Shown: positions 1-64,000 of the stretch, piece after piece
Position numbering within the stretch: the stretch's first letter is position 1
How the letters are laid out: each line of letters begins with the position of its first letter
DNA from: Natronoarchaeum mannanilyticum
GTDB taxonomy: Archaea > Halobacteriota > Halobacteria > Halobacteriales > Natronoarchaeaceae
Direction of reading: 5' to 3'
DNA length: 64,000 bases
Assembly (NCBI RefSeq): GCF_039522665.1
Contig: NZ_BAAADV010000007.1
Coordinates: forward strand, 496,001 to 560,000
Program-made: the position numbers and the translations under genes
Notes under the pieces: model-generated
What the model saw: only the letters and a program-made list of their open reading frames with translations
Database searches by the model: none
What the model was told of the DNA's origin: nothing

Positions 1-445
1 CGTTCAGTTCGCTGGCGAGCGTCCGCGCCGACTGCGAGATCGCCGGTGTCGGCGCCGCGACGTACGCGGCGTTGGCCTCGTGGAGCCGGTCGTACGCTTG
101 CACGACGCCGCGCTCGACGTCGACGCGGCCGCCCTCGGTCCGCCCCTTCGCCTCGATCGCGACCAGCGGCGGGTCGTCGCCGAGGCGGTCGGCCGCGAGC
201 CACTCGTCGTCGAGCGTCCGGACGCCGACCAGGTCGGGATAGCCCGTCCCGACGCGGATGTGGTTGAACGGCGCGAGCGTCTCGCGGATCGCCGGGTCGA
301 TCGGCTCGTCCGCGATCCAGCGCTCCTGCCCGAACTGCGTATCGACGACCGCGTAGCCCCGCCGGTCCTCGTCGTCGGGAAAGAGGCGACGCTTCGCGTG
401 GGCGAGCACGTGGGGTTCGGTCATCGACCCCGCCGCGGCTGTCAT
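1..445 (-). CDS. Partial protein with PD-(D/E)xK nuclease-like signature
   Basis: The gene runs off the left edge, so only the N-terminal 148 residues are present. They contain a GYPDLVGV stretch with Asp71, then VAIEAKG with Glu98 and Lys100, and a downstream Gln116 in VVQAYDRLH. That order (D, then ExK, then Q) is the signature of the PD-(D/E)xK nuclease fold, which also occurs in non-nuclease proteins. I chose the ATG at 445; a second ATG at 424 (MTEPHV) is equally possible. The protein is acidic and the frame is open throughout. The nuclease link rests on the motif alone; the target and true role are unknown. Confidence 0.7.
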   Translation of the reverse strand, partial: MTAAAGSMTEPHVLAHAKRRLFPDDEDRRGYAVVDTQFGQERWIADEPIDPAIRETLAPFNHIRVGTGYPDLVGVRTLDDEWLAADRLGDDPPLVAIEAKGRTEGGRVDVERGVVQAYDRLHEANAAYVAAPTPAISQSARTLASELN

Positions 446-548
446 GCTACAGACGCTTCTGGGGCAGCGTAATCAAACTACCGCGAACGGAGAGCGTCGA
501 CGCCGCAGCGCGGGCGTCGATCAGACGGGAACTGCGAGTCGGGGCCGA

Positions 549-1346
549 TCAGAACGGGAACAGCGAGTCGGCGTCGGGGTCGCGCTCCAGCAGCTCGATC
601 TCGTGGCCGTCCTGGTCCTTCGTGAACGCGTACATGTCGTCGCAGCTCTCGGGGTCGCGGTAGTCGGCGGCTTCTCGGACCATGAGCTGCTCCCAGTCCT
701 CGTGCAGGTCGTCGATCCGGACGCAGAGGTGGCCCCAGGCGTCGCCCAGATCATAGCTCCGGCCGTCGTAGTTGTAGGTGAGCTCGACGGCCATCGCCTC
801 GGGCGCGGCGTCCTCGGGCTTCATGAAGTAGTTGGCGAACGTGTCGGACTCCCAGCGCCCGGTGTGTTCGTACTCGAACTTCCGGGTCCAGAAGCCCAGC
901 GCGTCGTCGGCGTCCTCGACGCGGATCATCGTGTGGTCGAGCGACCACAGCGCCCCCTGATCGGGGTCGCGCTGGACGATCTCGACCTCGTGGCCGTCGG
1001 GGTCCTTCACGAACGCGTAGCTGCCGCCGCAGGACTCGGGGTCGCGGTAGTCGTCGACGCCCTCGTCCATCAGCTGCTCGTAGTACGATTCGAGTTCGCC
1101 CTCGGGGACGCGCACCGCGATGTGACCCCAGGCGTCGCCGAGTTCGAGGTCGCTCTCACCTTCGTTGTGGGTGAGTTCGAGCATCGCGCCCTCCTCGTGC
1201 ATCTCCTCGGGGCCGAGATAGACGATGGTGAAGTCGTCGCCCTCGTGGCGATCCTTCTCCTCGTAGTCCAGGTGAGTCTGGTACCACTCCAGCGATTCCT
1301 CCAGGTCCTCGACGCGCATCATGACGTGGTCCAGCGTTCCGTCCAT
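549..1346 (-). CDS. Two-domain glyoxalase I-like VOC family protein
   Basis: The 265-residue protein consists of two tandem vicinal-oxygen-chelate domains (about 1-130 and 133-265), each resembling bacterial glyoxalase I (lactoylglutathione lyase). Metal-ligand candidates are visible in both halves: His7, Glu57, His75, Glu122 in the first and His138, Glu188, His206, Glu251 in the second. Motifs such as LDHxMxRVED, GDAWGH and DPDGHEVEI support this. The likely role is methylglyoxal detoxification or a related isomerisation in the cytoplasm, although haloarchaea use gamma-glutamylcysteine rather than glutathione. The start is the ATG of MDGTLDH; the open frame upstream of it is Arg-rich shadow sequence. 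It stands alone, divergent from msrA. Confidence 0.88.
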   Translation of the reverse strand: MDGTLDHVMMRVEDLEESLEWYQTHLDYEEKDRHEGDDFTIVYLGPEEMHEEGAMLELTHNEGESDLELGDAWGHIAVRVPEGELESYYEQLMDEGVDDYRDPESCGGSYAFVKDPDGHEVEIVQRDPDQGALWSLDHTMIRVEDADDALGFWTRKFEYEHTGRWESDTFANYFMKPEDAAPEAMAVELTYNYDGRSYDLGDAWGHLCVRIDDLHEDWEQLMVREAADYRDPESCDDMYAFTKDQDGHEIELLERDPDADSLFPF

Positions 1347-1465
1347 GCGCGTTTCTACGACGGTGGCGGGCAAAAACGTGGTGAACGCGGACAGCTGATC
1401 GCCCGCTTCGACGGATACCAATGCGGGGGCGAAGCACGGAAATCCGCGCGGACCCAGAGACGCGT

Positions 1466-2158
1466 ATGGACCGTACGAGCGCGACCCGAGAACTGGCGCT
1501 CCGGTCGCCGGCCGAGAACGCGGCATCGGCGGCGGGCGAGAGCGGGGCACCGACGCCGAGCGAGACCCGAACGGCGACGTTCGGGATGGGCTGTTTCTGG
1601 GGCCCGGACGCACGGTTCGGCGCGGTCGAGGGCGTCGTCCGGACACGAGTCGGCTACGCCGGCGGGACGACGGCCGATCCGACGTACCACTCGCTGGGCG
1701 ATCACACGGAGGTCGTCCAGATCGAGTACGATCCCGAGAAACTGGCGTACGACGACCTGCTCGACGCGTTCTGGTCGAACCACGCGTGGAACTCGTCGGC
1801 TCGCAAACGCCAGTACCGGGGCGTCGTCCTCGCACACGACGACGAGCAGTACGAAGCCGCGCAGCGGCGTCGCGACGAACTGGCCGAGCGAACCGGCGAG
1901 ACGGTCGCGACCGACGTCGAGAGGCTCGACGAGTTCTACCTCGCCGAGGACTACCATCAGAAGTACGAACTGCGGTCGACGCCGGTCGTCGGCGACGAGC
2001 TCGCGGAGCTGTACGGCGACGCGTTCGTGGATTCGACAATCGCCGCGCGGCTCAACGGGTTCGTCGCCGGCCACGGCGATCCGGAACGCCGCGACGCCCT
2101 GCTCGCCGACCTCGATCTCCCGCCCACCGTGATCGACGAGCTTCGACGCCGGTTCTGA
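1466..2158 (+). CDS. msrA: Peptide methionine sulfoxide reductase MsrA
   Basis: MsrA reduces methionine-S-sulfoxide in proteins and free methionine, repairing oxidative damage. The GCFWG catalytic motif has its nucleophilic Cys at residue 43, and family features such as RVGYAGG, the YHSLGDHTEVVQIEYDP block and FYLAEDYHQKY follow. The length of 230 residues is slightly more than usual because of an N-terminal extension of about 35 residues rich in Ala, Ser and Thr before the conserved TATFGMGCFWG start. I used the ATG at 1466; an in-frame ATG at 1421 would add 15 Arg-rich residues and looks unlikely. The gene is divergent from the glyoxalase-like gene and appears monocistronic. Confidence 0.95.
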   Translation: MDRTSATRELALRSPAENAASAAGESGAPTPSETRTATFGMGCFWGPDARFGAVEGVVRTRVGYAGGTTADPTYHSLGDHTEVVQIEYDPEKLAYDDLLDAFWSNHAWNSSARKRQYRGVVLAHDDEQYEAAQRRRDELAERTGETVATDVERLDEFYLAEDYHQKYELRSTPVVGDELAELYGDAFVDSTIAARLNGFVAGHGDPERRDALLADLDLPPTVIDELRRRF

Positions 2159-2326
2159 CCGCGGGCGACGGCGTTCGGAGCGATACCGAGCAACTGCGTC
2201 ACCGCCGGCCGACGCCGAAGCACGGCATCGCGCCGCTGCGTGACGACGCTGCCGGAAGCCGTCGAGATCGAGCGTCGACGCCGCCGCGGGGACAGAGGTA
2301 AACCACCGGGCTTGCTAGATGACAGC

Positions 2327-2503
2327 ATGGGTCAGCGAAACTCCGGAAAAGCCGTCGAGTGTCGGTGCACGCGCTGCAAGTTCAACAGCAACGGCTCCTG
2401 TGGCTACCAGGGGCGGATCCTGATCAACGCGAACGGCGAGTGCGAGATGATGGAGGAGGGGTTCGGCGGCGACCGCGGGCCGTACGGGGAACCCGAAGAG
2501 TAG
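2327..2503 (+). CDS. Small cysteine-rich protein, DUF1540-like
   Basis: A 58-residue protein with five cysteines (12, 14, 17, 25, 39) in a CxCTxCxFNxxxxCGY pattern. This looks like the small metal-binding-like DUF1540 domain, whose function is unknown. The C-terminus is acidic and Gly-rich. The start at 2327 puts the AT-richer GAGGTAAACC element about 30 bases upstream, as expected for a leaderless haloarchaeal gene. No operon partner is evident. Confidence 0.75.
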   Translation: MGQRNSGKAVECRCTRCKFNSNGSCGYQGRILINANGECEMMEEGFGGDRGPYGEPEE

Positions 2504-2588
2504 ACGGTTCGGCCGCCACGGTGCGTCGCCATCTTCCGGCTCGCAGTAGCGGATCTTCTCCCGTGGAGCCGTTTGTGACTCCGCGGAC

Positions 2589-3935
2589 CTACTCCACGAG
2601 CTGGATCGTGTTACCGTTCGACGTGACGTGGAGATCCCGCCCGAGCTTGTACCCCTGGTTGCCGGCGAGGTCGACGTAGCCGGAGAACCCGCCCATATCC
2701 TGGTGGGCGGGGATGACGTGCTGGGGCTGGAGCGCGTCGAGCATCTCGTAGTGACCCTCCTGTCGGAGGTGGCCCGAGACGTGGATGTCGTCGTAGATGC
2801 GGGCGCCCTGCATGCCCAGCAGTTTCTCGGACTGGTAGCGCTGCCCCTCGTTGGTCGGCTCCGGGATCACTCGCGCCGAGAAGATGACCTTGTCGCCGTC
2901 GTCGAGTTCGTAGGGGGTGTCGCCCCGACCCATTCGGGTGAGCATCGCGCGGGGCTCGCCCTGGTGGCCGGTGACGATTGGCAGGTAGTTCTCCTTGCCC
3001 TCGTTCATGATCCGCTTGAACGTCCGATCGACGGACTTGCGGTGGCCGAACATCCCGAGGTCGTCGGGGAACGACGCGGCGCCGATGCGCTCGGCGGTGC
3101 CGGAGTACTTCTCCATCGATCGACCGAGGAGTACTGGTTCGCGGCCGATCTCTTTCGCGAACTCGACGAGGCTGGAGACGCGCGCGATGTGGCTGGAGAA
3201 CGTCGTCGCGACGATGCCGCCGTCGTAGTCCTCGATGCTGTGCATCACGTCGCGCAGGTGCTCGCGGGCGACGTTCTCGCTGGGCGTGCGGCCCTTCTTG
3301 TTGGCGTTCGTGCAGTCCTCGATGTAACAGAGGACACCCTCACCCTCGCGACCGATCTCGCGGAACCGCTTCATGTCGATCGGGTCGCCGATGACCGGCG
3401 TGTGGTCCATGCGCTTGTCCAGCCCGTAGACCACCGCGCCCTCCGGCGTGTGCAGCACCGGGTTGATCGCGTCGATGATCGAGTGCGTGACGTTCACGAA
3501 CTCGAGTTCGCAGCGCTCTCCGATGCCCATCGTCTCGCCGGGCTCCATCTCCACGAGATCGTTCTGGACGTCGAACTTCCCCTCGTCCTGGATCTCCTCC
3601 TTGACGAGTTCGAGCGTGAACGGCGAGGCGACGATCGGGGCGTCGTAGCGGTGGGCCAGCTTGCCGATCGCCCCGATGTGATCGAGGTGGCCGTGCGTGG
3701 GAACGATCGCCTTCACGTCGCCCTCGAGGTCGCTCATGATCCGGTCGTCCGGGATGGCGCCCATGTCGATGAGATCGAGGGAGTGCATGCCCTCGACCTG
3801 AATGTTGTCGTGAATCAGTACCTTCGAGAGGTTCAGTCCCATGTCGAAGACGACGATGTCGCCGCCGGCACGGACTGCGGTCATCTGTCGACCGACTTCC
3901 TCGTAGCCGCCAATAGTTGCGATTTCGATTTCCAT
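2589..3935 (-). CDS. Archaeal RNase J family ribonuclease (beta-CASP MBL fold)
   Basis: The 448-residue protein has the metallo-beta-lactamase zinc motif THGHLDH (His81, His83, Asp85, His86), then a beta-CASP region, and late motifs ending in [25 protein letters not shown] typical of RNase J. Archaeal RNase J is a 5'-to-3' exoribonuclease in RNA processing and decay. Family length and motif order match. The start at the ATG of [15 protein letters not shown] is the conserved N-terminus; in-frame upstream sequence lacks family similarity. It is followed on the left by a convergent small gene. The 299-base region upstream holds no gene and may be a long leader. Confidence 0.93.
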
Positions 3936-4234
3936 AGGTCGGGTCCGATCAGAGCAGTCCCAGAACCCGTCGCAGAGTACGCCTTGTGAAGGAGAGCAGA
4001 GCGTGATACGGCGCTTCGGAGGTCGACCGCGCGAACGCGACGAGCGACTCGTCAGCCCCACGCCCTTCTCGGGGACGACGCGTGTTTCGGTTACGTGTGA
4101 GTCGGGGAGCCCGACGTAAATAGTTCGGGATGTTGGCTGTGGACGCTCGACCAGGGCGAGTTCCGTCGGACAGCAGCCAACTCTCGGTGGCAGTCGCCAC
4201 ACACCGGTCGCTCGCGAATTTGCTTCGAGAGAAG
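3936..4234. other. Intergenic stretch between RNase J and tRNA-Glu
   Basis: These 299 bases hold no convincing coding frame: all readings give Arg-rich, GC-shadow-like peptides. On the minus strand there is a CTATTTACG element at about 4116-4124 that could serve as a TATA box. If used for the RNase J gene it would give a leader of about 150 bases, which is long for a haloarchaeon. No Shine-Dalgarno sequence is seen just before the start at 3935. Confidence 0.5.
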
Positions 4235-4309
4235 TGCTCCGTCAGGGATTCGAACCCTGGTCCTTGCCGTGAGAGGGCAAGATGATTGGCCGGACTACAC
4301 CAACGGAGC
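4235..4309 (-). tRNA. tRNA-Glu (CTC anticodon)
   Basis: A 75-base cloverleaf reads on the minus strand. The acceptor stem GCTCCGT pairs with ACGGAGC, the discriminator base is A, and the T-loop arm contains GGTTCGAATCC. The anticodon stem TTGCC/GGCAA closes the loop CTCTCAC, whose central triplet is CTC (reads GAG, glutamate). No intron is present, and CCA is not encoded, as in most haloarchaeal tRNAs. A GTTAAACG element about 50 bases upstream and a short dyad directly before the 5' end may belong to its promoter and leader. Confidence 0.95.
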
Positions 4310-4310
4310 T

Positions 4311-4330
4311 TACCTGTACCCTCTCAGGTA
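4311..4330. repeat. Inverted repeat at the 5' side of tRNA-Glu
   Basis: TACCTG (4311-4316) is mirrored by CAGGTA (4325-4330) with an 8-base loop. It begins one base beyond the mature tRNA 5' end, so it lies in the precursor leader or just at the transcription start. Confidence 0.45.
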
Positions 4331-4448
4331 CGCATCCTTTCGTAGCGACGAGATACGTTTAACAGTTGCGTTTCGATCGAACATTGGGGCCGGGTATCGT
4401 GGGACGGAGGGGCGCCCAGCAGGAATCTCTCGAACTCGCGGCGGCCAC

Positions 4449-4454
4449 GCTTAT
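4449..4454 (+). promoter_or_regulatory. TATA-like element of the aldo/keto reductase operon
   Basis: CTTATG lies 26-31 bases before the ATG at 4480, the spacing expected when transcription starts at or near the start codon. It supports 4480 as the true start over ATGs further upstream. Confidence 0.5.
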
Positions 4455-4479
4455 GCGACTCCGGACCTACCACGTCGGT

Positions 4480-5364
4480 ATGCAAACACGACCGCTGGGA
4501 GAGACCGGCCACGACAGTTCCGTCGCGACGTTCGGCGCCATCGCGCTCAACTGGCTCGAACAGGAGGGCGCGAACCAGATGATCGAACTCGTGCTGGATC
4601 GCGGCGTCAACCACTTCGACGTGGCGCCGGAGTACGGCGACGCCGAGCTGAAGCTCGGCCCGAAGCTCCGCCAGCACCGCGAGGAGATCTTCCTCGGGTG
4701 CAAGACACAGAAGCGCGACTACGAGGGCGCGGCGCGCAAGCTCGATCGGTCGCTGAACCGGCTCGGAACCGACCACGTCGAGCTGTACCAGATCCACGGG
4801 CTGGAGTACGAGCACGAACTCGACGAGATCACGGGCGAGGGCGGCGCGCTCGAAGCGATCCGCGACGCCCGGAGCGAGGGTAAAGTCGATCACATCGGGC
4901 TGACGAGCCACGGCGACCCGCAGCTGATCCTCGAGGCGATCGAGCGCATCGACGATCTCGACTCGCTGATGTTCCCGATGAACCCCGTCGTCGCCGGCAA
5001 GGACGGCGACGAGTACGACTACGAGGCCGTACTCGAACGCGCCGAATCGGAGGACATCGGCACGCTCGGCATCAAGGCGTTCGCCGGCGGAACGTGGCCC
5101 CCGACCGACGAACTGCCCGAGGAAGACCGGCCGTACGCGAACTGGTATCAGCCGGTCGACGATCCCGACACGATCCGCGAGCGCTTCGATTTCGCCGCCG
5201 CGCAGGGACTGACGAGCGTCATCACGCCCGGCGATCCGAAGCTCGTCGCGATGGTCCTCGACGCCGCCGAGCGGTTCGACGGAATGGACGAGGCCGCCCA
5301 GCGTTCGCTGATCGAGCGGGCGCGCCACGACGACAGTCCGGTGCCCGAGCAGCTCCACCACTGA
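4480..5364 (+). CDS. Aldo/keto reductase
   Basis: A 294-residue NAD(P)H-dependent oxidoreductase of the aldo/keto reductase superfamily. The catalytic tetrad is visible: Asp47 and Tyr52 (FDVAPEYGDAE), Lys75 (LGCKTQKRD) and His106 (LYQIHGLE). The C-terminal part carries SVITPGDP, the usual cofactor-binding region. The substrate is unknown. The start at 4480 (MQTRPLGETG) matches the usual N-terminal strand, and a CTTATG element sits at -30. The methyltransferase gene begins 24 bases after its stop and is probably co-transcribed. Confidence 0.9.
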   Translation: MQTRPLGETGHDSSVATFGAIALNWLEQEGANQMIELVLDRGVNHFDVAPEYGDAELKLGPKLRQHREEIFLGCKTQKRDYEGAARKLDRSLNRLGTDHVELYQIHGLEYEHELDEITGEGGALEAIRDARSEGKVDHIGLTSHGDPQLILEAIERIDDLDSLMFPMNPVVAGKDGDEYDYEAVLERAESEDIGTLGIKAFAGGTWPPTDELPEEDRPYANWYQPVDDPDTIRERFDFAAAQGLTSVITPGDPKLVAMVLDAAERFDGMDEAAQRSLIERARHDDSPVPEQLHH

Positions 5365-5388
5365 CGGCGCGAGGAGACGAGGACAGTC

Positions 5389-6108
5389 ATGGACGTTCCG
5401 AGTACGGTCGCGACGGCGCTGGAGGACCAGTCGGTCGACGGTGCGACCTGCCTGGAGGCCGGCGCCGGCGTCGGCAACGCGACCGCGGGGCTGCTCGCAG
5501 CGGGTGCCGAGCGCGTCTACGCGGTGACGAACGACGCCGAGCACGCGCGAACTGTTCGCGAGCGCGTGGCCCGTGACGATCCGGATCGAAGCGTCGCGCT
5601 CGAAGCCGATCTCAGGGAGCTCCCGTTGGTCGACGACACCGTCGACATCATCACGGCCCACGGGCTGTTCAACGTGGTTCCGCCGGCGTCGCTCGACGCC
5701 ATCGCGACCGAGGTGACCCGCGTCGCGACGCCGGGCTGTCACCTCGTCGTCGACGACTACGAGCCGTTACCGGCCGACGCCGACGTGCGAGAGCTGTTCG
5801 CCGTCGAGAACGCCGCCTCGCAACTCGCCGAGGGACGGCCCGCGCTGGCGTTCTACCCGGCGGCCGCGCTGCGGCGGCTGTTCGAGGGGTACGGCTGGAC
5901 GTTCGACCGGAAGCGGACGCTGCTCGATCCGGTTCCCTGGACAGAAAGTCATCTCGACGCCCACGCCGCGGCGGTACGCTCGCGCGCTGCGGGGCTTCCG
6001 GAAAGAGATGCCGACCGGCTCGTGACCCGAGCCGACCGAATCGTCGACGACATCGGTGAGGAGCGGGTCGGCGAGATGTACAGCCTGGCGTTCCGACGGC
6101 CCGACTGA
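5389..6108 (+). CDS. Class I SAM-dependent methyltransferase
   Basis: The 239-residue protein has the Rossmann-like SAM-binding motif I LEAGAGVG at 22-29. It continues with an acidic end of strand 2 (VYAVTNDAEH), motif II-like EADLRELPLVDDTVDIITAHGLF and a post-motif strand HLVVDDYEPL. These are the standard core elements of a class I methyltransferase, with a helical C-terminus of about 80 residues. The methyl acceptor cannot be read from sequence. It follows the aldo/keto reductase closely on the same strand, so the two may act in one pathway, but the pairing alone does not identify it. Confidence 0.85.
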   Translation: MDVPSTVATALEDQSVDGATCLEAGAGVGNATAGLLAAGAERVYAVTNDAEHARTVRERVARDDPDRSVALEADLRELPLVDDTVDIITAHGLFNVVPPASLDAIATEVTRVATPGCHLVVDDYEPLPADADVRELFAVENAASQLAEGRPALAFYPAAALRRLFEGYGWTFDRKRTLLDPVPWTESHLDAHAAAVRSRAAGLPERDADRLVTRADRIVDDIGEERVGEMYSLAFRRPD

Positions 6109-6130
6109 GCGACCGCATCCGACAGCGCGC

Positions 6131-6823
6131 TCAGCGATCGGCGATTGCCGATCCCGCGTATCCCCCGATCGCGCTCAGGACGACGGTGATCGCACTCGAG
6201 ATGGCCAGCATGGCGACGATCAGCAGCCCGAGCGTGACGGCGTTCGCGGCGAACGCGCCGCCCGCAAGAAAGACGAGCAAGAGCGCGTAGGGGGCCGCGA
6301 GCGCGATCCCGGCCAGCGCGCCGATCCGCAGCGCGTCGCCGGACGACCCTCGCCGGACGTAGCCCGCGACGCCGCCGCCGACCAGCGGCGAGAACGGGAC
6401 GAACGAGGTGACCGCCGAGACGACCGCCCCGACGACGGCGAGGACGATCCGGTCGTCGATCACGAGGCCGGTCCCCTCCAGGCGGCGCCGCACTCGGCGC
6501 GAGTAGGCGGCGAACGCGATGCCGGCGACGACGAGGACGGCGCCCGTCACGGCGAGGCCGAGCCCGCCCCAGACCATGAGACTGTGGATCGCGTCGACCA
6601 GCTCGGCGTCGGTCATCGTCGTCGCCGTGACCTCCAGTTCGGCGACGATCTCCTCGGCCGTCGCGGCGTCGGCGGATCGATAGACGGCGACGCCCGCCGA
6701 CGCCGCGCCGAGGCCGGGGACGGCGATCAGCAGTGCGACGATCGCGTCGAAGATGGCATTTAGCGCGCCCGATCCCTCGACGCGCGGCGAGTCGTGGTTC
6801 TCGGTCTGCGTAGTAGGCTCCAT
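6131..6823 (-). CDS. DUF5518-like multi-pass membrane protein
   Basis: A 230-residue protein with about six hydrophobic segments. The last three (from about residue 115) are Gly/Ala-rich with the VPFSPLVGGGVAGYV pattern typical of haloarchaeal DUF5518 proteins. The N-terminal 20 residues are polar and cytoplasmic by the positive-inside rule. Function is unknown. It is convergent with the methyltransferase gene. Its start codon is preceded at 7 bases by a perfect 8-base dyad (6830-6850), so it is probably under specific transcriptional control. Confidence 0.75.
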   Translation of the reverse strand: MEPTTQTENHDSPRVEGSGALNAIFDAIVALLIAVPGLGAASAGVAVYRSADAATAEEIVAELEVTATTMTDAELVDAIHSLMVWGGLGLAVTGAVLVVAGIAFAAYSRRVRRRLEGTGLVIDDRIVLAVVGAVVSAVTSFVPFSPLVGGGVAGYVRRGSSGDALRIGALAGIALAAPYALLLVFLAGGAFAANAVTLGLLIVAMLAISSAITVVLSAIGGYAGSAIADR

Positions 6824-6829
6824 ATCTCC

Positions 6830-6850
6830 ACGTTGTACGGCCTACAACGT
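6830..6850. promoter_or_regulatory. Perfect 8-base dyad, candidate operator
   Basis: ACGTTGTA (6830-6837) and TACAACGT (6843-6850) flank the 5-base spacer CGGCC. The site lies 7-27 bases upstream of the start codon of the minus-strand membrane protein, overlapping the expected transcription start and TATA region. The position and perfect symmetry fit a repressor operator; the cognate regulator is unknown. Confidence 0.55.
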
Positions 6851-6975
6851 AAAACGACGATCGGAGTTTCAAGCTCTGAAGTCGCGCCCCGGCTCGGGGG
6901 GCGTCCCTCTCGAAGGGCCGGCCCGTTGGCAACGATTCTGCAACCGGACGTCGCCAGCGGGCTCCCGAACAACAA

Positions 6976-6987
6976 TAATAATTATTA
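6976..6987 (+). promoter_or_regulatory. AT-rich palindromic promoter element of nhaC
   Basis: TAATAATTATTA is a perfect 12-base palindrome in otherwise GC-rich DNA, 24-35 bases before the nhaC ATG. It occupies the TATA-box position for a short-leader transcript. Its symmetry could also make it a binding site. Confidence 0.6.
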
Positions 6988-7010
6988 GTTGAATAGCTCG
7001 ACGCTCTAGC

Positions 7011-8762
7011 ATGTCCGAGCACTTCGGCATCCTCGCGCTGGCGCCGCCGGTCCTGGCGATCGTGCTCGCGATGACGACCCGGCAGGTGCTGGTGTCGCTG
7101 TTCGCGGGGGTCTGGATCGGCGCGCTGCTGGTCGCGAGCTGGAACCCGATCGCCGCCACGGCGCTGACGATGGACTGGCTCGTCGCGGTCGTCCGGTCGC
7201 CGTTCGACACGAAGTTCATCATCCTGATCCTGTTCATGGGCGCAGGGGCGGCGTTCATCTACCGCTCCGGCGGGATCCTCGCACTCGAGCGGTGGATCGG
7301 GGATCGGGTCGACACCGCCCGCGAGTCCCAGATTCTCACGTGGCTGATCGGCGTGTTCATCTTCTTCGATTCGTATACGAGCACGGTCGTGACGGGCAAC
7401 GCGACGCGAGAGCTCTCCCAGGAGAACCGCTCGTCGCGCGAGATGCACGCGTACGTGCTGGACTCGACGACCTCGCCGGTGACGACGTTCGGCCCCGTCT
7501 CGAACTGGATCGGGTTCCAGGTGTCGATGATCATCGCCGGCTTCGAGGCCGCGGAATTCACCGCGAGCGAACTGGGCGTGACGGCGTTCGGCCTGTTTCT
7601 GCAGTCGATCCCGTGGAACCTCTACTGCTTCATGGCGTTTTTCATGGTCGGGTTCATCGCGATCACCCAGCGCTTCTTCGGGCCGATGCTCGACGCCGAG
7701 TGGCGGGCGCGCTCGACCGGGCGGACGATCCGAGAGGACGCCACGCCGCTGTCTGACGTCTCGGCCGACGTCGGCGAGCCCAGCGAGAAGAATCCGACGC
7801 TCGTGAACTTCTTCGTCCCGATCATCGTCCTACTCGTCGTCGGGCTCGTCTCGATGTGGTATCTCGGCGGCGGCCACCAGCCCGGCGTCGACCTCGCCGA
7901 GGCGTTCCAGGAGACCGACGTCGCGCTCGGCTTGCTGTACGGCGCGTTCGCGTTCATGGTCACCGGGTTCGTCGGGTCGCTGGCCTACCGGACGATGGAT
8001 CTGGAGGAGGCCAGCGAGACGATCATCGACGGGTTCAACACGATGATGATCGCGCTGGCGATCATCGTGCTCGCCTGGGCGATCGGCTACGCCGCCGAGC
8101 AGGTCGGCACCGCACAGTACATCGTCGACGTGCTGGTCGGCAGCGGCATCCCCGGCGGGTTCCTGCCCCTGCTGATCTTCATCGCGGCGATGTTCGTCGC
8201 CTTCACCACCGGTACGTCCTGGGGGACGATGGCGATCCTGACGCCGCTGGCGATCCCGCTGGGCTACGAACTGGTCGGCCCCTCGGTGCTCCCGGTGCTG
8301 ATCGGCGTGCTGTTCGGCGGCGCGATCTGGGGTGACCACAGTTCGCCGATCAGCGACACCACCGTCATGTCCTCGATCTTCGCGGGCTCGGACCACATCG
8401 ACCACGTGAACACGCAGGTGCCGTTCGCCGCGACCGCCGCGGGCGCCACGATGGTCGTCCTGGTCCTGTACGGGTTGGGCCTCCGGAGCCCCATCGTCGC
8501 GCTGCCGCTCGCGTTCGTCCTGACCGCCGCGGCGGTGCTGGCGCTCAACAAGATCGACGCTCGTCGCAAAGGCCTCCCAGAGGTGATGCCGACCGCCGAG
8601 GCCATCGAATCCGGCGAAGTCGACGTCGATCGCGCGGAGAGAGGCGCGTCCGACACGAACAACGGCAGCTACGACCTCTTCGAGACGGTTCCGATGGTCG
8701 CGGTCGGCATCGTCGTGTCGTACGTCGCGCTCGTGTTCGTGTTCGCGGCGCTCGGTGGCTGA
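7011..8762 (+). CDS. nhaC: NhaC-type Na+/H+ antiporter family protein
   Basis: The 583-residue integral membrane protein has about 12 hydrophobic segments and NhaC family landmarks: FFDSYTSTVVTGNATREL, SPVTTFGPVSNWIGFQ, TGTSWGTMAILTPLAIPLG and GAIWGDHSSPISDTTVMSS. NhaC-type carriers exchange Na+ (or organic substrates such as malate, in related members) for protons across the cytoplasmic membrane. The start at 7011 begins directly with the first hydrophobic segment and has a strong AT-rich element at -30. The C-terminal region after about residue 500 is polar and acidic before a final membrane segment. The exact transported ion or solute is inferred from the family. Confidence 0.88.
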   Translation: MSEHFGILALAPPVLAIVLAMTTRQVLVSLFAGVWIGALLVASWNPIAATALTMDWLVAVVRSPFDTKFIILILFMGAGAAFIYRSGGILALERWIGDRVDTARESQILTWLIGVFIFFDSYTSTVVTGNATRELSQENRSSREMHAYVLDSTTSPVTTFGPVSNWIGFQVSMIIAGFEAAEFTASELGVTAFGLFLQSIPWNLYCFMAFFMVGFIAITQRFFGPMLDAEWRARSTGRTIREDATPLSDVSADVGEPSEKNPTLVNFFVPIIVLLVVGLVSMWYLGGGHQPGVDLAEAFQETDVALGLLYGAFAFMVTGFVGSLAYRTMDLEEASETIIDGFNTMMIALAIIVLAWAIGYAAEQVGTAQYIVDVLVGSGIPGGFLPLLIFIAAMFVAFTTGTSWGTMAILTPLAIPLGYELVGPSVLPVLIGVLFGGAIWGDHSSPISDTTVMSSIFAGSDHIDHVNTQVPFAATAAGATMVVLVLYGLGLRSPIVALPLAFVLTAAAVLALNKIDARRKGLPEVMPTAEAIESGEVDVDRAERGASDTNNGSYDLFETVPMVAVGIVVSYVALVFVFAALGG

Positions 8763-8839
8763 CGAGGTCTTTCCGAGTTCGATAGCGTCGTTCCGACTCG
8801 CGACACTCCCGGGAGACGATAGATCCTGACATTATTGTT

Positions 8840-8880
8840 GAAAATTTTCCTCATTGATAGATACATTTATCAGTATAATT
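8840..8880 (+). promoter_or_regulatory. AT-rich promoter region of the GH97 gene
   Basis: This is an unusually AT-rich island in a GC-rich window. It contains the palindrome GAAAATTTTC (8840-8849) and a TTTAT TATA-like core (8866-8870) 28-32 bases before the ATG at 8898. The palindrome sits upstream of the TATA element, where activators often bind. The gene may be sugar-regulated, but that is inference. Confidence 0.5.
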
Positions 8881-8897
8881 CCTCCCATCCACACGTG

Positions 8898-11800
8898 ATG
8901 TTCGACGAAAATAACGAGCAACAAAGCGCAGGGATCGGCCGGCGCGGATTCGTCGGCGGTATGGCGTCGCTGCTTGCCGCCTCGGCGTACTCGGCGTCCG
9001 TGCCCGAGGATGTCGCTGCGGAGGTTTCGGGGGGAGACGACTCGCCAGTCCAGACGGTCCGGTCGCCGGACGGGTGCGTCGAGGTGACGGTCGACGTCGC
9101 CGACGGGGTTCCGAGCTACGACCTCGTGTACGAGGGAACGACGGTCGTGGGAGACTCGGCGCTCGGGTTCGAGTTCCAGAACCAGCCGACGTTCCGCGAG
9201 GGCGTCTCGGTCACCGGGACCGAACGATCGACGGTCGACACGACGTGGGAACCCGTCTGGGACCGGTACGACGAGATCCGGGAGCACTACAACGAGCTCC
9301 GGATCGGTCTCGAAGAGATGGGGGACGGGCGATCCGGCACGCTCGAACTGCGCGCGTTCGACGACGGCTTCGGCTTCCGGTTCGTCTTCGGCGACGAGTT
9401 CGGCGACTTCGTGATCACGTCCGAGCGGACGGAGTACAACTTCGCCGGCGACTACACGTCGTGGTGGATCCAGAACGACTGGAACAGCTTCGAGTACGAG
9501 TACGAGGAGACCCAGCTGTCGGAGATCGCGTCGGCGCTACAGAACCAGACCGTCGCCGCCGCGGGCGGCGACGGCGTCCACACGCCGATGACGCTCGAAA
9601 CCGACGACGGGCTGTACGTCGGCGTCCACGAGGCGAACCTCGACGACTACGCCTCGCTGGGGATCGCGCCCCAGGGCGAGGGAACGACGCAGATGGAGTC
9701 GACGCTGGCGCCCTTGCCCGAGGGAGAGAAAGTCAAGGCGTCGGCGCCACACGTGACGCCGTGGCGGACGTTCCAGGTCGGGACGCGCCCCGGCGAACTG
9801 ATCGAGTCCAGCCTCAACCTGAATCTCAACGAGGACTACGATCCCGAGGTGTTCGAGCAGGGCGTCGACTGGATCGACCCCCAGAAGTTCATCGGCGTCT
9901 GGTGGCTGATGATCACCGGGCGCGCGGACTGGGAGTACAACCCGAACACCGACCAGTTCAACCCCGACGCCGATCCGCCGGGGGATCACGTCGGGAACCA
10001 CGGCGCCCAGACCGGCCGCGCGAAGCTGTACATGGACTTCGCCAGCGAGCACGGCATCCCCGGCGTGCTCATCGAGGGCTGGAACCAGGGCTGGTCGAGC
10101 TATCCGGGCGACGGAAGCGCCTTCTCGTACACGGACTCGTATCCGGACTTCGATCTCGAGGAGGTCACGGACTACGGGCCGAGCCTGGACGAGCCGACCC
10201 AGATGACGATGCACAACGAGACGGCGGGCGACTTCCTGAACTACGAGTCCCAGCTCGACGAGGCGTTCTCGCTGTACGACGACCTGGGCATCCGGACGAT
10301 CAAGAACGGCTACGTCGCCGACGCGGGCGATCTGGCCGGCGATGGCCACAACCACCACAACCAGGTGCTTGTCAACCACCACACGCTCGTCGCCGAAACC
10401 GCCGCTGCGAACCGCCAGATGCTCGACGTCCACGAGCCGATCCACCCGACGGGGCGCCGCCGGACGTACCCCAACCTGATGACCCGGGAGGGCGTCAAAG
10501 GCCAGGAGTACGACTCCTTCGGCTTCGTCAGTCCCGAGCACCACGTCACGTTCCCGTTCACTCGGATGCTCGGCGGTCCCGTCGAGTACACGCCGGGCAT
10601 CTTCGACATGGACTCGGGCTCCGGCGGCATCGAGTCGACGCGGGCCAAGCAGCTCGCGATGTACCCGACGTACTTCAGCGGCCTGCAGATGGCCGCCGAT
10701 CTGCCGAGCTCGTATCTCGCCGAGCAGCCTGCCACGCTGGGGGTCGGCGACGTCGCGCAGGCCGAGTGGGCCGACCTCGACGGCCTTGGGACGGCCGCGA
10801 GCTGGGCCAACGCGCAGGGCGAGCAGTACGTCGAGTTTGATCCCAACAGCGTCGACCCCGGATCGACGGCGTCGTGGACCGTCGAGGACGTCGACGAGGG
10901 CGGCGAGTACGTCCTCCACCTCCGGTACGCCAGCGACGAGGAGAACAACGCCGTGCCGGCCGACGTCGCCCGAACCGCGACCGTGCTGGTCGACGGCAAG
11001 AAGCGCGCGCAGGTCGAGTTCCCGCCGACGTACTACTGGGACACCTGGGAGTCGGTCTCGACGACGATCGAACTGGGCGCCGGCGACAACGAAGTCGCGA
11101 TCGCGCTGACCGACGCGGACTCGGGCGGGTTCAACCTCGACTCGATCGCCGTCACCGAGACGGGCGCGTCGATGCCCGAACCCGACGAGGACCCGATCCG
11201 CGGTCCCACCGTTCCCGAGTTCCAGTTTATCGAGGACGTCCCGGCGGCGTGGGACGACACGGCGGTGCTCGACGCCGAGATCGGCGACTACTCCGTCACC
11301 GCACGGCAGAGCGGCGAGGAGTGGTTCGTCGGCGCGATGACCGACGAGTACGGCCGTGCGCTCGACGTCCCGCTGGGCTTCCTCGACGAGGACTGGGAGG
11401 GCCCGGACGGGGACGACGATCACCCCCGCGGTCCCGGCAAGGGGAATGGCCGTAAGAAAGGCAAAGGCCACGAAAAGGGCCGTGGCAAGGGCCACGACAA
11501 GAATCGTAGCGACGGTCGCGGAAAGGGACACGAGAAAAAGAACGGCAAAGGCCACGACAAAGGCGAGGGCAAAGGCCACGATAAGCACGGAAAAAAGAAG
11601 GAGGAACGCGAGCCGTACGTCGCCGAGATCTACTCGGACGGCGCCGATGCCGACTACGACGAGAACCTCGCGGACGTGCGGATCGACGAGGTGCTCGTCG
11701 ACGCCGACACGACCGTGCTGGCGTCGATGGCAGGGTCGGGCGGCACCGCGATCCGACTTCGGCCGGCCGACAAGAAAGAGCGCAAGAAGTTGCCGACCTA

Positions 11801-12785
11801 CGAACCGCCCGAGCAGGAGATCCAGATCGACATCCAGGACGAGACGTTCGTTCAGGAGCCGTTCATCACCGGCACCGGCGAGAACGAGGGCGACTACGTC
11901 GGCGGCACCAACGTCGAGGTGCTCGTCGACGGCGAGGTGGTGGCGCCCGCGAACGTCCGCCTGCCGCCGAACTCCTCGGGCGAGACAGACACGGTGCCGT
12001 ACACCATCGGCGAGACGGGCAGCTACGACGTGACCGTCCGCTCGGCCGACGGCGAGACGCTCGCGTCGAACACCGTGACGGTCAACCCGCCCGAGGTCGT
12101 CACGACGCTCTCGGACCCCTCGGGCGACGACTACGGGCCCGGCGAGTACACCTACCCGAAGGCCTCGGCGTTCCAGGACGGCGCGTTCGACCTACTGGAA
12201 CTGACGGTCGAACAGACGCCGAGCTTCTACCGGTTCACCTTCGAGGTCGACAACCTCTACGACGCGTACGGCGGCGACTACGGGTTCTCGCCCCAGATGT
12301 TCGTCATGTGGGTGCGCGATCCGAGCGCGAGCGGCGGGACGAAAGGAACGCTCGACGATCTGGGCGCCAACGCCACGTTCGAGGCGCCGTGGCAGTACCG
12401 CCTCGAAGTCAGCGGGTTCACCCTGAGCGCCGTCGACGCGGGCGGGGCGTCGCTGACCGACGACGACGGCAACGTCGTCAACCCCTCGACGACCGCCGAC
12501 CTCGACAACAACACCGTCACGCTCCGGATCTCTCGCGAAGCGTTCGACGGCGCCGACGCAGCCGATCTGGAAGTCGTGCCGATGGTCCAGTCCGAGAACT
12601 TCGGCACGCTCCGAGGGGTTCAGGCTGGAGATGCGGGCAGCGACACGTTCGGCGGCGCGCAGGCCGGCGCAGTCGGCAACGCACCGCTCATCATGGACAT
12701 GATCACGCCCGACGGCGTCTCGCAGTCCGACGCGCTTGACTACTCGGCCGACGAGCTGGCGACGCTCCCGTTCGTCGAACTGTAG
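8898..12785 (+). CDS. Tat-exported multidomain GH97 glycoside hydrolase
   Basis: The 1295-residue protein starts with a Tat signal (Arg15-Arg16 in GRRGFVGG, then a hydrophobic run). The GH97 N-terminal domain covers about 50-300 and the catalytic barrel about 310-620. Catalytic-region landmarks are IEGWNQGW (Glu393) and three glutamates, 513, 531 and 537 (HEP, REG, GQEY), whose 18+6 spacing matches the acid and calcium ligands of the inverting alpha-glucosidase SusB as I recall them. A CBM6/35-like module (about 621-757) interrupts the barrel/C-domain junction, and a Lys/Gly/His-rich stretch (844-901) interrupts the GH97 C-domain. An Ig-like domain and a glucodextranase C-terminal-like domain (about 1060-1290) follow. 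Probable role: extracellular cleavage of alpha-glucans. The ATG at 8898 is preferred because the Tat motif follows it. Confidence 0.9.
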   Translation: MFDENNEQQSAGIGRRGFVGGMASLLAASAYSASVPEDVAAEVSGGDDSPVQTVRSPDGCVEVTVDVADGVPSYDLVYEGTTVVGDSALGFEFQNQPTFREGVSVTGTERSTVDTTWEPVWDRYDEIREHYNELRIGLEEMGDGRSGTLELRAFDDGFGFRFVFGDEFGDFVITSERTEYNFAGDYTSWWIQNDWNSFEYEYEETQLSEIASALQNQTVAAAGGDGVHTPMTLETDDGLYVGVHEANLDDYASLGIAPQGEGTTQMESTLAPLPEGEKVKASAPHVTPWRTFQVGTRPGELIESSLNLNLNEDYDPEVFEQGVDWIDPQKFIGVWWLMITGRADWEYNPNTDQFNPDADPPGDHVGNHGAQTGRAKLYMDFASEHGIPGVLIEGWNQGWSSYPGDGSAFSYTDSYPDFDLEEVTDYGPSLDEPTQMTMHNETAGDFLNYESQLDEAFSLYDDLGIRTIKNGYVADAGDLAGDGHNHHNQVLVNHHTLVAETAAANRQMLDVHEPIHPTGRRRTYPNLMTREGVKGQEYDSFGFVSPEHHVTFPFTRMLGGPVEYTPGIFDMDSGSGGIESTRAKQLAMYPTYFSGLQMAADLPSSYLAEQPATLGVGDVAQAEWADLDGLGTAASWANAQGEQYVEFDPNSVDPGSTASWTVEDVDEGGEYVLHLRYASDEENNAVPADVARTATVLVDGKKRAQVEFPPTYYWDTWESVSTTIELGAGDNEVAIALTDADSGGFNLDSIAVTETGASMPEPDEDPIRGPTVPEFQFIEDVPAAWDDTAVLDAEIGDYSVTARQSGEEWFVGAMTDEYGRALDVPLGFLDEDWEGPDGDDDHPRGPGKGNGRKKGKGHEKGRGKGHDKNRSDGRGKGHEKKNGKGHDKGEGKGHDKHGKKKEEREPYVAEIYSDGADADYDENLADVRIDEVLVDADTTVLASMAGSGGTAIRLRPADKKERKKLPTYEPPEQEIQIDIQDETFVQEPFITGTGENEGDYVGGTNVEVLVDGEVVAPANVRLPPNSSGETDTVPYTIGETGSYDVTVRSADGETLASNTVTVNPPEVVTTLSDPSGDDYGPGEYTYPKASAFQDGAFDLLELTVEQTPSFYRFTFEVDNLYDAYGGDYGFSPQMFVMWVRDPSASGGTKGTLDDLGANATFEAPWQYRLEVSGFTLSAVDAGGASLTDDDGNVVNPSTTADLDNNTVTLRISREAFDGADAADLEVVPMVQSENFGTLRGVQAGDAGSDTFGGAQAGAVGNAPLIMDMITPDGVSQSDALDYSADELATLPFVEL
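11427..11600 (+). repeat. KGH(D/E)K-rich coding repeat inside the GH97 gene
   Basis: Residues 844-901 of the GH97 protein are almost all Gly, Lys, His and Arg, with five copies of KGH(D/E)K at Lys856, 864, 876, 884 and 892. The DNA here is richer in A (AAAGGCCACGA units) than its surroundings. The frame is uninterrupted on both sides, so it is a real in-frame low-complexity insertion. Confidence 0.85.
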
Positions 12786-12853
12786 GGCCGCCCGACGCCT
12801 CGGCGACGCGACCGGACGAACACCTATCTTTTCGCGGCGCGTCCCGCAGCGTG

Positions 12854-13051
12854 ATGAGTAGCACTCGCTTCGAGGTCGAACGACCGGACGGCGAGGAACG
12901 CGGCGTGACGGTTCGCTGCCCCGAGCACGGCGAATCAGAGGAGTTCCGGCCCGGCGAGCGCGGCGGCGCGTTCTACTGCCCGGGCTGCGCGATGGAGATC
13001 GAGGTGCAGTTGCACCCGCCGGACTGGCGGGATCTGGGAGAACGGTGCTGA
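12854..13051 (+). CDS. Small zinc-ribbon-like haloarchaeal protein
   Basis: A 65-residue protein with CxxH (Cys22, His25) and CxxC (Cys42, Cys45) arranged as a one-zinc ribbon: VRCPEHG, then FYCPGCAMEIEV. The ends are acidic. A CTTTTCG element is 22-28 bases upstream of the ATG; a GTG directly before it could start one residue earlier. It follows the GH97 gene on the same strand but has its own promoter-like element. Function unknown. Confidence 0.75.
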   Translation: MSSTRFEVERPDGEERGVTVRCPEHGESEEFRPGERGGAFYCPGCAMEIEVQLHPPDWRDLGERC

Positions 13052-13057
13052 CCGGGC

Positions 13058-13306
13058 TCACTCGCCCGACCCGACGCCCGGCCGCGTTCCGGCGTCCCGG
13101 CCGGACGAGCGGACGCGGCGGTTGACGGCCGATACGACCCGGACGGCGAAGGCGACGTGCAGGACCGTCCCCAGCGACGCCGCCGCCAAGTAGCAGATCG
13201 ACAGCAGGCCGTTCCGGGCGAGAAAGCCGGACGGATCGATCAGGAACGACAACACTGTGAGCGGCCCCAGCACGAGCGAGACGACGACGGCCGCGAGCGC
13301 GTTCAT
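13058..13306 (-). CDS. Small membrane protein, two predicted transmembrane segments
   Basis: The 82-residue product has two hydrophobic segments (about 3-24 and 32-58) followed by an Arg-rich, presumably cytoplasmic tail. The ATG at 13306 is chosen because the first hydrophobic segment follows it and an AATAAAG-type AT-rich element lies upstream on the minus strand; a start 26 residues earlier would add a non-hydrophobic, Cys-containing extension. It ends 6 bases from the end of the convergent zinc-ribbon gene. No family recognised. Confidence 0.6.
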   Translation of the reverse strand: MNALAAVVVSLVLGPLTVLSFLIDPSGFLARNGLLSICYLAAASLGTVLHVAFAVRVVSAVNRRVRSSGRDAGTRPGVGSGE

Positions 13307-13435
13307 ATCACAGTCGAGAGGCGACGACCCAATAAAGATACGTCGAACGGGCGTCAGACGCTCGAACGACGCCGACGCGCACATGAGCTCTACTGTCGGC
13401 AGTCTGATTCGACACCGGTCGGACGGCGGCCGGAA

Positions 13436-14950
13436 TCAACGCCAGTCCCCGAACGGCTCGTCGGCAGCCGAGCGCCGGACGTACTCGGTTTGCATCTCCG
13501 CGACGGCGTCTTCGAAAGCGAGCCCGTCGTCCAGTCCCTCCCGGACGCGCGCGAGCTTCCAGCGACTCGGTGCCGTTCGGTCCGTCCACCGCGCCTCGAT
13601 CGGATCGAGGTACGTCTCGATCGTGTCGGACTCGACGCCCTGCTCGCGGAGGCCGCGCCGGGCGAGCGAGAAAATCTCGTCGTAGATCACCGCCGAGTCC
13701 GACGTCCGGTCGCCGTCGGCCGTGACCCACGCGAGATCGGCGTCGAGCCCGTCTTCGACGGCGGCGTAGAAGCTCCGCTCCGCGGCGTCCCGGTCGAGCG
13801 TCGCGATCGGGTGGTCGGTCGCGACGAGCCCGCGGAGGAGGCCGGCGACGAGACAGAGCAGGCCGACGTTGTCGGCGACCGTCGGCTGGGTGGGCAGCGG
13901 CCGGTACTCGATGCGGATCGACTGCCGGTCACCCTCGCCGACGGGCTGGCCGCCGGTGACCGCGCGCACCCACCGCCAGAAGGTGCCCCGCTTGTGGTCG
14001 AGTTCCCAGAAGCGGTCCTCGAACGTCTCGCGAGAGCCGTCGGCGACCCACTCGCGGAGGAACGGCGCGCAGGTCGGATCCGCGACCAGCGCGTCGAGAA
14101 CGTCCGTCGCCGAGGCCAGATCGTCGGGGACGCGCACCTTCTCCCAGGCGTCGTCGATCGACTGCTCGAAGACCGGGACGCGAAGCTCGTGGTGCGTCTC
14201 GTCGAGCAGCCGGTGCGGGTCGTCGAAATCGTACAGATCGGTCGGGAGCAGCGGCGAGTTCGTCGCCAGCGCGAGCACCGGCCCGAGCGTCCGGATCGCC
14301 GCGGCGTGATAGTCGGGGAACGACGCCGCGTCGGGGACCTGAACGTGGGGCTGGATCGAGCTGGTCAGCGACTCGACCAGGATCGTCGGGAACGAACAGT
14401 CGGCGCCCGGCACCGAGATCGACACCGACCCGCCGGCGCGTCGCAGGATGTGGTTGTCGATCGCGCAGTACCGCGGCGAGAGGGTCATGTTCTCGGCGAC
14501 GGTGACGCCGCCGCGATTCTCGACGGCCGAGAGGTAGTCGTGAGAGCCCTCCTCGGGCGGCTCGGTCCACATCGCGTCGAGGACGAACTCCAGCCCGGCG
14601 TCGCCGGCGGCCGCCCGCGCCGTCCGGACGTTCCGTTCGAGCTGGGCCGCCTGCGCGGCGATCCCGTCGTCGTCGAACGGCTCGGCCGCGGTGTTGAACT
14701 CGGCGTTGTGCAGCCCGAGCTCCCGGTCGCAGGGCCCCTCGAAGACCTCGTCGGGCACGCGCGCGAGCCGGCCGCGATCGTCGACGGCGTAGGCTTCCAG
14801 TTCGAGCCCGAGGCCGAAGCCGGGGCTGTCGAGCCGACCCGCGCGCAGGTCGGCGGCGAGTCGACCCGCCTGGTCGTCGACGCGCCGCTCGAACTCCGCC
14901 AGCGCGTCGCCGCGCAACGACCGCTCGACGAGTGCCGCAAACTCCGTCAT
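13436..14950 (-). CDS. GCS2-family carboxylate-amine ligase-like protein
   Basis: A 504-residue protein of the glutamate-cysteine ligase 2 type. The N-terminus contains GLELEAYAVD and LHNAEFNTAAEP, metal- and substrate-region acidic motifs of the family. The centre has SIQPHVQVPD and LGPVLALATNSPLLP, and the later QSIRIEYRPLPTQPT matches the family's conserved arginine region. True haloarchaeal GshA is nearer 360 residues, so this longer protein is probably a paralogue that joins an amine to another carboxylate. Substrates cannot be read from sequence. The start at 14950 (MTEFAAL) is chosen over an ATG 9 codons upstream. Confidence 0.75.
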   Translation of the reverse strand: MTEFAALVERSLRGDALAEFERRVDDQAGRLAADLRAGRLDSPGFGLGLELEAYAVDDRGRLARVPDEVFEGPCDRELGLHNAEFNTAAEPFDDDGIAAQAAQLERNVRTARAAAGDAGLEFVLDAMWTEPPEEGSHDYLSAVENRGGVTVAENMTLSPRYCAIDNHILRRAGGSVSISVPGADCSFPTILVESLTSSIQPHVQVPDAASFPDYHAAAIRTLGPVLALATNSPLLPTDLYDFDDPHRLLDETHHELRVPVFEQSIDDAWEKVRVPDDLASATDVLDALVADPTCAPFLREWVADGSRETFEDRFWELDHKRGTFWRWVRAVTGGQPVGEGDRQSIRIEYRPLPTQPTVADNVGLLCLVAGLLRGLVATDHPIATLDRDAAERSFYAAVEDGLDADLAWVTADGDRTSDSAVIYDEIFSLARRGLREQGVESDTIETYLDPIEARWTDRTAPSRWKLARVREGLDDGLAFEDAVAEMQTEYVRRSAADEPFGDWR

Positions 14951-15083
14951 TACCGGGGATTGGCAGCCCTCCGGCATAGACCTGTGGTCGGGCGGACCGC
15001 CGCGCCGTTCGTCGACGGCACCGGCCGGTCGAGCGGGGGCCCTGACGCGTACGATTTTCCGTCGCGACGACCTACCGTTAGAC

Positions 15084-15764
15084 GTGCAGCTGATCGCACA
15101 CAGGGGGTTCGGACATCGGTATCCGCAGAATACGGTTCGCGCGTTCGAGAGCGCCGCGGCCGTAGCCGACGGCGTCGAAGTCGACGTTCGCCGGTCGGGG
15201 TCGGACGACCTGGTCGCGAGCCACTACGGGCGGCTCCGACTGATCACGGACAGCGGCGGGCGCGTCGCGGATCACTCGGCCGACGAACTCGAATCGATGT
15301 CGGTTGAGGGGTCGGACTGGGGGATCCCGCGGCTCGAACGCGTTTTCGAAGTAGTACCGGACGACGTGACGGTCGAACTCGACCTCAAGGAGCCGGGGCT
15401 GGCGGACGCCGCGCTCGACGTCGCGGCCGACGCCGACAACGAGGTGGTCGTCACCTCCTTTTACTCCGACGCAATCTGGGAGGCGAGAGCGGCCGACGCG
15501 GATGCGGCGCTCTCGTACAACTTCGACGTGCGCCTCGATCGGCACCTGACGACGACGGAGCTGATCGGCTGCGAGCTCGCGAACGTCCACTGGTCGCTCT
15601 GCCTGGCGACGGATATCGTCTCGCGGGCCCACGAGCGGGGGCTCGACGTGTACGCGTGGCCCGTTGGCGCGCGCCCGGTCGCCTGGGCGGTCCGACGCCG
15701 CGGCGTCGACGGCGTCGTCGCGACCAACCCCGGCGTCTGCGAGTGGCTCGAAGGGCGAATTTGA
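15084..15764 (+). CDS. Glycerophosphodiester phosphodiesterase family protein
   Basis: A 226-residue TIM-barrel-type GDPD enzyme that would release alcohols from glycerophosphodiesters. Visible family residues are the catalytic His-Arg pair (AHRGFG, His5), GVEVDVR (metal-binding E-x-D), the second catalytic His in VASHYG and a late acidic strand VELDLKEPG. Two canonical positions differ: the usual PENT motif reads PQNT, and the usual HD reads HY. It starts with GTG at 15084, 13 bases after a CCTACCGTTAG element. It is the only frame with family similarity; activity may be altered by the substitutions. Confidence 0.85.
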   Translation: MQLIAHRGFGHRYPQNTVRAFESAAAVADGVEVDVRRSGSDDLVASHYGRLRLITDSGGRVADHSADELESMSVEGSDWGIPRLERVFEVVPDDVTVELDLKEPGLADAALDVAADADNEVVVTSFYSDAIWEARAADADAALSYNFDVRLDRHLTTTELIGCELANVHWSLCLATDIVSRAHERGLDVYAWPVGARPVAWAVRRRGVDGVVATNPGVCEWLEGRI

Positions 15765-15861
15765 GGTCGCCTCGTCGCCGCCGCGGCGACACTGGTCGAT
15801 CTCGCCCGGGTTCGATCGTCACTTGGGATACACTTTTCGTGGTCCGCGCGCCTGCACCAGT

Positions 15862-16272
15862 ATGGTCGACGACTGCGCGTTCTGTCGCATCGTCAGCGGC
15901 GAGGACGAGGCCCACGTCCTGTACGAGGACGAGCGGACGGTCGCGTTCCTCGACGAGAACCCGGCGGTCGAGGGCCACGCGCTCGTGATTCCGAAGGACC
16001 ACCGCGAGGACGTGCTCGGAGGCGACGGAGCGACGGCGTCCGCCGTGTTCGACACCGTCCAGACGGTTTCGCGGGCGCTCGACGACGCGTTCGATCCCGA
16101 CGGGTTCAGCGTGTTCCACTCCTCGGGATCGCTCGTCGGGAACGTCCAGCACGCCCACGTCCACGTCGTGCCCCGCAAGTCCGACGACGGAGTACACGTC
16201 TCGCTGCCGCGACGGGAGCTCTCGAAGCGGGAGGCCGAACGCGTCGCAGCGGTGATTCGCGCGCAGTTCTGA
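15862..16272 (+). CDS. HIT family nucleotide-binding hydrolase
   Basis: The 136-residue protein has the histidine triad HAHVHV (His97, His99, His101) near the C-terminus. The N-terminal CAFCRIVSGE block has Cys5 and Cys8, the zinc-binding pair of Hint-like HIT proteins. HIT proteins hydrolyse nucleoside phosphoramidates or dinucleotides in the cytoplasm. Length and motif position match the family. The ATG at 15862 has an ACTTTTCG element about 30 bases upstream. It stands between the GDPD gene and a membrane protein gene on the same strand. Confidence 0.93.
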   Translation: MVDDCAFCRIVSGEDEAHVLYEDERTVAFLDENPAVEGHALVIPKDHREDVLGGDGATASAVFDTVQTVSRALDDAFDPDGFSVFHSSGSLVGNVQHAHVHVVPRKSDDGVHVSLPRRELSKREAERVAAVIRAQF

Positions 16273-16379
16273 GTTCGGACAGCCGAGTTGAGCAACCCGG
16301 CGCGTGCTCGCGACGCCGTCGGCACGCTCGACTGCGCGGCGAGCGAACACCTTTTGTCCACTCGATATGTCTCTCCGCC

Positions 16380-16895
16380 ATGCTCGCAGCTCTCGGCGCC
16401 GGCGCGGTCGAGCCCGTCGCGTTACAGTCCGTGGATATCGCACTGGAAAATCCGATCGGCGGCGTGCTCGGCGGCGCGGTGACCGCGTTCCTCACGACGC
16501 TCGTGTTCGGCGCCGTCGCGCTCGCGGTCCGACCGGAGTACGTCGACCGAACCGCGGCGTCATTCGTAGACGATCTCGTGGGGTCGTTCCTCTACGGGCT
16601 GCTCGGGCTCGTTGCGGTCGCCTGTGCGACGTTCCTGCTGGTCATCTCGCTGGTGGGCATCCCCGTCGCGTTCTTTCTCGTACTCGTCGCGTACGTTCTC
16701 TGGGCGGTCGGCTCGGCGATCGCGTTTCTCGCGATCGGGGATCGACTCGTCGACGATCAGGAGAACCGGCTCGTCCCGCTGGCCGTCGGCGCCGGAATCA
16801 ACGGCGCGCTGGTGCTGACCGGCGTCGGCGGCCTCGTGGCGCTGTGTATCGGCGCCGCCGGGTTCGGCGCGGTCGTGCGCCGGTGGCTCGAATAG
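16380..16895 (+). CDS. Multi-pass membrane protein of unknown function
   Basis: The 171-residue product has about five hydrophobic segments. The first part may be amphipathic, and the next segments carry Gly-rich stretches (GVLGGAVTAFL, GVGGLVALCIGAAGFGAV). A conserved-looking polar turn DRLVDDQENRLVP lies between segments. There are no catalytic motifs. The start codon has CCTTTTG about 30 bases upstream. It is convergent with the zinc-ribbon membrane protein on the other strand. No family assigned with certainty. Confidence 0.75.
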   Translation: MLAALGAGAVEPVALQSVDIALENPIGGVLGGAVTAFLTTLVFGAVALAVRPEYVDRTAASFVDDLVGSFLYGLLGLVAVACATFLLVISLVGIPVAFFLVLVAYVLWAVGSAIAFLAIGDRLVDDQENRLVPLAVGAGINGALVLTGVGGLVALCIGAAGFGAVVRRWLE

Positions 16896-16922
16896 CACGA
16901 TAGCGGCGGCCGGCCGTCGCGC

Positions 16923-17315
16923 TCAGATTCTGCCGACGCACTCCTCGCAGTAGCGCACACCATCGGGGTTCGGCGCGCCGCAGTGCCGACAGCGAACTTC
17001 CGTCTCGTCGGTCGACTCGCCGGCTGCTCCGGCGGTCGCGGCCGACCCGGCGTCCGGCCGGTCGTCGGCGTCGAGCCGTCGATCGAACCCCGACTCGCCG
17101 CTCGATCCGTCGCTCGCGCCTTTCGCGAGGAACGCGTCGATGGCGGCCGGCTCGACCGGTTCGTCCGTCTCGGCGGCGACTCGCTCGACGAGGTCGTCGT
17201 CGCGAAGCCACTCCAGCAGTCGAAGTAATCCAAAGAGCGCCAGCGTCGGCACGACACACAGCAGCAGCGTGATCGCGAGCTGCACGGCGGGCGGCGCGGC
17301 GCCCGTACTTAGCAT
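16923..17315 (-). CDS. Membrane-anchored C-terminal zinc-ribbon protein
   Basis: The 130-residue protein has one N-terminal transmembrane segment (about 10-35), a long acidic and Ala/Gly-rich linker, and a C-terminal double-CxxC ribbon (CRHCGAPNPDGVRYCEEC). This layout of anchor, disordered linker and zinc ribbon is common in uncharacterised haloarchaeal proteins. The zinc ribbon probably binds another protein or nucleic acid at the inner membrane face. The start is the ATG at 17315, with an AGCATACG context and no clear Shine-Dalgarno. It is followed on the left by a convergent membrane protein gene. Confidence 0.75.
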   Translation of the reverse strand: MLSTGAAPPAVQLAITLLLCVVPTLALFGLLRLLEWLRDDDLVERVAAETDEPVEPAAIDAFLAKGASDGSSGESGFDRRLDADDRPDAGSAATAGAAGESTDETEVRCRHCGAPNPDGVRYCEECVGRI

Positions 17316-17357
17316 ACGCCAACTAGCCGGAGCGCGTAGAAACTTCTGACGGCGCGA

Positions 17358-18050
17358 TCAGGCCAGCCCGGTCGTCCCGATCCAGAGGAAGGCCCCGCCG
17401 AACCCCGCGAGGACGACGCCGCTGAGCGCCGCCACCGCGGGCGCGGCGGCGTCGACGCGACGCCCGGTCGCGACGAGCGCGGCGGGGAAGCCGACGATCC
17501 AGAGCCCGATCCCCGCAAAGAAGCCGACCAGCAGCGCCGGGCTGCCCGTCTCGACGACGAGCGACCCCGCCAGCGCGTCGCCGACGGCCGGGGCGTGGGC
17601 GAGCACGTCGAGCCGCCCGGGTTCGATCAGGCCGACGCCGGCCGTGAGCCAGAACGCGATCTGGTAGGGGTTCGTCAGCGCCAGCACGAACGCCTTTCGG
17701 AACCCCTTCGAGTCTGCGTCGACCGGAACGCCGCCGTCGGCGCTGAACGACCGGGCGGCGTCGGCGTCACGCAGCGCGCCGACCGCGAAGTACAGCATCA
17801 GCGCCCCGCCGAGCAGGTAGAGCGCGGATCGAAGCCACGGCGTGCGATCGACGACGGCGACCGCGCCGACGAACGCCAGCGCGAAAAACAGCGCGTCGGC
17901 CAGCATCGCGCCCAGGCCGGCCCGAAACCCGGCGGGCCAGCCACGGAGCACGCTCTCCTCGGCGATGATCGCGTTCATGGGGCCCGGCGGCGCGGCCAGC
18001 ACGAGGCCGAACACGGCACCGACCGCGGCCGACAGTGCGAGCGACGGCAT
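17358..18050 (-). CDS. LysE/RhtB family amino-acid exporter
   Basis: A 230-residue, six-segment membrane protein with the family hallmark APPGPMN near the N-terminus (residues 20-26), then VLRGWPAGFRAGLGAMLAD and FVLALTNPYQIAFWL. LysE-type proteins export amino acids or related metabolites. The substrate is not predictable, although cysteine synthase and an FMN reductase lie nearby. It starts at the ATG at 18050 with the first membrane segment immediately after. The start is 75 bases from the stop of the FMN reductase gene on the same strand, so co-transcription is possible. Confidence 0.88.
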   Translation of the reverse strand: MPSLALSAAVGAVFGLVLAAPPGPMNAIIAEESVLRGWPAGFRAGLGAMLADALFFALAFVGAVAVVDRTPWLRSALYLLGGALMLYFAVGALRDADAARSFSADGGVPVDADSKGFRKAFVLALTNPYQIAFWLTAGVGLIEPGRLDVLAHAPAVGDALAGSLVVETGSPALLVGFFAGIGLWIVGFPAALVATGRRVDAAAPAVAALSGVVLAGFGGAFLWIGTTGLA

Positions 18051-18125
18051 CGGAACAACAGTGGGAGGAGGCGGTGAAAAATCCGACGAAGGCGGCGCGA
18101 CCCGGCTAGTCGTCGGTCGGTCCTC

Positions 18126-18716
18126 CTAGTCGTCGCCCGTCCCGGCGACGGCGTCCCGGCGGCTCTCGACCAGGTCCGGGTAGTCCTCGACGCCGGCAAA
18201 GTCGACTGCGCGCTCGCCCAGCGTCGCGACGCGCTCGGCGATCCGCTCGTCGGCGATCTCGCCGTCCTCGAACGTCGAGCGCGAGCTGGGGATCGCGACC
18301 TCCGTCGGCAGCGTCCAGGCGTTCAGCGTCCGGCAGACCGACCGGAGGTGGTCGAGCGGCGCGGTGGGGAACTCCCCGCCGGCGACCTCCAGCAGGCCCA
18401 CGGTAGTCCCGCCGAACTCGTCGCGCCCGCAGTAGTCGAGCGCGTTCTTCAGCGGTCCCGAGTACGATCCGTGGTAGTTCGGCGTTCCGATCAGCACGGC
18501 GTCGGCGCGCTCGACGGCGCGGGCCAGCGCCGCGGCGTCCTCGGGTTCGGACGCGTCGGGGTCGTACGCCGGCAGATCGTACTCGCGGAGGTCGAGCAGT
18601 TCGGTCTCCGCGCCGGCCGCTCGGGCCGACGCCAGCGCCGCCCGGAGCGCGATTCGCGTCTTGCTGTCGTCGCGTAAGCTGCCGCAGAGCGCGACGACGC
18701 GCGGGAATCGGTCCAT
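18126..18716 (-). CDS. NADPH-dependent FMN reductase-like flavoprotein
   Basis: A 196-residue flavodoxin-like protein. It has the phosphate-binding loop ALCGSLRDDSKTR at 9-21, the mid-chain TPNYHGSYSGPLKNALDYCGRDEF motif of the NADPH-dependent FMN reductase family, and LLEVAGG before the C-terminal helices. Such enzymes reduce FMN or quinone-like acceptors with NAD(P)H. The ATG at 18716 is chosen because MDRFPRVVALCGS is the standard N-terminus; a start 31 codons earlier would add an Arg/Cys-rich extension. It may be co-transcribed with the LysE-type gene. Confidence 0.88.
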   Translation of the reverse strand: MDRFPRVVALCGSLRDDSKTRIALRAALASARAAGAETELLDLREYDLPAYDPDASEPEDAAALARAVERADAVLIGTPNYHGSYSGPLKNALDYCGRDEFGGTTVGLLEVAGGEFPTAPLDHLRSVCRTLNAWTLPTEVAIPSSRSTFEDGEIADERIAERVATLGERAVDFAGVEDYPDLVESRRDAVAGTGDD

Positions 18717-18853
18717 TTCGGTGTCCGGAAGTAGGTCCCGCGGGATCAAAAGGGCTCTGCGAGCGGCGGTACGGACGCCGAAGCCGCACCGACACTCAAG
18801 ACCCCTCATACGACGGACCGACGCTTACCGCCGCCGGACCCGTAGACTCGGTG

Positions 18854-19798
18854 ATGTCGCACGTCGAACCAGCCGACGAGCGGTCGGACGAAGCGGTCGC
18901 CGAGAGCGTCGACGAACTGATCGGCGGGACGCCGCTGCTCCGCCTGGACTCTGTCGCCGAGAATCTCTACGGGAAGGTCGAGGCGAGCAACCCCTACTCC
19001 GTGAAAGATCGGATCGCCCGCGAGATGCTCGACGCCGCCGAGGAGTCGGGCGACCTCGGGCCGGGGGGCGTCGTCGTCGAGTCGACCAGCGGGAACACGG
19101 GAATCGGGTTGGCCGCGGTGAGCGCGGCTCGCGGGTACGACTGCGTGCTGACGATGCCCGAGTCGATGTCCGAGGAGCGCCGCGCGCTGCTGTCCGGCCT
19201 CGGCGCGGACCTGGAACTGACGCCGGCCGACGAGGGAATGGGCGGCGCCAACCGGCGCGCCGAGGCGATCGCCGACGAGCGAGCGGACGCCGTGCTGGCC
19301 CGGCAGTTCGAGAACGAGGCCAACCGGCGGGCACACCGTCGGACGACGGGGCCGGAAATCTGGCGCGCGACCGACGGCGACGTCGACGCCGTCGTCGCGG
19401 GCGTCGGGACGGGCGGGACGATCACCGGCGTCTCGGAGTACATCAAGGAGGAGCGCGGCGAGGCGCTCACCTCGGTCGCCGTCGAACCCGCGGCGTCGCC
19501 GACGCTGTCGGAGCTGAGTTCGGCGAGCCACGACATCCAGGGGATCGGCCCGGGGTTCGTCCCCGAGGTGCTCCGGACCGACCTCGTCGACGAGGTCCGC
19601 GCCGTCGAAGGCGACGACGCCAAAGAAGCCGCGCGAGCGCTCGGGCGCGAGGAAGGGCTACTCGTCGGCATCTCTTCGGGCGCAGCGGTGGCGGCGGGCG
19701 CGGAGTACGCCCGCGAGCACCCTGACGAGTCGGTCGTCGCGGTACTTCCGGACACCGGCGAGCGCTACCTCTCGACTGACCTGTTCGACGCGGTGTGA
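18854..19798 (+). CDS. cysK: PLP-dependent cysteine synthase
   Basis: The 314-residue fold-type II PLP enzyme makes cysteine from O-acetylserine (or O-phosphoserine) and sulfide. Lys51 in NPYSVKDRIA is the Schiff-base lysine. TSGNTGIGLA is the substrate/PLP loop, GVGTGGTITG binds the PLP phosphate, and GISSGAA completes the family signature. ATG 18854 is preferred to the GTG directly before it. A CTTACCG element lies about 27 bases upstream. The PLP-loop sequence is one residue shorter than the common NPxxSVKDR. It is divergent from the FMN reductase gene. Confidence 0.93.
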   Translation: MSHVEPADERSDEAVAESVDELIGGTPLLRLDSVAENLYGKVEASNPYSVKDRIAREMLDAAEESGDLGPGGVVVESTSGNTGIGLAAVSAARGYDCVLTMPESMSEERRALLSGLGADLELTPADEGMGGANRRAEAIADERADAVLARQFENEANRRAHRRTTGPEIWRATDGDVDAVVAGVGTGGTITGVSEYIKEERGEALTSVAVEPAASPTLSELSSASHDIQGIGPGFVPEVLRTDLVDEVRAVEGDDAKEAARALGREEGLLVGISSGAAVAAGAEYAREHPDESVVAVLPDTGERYLSTDLFDAV

Positions 19799-19834
19799 GA
19801 GGATTCGCGCAAACGCCTAAGTTAGCGTTCGCGG

Positions 19835-20452
19835 ATGTCAGCACGTGCCCCGGACCGATCGATCACCGACGACGCGGCGGCCGCCGAACCCATGACGTCG
19901 CGAACGGCGATGCGCGACGAGCGGATCGAGAGCGCGGACTGGCTCCACCTGACCGACGAGGAATCGGTACAGTGGGTCGGCCGCCCCTCGCGGTTCACGC
20001 TCGCTCCGTCGCTGGCGCTCGCGGGAGTGATCGTGCTTCTGGGCGGCGCCTTCGAGATCATTCTGGAACGGGTCGGCGGCTCGCTGCCGTGGCCGATCGC
20101 GTACGCGCCGCTCGCCGTCGCGCTGGTCGGCATCGGCGTCGCCGTCTGGACGTACGTCGACTGGCTGCGGCTGGTGTACGTGCTCACCGACGAGGAGCTG
20201 TACGTCAAGCGCGGTTTCGTCTCGCGGGACGTCCGGCAGGTCCGGCTCGATCGCGTGCAGAACACCGCCTACGACCAGACGACGGTCGAACGGCTGCTGG
20301 GCTACGGCGACGTGCGGATCTACACCGCCGGGACGGGGACCGAAGACGTCGTCTTCGAGAGCGTCCCGAGGCCCGAACGCGTGAAAAACGTGCTGACGGA
20401 GCTGTTGAGCGAGCAGACCGCGAGGCCGCCCCGGGAGCGCGGCGGCGTCTGA
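19835..20452 (+). CDS. bPH2 (YdbS-like) PH-domain membrane protein
   Basis: A 205-residue protein. The N-terminal 40 residues are polar, two transmembrane segments lie at about 55-100, and then comes a bacterial PH-like domain (bPH2): YVLTDEELYVKRGFVSRDVRQVRLDRVQNT, with VERLLGYGDVRIYTAGTGTEDVVFESVPRPE typical of YdbS/YdbT proteins. The function is unknown, possibly membrane stress or lipid-related. I took the ATG at 19835; internal ATGs at codons 20 and 26 are also possible because the first residues are low-complexity. A CCTAAGTTAGC element lies just upstream. It is tail-to-tail with the next gene. Confidence 0.82.
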   Translation: MSARAPDRSITDDAAAAEPMTSRTAMRDERIESADWLHLTDEESVQWVGRPSRFTLAPSLALAGVIVLLGGAFEIILERVGGSLPWPIAYAPLAVALVGIGVAVWTYVDWLRLVYVLTDEELYVKRGFVSRDVRQVRLDRVQNTAYDQTTVERLLGYGDVRIYTAGTGTEDVVFESVPRPERVKNVLTELLSEQTARPPRERGGV

Positions 20453-20526
20453 CCGCCGCGGCGCGAGCGGCGTCCGAATGCCGCGGCGCGAGCAGTGGCG
20501 GCCGAGCGCGGTCGCTCGAATCGGTT

Positions 20527-21747
20527 CTACTCGTCGTTCTCGAACGGCGAGCCGGCGGCCTCGGGCTCGTGCCCGTCGAGGCTGATGATGTTCTCGCGGC
20601 CGACCCGGAGCTTCGATATCTGCCCCTCCTCCTCCATGTCCGAGAGCAGCATGCTGACCTTCGACTTCGACCAGCCGGTCTCCTCGACGATGTTGACCTG
20701 CTTCATGCGCCCGCCGTTTTCCTCGAGCAGGGCGGTCACCCGGTCCTCGTCGGTCAGTAGCTCCTCCTCGGAGACGCCGCCGTCGCCCTCGTCGGGCGCT
20801 TCGGTGACCGTCGAAGTCGGGTCCGCGGTCGCTTCGTCGGTCGTCGGCGCCCCGGACCTCGGGAGGACGCCGCCGTCGCGGCGCCAGGCGACCGCGCTCC
20901 CGACGCCCAGCAACAGGACGACGACGCCCGCAATCATCATCCACGGGTCGCTGTCGCCGCTGGCGGGCTTGGTCGCGGTGTCGTCGGCCGGCCCCGCGAC
21001 GTCCGGCGGCGCGAACACCGCGCGCGGCCTGTTGTCGGTGAACTCCGTCGGACCCACCCAGGTGACGGTGTCGCTCGTCGTGAGGTTATCGGCCGCGATC
21101 GTCCGCCCCTCGCTCGGGAGCGCCTCGGTGAAGACGACGCCGTCGCCGCGTTCTAACACGAGCGACTGGTCCTCGCCGACGTAGAGGCCGCCCTCGAACA
21201 CGTCGCCGACGACCAACCGCTTCCCGTCCTCCCGGGCGAAGTTCGACCAGTGGAACGACATGGTGACCACGCCGGGTTGGTTGAGTCGCTCCTCCTGAAC
21301 TCGGGCGTCCCTGCGGAACGCACTGGCGTTCATCTCGCGATCGGTCGCCGCCGAACCGGCGTCGACGAGCGCGGTCGCTTGCCCCCGGAACCCCTCGTAC
21401 AGCGAGTGGCTCTCGTTGGTCCGGAACTCCTCGGCGAACGCCTCGAACTGCTCGCGCTCGGACGCGTTGGCGAGACGGCGCTCGTAACTGAACGTCCAGA
21501 CGGCGGTGCCGTTCTCGTGGACCGTGATCCGGAACTCGACGCTGTCGAACTGGTCGGTCTCTTCGGACTGCTGTGAGAATTCGCCCGGAGCGTCGTTCTG
21601 AACGTCCGCTGTCGATTCCGACAGCGGCGCGCCGCCGTGCGACGTCGCCCGGTCGATCGGTCCCGCGTCGACGGCCGGAATCCCGGCGAACAGCGCCGCC
21701 ACCAGGAAGATACCCGTCGCGAGACCGACACCCAGCGATCCGTTCAT
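20527..21747 (-). CDS. Membrane-anchored winged-helix regulator with extracytoplasmic domain
   Basis: The 406-residue protein has an N-terminal signal or anchor (about 5-28), a roughly 230-residue polar domain with repeated FxYERRL, FEAFAEEF and RLVVGDVFEGGLYVGEDQSL strands, and one transmembrane segment (about 269-287, MMIAGVVVLLLGVGSAVAW). An acidic linker and a C-terminal winged helix (about 335-390: LLEENGGRMKQVNIVEETGWSKSKVSMLLSDMEEEGQI) follow. It is a one-component membrane regulator: the outside part could sense, and the inside part bind DNA. The ATG at 21747 has GCCTTTTG 34 bases upstream. Target genes are unknown. Confidence 0.85.
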   Translation of the reverse strand: MNGSLGVGLATGIFLVAALFAGIPAVDAGPIDRATSHGGAPLSESTADVQNDAPGEFSQQSEETDQFDSVEFRITVHENGTAVWTFSYERRLANASEREQFEAFAEEFRTNESHSLYEGFRGQATALVDAGSAATDREMNASAFRRDARVQEERLNQPGVVTMSFHWSNFAREDGKRLVVGDVFEGGLYVGEDQSLVLERGDGVVFTEALPSEGRTIAADNLTTSDTVTWVGPTEFTDNRPRAVFAPPDVAGPADDTATKPASGDSDPWMMIAGVVVLLLGVGSAVAWRRDGGVLPRSGAPTTDEATADPTSTVTEAPDEGDGGVSEEELLTDEDRVTALLEENGGRMKQVNIVEETGWSKSKVSMLLSDMEEEGQISKLRVGRENIISLDGHEPEAAGSPFENDE

Positions 21748-21849
21748 CCTGTCCTAGTGGTCGATGGGCGGTACAAAAGGCCTTGCGACCTCGTGGTACC
21801 CCGACGGGCCGACGATCGAAAAGATTCCGTTCCGCAACGCCGATCCGGG

Positions 21850-22185
21850 TTACACGGGAAGCGATTCGACGTCCTCGACCGCGTCGTCGACGATGCCCCG
21901 TTCCGCGTCGTACGCCGCCAGGCCGACGTCCGCGAGCGCCGGGAGGTGAATGTGGTGGAGCGAGACGTGGGTCTCTTCGATGCGATCGGTCGTGACGCCC
22001 CCGGTCTCTTCGCGATCCGCGACGCGTCGGGCGACGGTCCTGGCGTCGATCGGCGTCGACGCGTCGGCGAGGACCGACAGCGTGACCCGCCGACGCTCGC
22101 TGGTGATCGCACGGAGATGATTTCGGGAAGACGTACGACGGCGTTCGGACGTATCGGCCGCGGAGTGCAGTGATGAGTCGCTCAT
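21850..22185 (-). CDS. DUF7344-like winged-helix regulator
   Basis: A 111-residue cytoplasmic regulator with a haloarchaeal winged-helix (DUF7344-type) pattern: AITSERRRVTLSVLAD, TVARRVADRE, ETHVSLHHIHLPALADVGLAAYDAERGIV. The HxxHLPxLxxxGxxxYD motif is the same as in the truncated gene at the right edge of the window. The start is ATG 22185 (MSDSSLHS), since five further upstream codons lack conserved character. It is divergent from the Bat-like gene across about 220 bases and could regulate it. The gene next to it on the left is the membrane-anchored regulator on the same strand. Confidence 0.8.
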   Translation of the reverse strand: MSDSSLHSAADTSERRRTSSRNHLRAITSERRRVTLSVLADASTPIDARTVARRVADREETGGVTTDRIEETHVSLHHIHLPALADVGLAAYDAERGIVDDAVEDVESLPV

Positions 22186-22406
22186 AGTTTGGAATCCCAA
22201 TCGTATGCAGTGTCAAAGAACCCGGATCGGTGTAACCCGTTCTTCTAATATGTTAGGTAGTAGTCGCGGTATCGGGGCAGTCCGCCGCGGCCACGGATCG
22301 AATCGGCCGTCGGTCTGAGAGATACGACGCGCACTCGCCGGCGAATGCGACGTGACGGATTCCCTCAACGGAAACTCCCTTGTGTAGAGATGCCGTATGC
22401 CGGACT
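22186..22406. promoter_or_regulatory. Divergent intergenic region between two regulators
   Basis: These 221 bases separate the DUF7344-like gene (minus) from the Bat-like gene (plus). AT-richer stretches (about 22241-22256, TTCTAATATGTTAGG) may supply the minus-strand promoter. I see no gene and no strong symmetric operator. Confidence 0.4.
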
Positions 22407-24626
22407 ATGACCAGCGGGGAGAAACTACGGCGGACGCTCGACGCCGTCGAACGAGTCGGAGCGCTCGGCGAGCCGGTGACGGCGAGCGAGATCGCGGACG
22501 TGATAGAGTGTACGCGCCGCACGGCGTACGACCGCCTGCAGCGACTCGCGGAGGACGGGGAGCTTGAGAGCAAAAAGATCGGCGCTCGGGCGCGAGTATG
22601 GTGGCGGTCCCGGCAGTCAATCGGTGACGACGGCCAAACGACGGGGGCTCCGGACCTGCTTGATCGTAAGGATCAGGAGCAACGGCTCCAGCATCAGCGG
22701 GACGAACTCCGGCGCGAACTCGACGACGTCTTCGAGCGAATCGACGACGCGTTCTACGCGCTCGACGACGAGTTGCGGTTCACCTACGTCAACGAGCAGG
22801 CCGAGGAGCTCCTCGAACGCAGTTCCGAGGAACTGATCGGCACTCGGGTCGCCGACGCGTTTCCCGGAACCGAACTGACCGACCAGTTCCGCGAGTGTCT
22901 GAAATCTCAGGAGCCGACGAGCTTCGAGACCTACTCCGGGAGGCTCTCGTTCTGGCTCGAAGCGAACGTGTACCCCTCCGAAAGCGGGCTCTCGGTGTAC
23001 TTCCGGGACATCACCGAACAGAAGCGACGCGAGCGGGAGCTCGAACAGTACGAGCGGATCGTCGAGACGGTCGACGACGGCGTCTACGCGCTCGACGACG
23101 ACGCCCGGTTCGTGTTGGCCAACGAAGCGCTCTGCGAGATGATCGGTATGGATCGGGAGGAGCTGATGGGCGAGCACGCTCGCATCGTCTTCGAGCGCGA
23201 CGAGCTAGCAGAGCGCGCCGCCGAAGCGGCCTCGAGGGTCAGCAGCGGCGAGCGCGACGTCGCGACGATGGAGTACAACCTGGTGACGGACGACGGCGAT
23301 CCGGTCCCCGTGGAGACCCGATTCAGGCCGCTCCCGTTCGGCGACGGGGAGGGTCGCTGCGGCGTCGTCCGGGATATCACCGATCGGAAAGAACGGGAGC
23401 GCGAACTCCAACAGCAACGCGACCGACTGGAGGCGCTCAACGAGCTCGACGCGGTGGCGCTCGACATCACCGAGGCCGTCGTCGACCAGTCCACCCGCGA
23501 AGAGATCGAACGAGTCGTCTGCGAGTCACTCGCGTCGTCGGACTCCTACGAGTTCGCGTGGATCGCCGGCGTCGATCCGTCAACCCAGTCCATCGAACCC
23601 CACGTAGAGGTCGGCGTCGACGGCTACCTCGACGGCGTCTCGATCTCGGTGGACCCGGAGGACCCGACCGGGCAGGGGCCGGCCGGACGGGCGGTCCAGA
23701 CGCACGAAATCCAGGTCGTCGACGACGCGCTCGAGGATCCGACGTTCGAGCCGTGGCGCGACGTCGCGCGCGAGTACGGGTACCGATCGGCCGCCGCCGT
23801 CCCCATCACACACGAGGGCTCGACCTACGGCCTGCTGGGCGTCTACGCGGACCAGCCGGGCGCCTTCGGAGACGAGGTGCGTCGGGTGCTCCACCAGCTC
23901 GGGGAAGTGATCGGCCACGCGATCGCCGCCGTCGAGCGCAAGCGGGCGCTACTCGGGAATGAACTCGTGGAGGTGGAGTTCCGCATCAGGGACGTCTTCG
24001 AGGCGCTCGGGATCGACGGCGAGTCGAACGGGCGGGTCACGCTCGACAAAACGGTGCCGATCTCGGACGACCGGTACCTGGTCTACGGCACCTCGATCGA
24101 CGGTGCCGACGAATCCGTCGAGCGACTGGTCGAAGCGCTCCCCCACTGGGAGGCGGTGTCGTTCCGGGGTGACGAGCGGGAGTCGTTCGAACTGACGCTC
24201 GACGAACCGCCGGTGCTCACGACGGTCGCGTCGCTCGGCGGACGCGTCGACGAGGCCGTCATCGAAGACGGCGACTACTACATGACGATCCACCTCTCGC
24301 CCGGCGTGGACGTCAGGCAGGTCATCGACACCGTTCGCGAAGCGTATCCGAACGCCGAGTTCGTCACGCGTCGGCAGATCAGCCGAGACGACCATGCGAC
24401 CGGCGGGATCCGGGACGTCCTCACCGAGGAACTGACCGATCGACAGCGGGCGGCTCTCGAGGCGGCCCTCTACGCGGGCTTTTTCGAGTGGCCCCGGGAG
24501 AACTCGGGCGAAGAGATGGCAGAGTCACTCGGCATCGCGGCGCCGACGTTTCACCAGCACGTCCGTGCCGCCGAGCGGAAGGTGTTCGCGTCGCTGTTGG
24601 GCGACACGGCGCCGACCGACGACTGA
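22407..24626 (+). CDS. Bat-like regulator: HTH, two PAS, GAF, HTH_10
   Basis: The 739-residue protein has an N-terminal winged helix (about 5-65: SEIADVIECTRRTAYDRLQRLAEDGELESKKIG), a coiled linker, PAS domains at about 100-215 and 222-330 (each followed by RDITxxKxRERELxQ), and a GAF domain at about 340-510. A bacterio-opsin-activator module (about 515-650) and a terminal HTH_10 (about 665-730: LTDRQRAALEAALYAGFFEWPRENSGEEMAESLGI) follow. It would sense a small molecule or redox signal and regulate transcription directly. An extra N-terminal DNA-binding domain makes it a two-HTH protein. The start at MTSGEKL (22407) follows the fold boundary. It is divergent from a small regulator gene. Confidence 0.9.
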   Translation: MTSGEKLRRTLDAVERVGALGEPVTASEIADVIECTRRTAYDRLQRLAEDGELESKKIGARARVWWRSRQSIGDDGQTTGAPDLLDRKDQEQRLQHQRDELRRELDDVFERIDDAFYALDDELRFTYVNEQAEELLERSSEELIGTRVADAFPGTELTDQFRECLKSQEPTSFETYSGRLSFWLEANVYPSESGLSVYFRDITEQKRRERELEQYERIVETVDDGVYALDDDARFVLANEALCEMIGMDREELMGEHARIVFERDELAERAAEAASRVSSGERDVATMEYNLVTDDGDPVPVETRFRPLPFGDGEGRCGVVRDITDRKERERELQQQRDRLEALNELDAVALDITEAVVDQSTREEIERVVCESLASSDSYEFAWIAGVDPSTQSIEPHVEVGVDGYLDGVSISVDPEDPTGQGPAGRAVQTHEIQVVDDALEDPTFEPWRDVAREYGYRSAAAVPITHEGSTYGLLGVYADQPGAFGDEVRRVLHQLGEVIGHAIAAVERKRALLGNELVEVEFRIRDVFEALGIDGESNGRVTLDKTVPISDDRYLVYGTSIDGADESVERLVEALPHWEAVSFRGDERESFELTLDEPPVLTTVASLGGRVDEAVIEDGDYYMTIHLSPGVDVRQVIDTVREAYPNAEFVTRRQISRDDHATGGIRDVLTEELTDRQRAALEAALYAGFFEWPRENSGEEMAESLGIAAPTFHQHVRAAERKVFASLLGDTAPTDD

Positions 24627-24688
24627 GCGCCGCCCTACGACCGAGCGTCGCCCAACCTTTGATGGGCGTCGGCCGGGAACGGTGATAC

Positions 24689-25051
24689 ATGGGGTACGAA
24701 ACGACCGCACCCGGCCACGTCGGATCGGCGATCGACGGCGAGAAGGGCGGCATGTGGTTCATGCGCGACCCGCTCGGCACCGAGAACCTCGGGTTCACGG
24801 TGCTGGAACTGGAACCCGATCGGAGCGGCAAGGAGCACGACCACGGCGAGGACGGCCAGGAGGAGATCTACTACGTCACCGAGGGTCGGGTCGAGGTCGA
24901 CGTCGGCCCCGACACCGTGACGCTCGACGAGCACGAGGCGCTCCGGATCGACCCCGAAGAGCGGCGCCAGATCCACAACCGCTCGGAGGAGACCGCGCGG
25001 CTGGTGCTGGTCAGCGCGCCGACCGACGAAGGCGCCACCTCGACGCCCTGA
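24689..25051 (+). CDS. Cupin-domain protein
   Basis: A 120-residue single-domain cupin. The first cupin motif, EHDHGEDGQEEIYYVTEGRVEVDVG, has His50 and His52 with a following Glu as metal ligands. The second motif region, LRIDPEERRQIHNRS, ends with His. Small cupins of this type bind metals or act as isomerases or dioxygenases; the substrate is unknown. The ATG at 24689 has a CCTTTGATGG element about 30 bases upstream. It follows the Bat-like gene by 62 bases on the same strand and is probably transcribed separately. Confidence 0.88.
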   Translation: MGYETTAPGHVGSAIDGEKGGMWFMRDPLGTENLGFTVLELEPDRSGKEHDHGEDGQEEIYYVTEGRVEVDVGPDTVTLDEHEALRIDPEERRQIHNRSEETARLVLVSAPTDEGATSTP

Positions 25052-25123
25052 GGGCAACGCGGCGACGGTTGACCGACCCGCGGATCCGACAGGGCCAAAG
25101 CACCACGGCGAGAACTGCGTCGC

Positions 25124-25702
25124 ATGATCAGCAACGTCGCGCAGGGCGTCCAGTCGTTCACGAGCAACGCGTTCCTCGTCGACGGCGAGCGCACGGTTCT
25201 CGTCGACGCCGGAGCGGGGTTCGACGTCGTCTCGGCGATCCGCGACCGAACGGACGCGCTCGACGCCGTCGTCCTGACCCACACCCACCCCGACCACGTG
25301 GGGAACCTCTCGGACGCGGTGGCGGCGTTCGACGCGCCGGTCTACGGCTTCGACGTCGAGCAGCAGGGCGTCGAGCGGGAACTCGGCGACGAGGAGACGA
25401 TCCGGCTCGGCGATCACGAGTACGTCGCGCTGCACACGCCGGGCCACAAGGACGACCACCTGTGTCTGTACGCCGCCGACCCCGGCATCCTCTTCGCGGG
25501 CGATCTGATCTTCCAGAACGGCGGGTTCGGCCGCACCGACCTCGACGAGGGCGACCGCGAGGCGCTGATCCGGAGCATCGACCGCGTGCGCGAGCGCGTC
25601 GGACCAGATCTGCGGGCGCTCCACGCGGGACACGGGCCGAGTATCGAGAACGAACCGTACTCGCACGTCGAGCTGGCCGGCGAGATGGCGCGCCAGCGCT
25701 GA
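25124..25702 (+). CDS. MBL-fold metallo-hydrolase
   Basis: The 192-residue metallo-beta-lactamase-fold protein has the zinc motif HTHPDH at 53-58, the downstream TPGHKDDH, GDLIFQNGGFGR (Asp ligand) and HAGHG motifs. The small size and the GFGRTD sequence fit the glyoxalase II-like subgroup of hydrolases acting on thioesters or related substrates. The starting ATG at 25124 has GCCAAAG upstream. It lies 72 bases after the cupin gene on the same strand. The substrate is not defined by sequence. Confidence 0.9.
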   Translation: MISNVAQGVQSFTSNAFLVDGERTVLVDAGAGFDVVSAIRDRTDALDAVVLTHTHPDHVGNLSDAVAAFDAPVYGFDVEQQGVERELGDEETIRLGDHEYVALHTPGHKDDHLCLYAADPGILFAGDLIFQNGGFGRTDLDEGDREALIRSIDRVRERVGPDLRALHAGHGPSIENEPYSHVELAGEMARQR

Positions 25703-25761
25703 GGGTAGAGTAGGAACGCTCGGCGGCGCCGCGGCATCGGCGTAAGCGGCCGCCTCGGGCG

Positions 25762-26562
25762 TCAGTCGACGATCGCGAGCAGGTCGTCGTAGGCTTCCTC
25801 GTACGCCTCGGCCACGGCGTCCGGATCGGACCGGCGCTCGTCGGGCAGCGCCGGCAGCTCCACGCGGGCGACCGGGTCGAGCTGCTCGACGACGTCCTCG
25901 ACGCGCCGCTCCAGCCGGCCGTCGCGGGCGCTCCGGCTCGCGACCTCGCAGGCGCGCAGGTAGCGCTCGCCGTCGTACGCGCGCATCCGAGCCGGTTCGA
26001 CGACCGCGACGGCGTCGACCTCGAGATCCTGCAGCGGTCGGGCAATGTCGCCGTAGGACTCGATCACCGCGCGCTCGCGGCGGTCGATCCGTTCGGCGAG
26101 GGCCTCGAACGCCGGCAGGTGGCGTCGGCGCGTCTCCTCGTTCAGCTCGTCGACCGTCGCGACGCGGGGCGCGTCCGCGAGCGCGAGCGACTCGCGCGCC
26201 GACGCGGGCACGTCGGCGTCGGCGTTGACGACGAAGGAGTCGGCGACGCGGTCGAGCACGAACTGGCGCCGACCCGCTCCGATGAGCCCGGTCCCGGACC
26301 CGGGCGCGGGCCGCCAGAGCCGGTGTACTGGGTTGATCTCCTCCGGTTCGACGTCGGCCGCGCTTGCCGCGGCCAGGCGCTTGGCGTCTTTCCCGTACAG
26401 CCGGCCGTCCGCGACGGCGCGCCGGTAGTCGTCGTTGTCGAACCAGTAGTCGTTGCCGGCCCGGGGCTTGAACCCGACGGCGTCAGTTCGGGCCAGCAGC
26501 CCGGTCGAGAACGTCGTCTTGCCGGCGTCGACGCGATCGCCGCCGGCGACCAGCAGCTTCAT
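25762..26562 (-). CDS. P-loop ATPase, CobQ/dethiobiotin-synthetase-like
   Basis: The 266-residue protein has a Walker A loop, AGGDRVDAGKTT, at 6-17, then a KPRAGNDYWFDNDDYRRA region. The middle part, ERAVIESYGDIARPLQDLEVDAVAVVEP, resembles Walker B plus a switch segment. This is the pattern of small P-loop ligases/ATPases (dethiobiotin synthetase, CobB-like), but the specific function is unknown. Its start overlaps the stop of the 26559-26831 gene by 4 bases (ATGA), so the two are translationally coupled. A start 29 codons upstream is out of family context. Confidence 0.75.
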   Translation of the reverse strand: MKLLVAGGDRVDAGKTTFSTGLLARTDAVGFKPRAGNDYWFDNDDYRRAVADGRLYGKDAKRLAAASAADVEPEEINPVHRLWRPAPGSGTGLIGAGRRQFVLDRVADSFVVNADADVPASARESLALADAPRVATVDELNEETRRRHLPAFEALAERIDRRERAVIESYGDIARPLQDLEVDAVAVVEPARMRAYDGERYLRACEVASRSARDGRLERRVEDVVEQLDPVARVELPALPDERRSDPDAVAEAYEEAYDDLLAIVD

Positions 26563-26831
26563 TCCTCGGTCGCGAGCCCGTAGTAGCCCGGTTCGTCGTC
26601 GTCGCGCGGGTCCGCGACGACGAGCTCGTCGGCGTTCGAGATGACCCACGGGATCGCCCAGTCGAGCAAGATCGACTCGGTTTCGGCGTCGATCTCGGCG
26701 TCGGGGTCGAGCTCCTGGAGCATCCGCGCGATCTCGTAGACGGTGTACATCTGACCGGAGTCGAGCAGCTCTTCGGGCGTGTAGAAATCGCAGGGGTGGA
26801 GCTGGTCGAACTCGTCTTTCGAGACTGGCAT
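26559..26831 (-). CDS. DUF5827-like small acidic protein
   Basis: A 90-residue acidic protein with conserved-looking blocks: HPCDFYTPEELLDSGQMYTVYEIARMLQELDP and SILLDWAIPWVIS. These match a haloarchaeal DUF5827-type family of unknown function. There is no signal peptide or membrane segment. It precedes the P-loop ATPase gene and overlaps it by 4 bases, so the two proteins are made together and may form a complex or share a pathway. Confidence 0.75.
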   Translation of the reverse strand: MPVSKDEFDQLHPCDFYTPEELLDSGQMYTVYEIARMLQELDPDAEIDAETESILLDWAIPWVISNADELVVADPRDDDEPGYYGLATEE

Positions 26832-26927
26832 GGACGAGCGTAGGAGCGACCGATCGGTAAAAGGCCCGATTTCGGCGTCGGACTGGAATCGGGGGCCGGC
26901 GGCCGTCCGTCGCCGAACGCTCGCTCC

Positions 26928-27710
26928 CTATCTGTTGTCGAACGGGAGGTCATCAAAGGAGAACTCGTCGAGCGAGAGGTCGGTCCCCTTGCTCTCGCCC
27001 GGCAGGATGTCGCCCAGCGCCCCGCCGATCGCCGCGACCGACCAGATCACCGACACCTGACACAGCGTCTGCCAGGGGTCGACCCAGTCGACCCGACCCC
27101 ACAGCGTCATCGTTCCCGCCGCGGTGACGAACGCGACCGTCAGGACGCCGGCCAGCCGTCGCGGCACGACGCCGAAGATCGGGTTGGTGATGAGCACCTC
27201 TTGAAGGTCCGCCCAGTACAGCAAGCCGATCGTCATAACGGTGACGAACGCGAGGTTGCCGACGAAGAAGATCGGACGCGTCGCGAAGAACGCGCCGACC
27301 TCCGAAGCGTCTTCGATGAGCATCGGCATCGAGATGAGGAGGCTCCCGACGAACGTCTCGGCGACGTCCTGGGAGGTGTACTTGTCGATGGTCCGCCCGA
27401 ACGTCGCGCTGCCCGGAATCCGGTGGGCCATCCGCACGGTTCGGGAGAGCTGTTCGTGCTCCTCGGGATCGTCGACCGTCCGCCGGAGCGCCTCGAGCTC
27501 GTCGAGCAGATCCGCGACGTCGGGATTCTCGGGGATATCGTCGCTGTCACCGCCTCCGGAGCGGGCGACGCGACCCCCGTCCGGTGCCGACGCCGAGGCG
27601 GGGCGTTCGTCGGCATCGCCGCTCCCGCGCCCGGCGTCGTCGCCGCCGTTCGCCGACCCCGAACCGCCCCCACTTTCCGGCCCGGCGTCGCCGTCCCGCT
27701 GGCTGTCCAT
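26928..27710 (-). CDS. DUF2391/TIGR02587-like membrane protein
   Basis: The 260-residue protein has a Gly/Ser/Asp-rich disordered N-terminus (to about 75), a short coiled segment (NPDVADLLDELEALRR), and then five to six transmembrane segments with ETFVGSLLISMPMLIEDASEVGAFF and an ending acidic tail. This resembles an uncharacterised archaeal membrane family (DUF2391/TIGR02587 type), a tentative assignment. The ATG at 27710 is chosen because the sequence upstream is Arg/Pro-rich. It is divergent from the small ribbon-helix-helix-like gene. Confidence 0.65.
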   Translation of the reverse strand: MDSQRDGDAGPESGGGSGSANGGDDAGRGSGDADERPASASAPDGGRVARSGGGDSDDIPENPDVADLLDELEALRRTVDDPEEHEQLSRTVRMAHRIPGSATFGRTIDKYTSQDVAETFVGSLLISMPMLIEDASEVGAFFATRPIFFVGNLAFVTVMTIGLLYWADLQEVLITNPIFGVVPRRLAGVLTVAFVTAAGTMTLWGRVDWVDPWQTLCQVSVIWSVAAIGGALGDILPGESKGTDLSLDEFSFDDLPFDNR

Positions 27711-27791
27711 GCGCAAGGACAGCGACCCGCCGGACAAAGCGTTTGCGCCCGCGAGCCGAGGGATGCGGGGTCGACGCACAGCCCCGTCAGC

Positions 27792-27800
27792 CTTATATAT
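27792..27800 (+). promoter_or_regulatory. TATA box of the 27826 gene
   Basis: CTTATATAT is located 26-34 bases upstream of the ATG at 27826, the ideal spacing for a leaderless haloarchaeal transcript. It is one of the clearest promoters in the window. Confidence 0.7.
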
Positions 27801-27825
27801 GGCTCGGGCAAAGCCCCACTGTCAG

Positions 27826-28038
27826 ATGCCGAAAACTAATGTCAACGTTCCGGAGCACCTGGAGATGCAGATCGCGCAGATGGTCGAGGAGGACGAGTTC
27901 GTCGATCGCGAGGAGGCGATCGAAGAACTGCTCTCGACGGGGCTGAAAGCCTACAAGACCAGCGGCCCGATGGACGACGAGGACCAGGGGTTCGAGGACG
28001 ACGGGATGATGGGCCACGACGACGAGTACGTCTTCTAA
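27826..28038 (+). CDS. Small ribbon-helix-helix-like protein
   Basis: A 70-residue protein. MPKTNVNVPEHLEMQIAQMV is followed by EFVDREEAIEELLSTGLKAYKTSG, the beta strand plus two-helix pattern of ribbon-helix-helix (CopG-like) proteins. A very acidic, Met/Gly-rich tail follows. If it binds DNA it would do so as a dimer through the N-terminal strand. The tail is unlike typical CopG repressors and may mediate interaction. The start is fixed by the TATA box at -26 to -34. It stands alone; the target is unknown. Confidence 0.75.
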   Translation: MPKTNVNVPEHLEMQIAQMVEEDEFVDREEAIEELLSTGLKAYKTSGPMDDEDQGFEDDGMMGHDDEYVF

Positions 28039-28143
28039 TCTCTCGTTTCGCGACCGACGCCGAACGTCCGCCCCGCAGCGACGACTCCCCGGCCGTCCCG
28101 GCCCCCGCGCCCGCCGCGCCGCGGAAGCGTTGTGCCTTTCACG

Positions 28144-28161
28144 GTCGGCGTTGACGCCGAC
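28144..28161. promoter_or_regulatory. Dyad directly before the ThuA-like gene
   Basis: GTCGGCGT (28144-28151) and ACGCCGAC (28154-28161) form a perfect 8-base dyad separated by TG, ending 2 bases before the ATG at 28164. It lies over the presumed transcription start of a leaderless gene, as expected for an operator, or forms a leader hairpin. Confidence 0.4.
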
Positions 28162-28163
28162 AC

Positions 28164-28889
28164 ATGGTTCGCGTCACTGTTTGGAACGAGTACCGCCACG
28201 AGCGAGAGGACGACAACGTCGCCGAACTCTACCCCGAGGGGATCCACGCCGCGCTGGCCGACGCTCTGGAGGAGCGCGGCCACGACGTTCGCACCGCGAC
28301 GCTCGACGAGGACGACGAGCACGGACTCTCCCGTGACGTCCTCGACGAGACCGACGTGCTGCTGTGGTGGGGCCACCTCGCGCACGACGAGGTGAGCGAC
28401 GAGATCGTCGACCGAGTGGTCGAGGAAGTTCGGGACGGGATGGGCTTTCTCCCGCTGCACTCGGCGCACTACTCGAAGCCGTTCAAACGCCTGATGGGCA
28501 CGAGCTGCTCGCTCAAGTGGCGCGAGGCCGGCGAGCGCGAACGCCTCTGGACCGTCGAGCCGGGCCACCCGATCGCGGAGGGGATCGACGAGCAGATCGT
28601 CGTTCCCGAGGCAGAGATGTACGGCGAGCGGTTCGACATTCCCCAGCCCGACGCGCTGGTGTTCGTCAGCTGGTTCGAGGGCGGCGAGGTGTTCCGCTCG
28701 GGCTGTTGCTACCGCCGCGGGAGCGGCCGGATCTTCTACTTCCGACCGGGCCACGAGGAGTACCCGATCTACGAGCAAGAGGAGATCATCACGGTGATCG
28801 ACAACGCGATCGAGTGGGCGACGCCGACCGACGGCGTCGAGCCGAACTTCTCGAACGTCGAGGCGGCCGAGCCGATCGGCGAGGAGTAA
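28164..28889 (+). CDS. ThuA-like (trehalose utilisation) glutamine-amidotransferase-fold protein
   Basis: A 241-residue protein of the ThuA family, with a class I amidotransferase-like fold. Visible conserved parts are [13 protein letters not shown] at the N-terminus, [33 protein letters not shown] and [16 protein letters not shown]. ThuA proteins act in disaccharide (trehalose) catabolism in bacteria, but here no sugar genes adjoin. GCCTTTCAC at about -30 and an 18-base dyad immediately before the start suggest specific control. The substrate is undetermined. Confidence 0.85.
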
Positions 28890-28938
28890 CGACGCCGCGG
28901 CGGGATCGGCGTCCCGCCGCGACGCCACGCCGCTGCGC

Positions 28939-29397
28939 TCAGTCGAAGTCGGGCAGGTCGTCGGGCGCCTCGTAGTCGGCGTCCCAGTCGACGTACTCCT
29001 CCTCTAACACGTCCGAGACGATCTGTCCGAACTCGGTCATCGCCGCGTTGATCCCCGAGACGGTGCCCCACGAGTCGAGTTCGGGGTGGTACTCGCGCTC
29101 GCGCCAGTCCTCGGGGATGCCGGGCGCGCTGTAGCCGACCCGATCCGCGAAGTCGTCCCAGAAGAAATCGAACGAGCGGAACAGTTCGAGGTCGCGCGCG
29201 ATGGCGTACTCCTCCTCGTCGAGATCGGTGTGCGCGCCCCACTGGTCGAACGCCTCCGCCCAGGCGCCCTCCCGCAGAAAGGCTTCGAGGTCGTCGCGGT
29301 GGTACTCGGGGTTCTCTTCGAGGTGGTCGCCCTCGTAGTCGTCGGGCACCTGTTCGACCAGTTCCGGCGGCTCGGGCGGGTCGACGTCGAGGCTCAT
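28939..29397 (-). CDS. Acidic protein of unknown function
   Basis: A very acidic 152-residue protein without transmembrane segments or cysteines. Trp and Tyr are abundant (DFFWDDFADRVGYSAPGIPEDWREREYHPELDSWG), with an extended C-terminal acidic tail EEEYVDWDADYEAPDDLPDFD. I do not recognise a named family. The codon use is typical of the window, which supports a real gene. It lies between the ThuA-like gene and the squalene/phytoene synthase gene on the same strand as the latter. Confidence 0.7.
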   Translation of the reverse strand: MSLDVDPPEPPELVEQVPDDYEGDHLEENPEYHRDDLEAFLREGAWAEAFDQWGAHTDLDEEEYAIARDLELFRSFDFFWDDFADRVGYSAPGIPEDWREREYHPELDSWGTVSGINAAMTEFGQIVSDVLEEEYVDWDADYEAPDDLPDFD

Positions 29398-29467
29398 GGC
29401 GAGACGTTAGTGTGATGGGGAGAAAAGGGTTCCTTGCGAGCGATGGACGGAGCGTCCACACTCGCCG

Positions 29468-30634
29468 TCAGTGGTGGTGGAGCGGCGCCTGCTCCATCTG
29501 CTCGCGGAGGTCCTCCAGCGCCGCCTTCTCGACGCCGCGCTCGAACTGCGCGATCAGCGTCAGCACCTCGGATTTCGGCACCTTGACGCCGTCCTCGCGC
29601 AGCACGTCCTCGGGGCGCTCGCGGAGTTCGCGGATCGTTCCGACCGCCAGCAGGTAGGGGATCGCCCACGCGGCGAGCGTGTTGCCGCGGTGCTCGGGCA
29701 GGGCTTCGAGGTACACCTGCGCGTCGTCGAGGTAGCCCGACGCCCGATCGGTGACGCGCTCGACGACCGACGCGACCGGGCCGACGTTGCGCGAGTCGGT
29801 GACGGCGTCCTGCTCGACGCCGGCCTCGGAGAGCCAAGCTTCCGGGAGGTAGACGTTGTTCTCCTCGCGGTAGTCGTCGGTGACGTCCTTGGCGACGTTG
29901 ACCAGCTGCAAGAGGAGCGCGAACGACCGGGCGTTCGCCTCCAGTACGTCCTCGCGCTCGGAATCGACGCCGCGGGCCAGCAGGTTCGTCACGAGATCGC
30001 CGACCGTCCCGGCGGCGTACCAGCAGTACTCCTCCAGTTCGTCGACCGTGCCGATGCGCAGGCCGCCGTCGTCGGCGTAGCGGTCGACGAACTCGGCCAT
30101 CCCGCCGACGAGTTCGCGCACGGGGCCGCGGATCGCCTCGCGGTCGGCCGGCGGGAGCGACTCGTAGGTGCGGACGATCCGGGGCGCCGCGGCGACGACG
30201 CGCCAGTCGTCGGCGTCCTCGCCGGGATCCTCGGGGATCCACTCGTCGACGTTCCGCCGGAACCGGTGGATCGGCGCGTCGTCGGGAAGTGTGACGCTGC
30301 GGTGGGGCGTGGCGTCGGGATCGACGCTCCCGGCCGCGGCCCCGCCTTCGACGTCGACCGATCCCCCGTCGGCTGTCGTCTCGAGGGCGCGCTCGCCGGA
30401 GAGCGCCTCGTCGTACTGCTGTAGCAACTCGCGCTGGACGTCCGGCGGGATGTGGCCGGCGTCCTCGACGGTGTCGGCGACGCGACAGAGGAGATACCCC
30501 ACGCAGATCCGCGAAGCCATCGGCTCCTCGAGCGCGTCGATCGTGATCGCGAACGTCCGGGAGACGTCCGAGACGGCGTCGAAACACCACGCCAGATCCT
30601 CGTCGAACGTCGCCTCCATTTGGGCGTCGGCCAT
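29468..30634 (-). CDS. Squalene/phytoene synthase family protein
   Basis: A 388-residue trans-prenyltransferase of the squalene/phytoene synthase family. The two metal-binding Asp motifs are DTVED (54-58) and DVTDD (250-254, inside NVAKDVTDDYREENNVYLP), each expected to bind diphosphate through Mg2+. The family joins two isoprenyl diphosphates head to head; haloarchaea need squalene (membrane) and phytoene (bacterioruberin). I lean to squalene synthase but cannot exclude phytoene. An insertion-like loop (about 85-125) is acidic and variable. A TTTTTATTG element lies 27-36 bases before the ATG at 30634. Confidence 0.88.
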   Translation of the reverse strand: MADAQMEATFDEDLAWCFDAVSDVSRTFAITIDALEEPMASRICVGYLLCRVADTVEDAGHIPPDVQRELLQQYDEALSGERALETTADGGSVDVEGGAAAGSVDPDATPHRSVTLPDDAPIHRFRRNVDEWIPEDPGEDADDWRVVAAAPRIVRTYESLPPADREAIRGPVRELVGGMAEFVDRYADDGGLRIGTVDELEEYCWYAAGTVGDLVTNLLARGVDSEREDVLEANARSFALLLQLVNVAKDVTDDYREENNVYLPEAWLSEAGVEQDAVTDSRNVGPVASVVERVTDRASGYLDDAQVYLEALPEHRGNTLAAWAIPYLLAVGTIRELRERPEDVLREDGVKVPKSEVLTLIAQFERGVEKAALEDLREQMEQAPLHHH

Positions 30635-30660
30635 GCTCGTACTATCGTCTCTAGGGTTCC

Positions 30661-30670
30661 ACAATAAAAA
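30661..30670 (-). promoter_or_regulatory. TATA box of the squalene/phytoene synthase gene
   Basis: The minus-strand TTTTTATTGT lies 27-36 bases upstream of the ATG at 30634, consistent with a leaderless or very short-leader mRNA. The divergent acyl-CoA dehydrogenase gene begins 132 bases away from the other start. Confidence 0.6.
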
Positions 30671-30766
30671 GGTCTGAGGCATCGGTCGGCCACGGCGAGC
30701 AGGTTCATCACGGTTTTTGATGTTCGTAATGGGAACTGTGAAGTCGGGCGCCCCGAAGGTACGCAC

Positions 30767-31945
30767 ATGGAGTTCGGACTCAGCCAGGAACAGCGCCAGA
30801 TCCGCGACACGGTCGCCGAGTTCGTCGACGAGGAGGTCGTCCCGCGCGCGGCCGAGATCGACGAGACAGACGAGTTTCCCCGCGACCTGATCGAGGAGAT
30901 GAGCGAGCTCGGGCTGATGGGGATGCCGTTCCCCGAGGAGTACGGCGGCGCGGGGCTGGACTACCACAGCTACGCGCTCGCGCTCGCGGAGATCAGCCGC
31001 GGCAGCGGCGGGCTGGGAACGATCGTCGCGGCCCACACCAGCCTCGCGGGTAACATGCTCTACGAGTTCGGCGACGAGGGCCAGAAGGAAACCTATCTGA
31101 CGGCGCTCAACGAAGGCCGCGAGATCGGCGCGTTCGCGCTCTCGGAGCCCGGCGCCGGCAGCGACGTGCCCGCGATGGACACGACCGCGGAGCCGGCGGG
31201 CGGAAAGGATGAGGCCAGCGACGGGGAGCCCGACGAGTACGTCGTGAACGGCGGCAAGCTCTGGATCTCGAACGGTTCGGTCGCCGACACCGTCGTCCTG
31301 TTCGCCAAGACCGACGAGGACGCCGGGAACAAGGGGATCTCCTCGTTCGTCGTCCGCCCCGAGGAGGACGAGGGGTTCCACGTCGAGGGCACCGAGCACA
31401 AGCTCGGCGACAAGGGCTGTCCCACCGCCGAGTTGCGTTTCGACGATATGCGCATTCCTGCTGAGCGACGCCTCGGCGAGGAGGGCGCGGGGTTCGTCCA
31501 GGCGCTCAAGACGCTCAACGCCGGCCGGATCACGATCGCCGCGCGCGGCGTCGGCATCGCGCAGGCCGCGCTCGACGCCGCCGCGGAGTACGCCAACGAG
31601 CGCGAGCAGTTCGACCAGCCGATCGGCGAGTTCCAGTCGATCAAGCACAAGCTCGCGGACATGGACACGAAGCTCCAGGCCGCGCGCATGCTGATGCACA
31701 AGGCGGCCGACCGGAAGATCCGCGGCGAGGACTACGTCAAGGAGGCCGCGCAGGCGAAGCTGTACTCCTCCGAGATTTCCCGCGAGGTCGCCAACGAAGG
31801 GATCCAGATCCACGGCGGCTACGGCTACACCAAGGACTTCCCCGTCGAACGGTACTATCGCGACGCGAAGCTCAACGAGATCTACGAGGGGACCAGCGAG
31901 ATCCTGCGCAACACGATCGGCGACCGAGTGCTCGACGGCCGCTGA
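30767..31945 (+). CDS. Acyl-CoA dehydrogenase
   Basis: A 392-residue FAD enzyme of acyl-CoA beta-oxidation or amino-acid catabolism, introducing the trans-2,3 double bond. Landmarks are ALSEPGAGSD (substrate/FAD region), KLWISNGSVAD, QFDQPIGEFQSIKHKLADM, QIHGGYGYTKDFPVERYYRDAKL, and the catalytic Glu374 in IYEGTSEI. A loop of about 20 residues rich in Ala, Glu and Asp after the GSDVPAMDTTAEP segment is an insertion relative to short-chain members. The chain-length preference is unknown. It begins at the ATG at 30767. Confidence 0.93.
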   Translation: MEFGLSQEQRQIRDTVAEFVDEEVVPRAAEIDETDEFPRDLIEEMSELGLMGMPFPEEYGGAGLDYHSYALALAEISRGSGGLGTIVAAHTSLAGNMLYEFGDEGQKETYLTALNEGREIGAFALSEPGAGSDVPAMDTTAEPAGGKDEASDGEPDEYVVNGGKLWISNGSVADTVVLFAKTDEDAGNKGISSFVVRPEEDEGFHVEGTEHKLGDKGCPTAELRFDDMRIPAERRLGEEGAGFVQALKTLNAGRITIAARGVGIAQAALDAAAEYANEREQFDQPIGEFQSIKHKLADMDTKLQAARMLMHKAADRKIRGEDYVKEAAQAKLYSSEISREVANEGIQIHGGYGYTKDFPVERYYRDAKLNEIYEGTSEILRNTIGDRVLDGR

Positions 31946-31948
31946 GAG

Positions 31949-32266
31949 CTACCGCGCTTCCTCCGCGCTGGCGTCGTCTTCACTTCCGACCTCGCCGACG
32001 TGCTCGCCGATCCACGCGACGTGCTCGTCGAGCCGACGCCGGCCGCCCTCGGTGAGCGAGTAGCGGTCCGCCAGCCCCTCGGTGCGGACCTCCAGAAACC
32101 CCGAGTCGACCAGCGATTCGAGGGTGCCGTAGAAGCTCTTTGGGTCGATCCGCTCGTCGTAGTGGGCTTCGAGACGCGTCTTGAGCTGCTGGCTCGACAG
32201 CTCGCCCGCGCCGGCCAGCAGGACGCAGAGGTCGCGTCGGCGCCCGCTTCGCAGGAACTTCGTCAT
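31949..32266 (-). CDS. PadR-like winged-helix regulator
   Basis: A 105-residue regulator. TKFLRSGRRRDLCVLLAGAGELSSQQLKTRLEAHYDERIDPKSFYGTLESLVDSGFLEVRTEGLADRYSLTEGGRRRLDEH has the PadR pattern: recognition helix in PKSFYGTLESLV, then the wing and the C-terminal helix. PadR proteins typically repress nearby genes in response to small ligands. It ends 4 bases from the acyl-CoA dehydrogenase stop (convergent), so that gene is not likely its direct promoter neighbour. A TATA box is not obvious. Confidence 0.85.
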   Translation of the reverse strand: MTKFLRSGRRRDLCVLLAGAGELSSQQLKTRLEAHYDERIDPKSFYGTLESLVDSGFLEVRTEGLADRYSLTEGGRRRLDEHVAWIGEHVGEVGSEDDASAEEAR

Positions 32267-32390
32267 GCGCGAGAGGCGGCGCGCCGCGGCATCAAAGCTT
32301 GCGCTTCGCGCGCCAAATCGCGGTAATCGGTACCCCTCAACGAACCGGAAAACCGACAGCTACGACTATCGGGACTTCCAACGCCCGTCC

Positions 32391-32738
32391 ATGACCGACG
32401 CCGACGACGCCGCTGCGGGCGCAGCGGACGCCGGAGACGACGCGGACGCCAAACCCGACAAGGACGCCGAGGACGCCGCGGAGGCAAACGGCATCGCGGC
32501 GCGCTACCACGTCGCCGACGGCGAGCGCGTGCTCGCGTTCGATCGCGACGGCCGGACGGCCGCCGTCGCCCAGAACGTCGAGGGGTACGCCATGCTGAAG
32601 GTGCGGCCGACGCCGGCGGGCGACGAACTCGAACGCTACTACGGGTTCGACATGGCGCTGGACCACGCCGCGGAACTGCTCGGCGTCGCACCGAACGCGC
32701 TGCCGGTGCCAGACGCCGCTGCCGACATGGGGATGTAG
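32391..32738 (+). CDS. Uncharacterised haloarchaeal protein (DUF7111-like)
   Basis: A 115-residue protein. The first 30 residues are Ala/Asp-rich low complexity; then comes a compact conserved part, RYHVADGERVLAFDRDGRTAAVAQNVEGYAMLKV, followed by YYGFDMALDHAAELLGVAPNALPVPDAAADMGM. The regular pattern suggests a small alpha/beta domain. I match it only loosely to a haloarchaeal domain of unknown function. The ATG at 32391 is the only start near a promoter-like stretch. It is divergent from the PadR gene by 124 bases. Confidence 0.7.
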   Translation: MTDADDAAAGAADAGDDADAKPDKDAEDAAEANGIAARYHVADGERVLAFDRDGRTAAVAQNVEGYAMLKVRPTPAGDELERYYGFDMALDHAAELLGVAPNALPVPDAAADMGM

Positions 32739-32807
32739 GCGAGGATATTTCTCCACAACCATCCGTAACATCAAAATCCATTTCTCGGAACAGATCGAAG
32801 TCCGCGC

Positions 32808-33824
32808 GTGACTGATCCCGACGGCGACGCCCCTTCGGACGGCAGGCGAGCGCTGCTCGCGGGGATCGGTGCGGTCGCCTCGACCGCGCTCGCGGGCTGT
32901 CAGTCGACCTCGCCGCCGTCGAACGAGAGCGACGACGGAGATAGCCCGGACAACGCGACGGGAGACCCCGACACCGAGCCGCGCGACGAGACCGACGAGT
33001 CGGCGGGCGAGAACGCCGGTGAGGACGGCGACGACGGAGACGCCTGGACGGTCGAGAAAGACGTCCCGTACCGGAAGACGCCACAGCGCACGCTCCGGGC
33101 CGACGTGTATCGCCCCGTCGACGCCGAGACGCCGCCGGTCGTCGTCCACGCTCACGGCGGCGCGTGGCGGTTCGGCGACAAGGGGTTCCGCCCGCTGTTC
33201 GGCCGGCTCGCCGCGGCCGGGTACGCCACGGTCGACGTCCAGTACCGGCTGAGCAACGAGGCGACGTACCCCGGGCCGGTCCGGGACGTCGCCGGCGCGG
33301 TGCGGTGGGTCCGCGCGACGGCCGACGAGCGCGGCGTCGATCCCGCGCGCGTCGCGCTGGCCGGCTACTCCGCGGGCGGCCACCTCGCGGGGCTGGCGGC
33401 GATGGCGCCCGATCTCGACGCCGTCCGGCCCGAGGGGTTTTACCCGGACGCCGATCCGTCGGTCGACGCGTTCGTCGGCAACGCGGGCGTCTACGACTTC
33501 ACCGCCGAGGGGTACGGGAACGCCGCGCTGATCAGGCAGTTCATGGGCGGGTCGCGCTCGGCACATCCCGAGCGCTACGAGCAGGCCTCGCCGATCACGC
33601 ACGTCGACGCCGACGCCCCGCCGGCGCTGCTGTGTCACGGCACCGCCGACAGGATCGTCCCGTTCGAGCAGTCCGAGCGGTTCGCGGGTGCACTCGGCGA
33701 CGTGGGCGTCCCGGTCGAGCGCCTGACGATCGAGGGGGCAGGCCACCTCTTTTACACCGCCGACCGGCGGCTCGACGCCATCGCCGGGGCGCAGATCGGG
33801 TTTCTGGACGACGTGCTCAAGTGA
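32808..33824 (+). CDS. Lipoprotein alpha/beta hydrolase (esterase)
   Basis: The 338-residue protein has a Tat-lipoprotein-like start (Arg13-Arg14, then ALLAGIGAVASTALAGC with lipobox Cys31), an acidic linker to about residue 80, and an alpha/beta-hydrolase domain. The oxyanion-hole HAHGGAW (114-120), nucleophile elbow GYSAGG (Ser188), a late Asp in CHGTADRIV and His in EGAGHLFY give a full catalytic triad of the BD-FAE/HSL esterase type. It is expected to be anchored outside the cell. It starts with GTG at 32808. The substrate is unknown, probably an ester. Confidence 0.87.
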   Translation: MTDPDGDAPSDGRRALLAGIGAVASTALAGCQSTSPPSNESDDGDSPDNATGDPDTEPRDETDESAGENAGEDGDDGDAWTVEKDVPYRKTPQRTLRADVYRPVDAETPPVVVHAHGGAWRFGDKGFRPLFGRLAAAGYATVDVQYRLSNEATYPGPVRDVAGAVRWVRATADERGVDPARVALAGYSAGGHLAGLAAMAPDLDAVRPEGFYPDADPSVDAFVGNAGVYDFTAEGYGNAALIRQFMGGSRSAHPERYEQASPITHVDADAPPALLCHGTADRIVPFEQSERFAGALGDVGVPVERLTIEGAGHLFYTADRRLDAIAGAQIGFLDDVLK

Positions 33825-33881
33825 GTGCGGGCGGACGCCGTAGCGACTCGAGTATTCAGACGGGCCGGGTGGTAGAATCGG

Positions 33882-34151
33882 CTACCCGAGCACCATGTAC
33901 GCGAACAGGAGCAGGAAGTACAGCGCCACCAGACTGCCCAGCACCTTCATTCGGAACACTTTGATGTCGTCGGTCTCGCCGCGGTAGGCATCCTGAAACG
34001 CCTCGCGCTCGGCGTCGTCGATCCGGTCGGGGTGGTCCAGCCCTTTGTGGAGCGTGCGGTGGCGCTCCTCGTGGAACGCCCGATCGCAGTACGGACATCG
34101 GTGGGCGGAGGCGTCGTCGGGGACGTTCACGACGGGGGACTGTTCGGACAT
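33882..34151 (-). CDS. C2H2 zinc-finger membrane protein next to coxC
   Basis: An 89-residue protein. A classic C2H2 finger (Cys19, Cys22, His35, His40: RCPYCDRAFHEERHRTLHKGLDH) is followed by an acidic helix and one C-terminal transmembrane segment (about 69-89). The finger would be cytoplasmic. It lies directly downstream of coxC, 34 bases away on the same strand, so it is probably expressed with the oxidase. It may regulate or assemble the complex; this is inference from position. Confidence 0.8.
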   Translation of the reverse strand: MSEQSPVVNVPDDASAHRCPYCDRAFHEERHRTLHKGLDHPDRIDDAEREAFQDAYRGETDDIKVFRMKVLGSLVALYFLLLFAYMVLG

Positions 34152-34185
34152 GGATGAAGACGCAAGTGGGGTTCGGCGGCGCCGG

Positions 34186-35037
34186 TCAGATCGACGCGCC
34201 GACGTAGAGGACGACGACCAGGAACACCCAGACGACGTCGACGAAGTGCCAGTACATCGAGACGGTGCTAACCGAGACGTGGCGCTCCGAGGAGTACTGT
34301 CCGAACAGCGCGCGCCCGAACACGATACCCAGCAGCACCGCGCCCAGCGAGACGTGCAGACCGTGCAGGCCCGTCAGCGCGTAGAACCCGTTGGAGTACG
34401 CGCCTTCGAAGACGCCGTACTCCATGTGGACGAGGAACTCGTAGTACTCGTAGGCCTGCCCGCCGAGGAAGATCACGCCCAGCGCGAGCGTCGTACCGAG
34501 CAGCGCGAGGAAGCGCTTGCGGTTCTCGTTGAGCAGCGCGACGTGGGCGAAGTGCATCGTGAAGCTGCTGGCGATCAGCAGGATCGTGTTGGCGATCACC
34601 AGATTCGTCACCAGCACTTCGGGGAGCACGATGTTCTCCCAGCCGCCCACGCGGACGAAGAAGTAGTAGACGAACAGCGCGCCGAACGTGGCGATCTCGG
34701 TCCCGAGGAACGTGAGCATCCCCCAGCGCAGCTTGGCCTCGTGCTTGTGGTCGGCCTCGCGGTTCCAGAAGTCGCTGACGAAGGCGTGGTACACCCAGCC
34801 GTACAGGCCGAGCAGGAACACCGCGGTGCTGGCGACGAAGATACCGCCGCCCAGCGTCGTCGACCCGAAGATCTCCCGCTGGGCCAGCACGTACAGCGCG
34901 GCCCCGATGTAGAAGCCCGATCCGCCGATCGCCGTGATGAAGGGCCACCAGCTCGCCTCGCCGAACCCGCGCGGGAAGTCCTGCACGGCCGGGAGGTGGT
35001 GCCCGTGGTCGTCCGACGTGTCGTCCGCTACGGTCAT
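34186..35037 (-). CDS. coxC: Cytochrome c oxidase subunit III
   Basis: A 283-residue, seven-segment membrane protein with subunit III features: WPFITAIGGSGFYIG, FVSDFWNREAD, TFLGTEIATFGALFVYYF, GVFEGAYSNGFYALTGLHGLHVSLG and the ending VSMYWHFVDVVWVFLVVVLYV. It is a core subunit of the heme-copper oxidase, lacking redox centres. The ATG at 35037 (MTVADDT) is chosen because the upstream ATG has no membrane relation. It is downstream of coxB on the same strand, with a 125-base gap, and upstream of the zinc-finger gene. Confidence 0.94.
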   Translation of the reverse strand: MTVADDTSDDHGHHLPAVQDFPRGFGEASWWPFITAIGGSGFYIGAALYVLAQREIFGSTTLGGGIFVASTAVFLLGLYGWVYHAFVSDFWNREADHKHEAKLRWGMLTFLGTEIATFGALFVYYFFVRVGGWENIVLPEVLVTNLVIANTILLIASSFTMHFAHVALLNENRKRFLALLGTTLALGVIFLGGQAYEYYEFLVHMEYGVFEGAYSNGFYALTGLHGLHVSLGAVLLGIVFGRALFGQYSSERHVSVSTVSMYWHFVDVVWVFLVVVLYVGASI

Positions 35038-35162
35038 ACCGATGGGTTGCAGTTGGACTACCAAAAATCCATCCAAGCGCGCCCGGGAGCGCGCCGCAGG
35101 CGAGCAGCGCTATCAAAGCCGACGAGAAAGCGAAAATCCGCTAGCAGAGAGAGCGACGTGAG

Positions 35163-35912
35163 TTACCGGAGGGTGGCTGACTCGTTACCGCCGCCGCTTT
35201 CCTCCATGCGACTCGCCATCTCCTCCTCGAAGTTCTCCTGGGTCTGGACGTGAGCGGTGAACAGCATCGTCGAGTGACCGACGCCGCAGAACTCCGTACA
35301 GTAGCCCTGGAACTGGCCGGTTTCGGTCGGCGTGGTCGTGATCGTAGATGTCGTTCCGGGTCGGGCCTGTTGCTTGAGGCCAAGTTCGGGCACGTGCATC
35401 ATGTGGAGCCAGTCCTCGGCGGTGATCCGGAAGTACACTTGCCGATCCTCGGGCAGGTACACTTCGTTGGTGGTCTGGACGCCCTCGTACTCGCCGGTGT
35501 AGTTGAACTGCCAGGCCCAGCTGTTCGTCGCCGTGACGTCGATGACGAAGTCCTCCTCGGGATCGGGCTGTTCGTCGGGGGCGACGGTGCTGATCTGCGG
35601 GCTGGCCATCACCTGAAAGGCGGCGAAGCCGACGAACAGCAGGATGATCGCGGTCGCGATCGTCCACGTGATCTCCAGCCGGCGGTTCTCCTGGGTCGGC
35701 TGGGGGTCGTCGTTGTTCCTGAACTTCAGGACCGCGTAGATGAGGATCCCTTCGACCAGCAGGGTGATGGGCAGGGCGACGACGAGCAGCTTGTCGTTGA
35801 GCTCCTGGATCATCCGGGCGGACTCCGAAGCCTGGGCGGACGCGGGCGCCGCAACGAGGAGCAACAGCGTCGCCGCGGACAGCGCGATCAGGGCCTTCCG
35901 CGTTCTCTTCAT
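35163..35912 (-). CDS. coxB: Cytochrome c oxidase subunit II (CuA)
   Basis: The 249-residue protein has a signal-like N-terminus, two transmembrane segments (about 45-65 and 82-103) and a CuA cupredoxin domain outside. The CuA ligands are readable: His173 (HMMHVPEL), Cys205, Glu207, Cys209, His213 and Met216 in YCTEFCGVGHSTM. It accepts electrons from a reduced carrier and passes them to subunit I. The TATA-like TTAAATAT is 28-35 bases upstream of the ATG at 35912. The downstream gene is coxC. Confidence 0.95.
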   Translation of the reverse strand: MKRTRKALIALSAATLLLLVAAPASAQASESARMIQELNDKLLVVALPITLLVEGILIYAVLKFRNNDDPQPTQENRRLEITWTIATAIILLFVGFAAFQVMASPQISTVAPDEQPDPEEDFVIDVTATNSWAWQFNYTGEYEGVQTTNEVYLPEDRQVYFRITAEDWLHMMHVPELGLKQQARPGTTSTITTTPTETGQFQGYCTEFCGVGHSTMLFTAHVQTQENFEEEMASRMEESGGGNESATLR

Positions 35913-35939
35913 TGGTGCTCGAAGCTTTGGAACTCTCGG

Positions 35940-35947
35940 TTAAATAT
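35940..35947 (-). promoter_or_regulatory. TATA box of coxB
   Basis: TTAAATAT (reads ATATTTAA on the minus strand) lies 28-35 bases upstream of the coxB ATG, in a short AT-rich island inside GC-rich DNA. It fits leaderless or short-leader transcription of coxBC. Confidence 0.6.
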
Positions 35948-36102
35948 GTGCTGACTTTCCGACCGGGAAGCGTCCGGATCGCGGACGGGAAGCGCCGGGC
36001 GAACGGCGGCCGCGACCGCGAACCCCCCATTTGACCCGACTTCGATCGGGAAGCCGAGCGGAAGCGCGGCGACTAAATACGTAGAGTCGAAGATACACGG
36101 AA

Positions 36103-36107
36103 GGAGG
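36103..36107 (+). promoter_or_regulatory. Shine-Dalgarno of the heme-synthase fusion gene
   Basis: GGAGG sits 10 bases before the GTG at 36118, and a TAAATA element lies at 36074-36079. This shows a leadered transcript and supports the GTG as start, unlike the leaderless pattern common in the window. Confidence 0.6.
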
Positions 36108-36117
36108 AACGATCGTC

Positions 36118-37620
36118 GTGTCCACTACTACGCCGGCGGGATCGACGGGGGAGAGCCGGCCGTTCCCGCTCGTGGGGAGCCACGAGCGGTTCACCTGGGC
36201 GCTCGCGGCCGCCGTGATCGGCGTCTACCTGCTGATCGTCGTCGGGGCGACGGCCACGCTGACCGAAGCCGCGGCGGCCTGCGGCTCGTGGCCGGGCTGT
36301 GGCGGCCGGCTGTCGGCGCCGCCGAGCGGCGATCTCGCGATCGCGATGGGGCATCGACTCGTCGCGCTGGTCGTCGGCGCGACGGTGCTGACGGTCGCGG
36401 TCGTGGGCTGGCTCGGCGGCGTCGCGCGACGCGTTCGCGGCGCGCTTGCGATCGCGGTCGTCCTGTACGCGGTGCAGGTCGGGATCGGCGCCGCGACGGC
36501 GACCGCGGGCGCGGTCGGAACACTGTCGACGCTGCACCTACTCTTTGGCACCGGCATCTTCGGAGCGCTGGTGCTCTCGCTGGCCTGGACGCTCGAAGCC
36601 GACACCGCGACGCCGGAAGATCGCGATCCGGTCGGTCGCGTCGAGGACGACGCCGAACCCGCCGAGACGCCCAGCCCCGGCGAAACCGATGCCGCCGACG
36701 AAACCGACGCCGTCGACGAGGTGCCGACGCCGGAGATCCCCGAGAGCGCGCTGGGGCGGGCCAAGCTCACCGCGTTCGCGTACTTCCGGCTGATGAAGCC
36801 GCGCCTGATGTGGCTGCTCTGTCTCGTCGCGTCGGCCGGCATGGCGCTGGCGGCCGGCGACGACCTCGCGATCAGGACGATCCTGTTGACGCTGGGCGGC
36901 GGCGTCCTCGCGATCGGCGCCAGCGGAACCTACAACCACGTGCTGGAACGGGACATCGACCGAAAGATGGCCCGCACCTCGGATCGGCCGGTCGCGACCC
37001 ACCTCGTCCCGGTCCGCAACGCGCTGGCCTTTGCCGGCCTGCTGACGGTCGCGTCGCTGGCGCTGTTCGTGCAGGTCAACCTGCTCGCGGCCGCGCTGGG
37101 ACTGGTCGCGATCCTGTTCTACAGCGTGATCTACACGCTCGTCCTGAAGCCAAACACCGTCCAGAACACCGTCATCGGCGGCGCCGCGGGCGCCCTGCCG
37201 GCGATGATCGGCTGGGCAGCGGTGACCGGTAAGGTCGGCCTCCCCGGACTGGCGCTCGCGGGCGTCATTTTCCTGTGGACGCCGGCGCACTTCTACAACC
37301 TCGCGCTGGCGTACAAGGAGGACTACGCCCGCGGCGGGTTCCCGATGATGCCGGTCGTCCGCGGCGAGGCGGTCACCCGCAAGCACATCCTGCTGTACCT
37401 CGCGGCGACGCTGCTGGGCGCGAGCGCGCTCTCGGCGGTGGCCGACCTGGGCGTGCTGTACGCCGCGACGGCCGTCGCGTTCGGCGCCGCGTTCCTGTGG
37501 GCCGTCGTCAGGCTCCACCGCGAGCGCACCGAAGGCGCAGCGTTCCGGGCGTTCCACGCCTCGAACGCCTACCTGGGCGCGCTCCTGATCGCGATCGTCG
37601 TCGACGCCATGGCCTTCTGA
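36118..37620 (+). CDS. ctaB: Fused half heme-A synthase (CtaA/COX15-like) and heme O synthase (CtaB)
   Basis: The 500-residue protein carries two heme-biosynthesis parts. Residues about 25-160 form four transmembrane segments with a Cys pair (Cys55, Cys61: ACGSWPGC) and two histidines at helix ends (His79 in MGHRLVAL, His140 in STLHLLFG): the features of one CtaA/COX15 half. After an acidic linker (162-212), residues about 213-500 form a UbiA-fold farnesyltransferase with the NHVLERDIDRKMARTSDRP motif of CtaB. CtaB adds farnesyl to heme B; CtaA oxidises heme O to heme A. It is divergent from coxB. It starts at GTG 36118 with a Shine-Dalgarno. Confidence 0.92.
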   Translation: MSTTTPAGSTGESRPFPLVGSHERFTWALAAAVIGVYLLIVVGATATLTEAAAACGSWPGCGGRLSAPPSGDLAIAMGHRLVALVVGATVLTVAVVGWLGGVARRVRGALAIAVVLYAVQVGIGAATATAGAVGTLSTLHLLFGTGIFGALVLSLAWTLEADTATPEDRDPVGRVEDDAEPAETPSPGETDAADETDAVDEVPTPEIPESALGRAKLTAFAYFRLMKPRLMWLLCLVASAGMALAAGDDLAIRTILLTLGGGVLAIGASGTYNHVLERDIDRKMARTSDRPVATHLVPVRNALAFAGLLTVASLALFVQVNLLAAALGLVAILFYSVIYTLVLKPNTVQNTVIGGAAGALPAMIGWAAVTGKVGLPGLALAGVIFLWTPAHFYNLALAYKEDYARGGFPMMPVVRGEAVTRKHILLYLAATLLGASALSAVADLGVLYAATAVAFGAAFLWAVVRLHRERTEGAAFRAFHASNAYLGALLIAIVVDAMAF

Positions 37621-37646
37621 GGCCCACTTCGACCCTCCCCATCCAC

Positions 37647-38363
37647 ATGACAGAATTCGCGAGCGCGGACAGACTCGAACGACTGATCCCCGAACGGCGG
37701 ACGCTCTTACTGTACGCCGTCGCGCTCAACACCGAGGTGCTGGTCGTCCTGCTGTACCTGCTGGTGACCGGCTCGACGCTGGGGACGTTCGGCGTCTACG
37801 GGATGGTCTGGGTCACCGTCGGCGCGTGGGTGATCTACCGCACCGAGCCCGCGTCGACCGACCCGCGGCGGCGTCGCGCCGCCGCCGCGATCGCGGGTGC
37901 GTACTTCCTCGTGCTGGCGCTCGTCCAGGGGCTGGTCTCGCCGGGGCCGACGCTCGCCGCGCGCCTCGGGCTCGACGCCGCCGCTGCGGTCGACGCCTCG
38001 GTGTACGCGACCGGGTTCGGGACCACGATCCAGGGGCCGCCGGGGATCACCCCGGCGATCCACTACACAGGCGCGTACCTCGATCTCACGCTCGTTCCGG
38101 CGTACGTCGTGGGGTACGGCGCGCTCGCGTACCTCGTGTACGCGACGATCATCGACGCCGCGCGCGCGTCGGTTTCCGGGCTGCTCGGGCTCGTCTCCTG
38201 CGTGAGCTGCACCTGGCCGCTGATCGCCTCGCTGATCGCCGGCGTCACCGGCGGCTCGGCCAGCGCGCTCACCGGGGCGGCGTCCGGGCTGGGCTTCGGC
38301 GTCTCTACCGGCGTGTTCGTCCTGACGGTCGCGCTGTTGCACTGGCGGCCGTTCGGTCGGTGA
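37647..38363 (+). CDS. Membrane protein with CVSC motif, cox-linked
   Basis: A 238-residue multi-pass membrane protein (about six to seven segments). A CVSC pair lies inside the segment after residue about 185 (GLLGLVSCVSCTWPLIASLIAG), and Gly-rich segments resemble polytopic redox or copper-handling proteins. It begins 27 bases after the ctaB stop on the same strand, so co-expression is likely. The role is unknown; handling of copper, heme or disulfides for the oxidase is a reasonable guess from context. The ATG at 37647 is the first good start. Confidence 0.75.
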   Translation: MTEFASADRLERLIPERRTLLLYAVALNTEVLVVLLYLLVTGSTLGTFGVYGMVWVTVGAWVIYRTEPASTDPRRRRAAAAIAGAYFLVLALVQGLVSPGPTLAARLGLDAAAAVDASVYATGFGTTIQGPPGITPAIHYTGAYLDLTLVPAYVVGYGALAYLVYATIIDAARASVSGLLGLVSCVSCTWPLIASLIAGVTGGSASALTGAASGLGFGVSTGVFVLTVALLHWRPFGR

Positions 38364-38464
38364 GCGACCGCGAGCAGCCGAGTGTCGCGCCGGTGGCGTC
38401 GCTCTCGTTGCGATCCGAAGGTGGCCCGAACATAGAAGTGGACCACCCGTATCACAGTTAGAGC

Positions 38465-40717
38465 ATGCGCGGCGACGACCGTCCGCTTCCGGACGGGCTC
38501 TATCGGACGATATTCGAGGAAGCCGACATCGGGATCGCAATCAACGATCCGGAGAACGGGACGTTCGGGGACGTCAACCCGAGGTACGCGGAGATGCTCG
38601 GCTACGACGCCGACGAGCTTCGCGACACGCGGATCGACGCGATCAGCGCCGAGGATCCCTCGTTCGATCAGGAAGCCGCCGAAGAGCGGCTACAGCGGGT
38701 GCTCGAGGGGGAGCCCCAGAAGTTCGACTGGCTCTTCGAACGCAAAGACGGGACGGAGATCTGGACGGAAGTGAGCCTCAAGCGGACGACCGTCGACGGC
38801 AACGTCCGCGTGCTCGCGTTCGTCAGGGACATCACCGAGAGCAAGGAACGAAAGTGGGATCTGGAGTTCTTCGAGGAACTGGTCGAAACCATCGGCGTCG
38901 GCGTCGGCGTTTACCGGGCTGACGGAACGATCGAGTACGTGAACGAGCGGTTCGCGGAGAACCTCGACGCCGACAGGGACGCCCTGCGAGGGGTGAAGAT
39001 CTGGGAGATCAACCCGGACGTCGATCCCGATCGATTCGACGAGTACTGGGCGTCGTTCGACGACGGCGAGACGCGCACGGCGGAAACCGTCCACTCGTTC
39101 GAGGGCAGCGAGGTTCCCGTCGAGACGGTGACGACCTGCAAAGAGATCAACGACACGCTCTATCACTTCGGGACGGTCCAGGATATCTCCGACAGGAAGG
39201 AACAGGAAGAGCGGTTCCAGGCGTTCGTCGAGCAATCCAACGACATCATCACCGTGCTCGGCGCGGACGGAACCTACCAGTACCAGAGCCCGTCGGCCCA
39301 GCGGATACTCGGCTACGAACGGGGCGAACTGATCGGCGAAAACGCCTTCGAGTACATTCACCCAGAGGACCGCGAGGAAGTACTCGGGAAGTTCGAGCAG
39401 GCGATCAACGAGCCGAGCATGCCGCCGGTCGTCGAGTACCGGTTCCGACACGCCGACGGTTCGTGGCGCTGGCTCGAGTCGCGAGGGTTCAACCAGCTCG
39501 ACAACTCCGCGGTCGAGGGGTTCGTGGTCAACAGTCGCGACGTGACCGAACGAAAGCGCCACGAACGCCAGATCGCCGACATGCACGACGCGACCCGGAC
39601 GATGTTCCAGGCGACAGATGCGGAGCGCATCTGCGAGATCGCGGTCGAGACCGCCGAGACCATCCTCGATCATCCGATCGCCGGGGTCTGGTTGTGCGAC
39701 GAGAGCGGCGAACGGCTCGAACCGATCACGTCGACCGATGCCGCTCACGAGCTGATAGAGGAGTTCCCGGTCTACACCGAGGGGAACAGCCTCTCGTGGC
39801 GCGCGTACGAAACTGGCGAGCCGTTCGTCACCGGCGACCTGCGCGAGGAGTCCGGCGCGTACGACCCCGAGACGGAGCTGCGGAGCGAGTTGATCGTCCC
39901 GCTTGGCGACTACGGCGTGTTGAACATGGGCGCGGCGGCCGTCGACGCGTTCACCGACAACGACATCGCACTCGCAAAGCTACTGGGGGCGAACACGCGA
40001 GCTGCGCTGGGGCGCAACGATCGCGAACGGCTCCTGGAACGCCAGACCGACCAGATGGAGTTTTTCAACTCGATCCTCAGACACGACGTTCTCAACGCGG
40101 TCACCGTGATCAAATCCCGCGCCGAGTTCCTCGAAGCGGAGCTCGAGGGCGAGCAGTTGCGGGACGTGAAGACGATCATCAGCTGGAGCGACGATGTTCA
40201 GGAGATCGTCCAGCGTGTCCGAACCGTGCTGGAGACGTTGACCGGCGAGGGCGACCCGCAGCTCGAACCGATGCAGCTCGGACCTGAACTCCGCGCCGAG
40301 ATCGAGCGCGTTCGAGCGACGTATCCCGACGCCTCGTTCGACGTCGACGTGCCCGATGGCGCGCCGGTGCTGGCCAACGACCTGCTGGGAGACGTGCTGG
40401 GCAATATCGTGACGAACGCCGTCGATCACAACGACACCGCCGGCCTTCGCGTCTCGGTGACCGCAGAGCGCCGGAACGACGCCGTGATCGTCCGCATCGC
40501 CGACAACGGGCGAGGCGTCGACGACGATCGCAAAGAGGCCATCTTCCGTAGGGGTGAAACGGGCCACGCGAAGTCTGTGGGATCGGGCTTCGGACTGTTC
40601 TTCGTCGACGCCATGGTCGACGAGTACGGCGGCGAGGTCAGCGTCGAGGACAACGACGACGGCGGCGCGACCTTCGTGATCCGCCTTCCGGTTTCGGAAT
40701 CGGCCGATTCGACGTGA
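38465..40717 (+). CDS. PAS/GAF sensor histidine kinase
   Basis: The 750-residue cytosolic kinase has PAS domains at about 10-125, 130-245 and 250-370 (each ending in RDIT/QDIS/RDVT), a GAF-like domain at about 375-525, then the dimerisation/phospho-acceptor helix with His540 in FNSILRHDVLNAV. The ATPase domain carries NIVTNAVDHND, ADNGRGVDDD and GSGFGLFFVD. No transmembrane segment is seen, so it senses an internal signal. It starts at the ATG at 38465. The response regulator gene begins 53 bases downstream on the same strand and may be its partner. Confidence 0.93.
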   Translation: MRGDDRPLPDGLYRTIFEEADIGIAINDPENGTFGDVNPRYAEMLGYDADELRDTRIDAISAEDPSFDQEAAEERLQRVLEGEPQKFDWLFERKDGTEIWTEVSLKRTTVDGNVRVLAFVRDITESKERKWDLEFFEELVETIGVGVGVYRADGTIEYVNERFAENLDADRDALRGVKIWEINPDVDPDRFDEYWASFDDGETRTAETVHSFEGSEVPVETVTTCKEINDTLYHFGTVQDISDRKEQEERFQAFVEQSNDIITVLGADGTYQYQSPSAQRILGYERGELIGENAFEYIHPEDREEVLGKFEQAINEPSMPPVVEYRFRHADGSWRWLESRGFNQLDNSAVEGFVVNSRDVTERKRHERQIADMHDATRTMFQATDAERICEIAVETAETILDHPIAGVWLCDESGERLEPITSTDAAHELIEEFPVYTEGNSLSWRAYETGEPFVTGDLREESGAYDPETELRSELIVPLGDYGVLNMGAAAVDAFTDNDIALAKLLGANTRAALGRNDRERLLERQTDQMEFFNSILRHDVLNAVTVIKSRAEFLEAELEGEQLRDVKTIISWSDDVQEIVQRVRTVLETLTGEGDPQLEPMQLGPELRAEIERVRATYPDASFDVDVPDGAPVLANDLLGDVLGNIVTNAVDHNDTAGLRVSVTAERRNDAVIVRIADNGRGVDDDRKEAIFRRGETGHAKSVGSGFGLFFVDAMVDEYGGEVSVEDNDDGGATFVIRLPVSESADST

Positions 40718-40770
40718 GCGTTCCTACGCGGGGACCACATTTATGCGAGGGAGTGACAAACCGTCCCGGT

Positions 40771-41376
40771 ATGGATGACACCGACCGGCCCGTCGTCCTC
40801 GTCGTCGAGGACGAACCGGACGTCGCGGAGACCTACGAGCGGTGGCTTCGCTCCGAGTACGACGTCCGTGTAGCGGACGACGGCCCGACCGCGCTCGAGG
40901 AGCTCGACGGGACGGTCGACGTGGTGCTGCTCGACCGAATGATGCCCGGGATGTCCGGCGAGGAGGTCCTCCGAGAGATCCGCGATCGGGGCGTCGACTG
41001 CCGGGTCGCGATGGTCACGGCGGTCGATCCCGACTTCGACGTCATCGAGATGGGATTCGACGAGTACGTCACGAAGCCGCCCGAACGCGACGAACTGCTC
41101 GAGACCGTCGAGCGGCTGGTCGACCGCGCGTCGCTCGACGACGAGATGCAGGAGTACTACGCGCTGGTCGCCCGCCGGAGCGCGCTCGAAGACGAGAAGA
41201 CGAGCGAAGAACTGGCCGACAGCGAGGAGTACGCCGAACTCGTCGATCGGATCGAAGCCGAGCGCGCGACGGTCGACGAAGATCTCGGAGATATGTCGTC
41301 CGACAGGGGGTTCGTCGGCGCCGTGCGCGAGATCGTGGACGAGGACGAGTCGACGAAAGGGGGCGATCGAACGTGA
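40771..41376 (+). CDS. HalX-type response regulator
   Basis: The 201-residue protein has a receiver domain with acidic pocket Glu13/Asp14, phosphorylation site Asp55 (LLDRMMPG) and Lys102 (YVTKPPE). The C-terminal about 70 residues form an acidic helical HalX-type output segment (EMQEYYALVARRSALEDEKTSEELADSEEYAELVDRI). HalX output is non-DNA-binding as far as known. The ATG at 40771 is preferred; an upstream ATG at 40714 overlaps the kinase gene end. It is translationally coupled to the ATPase gene, whose GTG overlaps its stop by 4 bases. Confidence 0.92.
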   Translation: MDDTDRPVVLVVEDEPDVAETYERWLRSEYDVRVADDGPTALEELDGTVDVVLLDRMMPGMSGEEVLREIRDRGVDCRVAMVTAVDPDFDVIEMGFDEYVTKPPERDELLETVERLVDRASLDDEMQEYYALVARRSALEDEKTSEELADSEEYAELVDRIEAERATVDEDLGDMSSDRGFVGAVREIVDEDESTKGGDRT

Positions 41377-42035
41377 GTTCAGCGTACGACATCTCCGGCG
41401 TCCTTCCGAATGGGATGATAAAGGAACTCCCCGCCGGGACGAGTGTCCTGATCAACGGGCCGACGATGATCGGGAAGCGGGAACTCGCCTTGCGGTTGCT
41501 CGCGACCGGTCACGAGACCGGCGACGGGATCCTCTGCGTGACGACCAGCGACGACGCCGCGAGCCTGCTCGACGAGTTTGAACGCCAGATCCCGTCACTG
41601 GAGCGCGATCGTGTCGGCGTCGTCGACTGCTCGGGGGGCGACCACCGGCGAACGATCCAGGAGATCGCGACCGAACGGGTCGCCTCGCCGGGCGACCTGA
41701 CGGGGATCAGCATCGGAACCGCGAAGCTCCTCCAGCGATTCTCCAAGCAGGACATCGAGGACGTCCGCCACGGGCTGGTGTCGGTGTCGACGCTGATCCA
41801 GTATCTCGACCTCAACACGGTGTTCAAGTTCCTCCACATCTACACCTCGCGGATCGACGACACCGACGGGCTCGGCGTGTTCACGGTCGACGCCGGAACG
41901 CACGATCGCCAGACGATCGACACGATCACCGGCGAGTTCGACTGCGTGATCGAGCTGCGGGAGGACGACGCGGGCGATCGAGAGATCCGGATCAAGGGGC
42001 TGTCGGGCGTGGACCGCAGCTGGCACCCCTACTGA
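41373..42035 (+). CDS. RadA/KaiC-like ATPase with altered Walker A
   Basis: A 220-residue RecA-fold-like protein. ELPAGTSVLINGPTMIGKREL has the Walker A position (residues 29-37), but Lys35 is followed by Arg rather than Thr or Ser. A Walker B-like strand LGVFTVDAG follows later. Such RAD55/KaiC-related proteins are common in haloarchaea beside signal-transduction genes (DUF7504-type). It starts with GTG overlapping the response regulator stop (GTGA), so it is coupled to the kinase-regulator pair. Binding of ATP without hydrolysis is possible, but this is inference. Confidence 0.82.
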   Translation: MSSAYDISGVLPNGMIKELPAGTSVLINGPTMIGKRELALRLLATGHETGDGILCVTTSDDAASLLDEFERQIPSLERDRVGVVDCSGGDHRRTIQEIATERVASPGDLTGISIGTAKLLQRFSKQDIEDVRHGLVSVSTLIQYLDLNTVFKFLHIYTSRIDDTDGLGVFTVDAGTHDRQTIDTITGEFDCVIELREDDAGDREIRIKGLSGVDRSWHPY

Positions 42036-42077
42036 GCGTCTCGGTTGCTGACACCCGTCCGGGCGTCTCGCCGACGC

Positions 42078-43097
42078 TCAGTCCCGGTGGCCCCAGCGCC
42101 GCCCCTCCTCGTCGTAGCGCGCCTCGGAGATGCGGTCGTGCTGGTCCCGCGAGAGATCGATGTCGACGGCGCCGACGTTCTCCTCTAGCTGGTCGGGCGT
42201 CCGGGCGCCGACGATCGGCACGCACGTGAACTTCCGCTGGTCGATCAGCCAGCGCAGGGCGACCTGCGCGGGCGTGGCGTCGACCTCGTCGGCCACGGCG
42301 CGGATCTCGTCGAGCACCTCCCAGCCCCGCTCGGAGACGTAGTACTCGTCGAAGTTGGGATCGATCTCGCCGCGCGAGTCGTCGGGCGCGACGACGCCGT
42401 CCTCGGTGCGCTCGTACTTGCCGGTCAGGAAGCCGCCGGCCAGCGGCGAGTACGGGCAGACCGCCAGATCCTGATCGGCGGCGACGTCGAGATAGTCGAC
42501 GACGTCGTCGCGGTACGCGGCGTGGAACAGCGGCTGGGTCACGTCGAATCGCTCCAGGTCCTCGACGTCGCTCTTCCAGAGCGCCTTCGTGAGCTTCCAG
42601 CCCGCCATCGTCGAGGCGCCGAGGTGGTTGACCTTGCCCTCGCGGACAAGGTTGGTGAGGGTTCGGAGCGTCTCCTCGATCGGCGTCTCGTCGTCCCAGC
42701 GGTGGATGTAGTAGACGTCGAGGTAGTCCGTGCCGAGCCGGTCGAGCGTCCCCTCGATCTGGGCGCGGATGTGCTTGCGGCCGAGCCCCTGGTCGTTCGG
42801 TCCGGGCTCGCCCCAGCCGTCGAACTCGAAGTACACCTTCGAGGCGAGGACGAAGTCCTCGCGGTCCCGCTCGTCGAGCCACTCGCCGATCCACTTTTCG
42901 CTCTTCCCGTTGGGGTTGCCGTAGACGTTGGCGGTGTCGATGAAGTTGATCCCCCGCTCCTCGGCGGCGTCGAGCAGCTCGTGGGCTTCCTCCTTCGTCG
43001 TCTCGGTCTGGCCGCCGGTCTCCCGGCCGAAGCGCCAGGTGCCGAAACACAGTTGCGATACCGTCGTGCCCGTCGATCCGAGTTTCGTGTACTCCAT
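42078..43097 (-). CDS. Aldo/keto reductase
   Basis: A 339-residue aldo/keto reductase. The catalytic tetrad appears as Asp54, Tyr59 (FIDTANVYGNPNGKSE), Lys87 (LASKVYF) and His132 (YYIHRWD). A CPYSPLAGGFLTGKYER loop and a final PIVGARTPDQLEENVGAVD with the NADP-binding region follow. It resembles the long-chain/potassium-channel-beta-like subgroup. The gene is convergent with the ATPase gene. A separate aldo/keto reductase lies at 4480 in this window; the two differ in length and motifs. Confidence 0.92.
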   Translation of the reverse strand: MEYTKLGSTGTTVSQLCFGTWRFGRETGGQTETTKEEAHELLDAAEERGINFIDTANVYGNPNGKSEKWIGEWLDERDREDFVLASKVYFEFDGWGEPGPNDQGLGRKHIRAQIEGTLDRLGTDYLDVYYIHRWDDETPIEETLRTLTNLVREGKVNHLGASTMAGWKLTKALWKSDVEDLERFDVTQPLFHAAYRDDVVDYLDVAADQDLAVCPYSPLAGGFLTGKYERTEDGVVAPDDSRGEIDPNFDEYYVSERGWEVLDEIRAVADEVDATPAQVALRWLIDQRKFTCVPIVGARTPDQLEENVGAVDIDLSRDQHDRISEARYDEEGRRWGHRD

Positions 43098-43177
43098 ACT
43101 CGGACGTGTGCTATCCGGCGGCGTAAACGGTGGGGTTGCGGCGGGATCGGCTGGCAGCCGGGCGGTGGGTCGCCGGC

Positions 43178-43249
43178 GGTGGCGTCAGCATCAGTGGCGG
43201 CGTCAGCATCAGTGGCGGCGTCAGCATCGGCGGCGGCGCCAGCATCGGC
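43178..43249 (+). repeat. Four tandem 18-base units upstream of the stress-protein gene
   Basis: The unit GGCGGCGTCAGCATCAGT is repeated head to tail: 43178-43195, 43196-43213, 43214-43231 and 43232-43249, with the first copy differing by GGT and the last two by AGT-to-GGC and GTC-to-GCC changes. If read in frame it would encode GGVSIS repeats. It lies between the divergent aldo/keto reductase gene and the universal stress protein gene, about 88 bases before the latter. Confidence 0.85.
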
Positions 43250-43336
43250 GGCGACGGTGTCGACCGGCGCGACGGCGTCGTCACGACGAAGTTCTCGACA
43301 CCGGGGACATTTGTGTCTCGTCGTGGACGGACACCT

Positions 43337-43795
43337 GTGCCGTCCCGAGTGCTGGTGGCGTACGACGAATCGACCCAGGCGAACTTCGCGCTGCGGTACG
43401 CGCTGTCGACCCACCCCGACGCCGAGATCCGCGTCCTGCACGTCACCGACCCGCGGGAGTGGTACGACGCGGGCGACGTCGACGGCTACGCGTACGAGGA
43501 GTCCTACAGGCGTTCCCAGGAGTCCGCCGAGCGACTGCTCGAACGAGCCGAGGGGATCGCCCGGGAGAACGGCAGGGAGATAACGACCGATATTGCGGAG
43601 GGCAGAGCGGCCCAGACAATCGTGCGCTACGCCGAGGAGCACGGCTTCGACCACGTCGTGCTCGGAAGCCACGGTCGCAGCGGCCTGTCGCGGTTGCTGC
43701 TCGGGAGCGTCGCCGAGATCGTCGTCCGGCGGTCGCACGCGCCGGTGACGGTCGTCAGGAACGATCAAACCGGTGCGGAGACGGTCGAACGGTAG
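43337..43795 (+). CDS. Universal stress protein (UspA-like)
   Basis: A 152-residue UspA-domain protein. The N-terminal strand VLVAYDESTQANFALRYAL (ATP pocket Asp) and the C-terminal GSHGRSGLSRLLLGSVAE match the ATP-binding motif G-2X-G-9X-G(S/T). A NAD(P)/ATP-binding small alpha/beta fold is expected, with a stress-response role. The start is GTG 43337 at VPSRVLV. A longer reading from GTG 43130 would include the tandem repeat as a GGVSIS-rich extension, which I consider less likely because family members begin at this strand. Confidence 0.9.
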   Translation: MPSRVLVAYDESTQANFALRYALSTHPDAEIRVLHVTDPREWYDAGDVDGYAYEESYRRSQESAERLLERAEGIARENGREITTDIAEGRAAQTIVRYAEEHGFDHVVLGSHGRSGLSRLLLGSVAEIVVRRSHAPVTVVRNDQTGAETVER

Positions 43796-43820
43796 TCTCG
43801 GCGGTGATCGATCTCGACGG

Positions 43821-44438
43821 TCAGCCGAGAAGGTTGTCGAGCGTCAGCGCGACGAAGAAGGCGATCACGACCTCGTTGACGATCCAGGCGTTGTCGTTCA
43901 TCCAGTTCCGGACCTTCGGGAGGACGGCTTCCGCGCGGTCGCCGAAGGCGAGCAGGACGAGCGAGGGAGCCGCCAGGACGAGTAGCGTGAGCAGCACGAA
44001 CGGCGCGGCGTCGGTCACCGGGGCGTCCTGCGAGACGAGATAGGAGCCGACCGCGGCCGACGTGAGAAGGTCGGTCGGGAAGATCCCGAGGAGCAGAAAG
44101 CCGAGGCGGAAGGAAAACCGCGGCGTCGCGGCGCCGAGCGTTCCCATCCATCGCGGCGGCTCGGACTCTTCTCGGGTGCGGTACGTGTGGACCATCGCGA
44201 ACAGGAGCGCGACGAGGACGACCGCGCTGAGGCCCGTTCTCGGAGCTCCCTGACCGATCGCGCTGATGCCGAGCGCGTACGCCAGCGCGACGACGAGGGA
44301 GATCGAGAGCGCCGCGCCGCCGACGAACGCCGCGGAGTTTCGACGCCAGTCCTCGCTGGTCGCGAGGAAGACGGCGCTGAGAAACTGAGGCCCCGCGACC
44401 ATGACGACCACCAGCGGCAGGATTTCGAGGAAGCTCAC
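43821..44438 (-). CDS. GAP-family-like multi-pass membrane protein
   Basis: A 205-residue protein with about six transmembrane segments and a loop rich in Arg/Glu (YRTREESEPPRW). The layout FVGGAALSISLVVALAYALG and LLLGIFPTDLLTSAAVGSYLV resembles the GAP family (mycobacterial Sap sulfolipid-addressing type), a tentative match. It starts with GTG at 44438, whose bases overlap the stop of the small upstream reading frame (GTGA). Its role is unknown, perhaps lipid or small-molecule export. Confidence 0.7.
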   Translation of the reverse strand: MSFLEILPLVVVMVAGPQFLSAVFLATSEDWRRNSAAFVGGAALSISLVVALAYALGISAIGQGAPRTGLSAVVLVALLFAMVHTYRTREESEPPRWMGTLGAATPRFSFRLGFLLLGIFPTDLLTSAAVGSYLVSQDAPVTDAAPFVLLTLLVLAAPSLVLLAFGDRAEAVLPKVRNWMNDNAWIVNEVVIAFFVALTLDNLLG

Positions 44439-44599
44439 GGACTGGTCACCGTCGATCGGCGTCGCGACGTCGTTCCGGGCGCGTCCGACGATCGGCCTGT
44501 GGCATCCGTGCGGTCGTCGAGAGCTCGGGCGTCCTTGGCGGAGCAGTCCCGCGGTCCGTCGCGCCGCCGGTCAGTGTCGACATCCTCGTACGTCCGCAT
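44435..44599 (-). CDS. Possible small Arg/Asp-rich upstream ORF
   Basis: A 54-residue frame, ATG at 44599, ends in TGA overlapping the GTG of the following membrane protein gene by 4 bases. It contains MRTYEDVDTDRRRDG and a Ser/Thr/Arg-rich end. Minus-strand CTTATGG lies about 32 bases before its ATG. The coupling and promoter favour a real ORF, but composition is only moderately gene-like, and it could be untranslated leader. Confidence 0.3.
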   Translation of the reverse strand: MRTYEDVDTDRRRDGPRDCSAKDARALDDRTDATGRSSDAPGTTSRRRSTVTSP

Positions 44600-44659
44600 A
44601 TCCACGACCGCCGGCAAAAACGCACAGCCATAAGCCGCTTCGACCGTGAGGTCTGGACA

Positions 44660-45688
44660 ATGACAGTTCGGATCGCGGGGATCGGACTCGGCGGACTCGG
44701 ATTGCTGGAACTGGAGCAGTTCGCGGCGATGGAGGGCGTCGAGGTGGTCGCCGGCGCCGATCCGTCCGCGGCTGCCCGGGACAGATTCATCGAGGCGTTC
44801 GAGCAGCCGGTGTACGAGTCGACCGACGAGTTGCTGGCGAACCACCCGGACCTCGACGCCGCGACGATCGCGTCGGTCCACGCCGGCCACTTCGAGCAGG
44901 CGACGGCCTGCATCGAAGCCGGCCTCGACATTCACCTGGAGAAGCCGATGGTGACGACCGTCGACGAGGCCGTCGCGCTGGTCGCCGCCGCCGACGAGCG
45001 CGACGCCCTCGTGCAGGTGGGCTATCAGCGCCACGTCGACCCCTACTACGTCGAGTTGCGCCGACTGATCGAGGAGGGCGCCGTCGGGACGCCGCGGATG
45101 GCCCACTGCCACCTCCAACAGGATTGGCTGCGCGACTACGCCCGGAGCTGGCGGGGCGACCCGACGCTGTCGGGCGGCGGGTTCCTCTACGATTCGGGCT
45201 CACACATCATGGACGCCCTGCCGTGGGCGCTCGACGCCGAGCCGAACGAGGTCGCCGCGCTGACCGACGACCGCGACGAGGGGATCGAGATCGACGCCGC
45301 GATCTCGGCGCGGTTCGAGCGCGACGACGGCGTCGTCACGGCCAGCGTGGGCGTCTGTGGCGACGGGACACGAACGCCCGACGTCGACGACGGGCTGACC
45401 GTCTACGGCACCGAGGGGAGCCTCCACTACGACGGGGACGAGCTGGTTCACGTCAAGCGCGGCGGCGAGGAGCGCGCGGTGGAGGTCGACGGCGACACCG
45501 ACTTCGAGGCGCTGACTCGGAAGAAGCTGGAGAACTTCGTCGCCGCGATCCGCGGCGAGGAAGAGCTCGTCGCGCCGCCCGAAGACGGCCTGCGCGCCAT
45601 CGCGTTCACCGAGGCGACGGTGCGAGCCGCCGAGCGGGGCGAGACGGTCGACGTGCAGCAGCTCGTCGACGCGGCGCGGGCGCGCTGA
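44660..45688 (+). CDS. Gfo/Idh/MocA family oxidoreductase
   Basis: The 342-residue NAD(P)-dependent dehydrogenase has a Rossmann N-terminus (RIAGIGLGGLG), the DLDAATIASVHAGHF strand, the family EKP motif (DIHLEKPMVTTVDEA) and a C-terminal alpha/beta domain with HCHLQQDWLRDYARSW and SGGGFLYDSGSHIMDALPW. The family acts on sugars, inositols and related alcohols. No sugar transporter is adjacent; the substrate is unclear. The ATG at 44660 has CATAAGCC about 30 bases upstream. Confidence 0.9.
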   Translation: MTVRIAGIGLGGLGLLELEQFAAMEGVEVVAGADPSAAARDRFIEAFEQPVYESTDELLANHPDLDAATIASVHAGHFEQATACIEAGLDIHLEKPMVTTVDEAVALVAAADERDALVQVGYQRHVDPYYVELRRLIEEGAVGTPRMAHCHLQQDWLRDYARSWRGDPTLSGGGFLYDSGSHIMDALPWALDAEPNEVAALTDDRDEGIEIDAAISARFERDDGVVTASVGVCGDGTRTPDVDDGLTVYGTEGSLHYDGDELVHVKRGGEERAVEVDGDTDFEALTRKKLENFVAAIRGEEELVAPPEDGLRAIAFTEATVRAAERGETVDVQQLVDAARAR

Positions 45689-45759
45689 CGTAGGGAGCAG
45701 GTGCAGAGTACAGCGACCAAACCGAACCGCCTTTTCGCGTCGACTCCCGAGACGCAGGC

Positions 45760-46812
45760 ATGACAGACGTGCTCGTCGCCGAAAACGTACAGAAGCGCTA
45801 CGGCGACGCCGAGGCGCTGGACGGCGTCTCGCTGACGGTGCGGGCGGGCGAGGTGTTCGCGCTGATCGGACCGAACGGCGCGGGCAAGACCACGCTCGTC
45901 CGCGCGCTCACCGGAACCACGACACCCACGGAGGGATCGGTATCGGTGTTCGGCGAGGCGCCGACGGCCGTCGCTCGGGAGCGGATCGGCGTCCTCCCGC
46001 AGGATTTCTCGCCGCCGGGGCGCCTGACCGGGCGCGAACTGATCGAGTACTACGCGGGGCTGTACGACGACGCGATCGACCCCGAGGAGGTGCTCTCGAC
46101 GGTCGGGCTCGCCGGGGACGCCGACACCTGGTACGAGAAGCTCTCGGGCGGCCAGCAGCGCCGCGTTTGCCTGGGCGCCGCGCTGGTGAACGACCCCGAG
46201 CTGCTATTTCTGGACGAGCCGACGACCGGAATCGACCCGGCTGGACGCCGCACCGTCGCCGAGCGCGTTCGTGCGCTGGCAGCCCGCGGGACGACGGTGT
46301 TTCTCACCACCCACGACATGGCCGAGGCCCAGCGGCTGGCCGACCGCGTCGGACTGCTCTCGGCCGGCGAACTGGTCGCGGTCGGGCCGCCCGAGGAACT
46401 GGTCCGCGAGCACGGCGGCGACGCTCGGCTGTACGTCGAACTGGACGCCGAGCAGTTGGAAAGTGGAGAGGCTGCGGCGTCGAAACCTGATCCCGAGGCG
46501 GTCGCGAGCGATCTCGCAGCGGACGGCGTCGCCGCGACGCCGACCGACCGCGGCGTGGAGATCACCGGGATCGATCCGACGGAGATCGGACGCGCGGTCG
46601 AAGCCATGGAGGCCCGGGGCGTCCCGTACTCCTCGCTGACCTGGCGCGAGCCGGGCCTGGAGGACGTCTATATGGAGCTGGCAGGCGACGAGGAGGGCGG
46701 CGCCGGGAGCGAGTTGGGGGCGCGCGCTCGCGCCGCCCCACCCGAGGGTGAGAGGACCGACGGTCCTCGAACGACGTCAGCGCGAAGCTCTGACGGAGGT
46801 GAGACGCGATGA
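45760..46812 (+). CDS. ABC transporter ATP-binding protein
   Basis: A 350-residue ATPase with Walker A GPNGAGKTT (37-45), signature LSGGQQRR, Walker B LLFLDEPTTGIDPAG and the His switch TTHDMAE. The C-terminal half beyond the nucleotide-binding domain is typical of DrrA/NodI-type exporters. It is coupled to the permease gene by a 4-base overlap (ATGA) and a strong Shine-Dalgarno GGAGGT at 46795-46800. A perfect 7-base hairpin lies in its 3' end. A CCTTTTCG element precedes the ATG at 45760. The exported substrate is unknown. Confidence 0.93.
   Translation: MTDVLVAENVQKRYGDAEALDGVSLTVRAGEVFALIGPNGAGKTTLVRALTGTTTPTEGSVSVFGEAPTAVARERIGVLPQDFSPPGRLTGRELIEYYAGLYDDAIDPEEVLSTVGLAGDADTWYEKLSGGQQRRVCLGAALVNDPELLFLDEPTTGIDPAGRRTVAERVRALAARGTTVFLTTHDMAEAQRLADRVGLLSAGELVAVGPPEELVREHGGDARLYVELDAEQLESGEAAASKPDPEAVASDLAADGVAATPTDRGVEITGIDPTEIGRAVEAMEARGVPYSSLTWREPGLEDVYMELAGDEEGGAGSELGARARAAPPEGERTDGPRTTSARSSDGGETR
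46752..46768 (+). other. mRNA hairpin in the ABC operon
   Basis: GAGGACC (46752-46758) and GGTCCTC (46762-46768) with a GAC loop form a perfect 7-base-pair hairpin within the last codons of the ATPase gene, 41 bases before the permease start. It could tune relative translation of the two subunits. Confidence 0.45.
46795..46800 (+). promoter_or_regulatory. Shine-Dalgarno for the ABC permease
   Basis: GGAGGT, extended by GA, lies 8 bases before the ATG at 46809. It provides internal ribosome entry for the coupled permease gene and confirms that start. Confidence 0.7.
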
Positions 46813-47561
46813 CGGCGACCGGACGCGTCGCCGCGGAGTTCGACGCCGCGTGGCGCTCGTTCCTGCGCCGGAAGACGGCCGTCTTCTTCACGTTTTTCTT
46901 CCCGGTGCTGCTGATCGTTATCTTCGGCGCCCTCGTGCGCACGGACCCCGGCGCCGGCGGCGGTCTGTTCACCGAGCCGCCGGAGTACTACGTGCCGGGC
47001 TACGTCGCGACGGTCGTGCTCTTTACCCCGCTCTCGCGGCTCGGCAGCACGGTCGCGCGCCACCGCGAGGGCAACCGCTTCGAGAAGCTCGCGACGACGC
47101 CGCTGTCCCGCGCTGAGTGGCTGGCGGCGCGCACGCTGGTCAACACCGTCATCATCGGCATCGCGAGCCTGCTCGTGCTCGTGCTGGTCGCCGTCCTGAC
47201 CGGCGCTGCGCTGCCGCTGTCGCCGCTGCTGGTGCCCTACATCGTCTTCGGCGTCGTGCTCTTTTGCGGCGTCGGCGCGGTGCTGGGCGCGGTCACCGAG
47301 TCTCAGGACGGCGCGGTCACGGCGAGCAACACGATCGGGCTGCCCCTCCTGTTTCTCTCGGACACGTTCGTCCCGCCCGAACTGCTGCCGGAGTGGTTCG
47401 GCCCGCTGCAGAACCTCTCGCCGCTGACGTACTTCGCGCGCGGCGTCCGGGCGCTGACGCCGGGCCAGAGCGGCGATCCGCTCGGGCCGCTGGCGATACT
47501 CGCGGTACTGGCCGCGATTTCGTTCGTCATCGGCGCGTACGCCATCCCGCAGACGGACTAA
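46809..47561 (+). CDS. ABC transporter permease (ABC-2 type)
   Basis: A 250-residue permease with about six membrane segments of the ABC-2 type: FLRRKTAVFFTFFFPVLLIVIFG, TLVNTVIIGIASLLVLVLVA, CGVGAVLGAVTESQDGAVTASNTIGLPLLFLSDTFVPPELLPEW and a final segment. A conserved NxLSPLTYFARGVR follows, the usual permease signature. It pairs with the upstream ATPase as a drug- or lipid-type exporter. The start is fixed by the Shine-Dalgarno and the ATGA overlap. A T-tract follows the stop. Confidence 0.92.
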   Translation: MTATGRVAAEFDAAWRSFLRRKTAVFFTFFFPVLLIVIFGALVRTDPGAGGGLFTEPPEYYVPGYVATVVLFTPLSRLGSTVARHREGNRFEKLATTPLSRAEWLAARTLVNTVIIGIASLLVLVLVAVLTGAALPLSPLLVPYIVFGVVLFCGVGAVLGAVTESQDGAVTASNTIGLPLLFLSDTFVPPELLPEWFGPLQNLSPLTYFARGVRALTPGQSGDPLGPLAILAVLAAISFVIGAYAIPQTD

Positions 47562-47575
47562 CTCGACAGCCTCCG

Positions 47576-47580
47576 TTTTT
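47576..47580 (+). terminator. T-tract after the ABC operon
   Basis: TTTTT lies 15 bases after the permease stop, the usual archaeal terminator form. Confidence 0.4.
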
Positions 47581-47640
47581 CGTCGAGCGCGTTCGGTCGC
47601 GACGTGACACCTATCACTGCGTACCCGTAATGACGCGAGT

Positions 47641-48039
47641 ATGAACCCCTTGCTGGGAGTGTGGATCGGCATCGCGGTGACGTTCGCGGCCAGAGGCTGG
47701 GATATCGAGTGGCACGCCGCCAACGGCGCCCACTCGGGGATCGTGCCGCCCCACCTCCTGCTCGCGCTCGGATACGCGGTCATGGCGATCGCCGCGGCGC
47801 GAGGACGCCGCGGCGCGGCCGGTCGCGAGCGGACGTACCTCTCGGCGATCGCGCTCGCGGCGGGCGTCGCCGCCGTCGGACAGATCGCCGACCAGCTCAT
47901 GCACCTGCTGGCGATCGAGGGCGTCGGCATCGCGCTGGCGCACCTCGCGTCGACGTTCGGCTTCCTCGTCGCGGCGTTCGTCGCCGTGGTCGCGACGGTC
48001 GCGGCCGCACGGAGCGGCGCGGGCGAAGCGGCGTCGTGA
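47641..48039 (+). CDS. Small multi-pass membrane protein
   Basis: A 132-residue protein with four hydrophobic segments, beginning with WIGIAVTFAARGWDIEWHAANGAHSGIVPPHLLLALGYAVM and then RTYLSAIALAAGVAAVGQIADQLMHLL. Several conserved-looking histidines (WHAANGAH, PPHLLL, LMHLL, LAHLAST) sit at membrane boundaries, as in some heme-binding proteins. Family unknown. ATG 47641 is 80 bases after the permease stop; a promoter-like stretch (ATCACTGCGTACCC) precedes it. Confidence 0.65.
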   Translation: MNPLLGVWIGIAVTFAARGWDIEWHAANGAHSGIVPPHLLLALGYAVMAIAAARGRRGAAGRERTYLSAIALAAGVAAVGQIADQLMHLLAIEGVGIALAHLASTFGFLVAAFVAVVATVAAARSGAGEAAS

Positions 48040-48078
48040 AAACAGCCTCTCGAAAAGCGGCGCCGCGAGACCGGTCGG

Positions 48079-48261
48079 TCAGTCCGTCGGATCGAACGCG
48101 CAGGCGGCGTCCTCGGTGAGGTTCTCCTCGTCGATGTGGGCGGACAGACAGGCGTAGTTGCAGAACTGGCCGGCTTGCTCTCGGTCGCCGTCCGCGGCCG
48201 ATTCGAGAAAGAGCGGATCGTGGGCGTAGACGTCGCTTCCGCAGTAGGTGCACTCGGTCAT
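48079..48261 (-). CDS. Small Cys-rich zinc-binding-like protein
   Basis: A 60-residue protein with CTYC (Cys4, Cys7) and a CNYACLSAH motif (Cys34, Cys38, His42). This resembles the small YHS/TRASH-like zinc- or heavy-metal-binding fingers. The C-terminus is acidic with a further Cys54. Function unknown. It is the only coding frame here, ATG 48261. It is convergent with the preceding membrane protein and precedes the DUF420 gene on the same strand by 58 bases; both may belong to the respiratory set. Confidence 0.7.
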   Translation of the reverse strand: MTECTYCGSDVYAHDPLFLESAADGDREQAGQFCNYACLSAHIDEENLTEDAACAFDPTD

Positions 48262-48319
48262 GGTGGCGATACGAGCCTGAACTGAAAGTCGCTTGCGGCG
48301 AAAGCGGGGTATGTCGGAA

Positions 48320-48928
48320 CTACGGCAAGACTACGAGCGCCGGCTCGAACGTGTAGCCGTACGCGTGGTTGAGGATGACGTACGTCACGACGCCGAGCAC
48401 GAGGCTAAGGATCCACGACCCGGCGGCGATCCGCCCGACCTTCGCGTGGGGCGTGTTCCGGAGTTCCGCGGGCGTGTGTGTCAGCCCGAGCAGGAACGCG
48501 TACAGCACGACCGGCATCGTCACCACCGACAGCACGATGTGGACCAGCAGCATCGCGAAGTAGCTGTAGCGCACCAGCTCCGGCACCGTGTCGACGATCG
48601 CCTTCTGGCCGCCGCCGCCGACCTTCGGGAGGTACATGAGCAGGAACAGGATGATGAGCACGAACGCCGCGCTCATCGCCGCCCGGTGCTTGTCGACCTC
48701 GCCGTTACGGATCCAGTACCAGCCCGCACAGAGACAGATGACGGCCAGCGAGTTTACGACCGCGATCGCGTGGCCGAGGAGGTTGACGCCCGACTCCGAG
48801 ATCTCCGGGAACACGGGGAGCCAGCCCCCGAACGTCCCCGCGACCAGCCCGTAGCCGACGACGGTGAGCAGGACGGTCACCGCCCCGACGTTGTCCTTGA
48901 CTCGCTGGCGCGGCGTTGCTGTCGCCAT
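48320..48928 (-). CDS. DUF420 (CtaM/YozB-like) membrane protein
   Basis: A 202-residue protein with five to six membrane segments, of the DUF420 family: LPVFPEISESGVNLLGHAIAVVNSLAVI, CAGWYWIRNGEVDKHRAAMSAAFVLI, YSYFAMLLVHIVLSVVTMPVVLYAFLLG and HAKVGRIAAGSWILSLVLGVVTYVILN. Its bacterial counterpart CtaM (YozB) is needed for making aa3/caa3 oxidase; this role is family knowledge and its extension here is inference. The start at ATG 48928 (MATATPRQR) is preferred, since more upstream residues are Arg-rich and lack membrane character. coxA lies about 6 kb away. Confidence 0.85.
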   Translation of the reverse strand: MATATPRQRVKDNVGAVTVLLTVVGYGLVAGTFGGWLPVFPEISESGVNLLGHAIAVVNSLAVICLCAGWYWIRNGEVDKHRAAMSAAFVLIILFLLMYLPKVGGGGQKAIVDTVPELVRYSYFAMLLVHIVLSVVTMPVVLYAFLLGLTHTPAELRNTPHAKVGRIAAGSWILSLVLGVVTYVILNHAYGYTFEPALVVLP

Positions 48929-49102
48929 GGGCGAGGGTTGGGAGTCGCTCGGTATCTTCCTGTCGCTTCGATGCCGGATCGTCGTACCGTGGGCCCGCGA
49001 CATCGGCCCTCGTCTCCGCCGCTCGACGCCCCAGCCGAAGCGTCGACCGGAGCCCCAGCCGAACCGCCGAAGGGCGCCGGCCCGATCGCGTTTATCATCA
49101 AC

Positions 49103-49110
49103 GTTTAAAC
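49103..49110 (+). promoter_or_regulatory. TATA-like palindrome of the mutase B12 subunit operon
   Basis: GTTTAAAC is a perfect 8-base palindrome 24-31 bases before the ATG at 49134, the TATA position for a leaderless transcript. It is AT-rich in otherwise GC-rich DNA. Confidence 0.6.
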
Positions 49111-49133
49111 GAATCGGCGAGCTACCTAGACGC

Positions 49134-49550
49134 ATGAGCGCCGACCAGAAGCAACGGTCGATCCGCTGTCTCGTGGCCAAGGTCGGGTTGGACGGCCACG
49201 ACAGGGGAGCACACGTCATCGCGCGGGCGTTCCGGGACGCCGGGTTCGAGGTGATCTACTCGGGGCTGCACAAGGCGCCCGAGGAGATCGTCCAGGCCGC
49301 CGTCCAGGAGGACGTCGATGTCTTGGGCATCTCGATCCTCTCGGGAGCGCACAACACACTGATCCCGAAAGTCGTCGAGGGGCTCGAGGAGTACGGCGCG
49401 TTCGAGGACACGCTGTTGCTGGTCGGCGGCGTGATCCCCGACGAGGACAAGCAGGAGCTCAAGGAGCAGGGCGTCGCCGAGGTGTTCGGGCCGGGGACCG
49501 AACTCGAGGAGACGATCCAGTTCGTCCGGGAGAACGCGCCGCGACGATGA
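49134..49550 (+). CDS. Methylmalonyl-CoA mutase small (B12-binding) subunit
   Basis: A 138-residue B12-binding domain. DGHDRG (Asp20, Gly21, His22) gives the cobalamin-ligand His, followed by GAHVIARAFRDAGFEVIYSG, DVLGISILSGAH and LLVGGVIPDEDK, matching the C-terminal domain of methylmalonyl-CoA mutase. It carries the cofactor for interconverting (R)-methylmalonyl-CoA and succinyl-CoA. The separate large subunit is at 60842-62542. MeaB follows at once, overlapping by 4 bases (ATGA). Confidence 0.93.
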   Translation: MSADQKQRSIRCLVAKVGLDGHDRGAHVIARAFRDAGFEVIYSGLHKAPEEIVQAAVQEDVDVLGISILSGAHNTLIPKVVEGLEEYGAFEDTLLLVGGVIPDEDKQELKEQGVAEVFGPGTELEETIQFVRENAPRR

Positions 49551-50677
49551 GCGGCGACAGCCAGGGGGGGCAGGTCGCCGACGAGCCGCCAGCGCTGATT
49601 TCGGAGCTGCTCGCGGGCGACCACCGCGCGCTGGCCCGCGTCATCACGAAGATCGAGAACCGCGCGCCGGGCTACCGCGATCTCGTCTCGGCGCTCCACG
49701 AGCACACCGGCGACGCGGCGGTCGTCGGCGTCACCGGCAGCCCCGGATCGGGGAAATCCACGCTGGTCGACAAGCTCGCCGAGGAGTACCGCGATCGGGG
49801 CCTGACCGTCGGCGTCATCGCCGTCGACCCCTCCTCGCCGTACACCGGCGGCGCGGTGCTGGGGGACCGGATTCGGATGGCCTCCACGGTGGGCGACATG
49901 GACGTGTTCGTCCGGTCGATGAGCGCCCGCGGGAACCTCGGCGGGCTCTCGACGGCTACCGCGGACGCGGTCAAGGCGCTCGACGCGTTCGGGAAGGACC
50001 GGATCATCATCGAAACGGTCGGCGCCGGCCAGAACGAGATCGACGTGGTCCGAGCGGCCGACACCGTGGCCGTGCTCGTCCCGCCCTCCAGCGGCGACAC
50101 CGTCCAGATGCTGAAAGCCGGAATCCTTGAGATCGCCGACGTGTTCGTCGTCAACAAGTCGGATCTGGACGGCGCCGACCGCACGGTCAAGGAGCTCCGG
50201 GAGATGATCGACCTGCGCGACGACGTGAATCCCGTTCTGGGCGCTGGAAAACACGGTCCGGAGGGCGGACCGGCACCGGGTGACGGCGCCGACGCCGACC
50301 CGGACGAGGGCGCCGCGGGAACACTCGACACGGTGGAGGGGGAGGAAGCGACGTGGACGCCCAGCATCGTCGAGACGGTCGCCACGCGCGGCGAGGGCGT
50401 CGACGCGCTGCTCGACGCGTTCGCGGCCCACCGCGAGCACGTCGCCGCGACCGGCCGCGCCGACGAGATGGAACGGACGCGCTACGCCGAGGAGATCAGG
50501 ACGCTGCTCCGGGACGACGCCGCGGGGCTGCTGGAACGGGAGATCGAGCGCCGGGGCGGGATCGACGAGTTCGTCGACGCCGTCGTCGCTCGCGAAACCG
50601 ATCCCTACGAGGTCGCCGACGACCTGCTCGGGCCGCTGCGCGAGTGCGTCGAGCAGCGAGCGCGCGACGAGGACTGA
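49547..50677 (+). CDS. meaB: MeaB-type mutase-associated GTPase
   Basis: The 376-residue G3E P-loop GTPase has Walker A GSPGSGKS (64-71), AVDPSSPYTGGAVLGDRIRM (family signature), then FGKDRIIIETVGAGQNEIDVV and NKSDLDGADRT (base-specific NKxD). MeaB loads and protects the adenosylcobalamin mutase. It overlaps the B12-subunit gene by 4 bases, so it is translationally coupled. A low-complexity Asp/Gly/Pro insertion (about 238-262) is typical of haloarchaeal proteins. The C-terminal helical part is long. Confidence 0.93.
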   Translation: MSGDSQGGQVADEPPALISELLAGDHRALARVITKIENRAPGYRDLVSALHEHTGDAAVVGVTGSPGSGKSTLVDKLAEEYRDRGLTVGVIAVDPSSPYTGGAVLGDRIRMASTVGDMDVFVRSMSARGNLGGLSTATADAVKALDAFGKDRIIIETVGAGQNEIDVVRAADTVAVLVPPSSGDTVQMLKAGILEIADVFVVNKSDLDGADRTVKELREMIDLRDDVNPVLGAGKHGPEGGPAPGDGADADPDEGAAGTLDTVEGEEATWTPSIVETVATRGEGVDALLDAFAAHREHVAATGRADEMERTRYAEEIRTLLRDDAAGLLEREIERRGGIDEFVDAVVARETDPYEVADDLLGPLRECVEQRARDED

Positions 50678-50761
50678 GCGCGCGACGAGGAGGGACCGAC
50701 CGCCGCCGACGGCGCGGCAGAAGCCACCCCATCTAAGTCCGCTCAGAACTAACAACAGGGT

Positions 50762-51700
50762 ATGAAGCTCCGAACCCTCCTCGCAGGTGCTGCCGGCGCC
50801 GTCGGCGCGACCGCGCTCGCGAACCGGGCGATCGCCGGGTCAGTCGACGACCTCCAGCCGGGCGTGTACGGCGAGCAACACACCTACCGCTGGCGCGGCA
50901 TGGACGTCGCGTACACGGAGCTCGGCGACCCCGACGACCCCGACATGGTGCTGTTCCACGGCGTCGGCGCCGCGGCGTCGAGTCGCGAGTTCGCCGACAT
51001 CGCCGGGTCGCTGGCCGAGGAGTACCACCTCCTCGTTCCGGATCTGCCCGGGTTCGGTCGCTCCGACCGGCCGCCGCTGGTGTACTCGGGCTCGCTGTAC
51101 GAGGGGTTCGTCACGGACTTCCTGCGCGACCTGACCGACGAGCCGATCGTGCTCGCGTCGTCGCTGAGCGGCTCCTACGCCGTCCAAGCCGCCCGCGACG
51201 TCGACGTCTCGCGACTCGTGCTGATCTCCCCGACCGACGAGACGATGCCCGGTCGGCGCGTCTGGCTGCGCAGCCTCCTCCGGTCGCCGCTCGTCGGCAC
51301 CGCGCTGTTCAACGTCCTGACGAGCAAGCCGGGGATCCGCCACTTCAGCGCCGATCACGGCTTTTTCGATCCGGAAAACGTCGACGAGAGCTACGTCGAG
51401 GATCGCTGGCGGAGCGCCCACCAGCCCGGCGCGCGCTACGCGATGGCGTCGTTCGTCAGCGGCTTCCTCGATCCCGAGGAGAATCTGGACGAGAACCTCG
51501 AGGCGCTGGACGTCCCGACGACGCTCGTCTGGGGGCGCGAAACCGAGACGACGCCGCTGAGCGAGGGTCGGACGCTGGCGGAACACGCCGACGCGCGGCT
51601 GGTGGTCGTCGACTACGCGAAGCTGCTCCCCCACGTCGAGCATCCCGACGCCGTCCTCACGCTGCTGGCCGACGACCTCTCGATCGCGCAGCAAGACTGA
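50762..51700 (+). CDS. Alpha/beta hydrolase
   Basis: A 312-residue alpha/beta-hydrolase. It begins with a short hydrophobic Ala/Gly-rich segment, then MVLFHGVGAAASSREFADIAGSLAEEYHLLVPDLPGFGRSDRP (HG oxyanion strand and GFGRSD). LASSLSGSYAV holds the nucleophile elbow region and LLPHVEHPDAV a late His. The N-terminal hydrophobic stretch (about 4-25) may anchor it to the membrane. The substrate is unknown. ATG 50762 is 84 bases after meaB; it could belong to that unit or have its own promoter (ATCTAAGTC element). Confidence 0.87.
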   Translation: MKLRTLLAGAAGAVGATALANRAIAGSVDDLQPGVYGEQHTYRWRGMDVAYTELGDPDDPDMVLFHGVGAAASSREFADIAGSLAEEYHLLVPDLPGFGRSDRPPLVYSGSLYEGFVTDFLRDLTDEPIVLASSLSGSYAVQAARDVDVSRLVLISPTDETMPGRRVWLRSLLRSPLVGTALFNVLTSKPGIRHFSADHGFFDPENVDESYVEDRWRSAHQPGARYAMASFVSGFLDPEENLDENLEALDVPTTLVWGRETETTPLSEGRTLAEHADARLVVVDYAKLLPHVEHPDAVLTLLADDLSIAQQD

Positions 51701-51729
51701 ACTAGCCGAAAAAGCAGTCCGGATTACTT

Positions 51730-52122
51730 CTATCGCCGCTCGAACACCAGCAGCCGCTCGCCCGTCGTCTCGGTCGTGGCGACGTCGACGCCGACGACCT
51801 GCCCGGTTTCGACGGCGTCGGGGTCGACGCCCCGCAACTGCCCCGTGAGCCGCACGGGGCCGAAGTCGGCGATCGCGACGACGTACGGCGCGTCGTCGGC
51901 GAAGTTCGGCGTCGCGACGTGCGTGACGGTGTACGTGTCGATCTCGCCCGACGCGGGAAGCCGCTGTTCGGTCAGTTCGGTGTCGCCGCAGTCCGGACAG
52001 ACCCGCCGCGGCGGCAGCGAGCCGTGACCGTTCGAACACTCGAGGTAGTACCCCTCGCCCTCGGCGACGGCGTCGAGCGCATCGTCGAACCCCTCGTTCC
52101 GAACATCCTCGCTTTCAGTCAT
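51730..52122 (-). CDS. DUF35/OB-fold zinc-ribbon protein (thiolase partner)
   Basis: A 130-residue protein with an N-terminal zinc ribbon (Cys29, His33, Cys42, Cys45: ECSNGHGSLPPRRVCPDCGD) followed by an OB-fold domain, the DUF35/ChsH2-like layout. Archaeal DUF35 proteins bind acyl-CoA between thiolase and HMG-CoA synthase. One ribbon position is His rather than Cys. Its ATG at 52122 overlaps the stop of the upstream thiolase gene by 4 bases (ATGA), so the two proteins are produced in a fixed ratio. Confidence 0.9.
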   Translation of the reverse strand: MTESEDVRNEGFDDALDAVAEGEGYYLECSNGHGSLPPRRVCPDCGDTELTEQRLPASGEIDTYTVTHVATPNFADDAPYVVAIADFGPVRLTGQLRGVDPDAVETGQVVGVDVATTETTGERLLVFERR

Positions 52123-53285
52123 TCTCGCACCTCCATGACGTGGACGACGGCGCTAGCGACCGTCCCGCCGGCGTTGTGGGCGACCCCGACGTCGGCGTCG
52201 GGCACCGCGTCGCTGTTGACGTGGTCGCCGCGCAGCAGCTTCACTACGTCGGCGATCTGGCCGACGCCGGTCGCGCCGACGGGGTGGCCCTTCGCCTTGA
52301 GGCCGCCCGAGAGGTTGACCGGATTCTCGCCGCCCGCCGCCGTCTCGCCCCGCGTCGCGGCGTCGACGCCCTCGCCCGTCTCGTACAGCCCGAGCGACTC
52401 GATCGCCAGCACTTCCGCGATCGTGAAGCAGTCGTGGACCTCCGCGAGGTCGACGTCGGCGGCGGAGATTCCCGCCTCGTCGTAGGCCTCCGCGGCAGCC
52501 TCGTCGGCGGCCGGCGAGGTCGCGAGGTGCTCGCGGTCGTGGAGCGCGAGCTGATCCCCACCCTGTCCCGTCCCGGTGATCGCGACCGGCGCATCGACGT
52601 CGTGGTCTGTGGCGTACTCGTCGCTGACGAGGACCGCCGCCGCGGCGCCGTCGCTGATCGGACAGGAGTCGTACAGCCCGAGCGGTTCGGAGACCATCGG
52701 CGCGTCGAGCACCTGCTCGACGCTGATCTCGCTGTTGTACTGGGCCTGCTCGTTGTCGAGGGCGTGCTCGTGGTTCTTCACGGCGATCTCCGCGAGATCC
52801 TCGCGGGTGCCGCCGAACTGCTCGAAGTACGCCCGCGCCATCAGCGCGTACGCGCCGGGGAACGTCATCCCCTGGCGGACCTCCCAGAGATCGTCGGCCG
52901 CGATCGCCAGCGCCTCCGTGGCGCCCGCGGTGCCGAGGTTGGTCATGCGCTCGGCGCCGCCGACGAGCAACACGTCGGCCTCGCCGTTCCGGATGTCCTT
53001 GACGGCCTGTCGGACGCCGGCGCTGCTGGAGGCGCAGGCTGTCTCGTAGCGCGTGGCCGGCGCGCGGATCCCCGCGGCCTCGGCCATCAGCGGGCCCTGA
53101 TGGCCCTGGTGCTCCGCGAGTTCCCCCATGAAGTTCCCGTAGTAGAGCGACTCGACGTCGGCTCGGTCGACCCCGGCGTCCGAAAAGGCCTCGGCGCTCG
53201 CCTCCCCGAACAGGTCCCGACCGGTCCGTTCGGGCGCGTTCCCGAACGACGTCACACCGACTCCGGCCACTCGTACGCCTGGCAT
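52119..53285 (-). CDS. SCP2-like thiolase family acyltransferase
   Basis: A 388-residue thiolase of the SCP2/archaeal type. The nucleophile Cys84 lies in ETACASSSAG, and His residues sit in EVHDCFTIAEVL and GHPVGATG. The usual second Cys of bacterial thiolases is absent (AHNAGGTVASA), as in SCP2-type. It would condense or cleave acyl-CoA thioesters. It is translated just before its DUF35 partner (4-base overlap). ATATATC at 26-31 bases before the ATG at 53285 gives a clear TATA box. Confidence 0.9.
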   Translation of the reverse strand: MPGVRVAGVGVTSFGNAPERTGRDLFGEASAEAFSDAGVDRADVESLYYGNFMGELAEHQGHQGPLMAEAAGIRAPATRYETACASSSAGVRQAVKDIRNGEADVLLVGGAERMTNLGTAGATEALAIAADDLWEVRQGMTFPGAYALMARAYFEQFGGTREDLAEIAVKNHEHALDNEQAQYNSEISVEQVLDAPMVSEPLGLYDSCPISDGAAAAVLVSDEYATDHDVDAPVAITGTGQGGDQLALHDREHLATSPAADEAAAEAYDEAGISAADVDLAEVHDCFTIAEVLAIESLGLYETGEGVDAATRGETAAGGENPVNLSGGLKAKGHPVGATGVGQIADVVKLLRGDHVNSDAVPDADVGVAHNAGGTVASAVVHVMEVRE

Positions 53286-53310
53286 GTGTCCCGGTAGGCC
53301 GTCGAGCGGA

Positions 53311-53316
53311 TATATG
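53311..53316 (-). promoter_or_regulatory. TATA box of the thiolase-DUF35 unit
   Basis: TATATG (CATATA on the minus strand), with ATATATC overlapping, is 26-31 bases before the ATG at 53285, fitting a leaderless transcript. Confidence 0.6.
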
Positions 53317-53318
53317 TC

Positions 53319-53331
53319 TTGGGTGCCCCAA
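53319..53331. promoter_or_regulatory. Small dyad upstream of the thiolase TATA box
   Basis: TTGGG (53319-53323) and CCCAA (53327-53331) flank TGC, just upstream of the thiolase TATA box. It is a short symmetric site and could bind a regulator of acyl-CoA metabolism. Confidence 0.35.
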
Positions 53332-53475
53332 AATTGATAGTTCGAGGTAAGCGCGACGTAACGCGTCGCTTTCCGGCGGATCGGTCGCGGGCCGGCGCCC
53401 GTCCTCGAGGGGCCGGTCGGCATCGGTCTCGGCGATTCCGGTGGCTTTCTATACGTCGCGCCGCTAGGTCGACCC

Positions 53476-53871
53476 ATGACGGAGGAGCCCGGACTGAGCG
53501 ATCAGTACCGGAAGTCGAGTCCGTGGCCGCTGTTGATCGCGCTCGGTCTCCCGCTCTCGGAGATCGGCATCTTCCTGGGGCTATACCCCGTGGCCGTCGG
53601 GGGCCTGCTGCTCCTGCTGGGGAGCATCGCCGGCATCCTCAGGGAGACCGAGTACGTTTCGAGCCCCTGGCCCGTGTTCGCCGGGATGTCCGCGGTCCTG
53701 ATCGCGGCCGGGATCGGCGTGTTCTTCTACGTCGGCGGCTCGGTCGATGGCGGCGCCGTGACGGCCGACGGGCTCGCGCTGCGCGGGCTCTCGATCGCGA
53801 CGGCCGGCGTCATCGGGGTCGTCGGCGCCGTGGTCGGCCGCTCGCGGACGCGAGCGCAGCCCGGCGTGTAG
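53476..53871 (+). CDS. Small four-segment membrane protein (DUF7541-like)
   Basis: A 131-residue protein with four hydrophobic segments. The first region, DQYRKSSPWPLLIALGLPLSEIGIFLGLYPVAVGGLLLLLGSIAGILRE, contains a conserved-looking SPWP, which recurs in VSSPWPVFAGM. This internal repeat and the small size resemble membrane subunits found near haloarchaeal oxidases. It lies 1.6 kb before coxA on the same strand. CTTTCTATACG precedes its ATG at about -30. Confidence 0.7.
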   Translation: MTEEPGLSDQYRKSSPWPLLIALGLPLSEIGIFLGLYPVAVGGLLLLLGSIAGILRETEYVSSPWPVFAGMSAVLIAAGIGVFFYVGGSVDGGAVTADGLALRGLSIATAGVIGVVGAVVGRSRTRAQPGV

Positions 53872-53938
53872 GCGAGACGAGCCATTCCGTTCTGTCGACC
53901 GACATCTTCTTGCACCGACACGGTAGTTCTCGAATACG

Positions 53939-54541
53939 ATGAGTGTCGAGCGAGCGATCGTCTTCGACCTCGACGGGACGCTGCTGCATTTCACTCGCGA
54001 CTACGGCGGCGTACTCCGAGACGCCGTCACCGACGTCGTCGGCGAGGTTCCCGAAGGTGCTCTGGAAGCATACGACCGCGAGTTTTACGACCGGTTCGAG
54101 CGTTGCGAGCCCGACCCGATCTACGAAGCGTTCGCCGAGTTGGATCTCGACGCCGCGCCGGGCGAGCTTCGAGCGGCGCTGCGCGAACGCGAAGTCGAGA
54201 TGTGCCAACCCCACGACGAAGCCGCAGCGGACCTCGAACGGCTCGGACGCGAGTTCCGCATCGGCGTCCTGACCAACGGCGTCACCGAGTGGCAGCGCCA
54301 CAAGCTGGAAGCCTACGGGCTGGACGAGCACGTCGACGCCTTCGTCGCTTCTTACGAAGTGGGCGCCCACAAGCCCGACGCGGCGCCGTTCCGCTACGCC
54401 GAAGAGCGGCTTCCGGCCGACGAGTACGCGATGGTCGGCGACGACGACGCCGACGTCGACGGCGCGCTCGCCGCGGGCTGGGCCGCCCACCGCTACGACG
54501 GCGACGGGTTCGGCGATCTGCCGGACGCGATCGAATGGTGA
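53939..54541 (+). CDS. HAD family hydrolase
   Basis: A 200-residue HAD-superfamily phosphatase-like protein: motif I DLDGTLLH (Asp10 nucleophile, Asp12), motif II LTNGVTEWQR (Thr), Lys in GAHKPDAAPF (motif III) and motif IV DDDADVDGA. The size and cap between motifs I and II match subfamily I HADs such as phosphoglycolate-phosphatase-like enzymes. The substrate is unknown. The ATG at 53939 is near the preceding promoter-like stretch. Confidence 0.9.
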   Translation: MSVERAIVFDLDGTLLHFTRDYGGVLRDAVTDVVGEVPEGALEAYDREFYDRFERCEPDPIYEAFAELDLDAAPGELRAALREREVEMCQPHDEAAADLERLGREFRIGVLTNGVTEWQRHKLEAYGLDEHVDAFVASYEVGAHKPDAAPFRYAEERLPADEYAMVGDDDADVDGALAAGWAAHRYDGDGFGDLPDAIEW

Positions 54542-54593
54542 GGTGCCGCGAGGACGCCACCGCGCAGTCGCGAGACGACTGGCTGGAAACAGA

Positions 54594-54601
54594 ATCTATA
54601 T
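54594..54601 (+). promoter_or_regulatory. TATA box of the 54628 gene
   Basis: CTATATCT lies 27-34 bases before the ATG at 54628, in a TATA position suited to a leaderless transcript. Confidence 0.6.
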
Positions 54602-54627
54602 CTGGCCCGCCCCGCAAACGTCGCGTA

Positions 54628-54873
54628 ATGTCACGCGAACTGTTCGACCGGGAGACGATGTTGGACCTGTCGGTCAACATCATCCCGCTGGGCATCCTGG
54701 TGTTTTTCTTCGGGCTGTACATCTTCGCGAACCCCTGGGGGTTCGACGCGGTGTTTAGCACCCTCCAGTTCTCGATCATGGGCCTGATCCTGATCGCGCT
54801 GCTGGTGGTGACCTACCTCTCCGGGAAGGCCGTCGAGCGCGACGAGCGGCGCTACGGCGAAGAAGAGCACTGA
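54628..54873 (+). CDS. Small membrane protein upstream of coxA (DUF6684-like)
   Basis: An 81-residue protein with two transmembrane segments: FDRETMLDLSVNIIPLGILVFFFGLYIFANPWGFDAVFST, then LQFSIMGLILIALLVVTYLSGKAVERDERRYGEEEH. This matches a DUF6684-type haloarchaeal protein found next to coxA; it may be a small extra subunit of the oxidase. It is followed by coxA after 176 bases. A TATA box is seen at -27 to -34. Confidence 0.8.
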   Translation: MSRELFDRETMLDLSVNIIPLGILVFFFGLYIFANPWGFDAVFSTLQFSIMGLILIALLVVTYLSGKAVERDERRYGEEEH

Positions 54874-54987
54874 CTGCTGGTTCTGCGGCGTCGCCGCGCG
54901 GACGCAGTTCTCGACACGTTCTCTCGTCCCCCGCCGCCCCATCTCCCGGCAGCAAACCGTGGTAATCGGGCACACGATTTACACGAA

Positions 54988-55001
54988 CCGAACACGTTCG
55001 G
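54988..55001. promoter_or_regulatory. Dyad upstream of coxA
   Basis: CCGAAC (54988-54993) and GTTCGG (54996-55001) flank AC, 21 bases before a TTTAA TATA-like core (55023-55027). It is placed like an activator site for coxA. Confidence 0.4.
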
Positions 55002-55049
55002 CGGTGGAAATACGAACCTTTCTTTAACAAGCAATCCTGACCTCCGTGC

Positions 55050-56879
55050 ATGGAAAACGGACAAGTAATCCTGGCGGTCCTCATGGGGGCCTTTCTCGTG
55101 GCCGTCGCGGGCGCACTGACGCGCCTGGATCAGTGGGATCCGTCGCCGACGACGGGCGGTGCGGGTGTCGGCGACGAGGCGTCCCACGGGCATCGGGAGA
55201 AACCGAGCGGGATTCTGCGCTGGTTGACGACGGTCGACCACAAGGACATCGGCATGCTCTACGGAACGTACGCCGTCGTCGCGTTCGCGTGGGGCGGCAT
55301 CGCCGTGATGCTGATGCGCCTGGAACTCAGCTTCCCGGGCGAGACGATCATCGGCGCCTCGACGTACAACGCCCTGCTGACGAGCCACGGCATCACGATG
55401 CTGTTCCTGTTCGGAACGCCCGTGATCTCGGCGTTCGCGAACTACTTCATCCCGCTGCTGATCGACGCCGACGACATGGCGTTCCCGCGGATCAACGCCA
55501 TCGCGTTCTGGCTGCTCCCGCCGGCGGCGCTGCTGGTGTGGGGCGGGTTCTTCCTCGCGCCGTTCATGGACACGGTCGCGGGCGCCCAGACGTCCTGGAC
55601 GATGTACCCGCCGCTGTCAGCCTCGAGCACGGCGATGGGGACGCCCGCGGGACCGAACGGCGTGATCAACGCCGGCGCGGACCTGATGATGCTGGGGCTG
55701 CACCTCTCGGGGATCTCGGCGACGATGGGGGCGATCAACTTCATCGCGACCATCTTCACCGAGCGCGGCGAGGACGTCGGCTGGCACAACCTCGACATCC
55801 TCTCGTGGACGATCCTCACCCAGTCCGCCCTGATCCTGTTCGCGTTCCCGCTGCTGGGCAGCGCGCTGCTGATGCTGCTGGCCGATCGTAACTTCGGGAC
55901 GATGTTCTTCGAGGTCGGGGGCGGGGGACCGATCCTGTGGCAGCACCTGTTCTGGTTCTTCGGCCACCCCGAAGTGTACATCCTGGTGTTGCCGCCGATG
56001 GGGATCATCAGCTACGTCCTACCGAGATTCGCGGGGCGCAAGCTGTTCGGGTTCAAGTTCGTCGTCTACTCGACGCTGGCGATCGGCGTCCTTTCGTTCG
56101 GCGTCTGGGCCCACCACATGTTCGCCTCCGGCATGGACCCGCGACTCGAAGCGGCGTTCATGGCGGTGACGCTCTCGATCGCGATACCGAGCGCGGTCAA
56201 GACGTTCAACTGGATCACGACGCTGTGGCAGGGATCGATCAAGCTGACGGCACCGATGCTGTTCTGCATCGGCTTCATCTCGAACTTCATCATCGGCGGC
56301 GTCACCGGCGTGTTCCTCGCCGCGATCCCCGTCAACCAGACGCTCCACGAGACCTACTACGTGGTCGGCCACTTCCACTACATCGTGATGGGCGCCATCG
56401 GCTTCTCGGTGTTCGTGGGCCTGTACTACTGGTTCCCGCTGTACACCGGCCGGATGTACCAGCAGGCCCTCGCGAAGTGGCACTTCTGGCTCTCGATGGT
56501 CGGCACCAACGTCGTGTTCTTCGCGATGATCCTGCTGGGCTACGGCGGCATGCCCCGCAAGTACGCCAACTACGAGTTCCCGATCGGGCCGACGAACCTG
56601 TTCACGGACCTCCACCAGATCGCCACGTTCGGCGCCATCATCCTGTTCGTCGGACAGCTGATCTTCCTGTGGAACTTCGTGGTCTCCTGGCTCGAAGGAC
56701 CCCGCGTCACCGACGACGACCCGTGGGATCTGGCCGAGCACGGAATGAAGGGCCGCGAGTGGGACTGGTTCGGCGAGAACAAGCTCCTCCCGATGACCGA
56801 CGGCGGCGAGGACGACGACGCAGACGTCGCAACTGACGGCGGCCAGCCGGTCAACGCTGCCGACGACGCCGACGAGTAG
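55050..56879 (+). CDS. coxA: Cytochrome c oxidase subunit I
   Basis: The 609-residue protein has 12 or more transmembrane segments. Low-spin heme ligands are His113 (SHGITML) and His443 (GHFHYI); high-spin heme His441; CuB ligands His306 and the His355-His356 pair (VWAHHMF), with Tyr310 (HPEVY) cross-linked to His306 in the family. Glu308 of HPEV marks the A1 type. It reduces O2 to water and pumps protons. An N-terminal extra segment (about 5-25) is unusual in length. TATA-like TCTTTAA is at about -28. Confidence 0.96.
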   Translation: MENGQVILAVLMGAFLVAVAGALTRLDQWDPSPTTGGAGVGDEASHGHREKPSGILRWLTTVDHKDIGMLYGTYAVVAFAWGGIAVMLMRLELSFPGETIIGASTYNALLTSHGITMLFLFGTPVISAFANYFIPLLIDADDMAFPRINAIAFWLLPPAALLVWGGFFLAPFMDTVAGAQTSWTMYPPLSASSTAMGTPAGPNGVINAGADLMMLGLHLSGISATMGAINFIATIFTERGEDVGWHNLDILSWTILTQSALILFAFPLLGSALLMLLADRNFGTMFFEVGGGGPILWQHLFWFFGHPEVYILVLPPMGIISYVLPRFAGRKLFGFKFVVYSTLAIGVLSFGVWAHHMFASGMDPRLEAAFMAVTLSIAIPSAVKTFNWITTLWQGSIKLTAPMLFCIGFISNFIIGGVTGVFLAAIPVNQTLHETYYVVGHFHYIVMGAIGFSVFVGLYYWFPLYTGRMYQQALAKWHFWLSMVGTNVVFFAMILLGYGGMPRKYANYEFPIGPTNLFTDLHQIATFGAIILFVGQLIFLWNFVVSWLEGPRVTDDDPWDLAEHGMKGREWDWFGENKLLPMTDGGEDDDADVATDGGQPVNAADDADE

Positions 56880-56923
56880 TCGGCAACCGCGCTTCTGCCT
56901 TCGGATCCCGCTTTCACGATCGG

Positions 56924-56955
56924 TTTTTATCGCATCTGTTTTGGCGAACGTTTTT
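56924..56955 (+). terminator. T-rich terminator region after coxA
   Basis: Three T-tracts (TTTTT, TTTT, TTTTT) lie within 45-76 bases after the coxA stop; the last one also lies at -25 to -30 of the next gene start and may double as its TATA region. Confidence 0.45.
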
Positions 56956-56979
56956 GCCGCGCGCGCAGATACTCCGACT

Positions 56980-58134
56980 ATGAACCCGCAGTCCCTCCAT
57001 CGGTCGGTCGACGCCGAACGCGGCCCCGGGCTGCGCGAGTACGGATCGGTGTTTCTGGTGTTGCTCGCGTCGCGACTACTGGGCGAATTCGTCGCAGATG
57101 GGTTCGAGGCGACGCGAGAACTGCTATCGGACGCGCTCGACCCGCAACTGGTCGGCGCGGTCGTGTACGCGGCGCTCGGGCTGGCGGTACTCGGCGCCGC
57201 CTACGCCGCGCGCCGTCGTCTGCGTCCGACACGGGCCGCCCCGGAGCGACACGAACTGTTCACGCTCGCCGGGGCGACGGCGATGCTGCTCCTGTTCGGC
57301 GCGTACCTGTTGCACGGCGCTGTCGACCTTCCCGCGTTTCCCGGCGACGTGGTCCCCTCTCTCCTGGCCGGCGGCGTGACCGCGGGAGCGGGCCTGCTCT
57401 ACGCCAGGAGTCGCGATATCGACCTTCGGATCGAAGCCCCGAAGCGCGACGCGCTCCCCGCGACTGGACTTACGATCCTCGTCGGCGCGCTCGCGGGACT
57501 CGGCTGGATCCTCGCGCTCGAAATCGGCGGGAACCCTGTCTTTCGCCCGGCGTTCGCCGGCGTGTTCGGTCCGGAACCGCAGCTTCGTGTCGGCGAACTG
57601 TTCTGGAACGCGGTGCTTCCGAACCTGTTCGTCGGCGTCGGGCTGGGTGTCCTGTACAACGGCGCCGTTCAGGAAGGGCTACGCGAGCGCGTCGGGGCTG
57701 CCGGCGCCGCCGCCGCGGTCACGACGCTGATCGGCGTCACGGCGTGGGGATCCGGCGAGTTCGCTCGCGTCGCCGACGCGCCCCCGACGATCCTGACAGC
57801 GGCCGTCGTCGTCCTTCTGGGGGTTCTGGGCGCCTCGATCGCCGTCCGGGGGACTCGGTTCCTGCAGCGAACGCGCGATGCCGACGCGGCGCCGATCGTG
57901 ACAGCGTCGGCGAGCGCGCTCGTCGTCGCGGTCGCTCTGATGGCCGTCTCCGCGCTCCGATGGTACCCCCCTGGATTCGTCGCGAGTGGGGCCAGCTATG
58001 CGGTCGTCGGGGCTACCGCAGCTGTGGGTTACGAGCGGTCGCGTTCGCTCTGGGTGCCGGCCCTCTCGTTCGCCGCGTACCTGTTCGTCGTCGATCCGGA
58101 CGTCGCACTGCACGTATCGAGGGCGCTCGGCTGA
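56980..58134 (+). CDS. Multi-pass membrane protein of unknown function
   Basis: The 384-residue protein has about ten to eleven transmembrane segments. A short polar N-terminus is followed by SVFLVLLASRLLGEFVADG and a central long region with GNPVFRPAFAGVFGPEPQLRVGELFWNAVLPNLFVGVGLGVLYNGAVQEGLRERVG, in which the ExxR/QEGLRE sequence resembles CPBP-type motifs only weakly. No reliable family. The start at ATG 56980 (MNPQSLH) follows a T-rich element. It may have a respiratory-related role because of its position, which is inference. Confidence 0.7.
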   Translation: MNPQSLHRSVDAERGPGLREYGSVFLVLLASRLLGEFVADGFEATRELLSDALDPQLVGAVVYAALGLAVLGAAYAARRRLRPTRAAPERHELFTLAGATAMLLLFGAYLLHGAVDLPAFPGDVVPSLLAGGVTAGAGLLYARSRDIDLRIEAPKRDALPATGLTILVGALAGLGWILALEIGGNPVFRPAFAGVFGPEPQLRVGELFWNAVLPNLFVGVGLGVLYNGAVQEGLRERVGAAGAAAAVTTLIGVTAWGSGEFARVADAPPTILTAAVVVLLGVLGASIAVRGTRFLQRTRDADAAPIVTASASALVVAVALMAVSALRWYPPGFVASGASYAVVGATAAVGYERSRSLWVPALSFAAYLFVVDPDVALHVSRALG

Positions 58135-58170
58135 GTCGGAGAAAATGGACGTTTCGACGCCGCTGCGGCG

Positions 58171-58257
58171 TCAGCTCAGGACGATGAAAAATCCGGTCAG
58201 GAACATCATCGTCACGATCGCGCCGAGCACGAGCCCGAGCAGTTCCTTCTCGCTCAT
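58171..58257 (-). CDS. 28-residue single-span membrane microprotein
   Basis: The frame encodes 28 residues: MSEKELLGLVLGAIVTMMFL, then TGFFIVLS. A charged start precedes one hydrophobic span of about 22 residues. Minus-strand GGCTTTTCC about 32 bases before its ATG can act as promoter, and it overlaps that of the divergent plus-strand gene. Its length fits small oxidase-associated membrane subunits. It is supported by its start, stop and composition, but not by protein evidence. Confidence 0.55.
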   Translation of the reverse strand: MSEKELLGLVLGAIVTMMFLTGFFIVLS

Positions 58258-58317
58258 AGTTCAACTCAGGCGCGACGAGTGGAAAAGCCTATTCCTTCCA
58301 GGCCCGACCGTTCGAAC

Positions 58318-58599
58318 GTGACAGACGCCGAATCGACGTTCGAGGGGATCGATGCCGGCGAGGGGCTCGACGGCCGGCGGTTCGTGATCGGGCTCTACCT
58401 GGCGCTGGTCGGCGTCACCGCGACTATGGGAGCGATCCTCTCGGTAGTGCTCACCGGGGTCGAGGAGTCGCTGACGCTGTTCGGGATCATCGCTCTCCCG
58501 CCGACGGCAGCCGGATTCGCACTCTACGGCGGCCTCACGGTCGCGGTGATCCTCGGCGTCCCGCTGCTCGCGATGATCTACATCTCCGAAAAACGGTAG
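58318..58599 (+). CDS. Small membrane protein near coxA (DUF7520-like)
   Basis: A 93-residue protein with a polar acidic start (about 18 residues) and two transmembrane segments: GLYLALVGVTATMGAILSVVLTGVEESLTLFG and IIALPPTAAGFALYGGLTVAVILGVPLLAMIYI. The start is GTG at 58318; GCCTATTCC precedes it by 28 bases. It shares a 60-base divergent promoter region with the 28-residue protein gene. Function unknown; related small proteins occur near haloarchaeal oxidases (tentative). Confidence 0.7.
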   Translation: MTDAESTFEGIDAGEGLDGRRFVIGLYLALVGVTATMGAILSVVLTGVEESLTLFGIIALPPTAAGFALYGGLTVAVILGVPLLAMIYISEKR

Positions 58600-58652
58600 A
58601 AAGCGCGGCCGAAACACGGTGGACGGGGGTCACCGAACCGCCGACGAGACCC

Positions 58653-60632
58653 TCAGTCGCCGCCGACTTGCTTCTGGATCTCGTCGACGATCTCGGGGTT
58701 GCGCAGCGTCGACGTATCGCCCAGCTCCTCGCCGTTAGCGATCTCCTCGAGCAGTCGTCGCATGATCTTGCCCGAGCGCGTCTTGGGGAGTTCCGGCGTG
58801 AAGATGACCTCCTCCGGACGCGCGATCGGGCCGATGGCGTCCTCGATGCTCTCGACGACCCGTTCGCGAAGCCGTTCGTCGCCCTCGGTGCCTTCCTCGG
58901 TGATGGCGTAGACGTACACCGCCTCGCCTTTCACCTCGTGGTCGCCCCCGACGACCGCCGCCTCCGCGACGCCGGGAACGCCGACCGCCGCCGACTCGAT
59001 CTCCATCGTCCCGAGGCGATGACCCGAGACGTTCAGCACGTCGTCGACGCGACCGAGGACGGTGATGTAGTCGTCCTCGTCGACCTTGGCGCCGTCCTCG
59101 GGGAAGTAGATCCACTCGTCCTCGTCGGGCTCGGAGTACTCCTCCCAGTACTCGGAGACGAACCGCTCGTCGTTGTCGTAGAGGGTGCGCAGCATGCCGG
59201 GCCAGGGCTTCTGGATCGTGAGGTGGCCGGCCTGACCGGGCTCGACTTCCTCCTTGTCGGGATGGATCACCTTGGCGTCGATGCCGGGCAGCGCAGGGCC
59301 GGCCGAGCCGGGTTTCATCTCGTTGACGCCGGGGAGGGTGGTGACCATCATGCCGCCAGTCTCTGTCTGCCACCAGGTGTCGACGACCGGGCACGACTCG
59401 TCGCCGATATGTTTGTAGTACCACTTCCAGGCGCGGGGGTTGATCGGCTCGCCCACGGTGCCGAGCAGGCGCAGGCTCGACAGGTCGCGGCTGGCCGGCC
59501 AGTCCTCGCCCCACTTCATGAACGCACGAATGGCGGTTGGGGCGGTGTAGAAGATGTCGACCGCGTTCTTCTCGACGATCTCCCACAGGCGATCCTTCTC
59601 GGGGTAATCCGGCGTCCCCTCGTACATCATCGTCGTCGTGCCCAGCGCCAGCGGCCCGTACACGATGTAGGAGTGGCCCGTGATCCAGCCGATGTCCGCC
59701 GAGCACCAGTAGGTGTCCTCGGGTTCGATGTCGAGGACGGCCCGGCTGGTCCAGGCGCAGTACGAGAGGTAGCCGCCGGTGGTGTGTTTGACGCCTTTCG
59801 GTTCGCCCGTCGTCCCCGAGGTGTACATCAAGAACAGCATGTCCTCGGCGTCGCGGGTCACCGGCTCGACCCGATCGCCGTCGTGGGCGTCGACCAGATC
59901 GTCGTAGTCGCGGTACTTCTCGCCGAGGAAGTGCGTCAGTTCGTCGCCAAGCCGATCGACTACGACGACGTTTTCGACCTCGTGGTCGACGCCGCGCAGA
60001 CCCTTGTCGGCTTTCTCCTTGTGATTCAGGGCGTCGCCGCGGCGGTAGTAGCCGTCGCAGGTGACGAGATACTCCGAGTCGGCGGAGTTCATGCGCGTCG
60101 CCAGCGCGTCAGCCGAGAAGCCCGCGAACACGACCGAGTGGGGCGCGCCGATCCGAGCACAGGCCAGCATCGCGATCGGCAGCTCCGGGATCATCGGCAT
60201 GTACAGCGTGACCACGTCGTCTTCCTCGACCCCAAGATCGCGCAGCGCGGCGGCGAACTCGTTGACCTCGCGATACAGGTCCTGATACGTGTACGTCCGC
60301 GTCTCGCCGAGTTCCCCTTCCCACTTGATCGCGGCCTGGTTCTTCCGACCGTTCTCGACGTGCCGGTCGACGCAGTTGTACGCCGCGTTCAGCTCACCGT
60401 TCACGAACCACTCGTAGAACGGGGCGTCTTCCTCGTCGAGCACCTCGTCCCACTCGCTCTCCCAGTCGAGGAGCTCGGCCGCCCGTTCCCACGATTGGGG
60501 CCAGTTCTCCTCGAACTCCTCGTAGATCGCCTCGTCGGAGACGTTGGCCTGCTCGACGAACTCTTCGGGCGGCTCGAAGGAATCCTGTTCGGCCAGGCGA
60601 GCCTCCAGCTCGACGTCGGGATCGTCAGTCAT
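58653..60632 (-). CDS. acs: Acetyl-CoA synthetase (AMP-forming)
   Basis: The 659-residue ANL-superfamily ligase has the AMP-binding loop YTSGTTGEPKGVKHTTGGY, WWQTETGG (motif A5), and DVLNVSGHRLGTMEIESA (hinge/A8 region). The late PKTRSGKIMRRLL motif contains the acetylated-type catalytic Lys. It makes acetyl-CoA from acetate, ATP and CoA. Length and motifs match bacterial Acs. A GTTTATCC element about 31-38 bases upstream of the ATG at 60632 and a GATAA/TTATC dyad (60662-60674) precede it. With methylmalonyl-CoA mutase nearby it fits acetate/propionate use. Confidence 0.96.
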   Translation of the reverse strand: MTDDPDVELEARLAEQDSFEPPEEFVEQANVSDEAIYEEFEENWPQSWERAAELLDWESEWDEVLDEEDAPFYEWFVNGELNAAYNCVDRHVENGRKNQAAIKWEGELGETRTYTYQDLYREVNEFAAALRDLGVEEDDVVTLYMPMIPELPIAMLACARIGAPHSVVFAGFSADALATRMNSADSEYLVTCDGYYRRGDALNHKEKADKGLRGVDHEVENVVVVDRLGDELTHFLGEKYRDYDDLVDAHDGDRVEPVTRDAEDMLFLMYTSGTTGEPKGVKHTTGGYLSYCAWTSRAVLDIEPEDTYWCSADIGWITGHSYIVYGPLALGTTTMMYEGTPDYPEKDRLWEIVEKNAVDIFYTAPTAIRAFMKWGEDWPASRDLSSLRLLGTVGEPINPRAWKWYYKHIGDESCPVVDTWWQTETGGMMVTTLPGVNEMKPGSAGPALPGIDAKVIHPDKEEVEPGQAGHLTIQKPWPGMLRTLYDNDERFVSEYWEEYSEPDEDEWIYFPEDGAKVDEDDYITVLGRVDDVLNVSGHRLGTMEIESAAVGVPGVAEAAVVGGDHEVKGEAVYVYAITEEGTEGDERLRERVVESIEDAIGPIARPEEVIFTPELPKTRSGKIMRRLLEEIANGEELGDTSTLRNPEIVDEIQKQVGGD

Positions 60633-60661
60633 GGCGTACGTTCACGTGGAGGGTGCGGGAG

Positions 60662-60674
60662 GATAAACGTTATC
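60662..60674. promoter_or_regulatory. Dyad overlapping the acs promoter
   Basis: GATAA (60662-60666) and TTATC (60670-60674) flank ACG; the minus-strand reading GATAACGTTTATC includes the TATA-like core. It could be a combined TATA and operator site. Confidence 0.4.
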
Positions 60675-60841
60675 AAAGATTGCGAAAATCCCCGGGACGG
60701 CGGCGGGTCAATCGGAAACGCGAACGGCGGCTATCGACACAGCGGCGTCGGGACGCCGCCGGACATGAGTCCGGCGAGCCCTGCCTCGCACACTCGGCAG
60801 GACGCCGCGGAGCGTTCGGAACGCGGCCACCCGGACCGAAC

Positions 60842-62542
60842 TCACGCCATCCCGATCTCCTCCTCGTAGGAGCCGTGGGCCTCCTCGAACACGCGCATGA
60901 TTTCACCCATCGTGGCGTACGCTTTCACCGCCTCGATCATCGCGGGCATCGTGTTCTCGCCGGCGTCGACGGCGTCCTCGATCCGTGCCAGGGCGTCCGC
61001 GACGGCCTCGTCGTCGCGTTCGTTCTTGACGTCCGCGAGGCGGTCGCGCTGGCGCTCCTCGACGGTCTCGTCGACCTTGAGGATGTCCGGGCGGGTGTCC
61101 TCCTCGATGGTGAACCGGTTGACGCCGACGACGACCTCCTCGCCGCTCTCGACGCGCTCCTGATACTCGTAGGACGCCTCCTGGATCTCGCGGTGGAAAT
61201 AGCCGCGTTCGAGCGCCGTCAGGACGCCCTCGCGCATCGAGCCGTCGCCCATCTCGCGGATCTCCGCGAGGTACTCCAACGTCTTCCGCTCGGTCTCGTC
61301 GGTCAGCGCCTCGACGGCGAAGCTCCCGCCCATCGGGTCGACGATGTCGGCGGCGCCGGACTCCTCGGCGATGATCTGCTGGGTGCGCAGCGCCACCCTG
61401 ACGGCTTTCTCGCCGGGCAGCGCGAGTGCCTCGTCGAAGCTGTTGGTGTGCAGGCTCTGGGTCCCGCCGAGCACGCCCGCCAGCGCCTGGATCGTCACGC
61501 GGGCGACGTTGTTCAGCGGCTGCTGGGCGGTCAGGCTCTGGCCCGCGGTCTGGGTGTGGAACTTCAGTTGTTTCGACGCCGCCGCGTCGGCGTCGTACCA
61601 CTCGTCCATCAGGCGCGCGTAGATCCGCCGCGCGGCCCGGAACTTCGCGATCTCCTCGAAGAAGGAGTTGTGGCAGTTAAAAAAGAAGGAGAGCTGGGGC
61701 GCGAACTCGTCGACGGCCATCCCGCGATCGAGGGCGTCCTCGACGTACGCGAACCCGTCGGCGAGCGTGAACGCGAGTTCCTGGATCGCGGTCGACCCGG
61801 CCTCGCGGATGTGATAGCCCGACACGGAGACGGGGTTGAACTTCGGCGTCTCCGCGGCGGCGAACTCGATAACGTCCGTCACCAGATCCAGCGACGGCTC
61901 CGGGGGAATCACCCACTCCTTCTGGGCGATGAACTCCTTGAGCATGTCGTTCTGGAGGGTGCCTCGGAGTTCCTCGCGCGGGACGCCCTGCTGGTCGGCG
62001 ATCGCGACGTACATCGCGTAGATCACCGGCGCCGAGGGATTGATCGTGAAGCTCGTCGACACCTCGCCGACGTCGATCCCCTCGAAGAGGATCTCCATGT
62101 CCCGCAGCGTGTCGACCGCGACGCCCTCCTTGCCGACCTCGCCGTCGGTCAGCGGGTCGTCCGAGTCCTTCCCCATCAGCGTCGGCATGTCGAACGCGGT
62201 CGAGAGCCCGGTCTGACCTTCGTCGATCAGGTAGTGAAAGCGCTCGTTCGTCTCGGTCGCCGTACCGAAGCCGGCGAACTGGCGCATCGTCCACGTCCGG
62301 CCGCGGTACATCGTCGGGTAGACGCCGCGCGTGAACGGTTCCTCGCCGGGGAAACCCAGATCGTCCAGGTAGTCGAGGTCGGCGACGTCCGCGGGCGTGT
62401 ACAGCCGATCGACGTCGAGATTCGAGACCGTCGCGAACCGCTCCTTGCGCTCGCCGTGGCGGTCGAGCGCCGGGTCGAGCGTCTCCGCCTCCCACTCCTC
62501 GCGGGCGTCCCTGATCGACGCGAGGTCGTCCTCGTCGTACAT
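60842..62542 (-). CDS. Methylmalonyl-CoA mutase large (catalytic) subunit
   Basis: A 566-residue TIM-barrel catalytic subunit that lacks a B12-binding domain, the archaeal split type. Features: FTRGVYPTMYRGRTWTMRQFAGFGTATETNERFHYLIDEGQTGLSTAFDMPT, SVSGYHIREAG, HNSFFEEIAKFRAARRIYARLM, LHTNSFDEALALPGEKAVRVALRTQQIIAEES and GVNRF. It isomerises (R)-methylmalonyl-CoA to succinyl-CoA with the separate B12 subunit at 49134-49550. ATG 62542 is chosen because MYDEDDLASIRDAREEWE is the family N-terminus. It is adjacent to acs on the same strand. Confidence 0.95.
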   Translation of the reverse strand: MYDEDDLASIRDAREEWEAETLDPALDRHGERKERFATVSNLDVDRLYTPADVADLDYLDDLGFPGEEPFTRGVYPTMYRGRTWTMRQFAGFGTATETNERFHYLIDEGQTGLSTAFDMPTLMGKDSDDPLTDGEVGKEGVAVDTLRDMEILFEGIDVGEVSTSFTINPSAPVIYAMYVAIADQQGVPREELRGTLQNDMLKEFIAQKEWVIPPEPSLDLVTDVIEFAAAETPKFNPVSVSGYHIREAGSTAIQELAFTLADGFAYVEDALDRGMAVDEFAPQLSFFFNCHNSFFEEIAKFRAARRIYARLMDEWYDADAAASKQLKFHTQTAGQSLTAQQPLNNVARVTIQALAGVLGGTQSLHTNSFDEALALPGEKAVRVALRTQQIIAEESGAADIVDPMGGSFAVEALTDETERKTLEYLAEIREMGDGSMREGVLTALERGYFHREIQEASYEYQERVESGEEVVVGVNRFTIEEDTRPDILKVDETVEERQRDRLADVKNERDDEAVADALARIEDAVDAGENTMPAMIEAVKAYATMGEIMRVFEEAHGSYEEEIGMA

Positions 62543-62688
62543 GTCCGCTAGTTTTGCAGGACTAATGATGAAGATTCGGGTGGGTCGAAGCGGACGATCG
62601 AGGAAAAGTACCGGCAGAAAGTCACCAAACGATCGGTACCGTCGGTTCTCGGTTGCGCCAGCGCTCGACGCCGCGCTCTCCGCCTCGG

Positions 62689-63240
62689 CTATTGCTCCTC
62701 GCCGTCCGGGTCGACGACCTTCTTGCCCGTCTCCATCGGGACGACCTCCTGGTCGGCGTCCTCCCACTCGCGGTCGAGTTCCCTGCCCTCGAACAGCCGA
62801 TCGAGGAAGACGGCCAGTCCGGCGACCTCGGAGTGGGGCTGGTTCGTGACGCCGACGTTCCAGTCGGCGGCCTCGTACACGTCGAACGACACCTTCTCGG
62901 CGCCGACGACGATCAGGAGCGACTCGCCGTCGTCGTCGCGAGTGGCCCGAATCTCGTCCTCGACGTCCTGGACGCGCTCGCCGTACATCGTGAGGTGGGC
63001 GATCCGGCCGTCCCAGTTCCGGAGGACCGCCTTCGGCGAATCGGTCACCTCTGCCTCGAACGGCCCGCCGAACCGATCGGTGATGTCCCGCACCGTCTCG
63101 GCGGCCTGGCTCCCGCCGGCGAAGATCGCCCGATCGGCGCCGAGCGCCCGCGCCGTCAGTCCGACGTGCGTCGTCATGCGGTCGTCCCGTCCCGGCCGGT
63201 GGCCCAGCCGCAGGACGGCGACCGCTGGCTCCCCGTGCAT
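62689..63240 (-). CDS. trm56: tRNA (cytidine-56-2'-O)-methyltransferase aTrm56
   Basis: A 183-residue SPOUT-type methyltransferase. Features: VAVLRLGHRPGRDDRMTTHVGLTARALGADRAIF (N-terminal Arg-rich substrate region), HLTMYGERVQD, LLIVVGAEKV (SAM knot) and NVGVTNQPHSEVAGLAVFLDRLFEG. aTrm56 puts a 2'-O-methyl on C56 in the T-loop of archaeal tRNAs. The length and motif order match the archaeal family. The start is ATG 63240. It is followed on the left by the mutase gene on the same strand (147 bases between). Confidence 0.93.
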   Translation of the reverse strand: MHGEPAVAVLRLGHRPGRDDRMTTHVGLTARALGADRAIFAGGSQAAETVRDITDRFGGPFEAEVTDSPKAVLRNWDGRIAHLTMYGERVQDVEDEIRATRDDDGESLLIVVGAEKVSFDVYEAADWNVGVTNQPHSEVAGLAVFLDRLFEGRELDREWEDADQEVVPMETGKKVVDPDGEEQ

Positions 63241-63380
63241 ACGTTCGGCCTCGCACGGCGCGGGTTAGGGGGTTTCGCTTCCGACCGGTCGGCTCCGAGG
63301 CACCCGAAAATGTTACAGCACGGCTCCCCGAGCATGAATGTTATTCGACCCCAGGAACCCAAAGAAACTTTACACGAAAC

Positions 63381-63386
63381 TTAAAG
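63381..63386 (+). promoter_or_regulatory. Promoter of the 63416 gene
   Basis: TTAAAG lies 30-35 bases before the ATG at 63416, in an AT-richer stretch with an additional CTTTACAC element upstream. It is the expected position of a TATA box. Confidence 0.45.
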
Positions 63387-63415
63387 TACCCGGTAACTAT
63401 CCACGAACAAGTGGC

Positions 63416-63565
63416 ATGACCGGGAAGATCGAGGCGATCGAACGGTGCGCGTACTGCCGGAGCTACGTTCCGGTGACGCCCGTGGACGTCGGCCGATCGG
63501 GCGAGGAGACCGGGCTGCGGGCAGTCGTGACGATCTGTCAGGCCTGTCAGAACGGCGGGTTGTGA
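63416..63565 (+). CDS. Small double-CxxC zinc protein
   Basis: A 49-residue protein with CxxC at Cys11/Cys14 (RCAYCRSYVP) and Cys41/Cys44 (ICQACQNGG), forming one zinc knuckle pair. Such small zinc ribbons are widespread in haloarchaea; several in deletion studies influence growth or motility, but this one is uncharacterised. The ATG at 63416 is preceded by TTAAAG at -30. No operon partner. Confidence 0.75.
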   Translation: MTGKIEAIERCAYCRSYVPVTPVDVGRSGEETGLRAVVTICQACQNGGL

Positions 63566-63652
63566 GCGCGGGAGTCGATCGAGTACTGGAGCCGAGCGAA
63601 AACGGCGACGCGAAGCCGGGAGCTATTCTGCGGTGCGATCGGGCTCCGACAT

Positions 63653-64000
63653 CTACCGAGCGAGTGCAGCCGACGCTTCGTCGCGGAGTCGGGCCGTCGT
63701 CGCTTCGATGTCGTACTCGACGACGCCGGCTTCGTCCAGCTTCGGCAGGTGAACGTGGTGTAGCTCCGCGGCGATCGCCTCGCGGTTCCGCGCGTTCCAC
63801 TCCGATTCGAGGTCGGCGGCGATTTCCGTCGGGCTGACGGCCGCATCGTCGCGCTCGGCGATCGACCGGACGACGCCGCGCCGTCGCTCGTCGGTGATCG
63901 AACGGTCGTCGAACAGCGACTCGATCGGCGTCGGATCGGCCGCGTCGGTCGGATCGGCCGCGTCGATCGGATCGGCGACGCTCGGCGTCGCGTCGGCATC
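63653..64000 (-). CDS. Partial DUF7344-like regulator (5' end outside window)
   Basis: The last 115 residues are present, then the stop at 63653. The N-terminal visible part is a low-complexity repeat (DPIDAADPTDAADPTP) encoded by 18-base GC-rich units. A winged-helix follows: FDDRSITDERRRGVVRSIAERDDAAVSPTEIAADLESEWNARNREAIAAELHHVHLPKLDEAGVVEYDIEATTARLR. The HHVHLPKLDEAGVVEYD part matches the gene at 21850-22185, so both belong to the same regulator family. The true start lies to the right of this window. Confidence 0.85.
   Translation of the reverse strand, partial: DADATPSVADPIDAADPTDAADPTPIESLFDDRSITDERRRGVVRSIAERDDAAVSPTEIAADLESEWNARNREAIAAELHHVHLPKLDEAGVVEYDIEATTARLRDEASAALAR

Follow-up and report, generated by a model that had tools for sequence, protein, structure and literature searches.

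A position-conserved, sequence-variable and often basic loop in the C-terminal domain of haloarchaeal GH97 enzymes, with a possible role as a flexible spacer

The window analysed here is the whole stretch of 64,000 nucleotides from Natronoarchaeum mannanilyticum (contig NZ_BAAADV010000007.1, positions 496,001 to 560,000). An open reading frame scan and translation placed on its plus strand a gene encoding a protein of 1295 amino acids, which begins with an ATG at position 8898 and ends at 12785; a TTG at 8835 is also possible as a start. The protein belongs to glycoside hydrolase family 97 and consists, in order, of a Tat-like start, GH97_N, the GH97 catalytic domain, a CBM35/6-like domain, a GH97_C domain that carries a long loop, a linker region and a Glucodextran_C domain. 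The features of the gene, with the evidence for each, are as follows.

8898 to 12785, plus strand: GH97 gene, 1295 amino acids (open reading frame, Pfam, PDB sequence matches 8wg0, 2d73 and 5hq4)
9057 to 9833, plus strand: GH97_N, residues 54-312 (PF14508, E = 2.3e-63)
9864 to 10736, plus strand: GH97 catalytic domain, residues 323-613 (PF10566, E = 1.1e-81)
10761 to 11156, plus strand: CBM35/CBM6-like domain, between the catalytic domain and GH97_C (PF03422, E = 2e-7; Foldseek matches to CBM35/CBM6 structures)
11250 to 11765, plus strand: GH97_C, interrupted by the loop, residues 785 to about 956 (PF14509 in two stretches; 8wg0 alignment in two pieces)
11358 to 11372, plus strand: beta strand that precedes the loop, residues 821-825 (strand E215-219 in the AlphaFold model of 607-1295)
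11385 to 11615, plus strand: whole variable loop, residues 830-906, 77 amino acids, net charge +5 (family comparison; AlphaFold)
11385 to 11426, plus strand: acidic flank of the loop, residues 830-843, DEDWEGPDGDDDHP (sequence)
11427 to 11600, plus strand: basic core of the loop, residues 844-901, net charge +15, RGPGKGNGRKKGKGHEKGRGKGHDKNRSDGRGKGHEKKNGKGHDKGEGKGHDKHGKKK (sequence)
11460 to 11483, plus strand: octapeptide unit 1, GKGHEKGR
11484 to 11507, plus strand: octapeptide unit 2, GKGHDKNR
11520 to 11543, plus strand: octapeptide unit 3, GKGHEKKN
11544 to 11567, plus strand: octapeptide unit 4, GKGHDKGE
11568 to 11591, plus strand: octapeptide unit 5, GKGHDKHG
11616 to 11636, plus strand: beta strand that follows the loop, YVAEIYS, residues 907-913 (AlphaFold strand E301-307; conserved in the subfamily)
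12102 to 12767, plus strand: Glucodextran_C, residues 1069-1290 (PF09985, E = 1.7e-51; top Foldseek match glucodextranase 1ug9)

GH97_N (214.2 bits) and the catalytic barrel (274.8 bits) scored above their Pfam gathering cut-offs of 25.3 and 32.5, as did GH97_C (79.7 bits against a cut-off of 25), whose two matching stretches flank the loop and whose C-terminal edge is approximate. A PF16990 match in the CBM35/CBM6-like domain (E = 4.5e-4) fell under its own cut-off. The nearest PDB relatives are GH97 alpha-glucosidases, while the NCBIfam retaining alpha-galactosidase model gave a score of 217, far under its cut-off of 800. An earlier note made from the letters of the window had described the protein as acidic and secreted. 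Its acidity is plain, with a net charge of -158 over the whole protein; secretion is probable, judging by eye from a Tat-like RRGFVGG motif followed by a small hydrophobic stretch at the N-terminus. Tat/SPI-exported GH97 enzymes have been listed for Natronoarchaeum and Haloarcula isolates (PMC13260240).

The basic core is rich in Gly, Lys, His and Arg and holds the five KGH(D/E)K units that the earlier note had reported, in frame and starting at residues 856, 864, 876, 884 and 892. Six histidines lie in the core and seven in the whole loop. When the insert was shuffled 100,000 times, never more than two such units arose. Autocorrelation of the insert revealed an 8 amino acid period (0.45 at lag 8) with a 4 amino acid sub-period, and the repeat unit is therefore better described as the octapeptide GKGH(D/E)Kxx than as KGH(D/E)K alone, which we dropped. 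Because the acidic flank lies just ahead of the core, the loop as a whole carries a net charge of merely +5. The insert contains the lowest-entropy 40-residue stretch of the protein (2.55 bits against a protein mean of 3.6). At the DNA level the insert (11421-11603) has a GC3 of 0.69, compared with 0.92 in the remaining gene, and uses unusual AAA, CGT and AAT codons.

The loop lies between the segments 'RALDVPLGFL' and 'YVAEIYSDG' of GH97_C, which agrees with the earlier placement of the insertion between two strands of that domain. In a usable AlphaFold model of residues 607-1295 (mean pLDDT 71.9), residues 834-903 had no secondary structure and pLDDT values below 50 (mean approximately 25). 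Values in the neighbouring parts were mostly 70-95, and in the CBM and the domains behind the loop mostly 80-95. A low pLDDT predicts disorder but does not measure it, and we regard the loop as predicted to be intrinsically disordered. It combines the usual marks of a low-complexity or disordered region, namely low entropy, repeats and no predicted fold while its neighbours fold, and it shares its low entropy and its Gly and charged composition with the low-complexity regions surveyed in prokaryotes (PMC6821194). A title and abstract search of the literature found no paper on such loops, whether low-complexity, lysine-rich or disordered, in proteins of haloarchaea or in glycoside hydrolases.

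GH97_N, the catalytic barrel and GH97_C are recognisably alike in the bacterial GH97 enzymes 8wg0, SusB (2d73) and 5hq4. However, the aligned pieces that flank the loop meet directly in 8wg0 and 8wg1, without extra residues (query residue 831 to 903-904). In the bacterial structures approximately six residues separate the catalytic domain from GH97_C, so that no CBM stands there, and little of the chain is left beyond GH97_C. Shorter haloarchaeal GH97 paralogues (L119-L124 and L005) have the same core as the window protein, but a turn of approximately six residues replaces the loop. One of these, L119, has a CBM6/35-like match ahead of GH97_C, as the window protein does. No Glucodextran_C match was found in L119, which is cut at the end of its stretch, or in L121. 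The L005 frame matches the C-terminal half of the window protein as well, despite its short turn, so that the loop and Glucodextran_C are not strictly coupled.

A loop was present at the same site in all 35 subfamily proteins that were analysed in detail, with lengths of 20-101 residues. Twenty further haloarchaeal GH97s, mostly more distant, were also compared: 14 had a loop of approximately 17-70 residues, and the other six were members of the shorter paralogue group with the tight turn. Thus a Gly-rich loop of 17-101 residues occurs in 49 of 49 haloarchaeal enzymes of the window subfamily. Since in-frame loops occur at this place in every subfamily relative with an intact frame, and since GC3 exceeds GC2 (0.43) within the insert, an assembly or frame error, which the earlier note had named as a possible refutation, was ruled out. 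One GH97 gene (L017:7515) has its catalytic domain interrupted by an in-frame stop and its loop region altered; it is either a pseudogene or a sequencing error, and was excluded from the loop counts because of the stop.

While the position of the loop is conserved, its content is not. Net charge ranges from -18 to +10 and the number of histidines from 0 to 9 across the 35 loops. KGH-rich sequences make up most of the Natrinema loops as well as that of the window protein, and most KGH-type relatives have 3-9 histidines. Loops of the Haloarcula type are SDSNGQGPGNDNGKKNG-like, with a net charge of -3 to +2 and no His; several loops of other types lack His too, and no His spacing is fixed across the family. 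Others are clearly negative, as in L007 (-18) and L048 (-9). A tree from which the loop had been left out showed at least five changes of the [KR]GH state, which is hard to square with one conserved ligand. The conserved residues expected of a specific binding module are thus absent among close homologues, in which length, charge, His and motif all vary. The L007, L021 and L048 loops also contain stretches rich in Asp, Trp and His (GHGWWDDDD) beside KGH units, which is odd for an exported enzyme.

Composition, in contrast, is kept across the 35 loops: Gly makes up 27%, and the medians for hydrophobic residues and for Asp+Glu are 5% and 11%. In 34 of the 35, K+R is higher and acidity lower than in the remaining protein; these are not 34 separate events since the relatives are not independent. 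Among 30 close pairs, dN/dS in the loop was 0.06-0.52 (median approximately 0.23) and in the flank 0.07-0.15, with indels in 27 of the loop pairs and in none of the flanks. Gapped alignments can bias dN/dS downwards, and we therefore turned to the three ungapped pairs, one of which (L032/L033) is of the KGH type. Their nonsynonymous fractions were 0.39, 0.40 and 0.50, against neutral expectations of 0.73, 0.71 and 0.82 from a simulation built from fourfold sites, and for each pair 0 of 2000 simulations gave a fraction as low. Since the simulation yields more total changes than were observed, the fraction alone was used. These tests concern the loops of relatives, as the window gene itself lacks a sufficiently close one. 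Within the window gene, the two copies of a 73-bp internal duplicate differ at 11 of 25 third positions and at 7 of 48 first and second positions; units picked by motif would bias such a count, so we rely on this duplicate, which was defined on DNA, and on the ungapped relatives.

Strongly basic segments are uncommon around these genes, in line with the earlier note. Among simple gene models drawn from the window and from the loci of 14 relatives, 196 in all, the loop was the sole plainly internal case of +15 per 58 amino acids; three other models at or above +15 have Arg-rich stretches that we read as over-extended N-termini. In a pattern search of the organism's own genome, which is narrower than a scan of the full proteome, clustered K-G codons of an AAA-led pattern occurred in this GH97 gene only. 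A looser Gly-Lys/Asn/His/Gln codon pattern led in the same genome to a Tat-like protein (L054-L056, G000:C3:58584-58612) with a GNGNGNGNGKRG linker (GNGNGNG) and a GHEKHGRR segment, and to two open frames (L057 and L058) that look non-coding by GC by position and were set aside.

Across 391 haloarchaeal genomes, the strict repeat pattern occurred in 7 and the octapeptide pattern in 17. For the octapeptide, 32 matches were listed, compared with 7 for a reversed control. The octapeptide lay in a GH97 loop in 8 of the 17 genomes. A subset of the other matched loci was translated, and these encode LEQGDRCVP-type proteins with Tat-like starts, SNase-type proteins, a protein with a multicopper-oxidase-like tail and small Lys-rich proteins, export being read from sequence at the available starts. 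The LEQGDRCVP-type proteins (L059-L062, L077 and L081), unrelated to GH97, have acidic or Gly/Ser linkers and GKGHEKGK arrays near the C-terminus; L059 and L060 gave no Pfam match. Two SNase plus DUF4350-type proteins (L064 and L087) have GKGH-rich C-terminal tails, a multicopper-oxidase-like protein (L079) has a GNGHGNGRGNGHQKGRGNGH tail (GNGH/GKGH), and KKKRGKGKGHKK repeats are abundant in two small proteins (L088, which has no Pfam match, and L089). Lipoprotein-like proteins with DDDDDDKGHGQGHDKGHGKGHDK-type tails were also found on two contigs from a viral collection (L107 and L108), and the motif is therefore probably not confined to haloarchaea. The tails of the LEQGDRCVP, SNase and multicopper-oxidase types carry the same octapeptide array as the GH97 loop, often behind an acidic or Gly/Ser linker. 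They differ in being C-terminal tails or terminal linkers instead of internal hairpin insertions, and their host domains have no homology.

The organism's own genome also encodes a GH2 beta-galactosidase-like protein (L002/L074, G000:C1:936517-939192, minus strand) with a Tat-like start and an insertion in its sandwich domain. Like the GH97 loop, this insertion interrupts a beta-sandwich domain in a Tat-like glycosidase and is basic, variable and rich in Gly, Arg, Lys and Pro; it is kept but varied in two relatives (L075 and L076) of 52-54% identity. Unlike the GH97 loop, it is Arg/Pro-rich, contains only one KGHDK and belongs to a different fold.

The earlier note had suggested that the segment might bind acidic glycan, the S-layer, DNA or metal, and had put forward comparison of close homologues as a check, naming random variability among them as one ground for refutation. 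That comparison weakens any specific binding, given the variation in length (17-101 amino acids), charge, His and KGH, although the loops are not wholly random. The idea that the basic loop tethers the enzyme electrostatically to acidic surfaces such as S-layer glycans, extracellular polysaccharide or an acidic substrate draws on the charge of +15 concentrated in one segment of an acidic enzyme that is probably exported, on the raised K+R of nearly all the loops and on the comparable basic loop of the GH2 enzyme and its relatives. We consider it rather unlikely, as many members are near zero or negative in net charge, two binding-type domains (CBM35/6-like and Glucodextran_C) are already present, and molar salt screens long-range electrostatics. 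We would give distinctly less weight to a metal-binding loop, in which spaced His with Asp/Glu (GHDK, GHEK) would bind Zn, Cu, Ni or Ca in the manner of His-rich low-complexity segments, a class of region enriched in metal-binding proteins (PMC6821194). The His counts of the window loop and of most KGH-type relatives would suit such a role, and a GNGH/GKGH tail occurs on the multicopper-oxidase-like protein, but the His-free loops of the Haloarcula type and others, and the unfixed His spacing, speak against it.

Functionless expansion of repeats in a tolerant hairpin would fit the hypervariable length, the many indels, the 24-bp repeat units and the low GC3. It is nonetheless improbable in view of the presence of the loop throughout the long-loop subfamily, the nonsynonymous change far under neutral in the three ungapped pairs and the consistent shift in composition. 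The loop might instead modulate packing, by changing dimer or domain contacts of the C-domain, since it is inserted within GH97_C, which Pfam labels an oligomerisation domain, and bacterial structures have no loop at the site. We rate this reading, too, as having little chance of being correct; a longer AlphaFold model (residues 46-1060, mean pLDDT 48.7) is too poor for placing the loop relative to the catalytic domain or the active site, and the models contain no oligomer.

The variation is not entirely random, since the loops are Gly-rich, hydrophobic-poor and, in 34 of 35, less acidic than the remaining protein, with nonsynonymous change below neutral; the loop therefore appears to be selected for composition and not for one ligand-binding sequence. 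Its position is conserved, its length and sequence are hypervariable, and its composition (Gly, polar or charged, poor in hydrophobic residues) is kept. On balance we favour, with some confidence, a disordered loop held in position, selected for composition and acting as a soluble, flexible spacer instead of a specific ligand-binding module. Duplication of 24-bp repeat units and indels would have altered its length repeatedly, while selection would hold it unfolded and soluble. As a spacer or bristle on the C-domain it may reduce sticking, space the catalytic and binding domains, or modulate C-domain contacts. The strongly basic KGH form would then be one lineage-specific filling of the loop, and contacts with acidic polysaccharide or an acidic cell surface, if any, would lack specificity.

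Two observations sit less easily with a spacer. GKGHxKxx recurs in unrelated proteins, a degree of specificity that a generic spacer would not require. In addition, halobacterial low-complexity regions average 34% Asp+Glu and are usually acidic (PMC6821194), compared with the median of 11% in the haloarchaeal GH97 loops, and a loop that is consistently less acidic therefore needs a reason beyond solubility. It is conceivable, although we think it unlikely, that exported proteins of haloarchaea have convergently reinvented GKGHxKxx arrays as an element for surface contact, one that would bind metals or acidic surfaces at high salt. If so, the arrays of the GH97 loops and of the SNase, multicopper-oxidase-like and LEQGDRCVP-type tails would be a basic counterpart of the usual acidic halophilic linkers.

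Acidity is the expectation for haloarchaeal proteins, and at one hairpin this subfamily maintains a disordered loop that is less acidic and often basic. Constraint at the amino acid level without a fixed sequence makes the loop a clean test case for the role of disordered loops at molar salt. It also cautions against taking KGH repeats in a single sequence as a ligand-specific motif. The top-scoring tandem array of the window lies elsewhere, at 43174-43253, and consists of 4.4 copies of an 18-bp repeat with 90% matches.

Follow-up and report, generated by a model that had tools for sequence, protein, structure and literature searches.

A putative non-hydrolysing KaiC-fold protein of the DUF7504 family encoded behind a REC-HalX response regulator in a conserved cassette of Natronoarchaeum mannanilyticum

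The third gene of a cassette running from a histidine kinase through a REC-HalX response regulator to a DUF7504 protein encodes, as judged from its sequence, what is most likely a non-hydrolysing pseudo-ATPase resembling the published iKaiC signalling domains, and the link between DUF7504 and HalX is conserved in two clades of the family. Combining the sequence with a predicted fold, we consider it fairly probable that this protein is a KaiC-fold partner which does not hydrolyse ATP and which is acted on by the REC-HalX regulator of its own cassette. Its most likely role would be that of the partner on which the phosphorylated regulator acts, contact being made, presumably, with HalX.

The stretch of DNA analysed here, hereafter the window, comprises 64,000 nucleotides of contig NZ_BAAADV010000007.1, and the features relevant to the cassette are as follows:

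38465..40717, plus strand: sensor histidine kinase (Pfam matches to three PAS stretches, GAF, HisKA-like and HATPase_c)
40740..40745, plus strand: TTTATG, possible TATA element, read by eye, 26-31 bases 5' of the regulator ATG
40771..41376, plus strand: REC-HalX response regulator, 201 aa (Pfam PF00072 and PF08663)
41122..41316, plus strand: HalX output domain, residues 118-182 of the regulator (PF08663, 65.5 bits)
41373..41376, plus strand: GTGA, 4-base overlap of the DUF7504 start with the regulator stop (sequence)
41373..42035, plus strand: DUF7504 protein, 220 aa, with a predicted inactivated KaiC-like fold (PF24336, 102.5 bits, and predicted fold)
41457..41480, plus strand: degenerate Walker A GPTMIGKR, residues 29-36 (translation and family comparison)
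41685..41717, plus strand: family signature SPGDLTGISIG, residues 105-115, aligned to the DLSGL stretch before the KaiC Walker B strand
41763..41783, plus strand: Walker B strand, residues 131-137, with Val136 replacing Asp (strand in the predicted model; alignment column)

The HisKA match of the kinase lies below the cut-off (21.5 versus 26.9 bits, Pfam), and an LRHDVLN phospho-acceptor box can be read in it by eye. The TATA candidate would fit a leaderless transcript of the regulator and DUF7504 genes. A 4-base overlap of the DUF7504 gene with the stop of a response-regulator gene, as put forward in the original prediction, was borne out (GTG start at 41373, regulator TGA at 41374-41376), and the regulator in question is an intact REC-HalX protein. 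The GTG start is supported by the first residues of the DUF7504 protein, YDIxxVLP, which are conserved among orthologues. Downstream, an aldo/keto reductase gene lies on the opposite strand, and the cassette therefore seems to end at the DUF7504 gene. Further along the window, an 18-base repeat (43174-43253, 4.4 copies) occupies the N-terminal part of the frame 43130-43795, where it codes for GGVSIS-like repeats ahead of a Usp domain; the real start of this frame may follow the repeat.

The regulator combines, in its sequence, a phospho-acceptor pocket with HalX. Its REC match scores 77.2 bits, and an alignment with four orthologues reveals a complete REC pocket (E13, D14, D55, T83 and K102, position 83 being Ser in two of them), residues which we take to have the roles of their counterparts in CheY. 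The predicted model of the regulator (pTM 0.56) is too weak for the structure of HalX to be read from it.

The protein encoded at 41373..42035 matches nearly the whole DUF7504 profile over residues 22-195 (102.5 bits versus a Pfam cut-off of 27), and the related DUF7090 also scores on it (40 bits, Pfam). The match to KaiC (PF06745) stays under the Pfam cut-off (17.3 versus 26.6 bits), as do those to ArlH (NF052589, 12.4 versus 215 bits) and FlaH (PRK06067, 19.5 versus 194 bits) under the NCBIfam cut-offs. Nine DUF7504 matches, the window protein included, are found in its own genome, and 348 of the 392 sampled genomes of the window's order match the window protein at E 1e-20 or better. Across the phylum, the DUF7504 profile is matched at E 0.001 by 155 of 246 genomes, with 144 above the cut-off; counted from the listing, 43 of the 155 belong to the window's order and 112 lie outside it. 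A search of 50,697 phage records for a relative of the protein gave no match at E 1e-5. The PADLOC matches, all of them weak, were taken as chance for both proteins, that of the DUF7504 protein being mad8 (19.7 bits) and those of the regulator scoring 20.6 (SduA) and 17.9 bits (PDC-M60B), and a link to defence systems was thus set aside.

The AlphaFold2 model of the DUF7504 protein, built on six sequences in five versions with a mean pLDDT of 57 to 80, has the RecA/KaiC fold (mean pLDDT 79.6, pTM 0.79). When aligned by VIA-align to the chains ranked highest by Foldseek, the model matched PH0284 (2dr3) with a Z of 19.5 (2.9 A over 202 residues), SSO2452 with 18.4, KaiC (8dba) with 18.3 and FlaH (4yds) with 16.7, and the 50 entries listed gave Z values of 16.3-19.5 over 178-204 residues. 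Searched alone against the sequences of solved structures, the protein returned nothing under E 0.03, and a profile built from 21 relatives recovered KaiC and SSO2452.

For comparison within the family, 152 loci found by similarity to the window protein or to the family profile, a sample and not a census, yielded 152 domain rows, of which 125 were distinct and 123 readable over the loop, the window gene being one of these. The SPxDLTGI signature, which aligns with the DLSGL stretch ahead of Walker B in KaiC 8zn5, is strongly conserved in these rows (P in 121/123, D in 119/123, the Gly after Thr in 118/123). GK is kept in 98 of the 123 rows of the window's order, the window gene included, with the full GxxxxGK spacing in 97 of the 98; a further nine rows have lost the Lys and kept an Arg (GAR or GSR), and the GK loop is wholly absent from 16, among which L039, devoid of a P-loop, is counted.

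The translation confirms that Lys35 (AAG, 41475-41477) is followed by Arg36 (CGG, 41478-41480) in the Walker A motif, as originally predicted. The accompanying claim that the rest of the fold is kept stands for the fold, by the predicted model, and fails for the catalytic residues, since Walker B Asp and the catalytic Glu have been lost as well: the Walker B Asp column holds V136, the first KaiC catalytic Glu column S60 and the next column D61, so that the protein has neither the Walker A Thr/Ser nor the Walker B Asp nor the catalytic Glu pair of KaiC ATPases. As a stand-alone KaiC/RecA-fold domain which has lost all three catalytic positions, it should therefore not hydrolyse ATP. These losses extend to its relatives. 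Throughout the window's clade (19 rows, support 100/99), the Walker B Asp column is V, I, L or H, and the Asp is present in only 18 of the 98 GK rows (30 of the 123 rows overall); Glu occupies the first KaiC Glu column in none of the 98 GK rows, four of which have a gap there. A single locus, L026, combines a Ser behind the Lys with a retained Walker B Asp.

It is conceivable that the protein is still an ATPase in which the Mg2+ ligand and the base come from another residue, as the predicted fold and the retained P-loop Lys would allow and as might be read from the second KaiC Glu column, acidic in 10 of the 19 rows of the clade (D in six, E in four; D61 in the window protein). We regard this as highly improbable, given that none of Thr/Ser, Walker B Asp and first Glu has been kept and that, when KaiC-family domains from the same genome were put through the same profile alignment as controls, four of them (L153, both domains of L154, and L156) displayed GKT or GKS together with Glu in the first column; in L153 the alignment also recovers LEE and the Walker B Asp. 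The proteins L157 and L158, which match PF06745, are themselves without GK. The pseudo-ATPase reading is thus well supported by sequence, in line with the original proposal of a non-hydrolysing protein.

The residue following the P-loop Lys varies widely. In the 98 GK rows it is R in 61, E in 19, Q in 11, Y in four, D in two, S in one and T in none, so that Walker A Thr/Ser is absent from 97 of the 98. By clade, it is R in 15 rows and Q in four of the window's own; in a second clade linked to HalX (29 rows, support 98/94) it is E in 18, Q in seven, D in two and R in two; and in clade C, a widespread paralogue, it is R in all 32 rows. Forty further loci were compared, 19 from outside the order and 21 from within it, and GKT or GKS was found in none of the 40. 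Outside the order, nine of the 19 keep GK (GKD in six, GKN in two, GKE in one) and the other ten have RKD, KKD or ADR-like forms; within it, three of the 21 keep GK, all as GKR. On these alignments, the sampled DUF7504 sequences have generally lost the hydroxyl that binds Mg2+, a loss probably older than the order, and Arg36 appears as one of several replacements at the Walker A Thr/Ser position. It is no chance slip, because non-Thr/Ser residues occupy the position across the family. The question whether Arg is general in the subgroup thus receives a divided answer, Arg prevailing in the window's clade alongside a minority of Gln and giving way mostly to E or Q in the second clade; with R, Q, E, D, N, Y and one S at this place, Arg as a special trait of the window gene was ruled out.

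This variation bears on the possibility that Arg36 replaces the charge of Mg2+ and that the protein toggles by nucleotide binding and release, a Mg-independent switch for which one could invoke the Arg of clade C (32/32), of the window's clade (15/19) and of the GAR/GSR rows (9/9), as well as the loss of the Walker B Asp along with Thr/Ser in the window's clade. However, 27 of the 29 rows in the other HalX-linked clade carry E, Q or D here, and the nine GK-keeping loci outside the order carry D, N or E; the cassette therefore does not require a positive charge. Moreover, in a mixed group D, the Walker B Asp is kept in 14 of 21 rows and Thr/Ser is absent from 20 of 21, and the two losses are therefore not tied to each other. 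Such a switch appears decidedly unlikely to us.

The Lys itself bears on another alternative, namely that the protein, with a P-loop that is a mere remnant and binds no nucleotide, offers the regulator nothing more than its fold as an adaptor. Such a pure scaffold would account for the persistence of the rows without the Lys (GAR or GSR, nine) or without a GK loop (16), and for a HalX-linked protein of genome G029 (L162:2855-3511) whose P-loop reads GPPHTGADEL, without Lys. Conversely, the Lys is invariant in the window's clade (19/19) and GxxxxGK spacing is nearly so among the GK rows, which suggests that a ligand has been kept. We hold a pure scaffold to be possible, if on the unlikely side; judged by sequence conservation, the retention of Lys and Gly in the window's clade favours a bound phosphate ligand in the proposed partner of the regulator, although other clades do without them.

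The order of the genes provides the evidence for coupling. In all 19 rows of the window's clade, the window gene included, a REC-HalX gene precedes the DUF7504 gene on its own strand (about 1.1 kb away in L060), which supports the coupling to a HalX regulator proposed originally; a kinase is present in 18 of the 19 (absent in L013/L084), and an ATGA or GTGA start/stop overlap is possible in 12, the window gene again included. REC-HalX also lies upstream in 29 of the 29 rows of the second clade, where no kinase was found in the flanks of the 19 rows examined, and an outlier, L148, carries all three genes. The other 74 of the 123 tree rows showed no HalX in the upstream flank examined, some of these flanks being of 1.5 kb only and the single-sequence search with the window's HalX being one that could miss a remote HalX. 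A single change of the HalX label suffices on the tree; support for the joining branch is low (29/73), and the link may therefore have had one or two origins. The distances of regulators and DUF7504 proteins correlate (r 0.81 over 18 pairs, 0.95 over 30 pairs; as high in 0 of 1000 permutations), a result that is also expected of linked genes without contact. No fusion of HalX and DUF7504 in one frame was flagged among the pairs compared. Outside the window's order, HalX was found in one of eight genomes.

Seen from the side of HalX, the association is looser. In ten genomes, nine chosen for holding the window's clade and one for the second clade, a DUF7504 match follows immediately on 13 of the 57 HalX matches, counted by eye, only three of these 13 pairs lying beyond what the choice of genomes brought in; two further HalX-DUF7504 pairs occur in G029. 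The remaining 44 HalX matches have none, so that HalX is not generally dependent on such a neighbour, which speaks against the partnership. The two proteins might then be neighbours only, sharing a transcript and acting separately. The listing in PMC5605881 counts HalX among the DNA-binding or transcription-factor domains of halophiles, from which it would follow that the regulator acts on DNA, for instance, and not on its neighbour; moreover, the DUF7504 gene that accompanies kinase and regulator on a Natronosalvus plasmid encodes no more than 76 aa. We find mere neighbourhood doubtful in view of the upstream REC-HalX common to all 48 rows of the two clades, the possible overlap of reading frames in most rows of the window's clade and the additional pairs in G029.

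Taken together, a mechanism can be proposed in which the DUF7504 protein is the partner acted on by the regulator. The genes follow the order histidine kinase, REC-HalX and DUF7504; the kinase would phosphorylate Asp55 of the regulator, upon which the HalX part would alter its contact with the DUF7504 protein, and the latter may relay this state, through direct contact between proteins, to a downstream target. A nucleotide or some other phosphate ligand may sit in the retained GxxxxGK loop in a structural or allosteric capacity. A bolder and rather unlikely extension is that HalX serves to dock inactivated KaiC-fold proteins, the phosphorylation of REC controlling its hold on a DUF7504 partner in whose degenerate P-loop a nucleotide would sit without Mg2+ and which would relay the signal without hydrolysis; if true, the haloarchaeal HalX would thereby acquire its first function, and a bacterial-type two-component system would be connected with the archaeal KaiC network.

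The window's clade is sparse yet wide, with a match of at least 200 bits in 18 of 392 genomes of the order under eight family labels (own genome included), and four plasmid records carry copies with 60-61 percent identity. On a Halobaculum plasmid, the DUF7504 gene is preceded by an annotated GAF-domain protein and a response regulator, and on a Haladaptatus plasmid, the annotation splits both kinase and regulator in two. In Haloarcula japonica, the regulator (L013:2397-2965) appears out of frame between REC and HalX, with no 180-aa frame there, which would reflect a sequencing error or decay. From this pattern, the cassette would seem to behave as accessory modules do, both spreading and decaying. 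DUF7504 is further found fused to a MarR-like winged helix (DUF7343; L163:2480-3799) and to DUF7344 (L006:1060-2106) and as a match within a plasmid gene annotated as a HalOD1 protein, and therefore serves as a module in regulators. In clade C, the DUF7504 gene is directly followed by CoA_binding_2 (PF13380) in 23 of 32 rows by phmmer (e.g. L002:1459-2547), as confirmed by Pfam in the four checked; the misses L143 and L125 have one farther off.

Among known systems, a close parallel is iKaiC, the name given to inactivated KaiC-like domains in archaeal signal transduction (Galperin et al. 2018, PMC5847659). Like these, the window protein combines a KaiC fold, by model, with the loss of catalytic residues, by sequence. 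The passages of PMC5847659 that deal with iKaiC take the KaiC-like domain as inactivated, place it with REC, HalOD1 and DUF835 proteins and describe fusions, whereas the DUF7504 protein here is encoded by a separate gene behind REC-HalX. With ArlH/FlaH and KaiC the protein shares the fold, by model, and unlike them it has no Walker A Thr/Ser, Walker B Asp or first catalytic Glu and scores far below the ArlH and KaiC cut-offs. Within PF24336, a family of unknown function to which a literature search returned no paper referring by name, with the cassette perhaps already standing in Makarova et al. 2017, which PMC5847659 cites on iKaiC, it shares the GPxxxGKx loop and the SPxDLTGI signature with its relatives, most of which, as indicated above, are without HalX in the flank examined. 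Its upstream regulator is an ordinary member of the REC-HalX response regulators with a complete REC pocket. HalX appears in the table of PMC5847659 with more than 550 proteins, and where that paper treats the domain it is given as having no documented function and as possibly helix-turn-helix; HVO_1357, a regulator hit in hypermotile mutants of Haloferax (PMC7824242), also bears HalX and is a larger, Bat-type protein. Overall, these comparisons support the original prediction in part, on sequence as regards a non-hydrolysing protein and by conserved gene order as regards its coupling to a HalX regulator, the nucleotide switch and the receipt of the regulator's signal being proposals. The Arg itself is not special. 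DUF7504 proteins should not be annotated as ATPases on fold alone, because the hydroxyl loss, general in the sampled sequences, reaches beyond the order, and HalX, for which PMC5847659 gives no documented function, gains a conserved neighbour and with it a concrete candidate binding partner.
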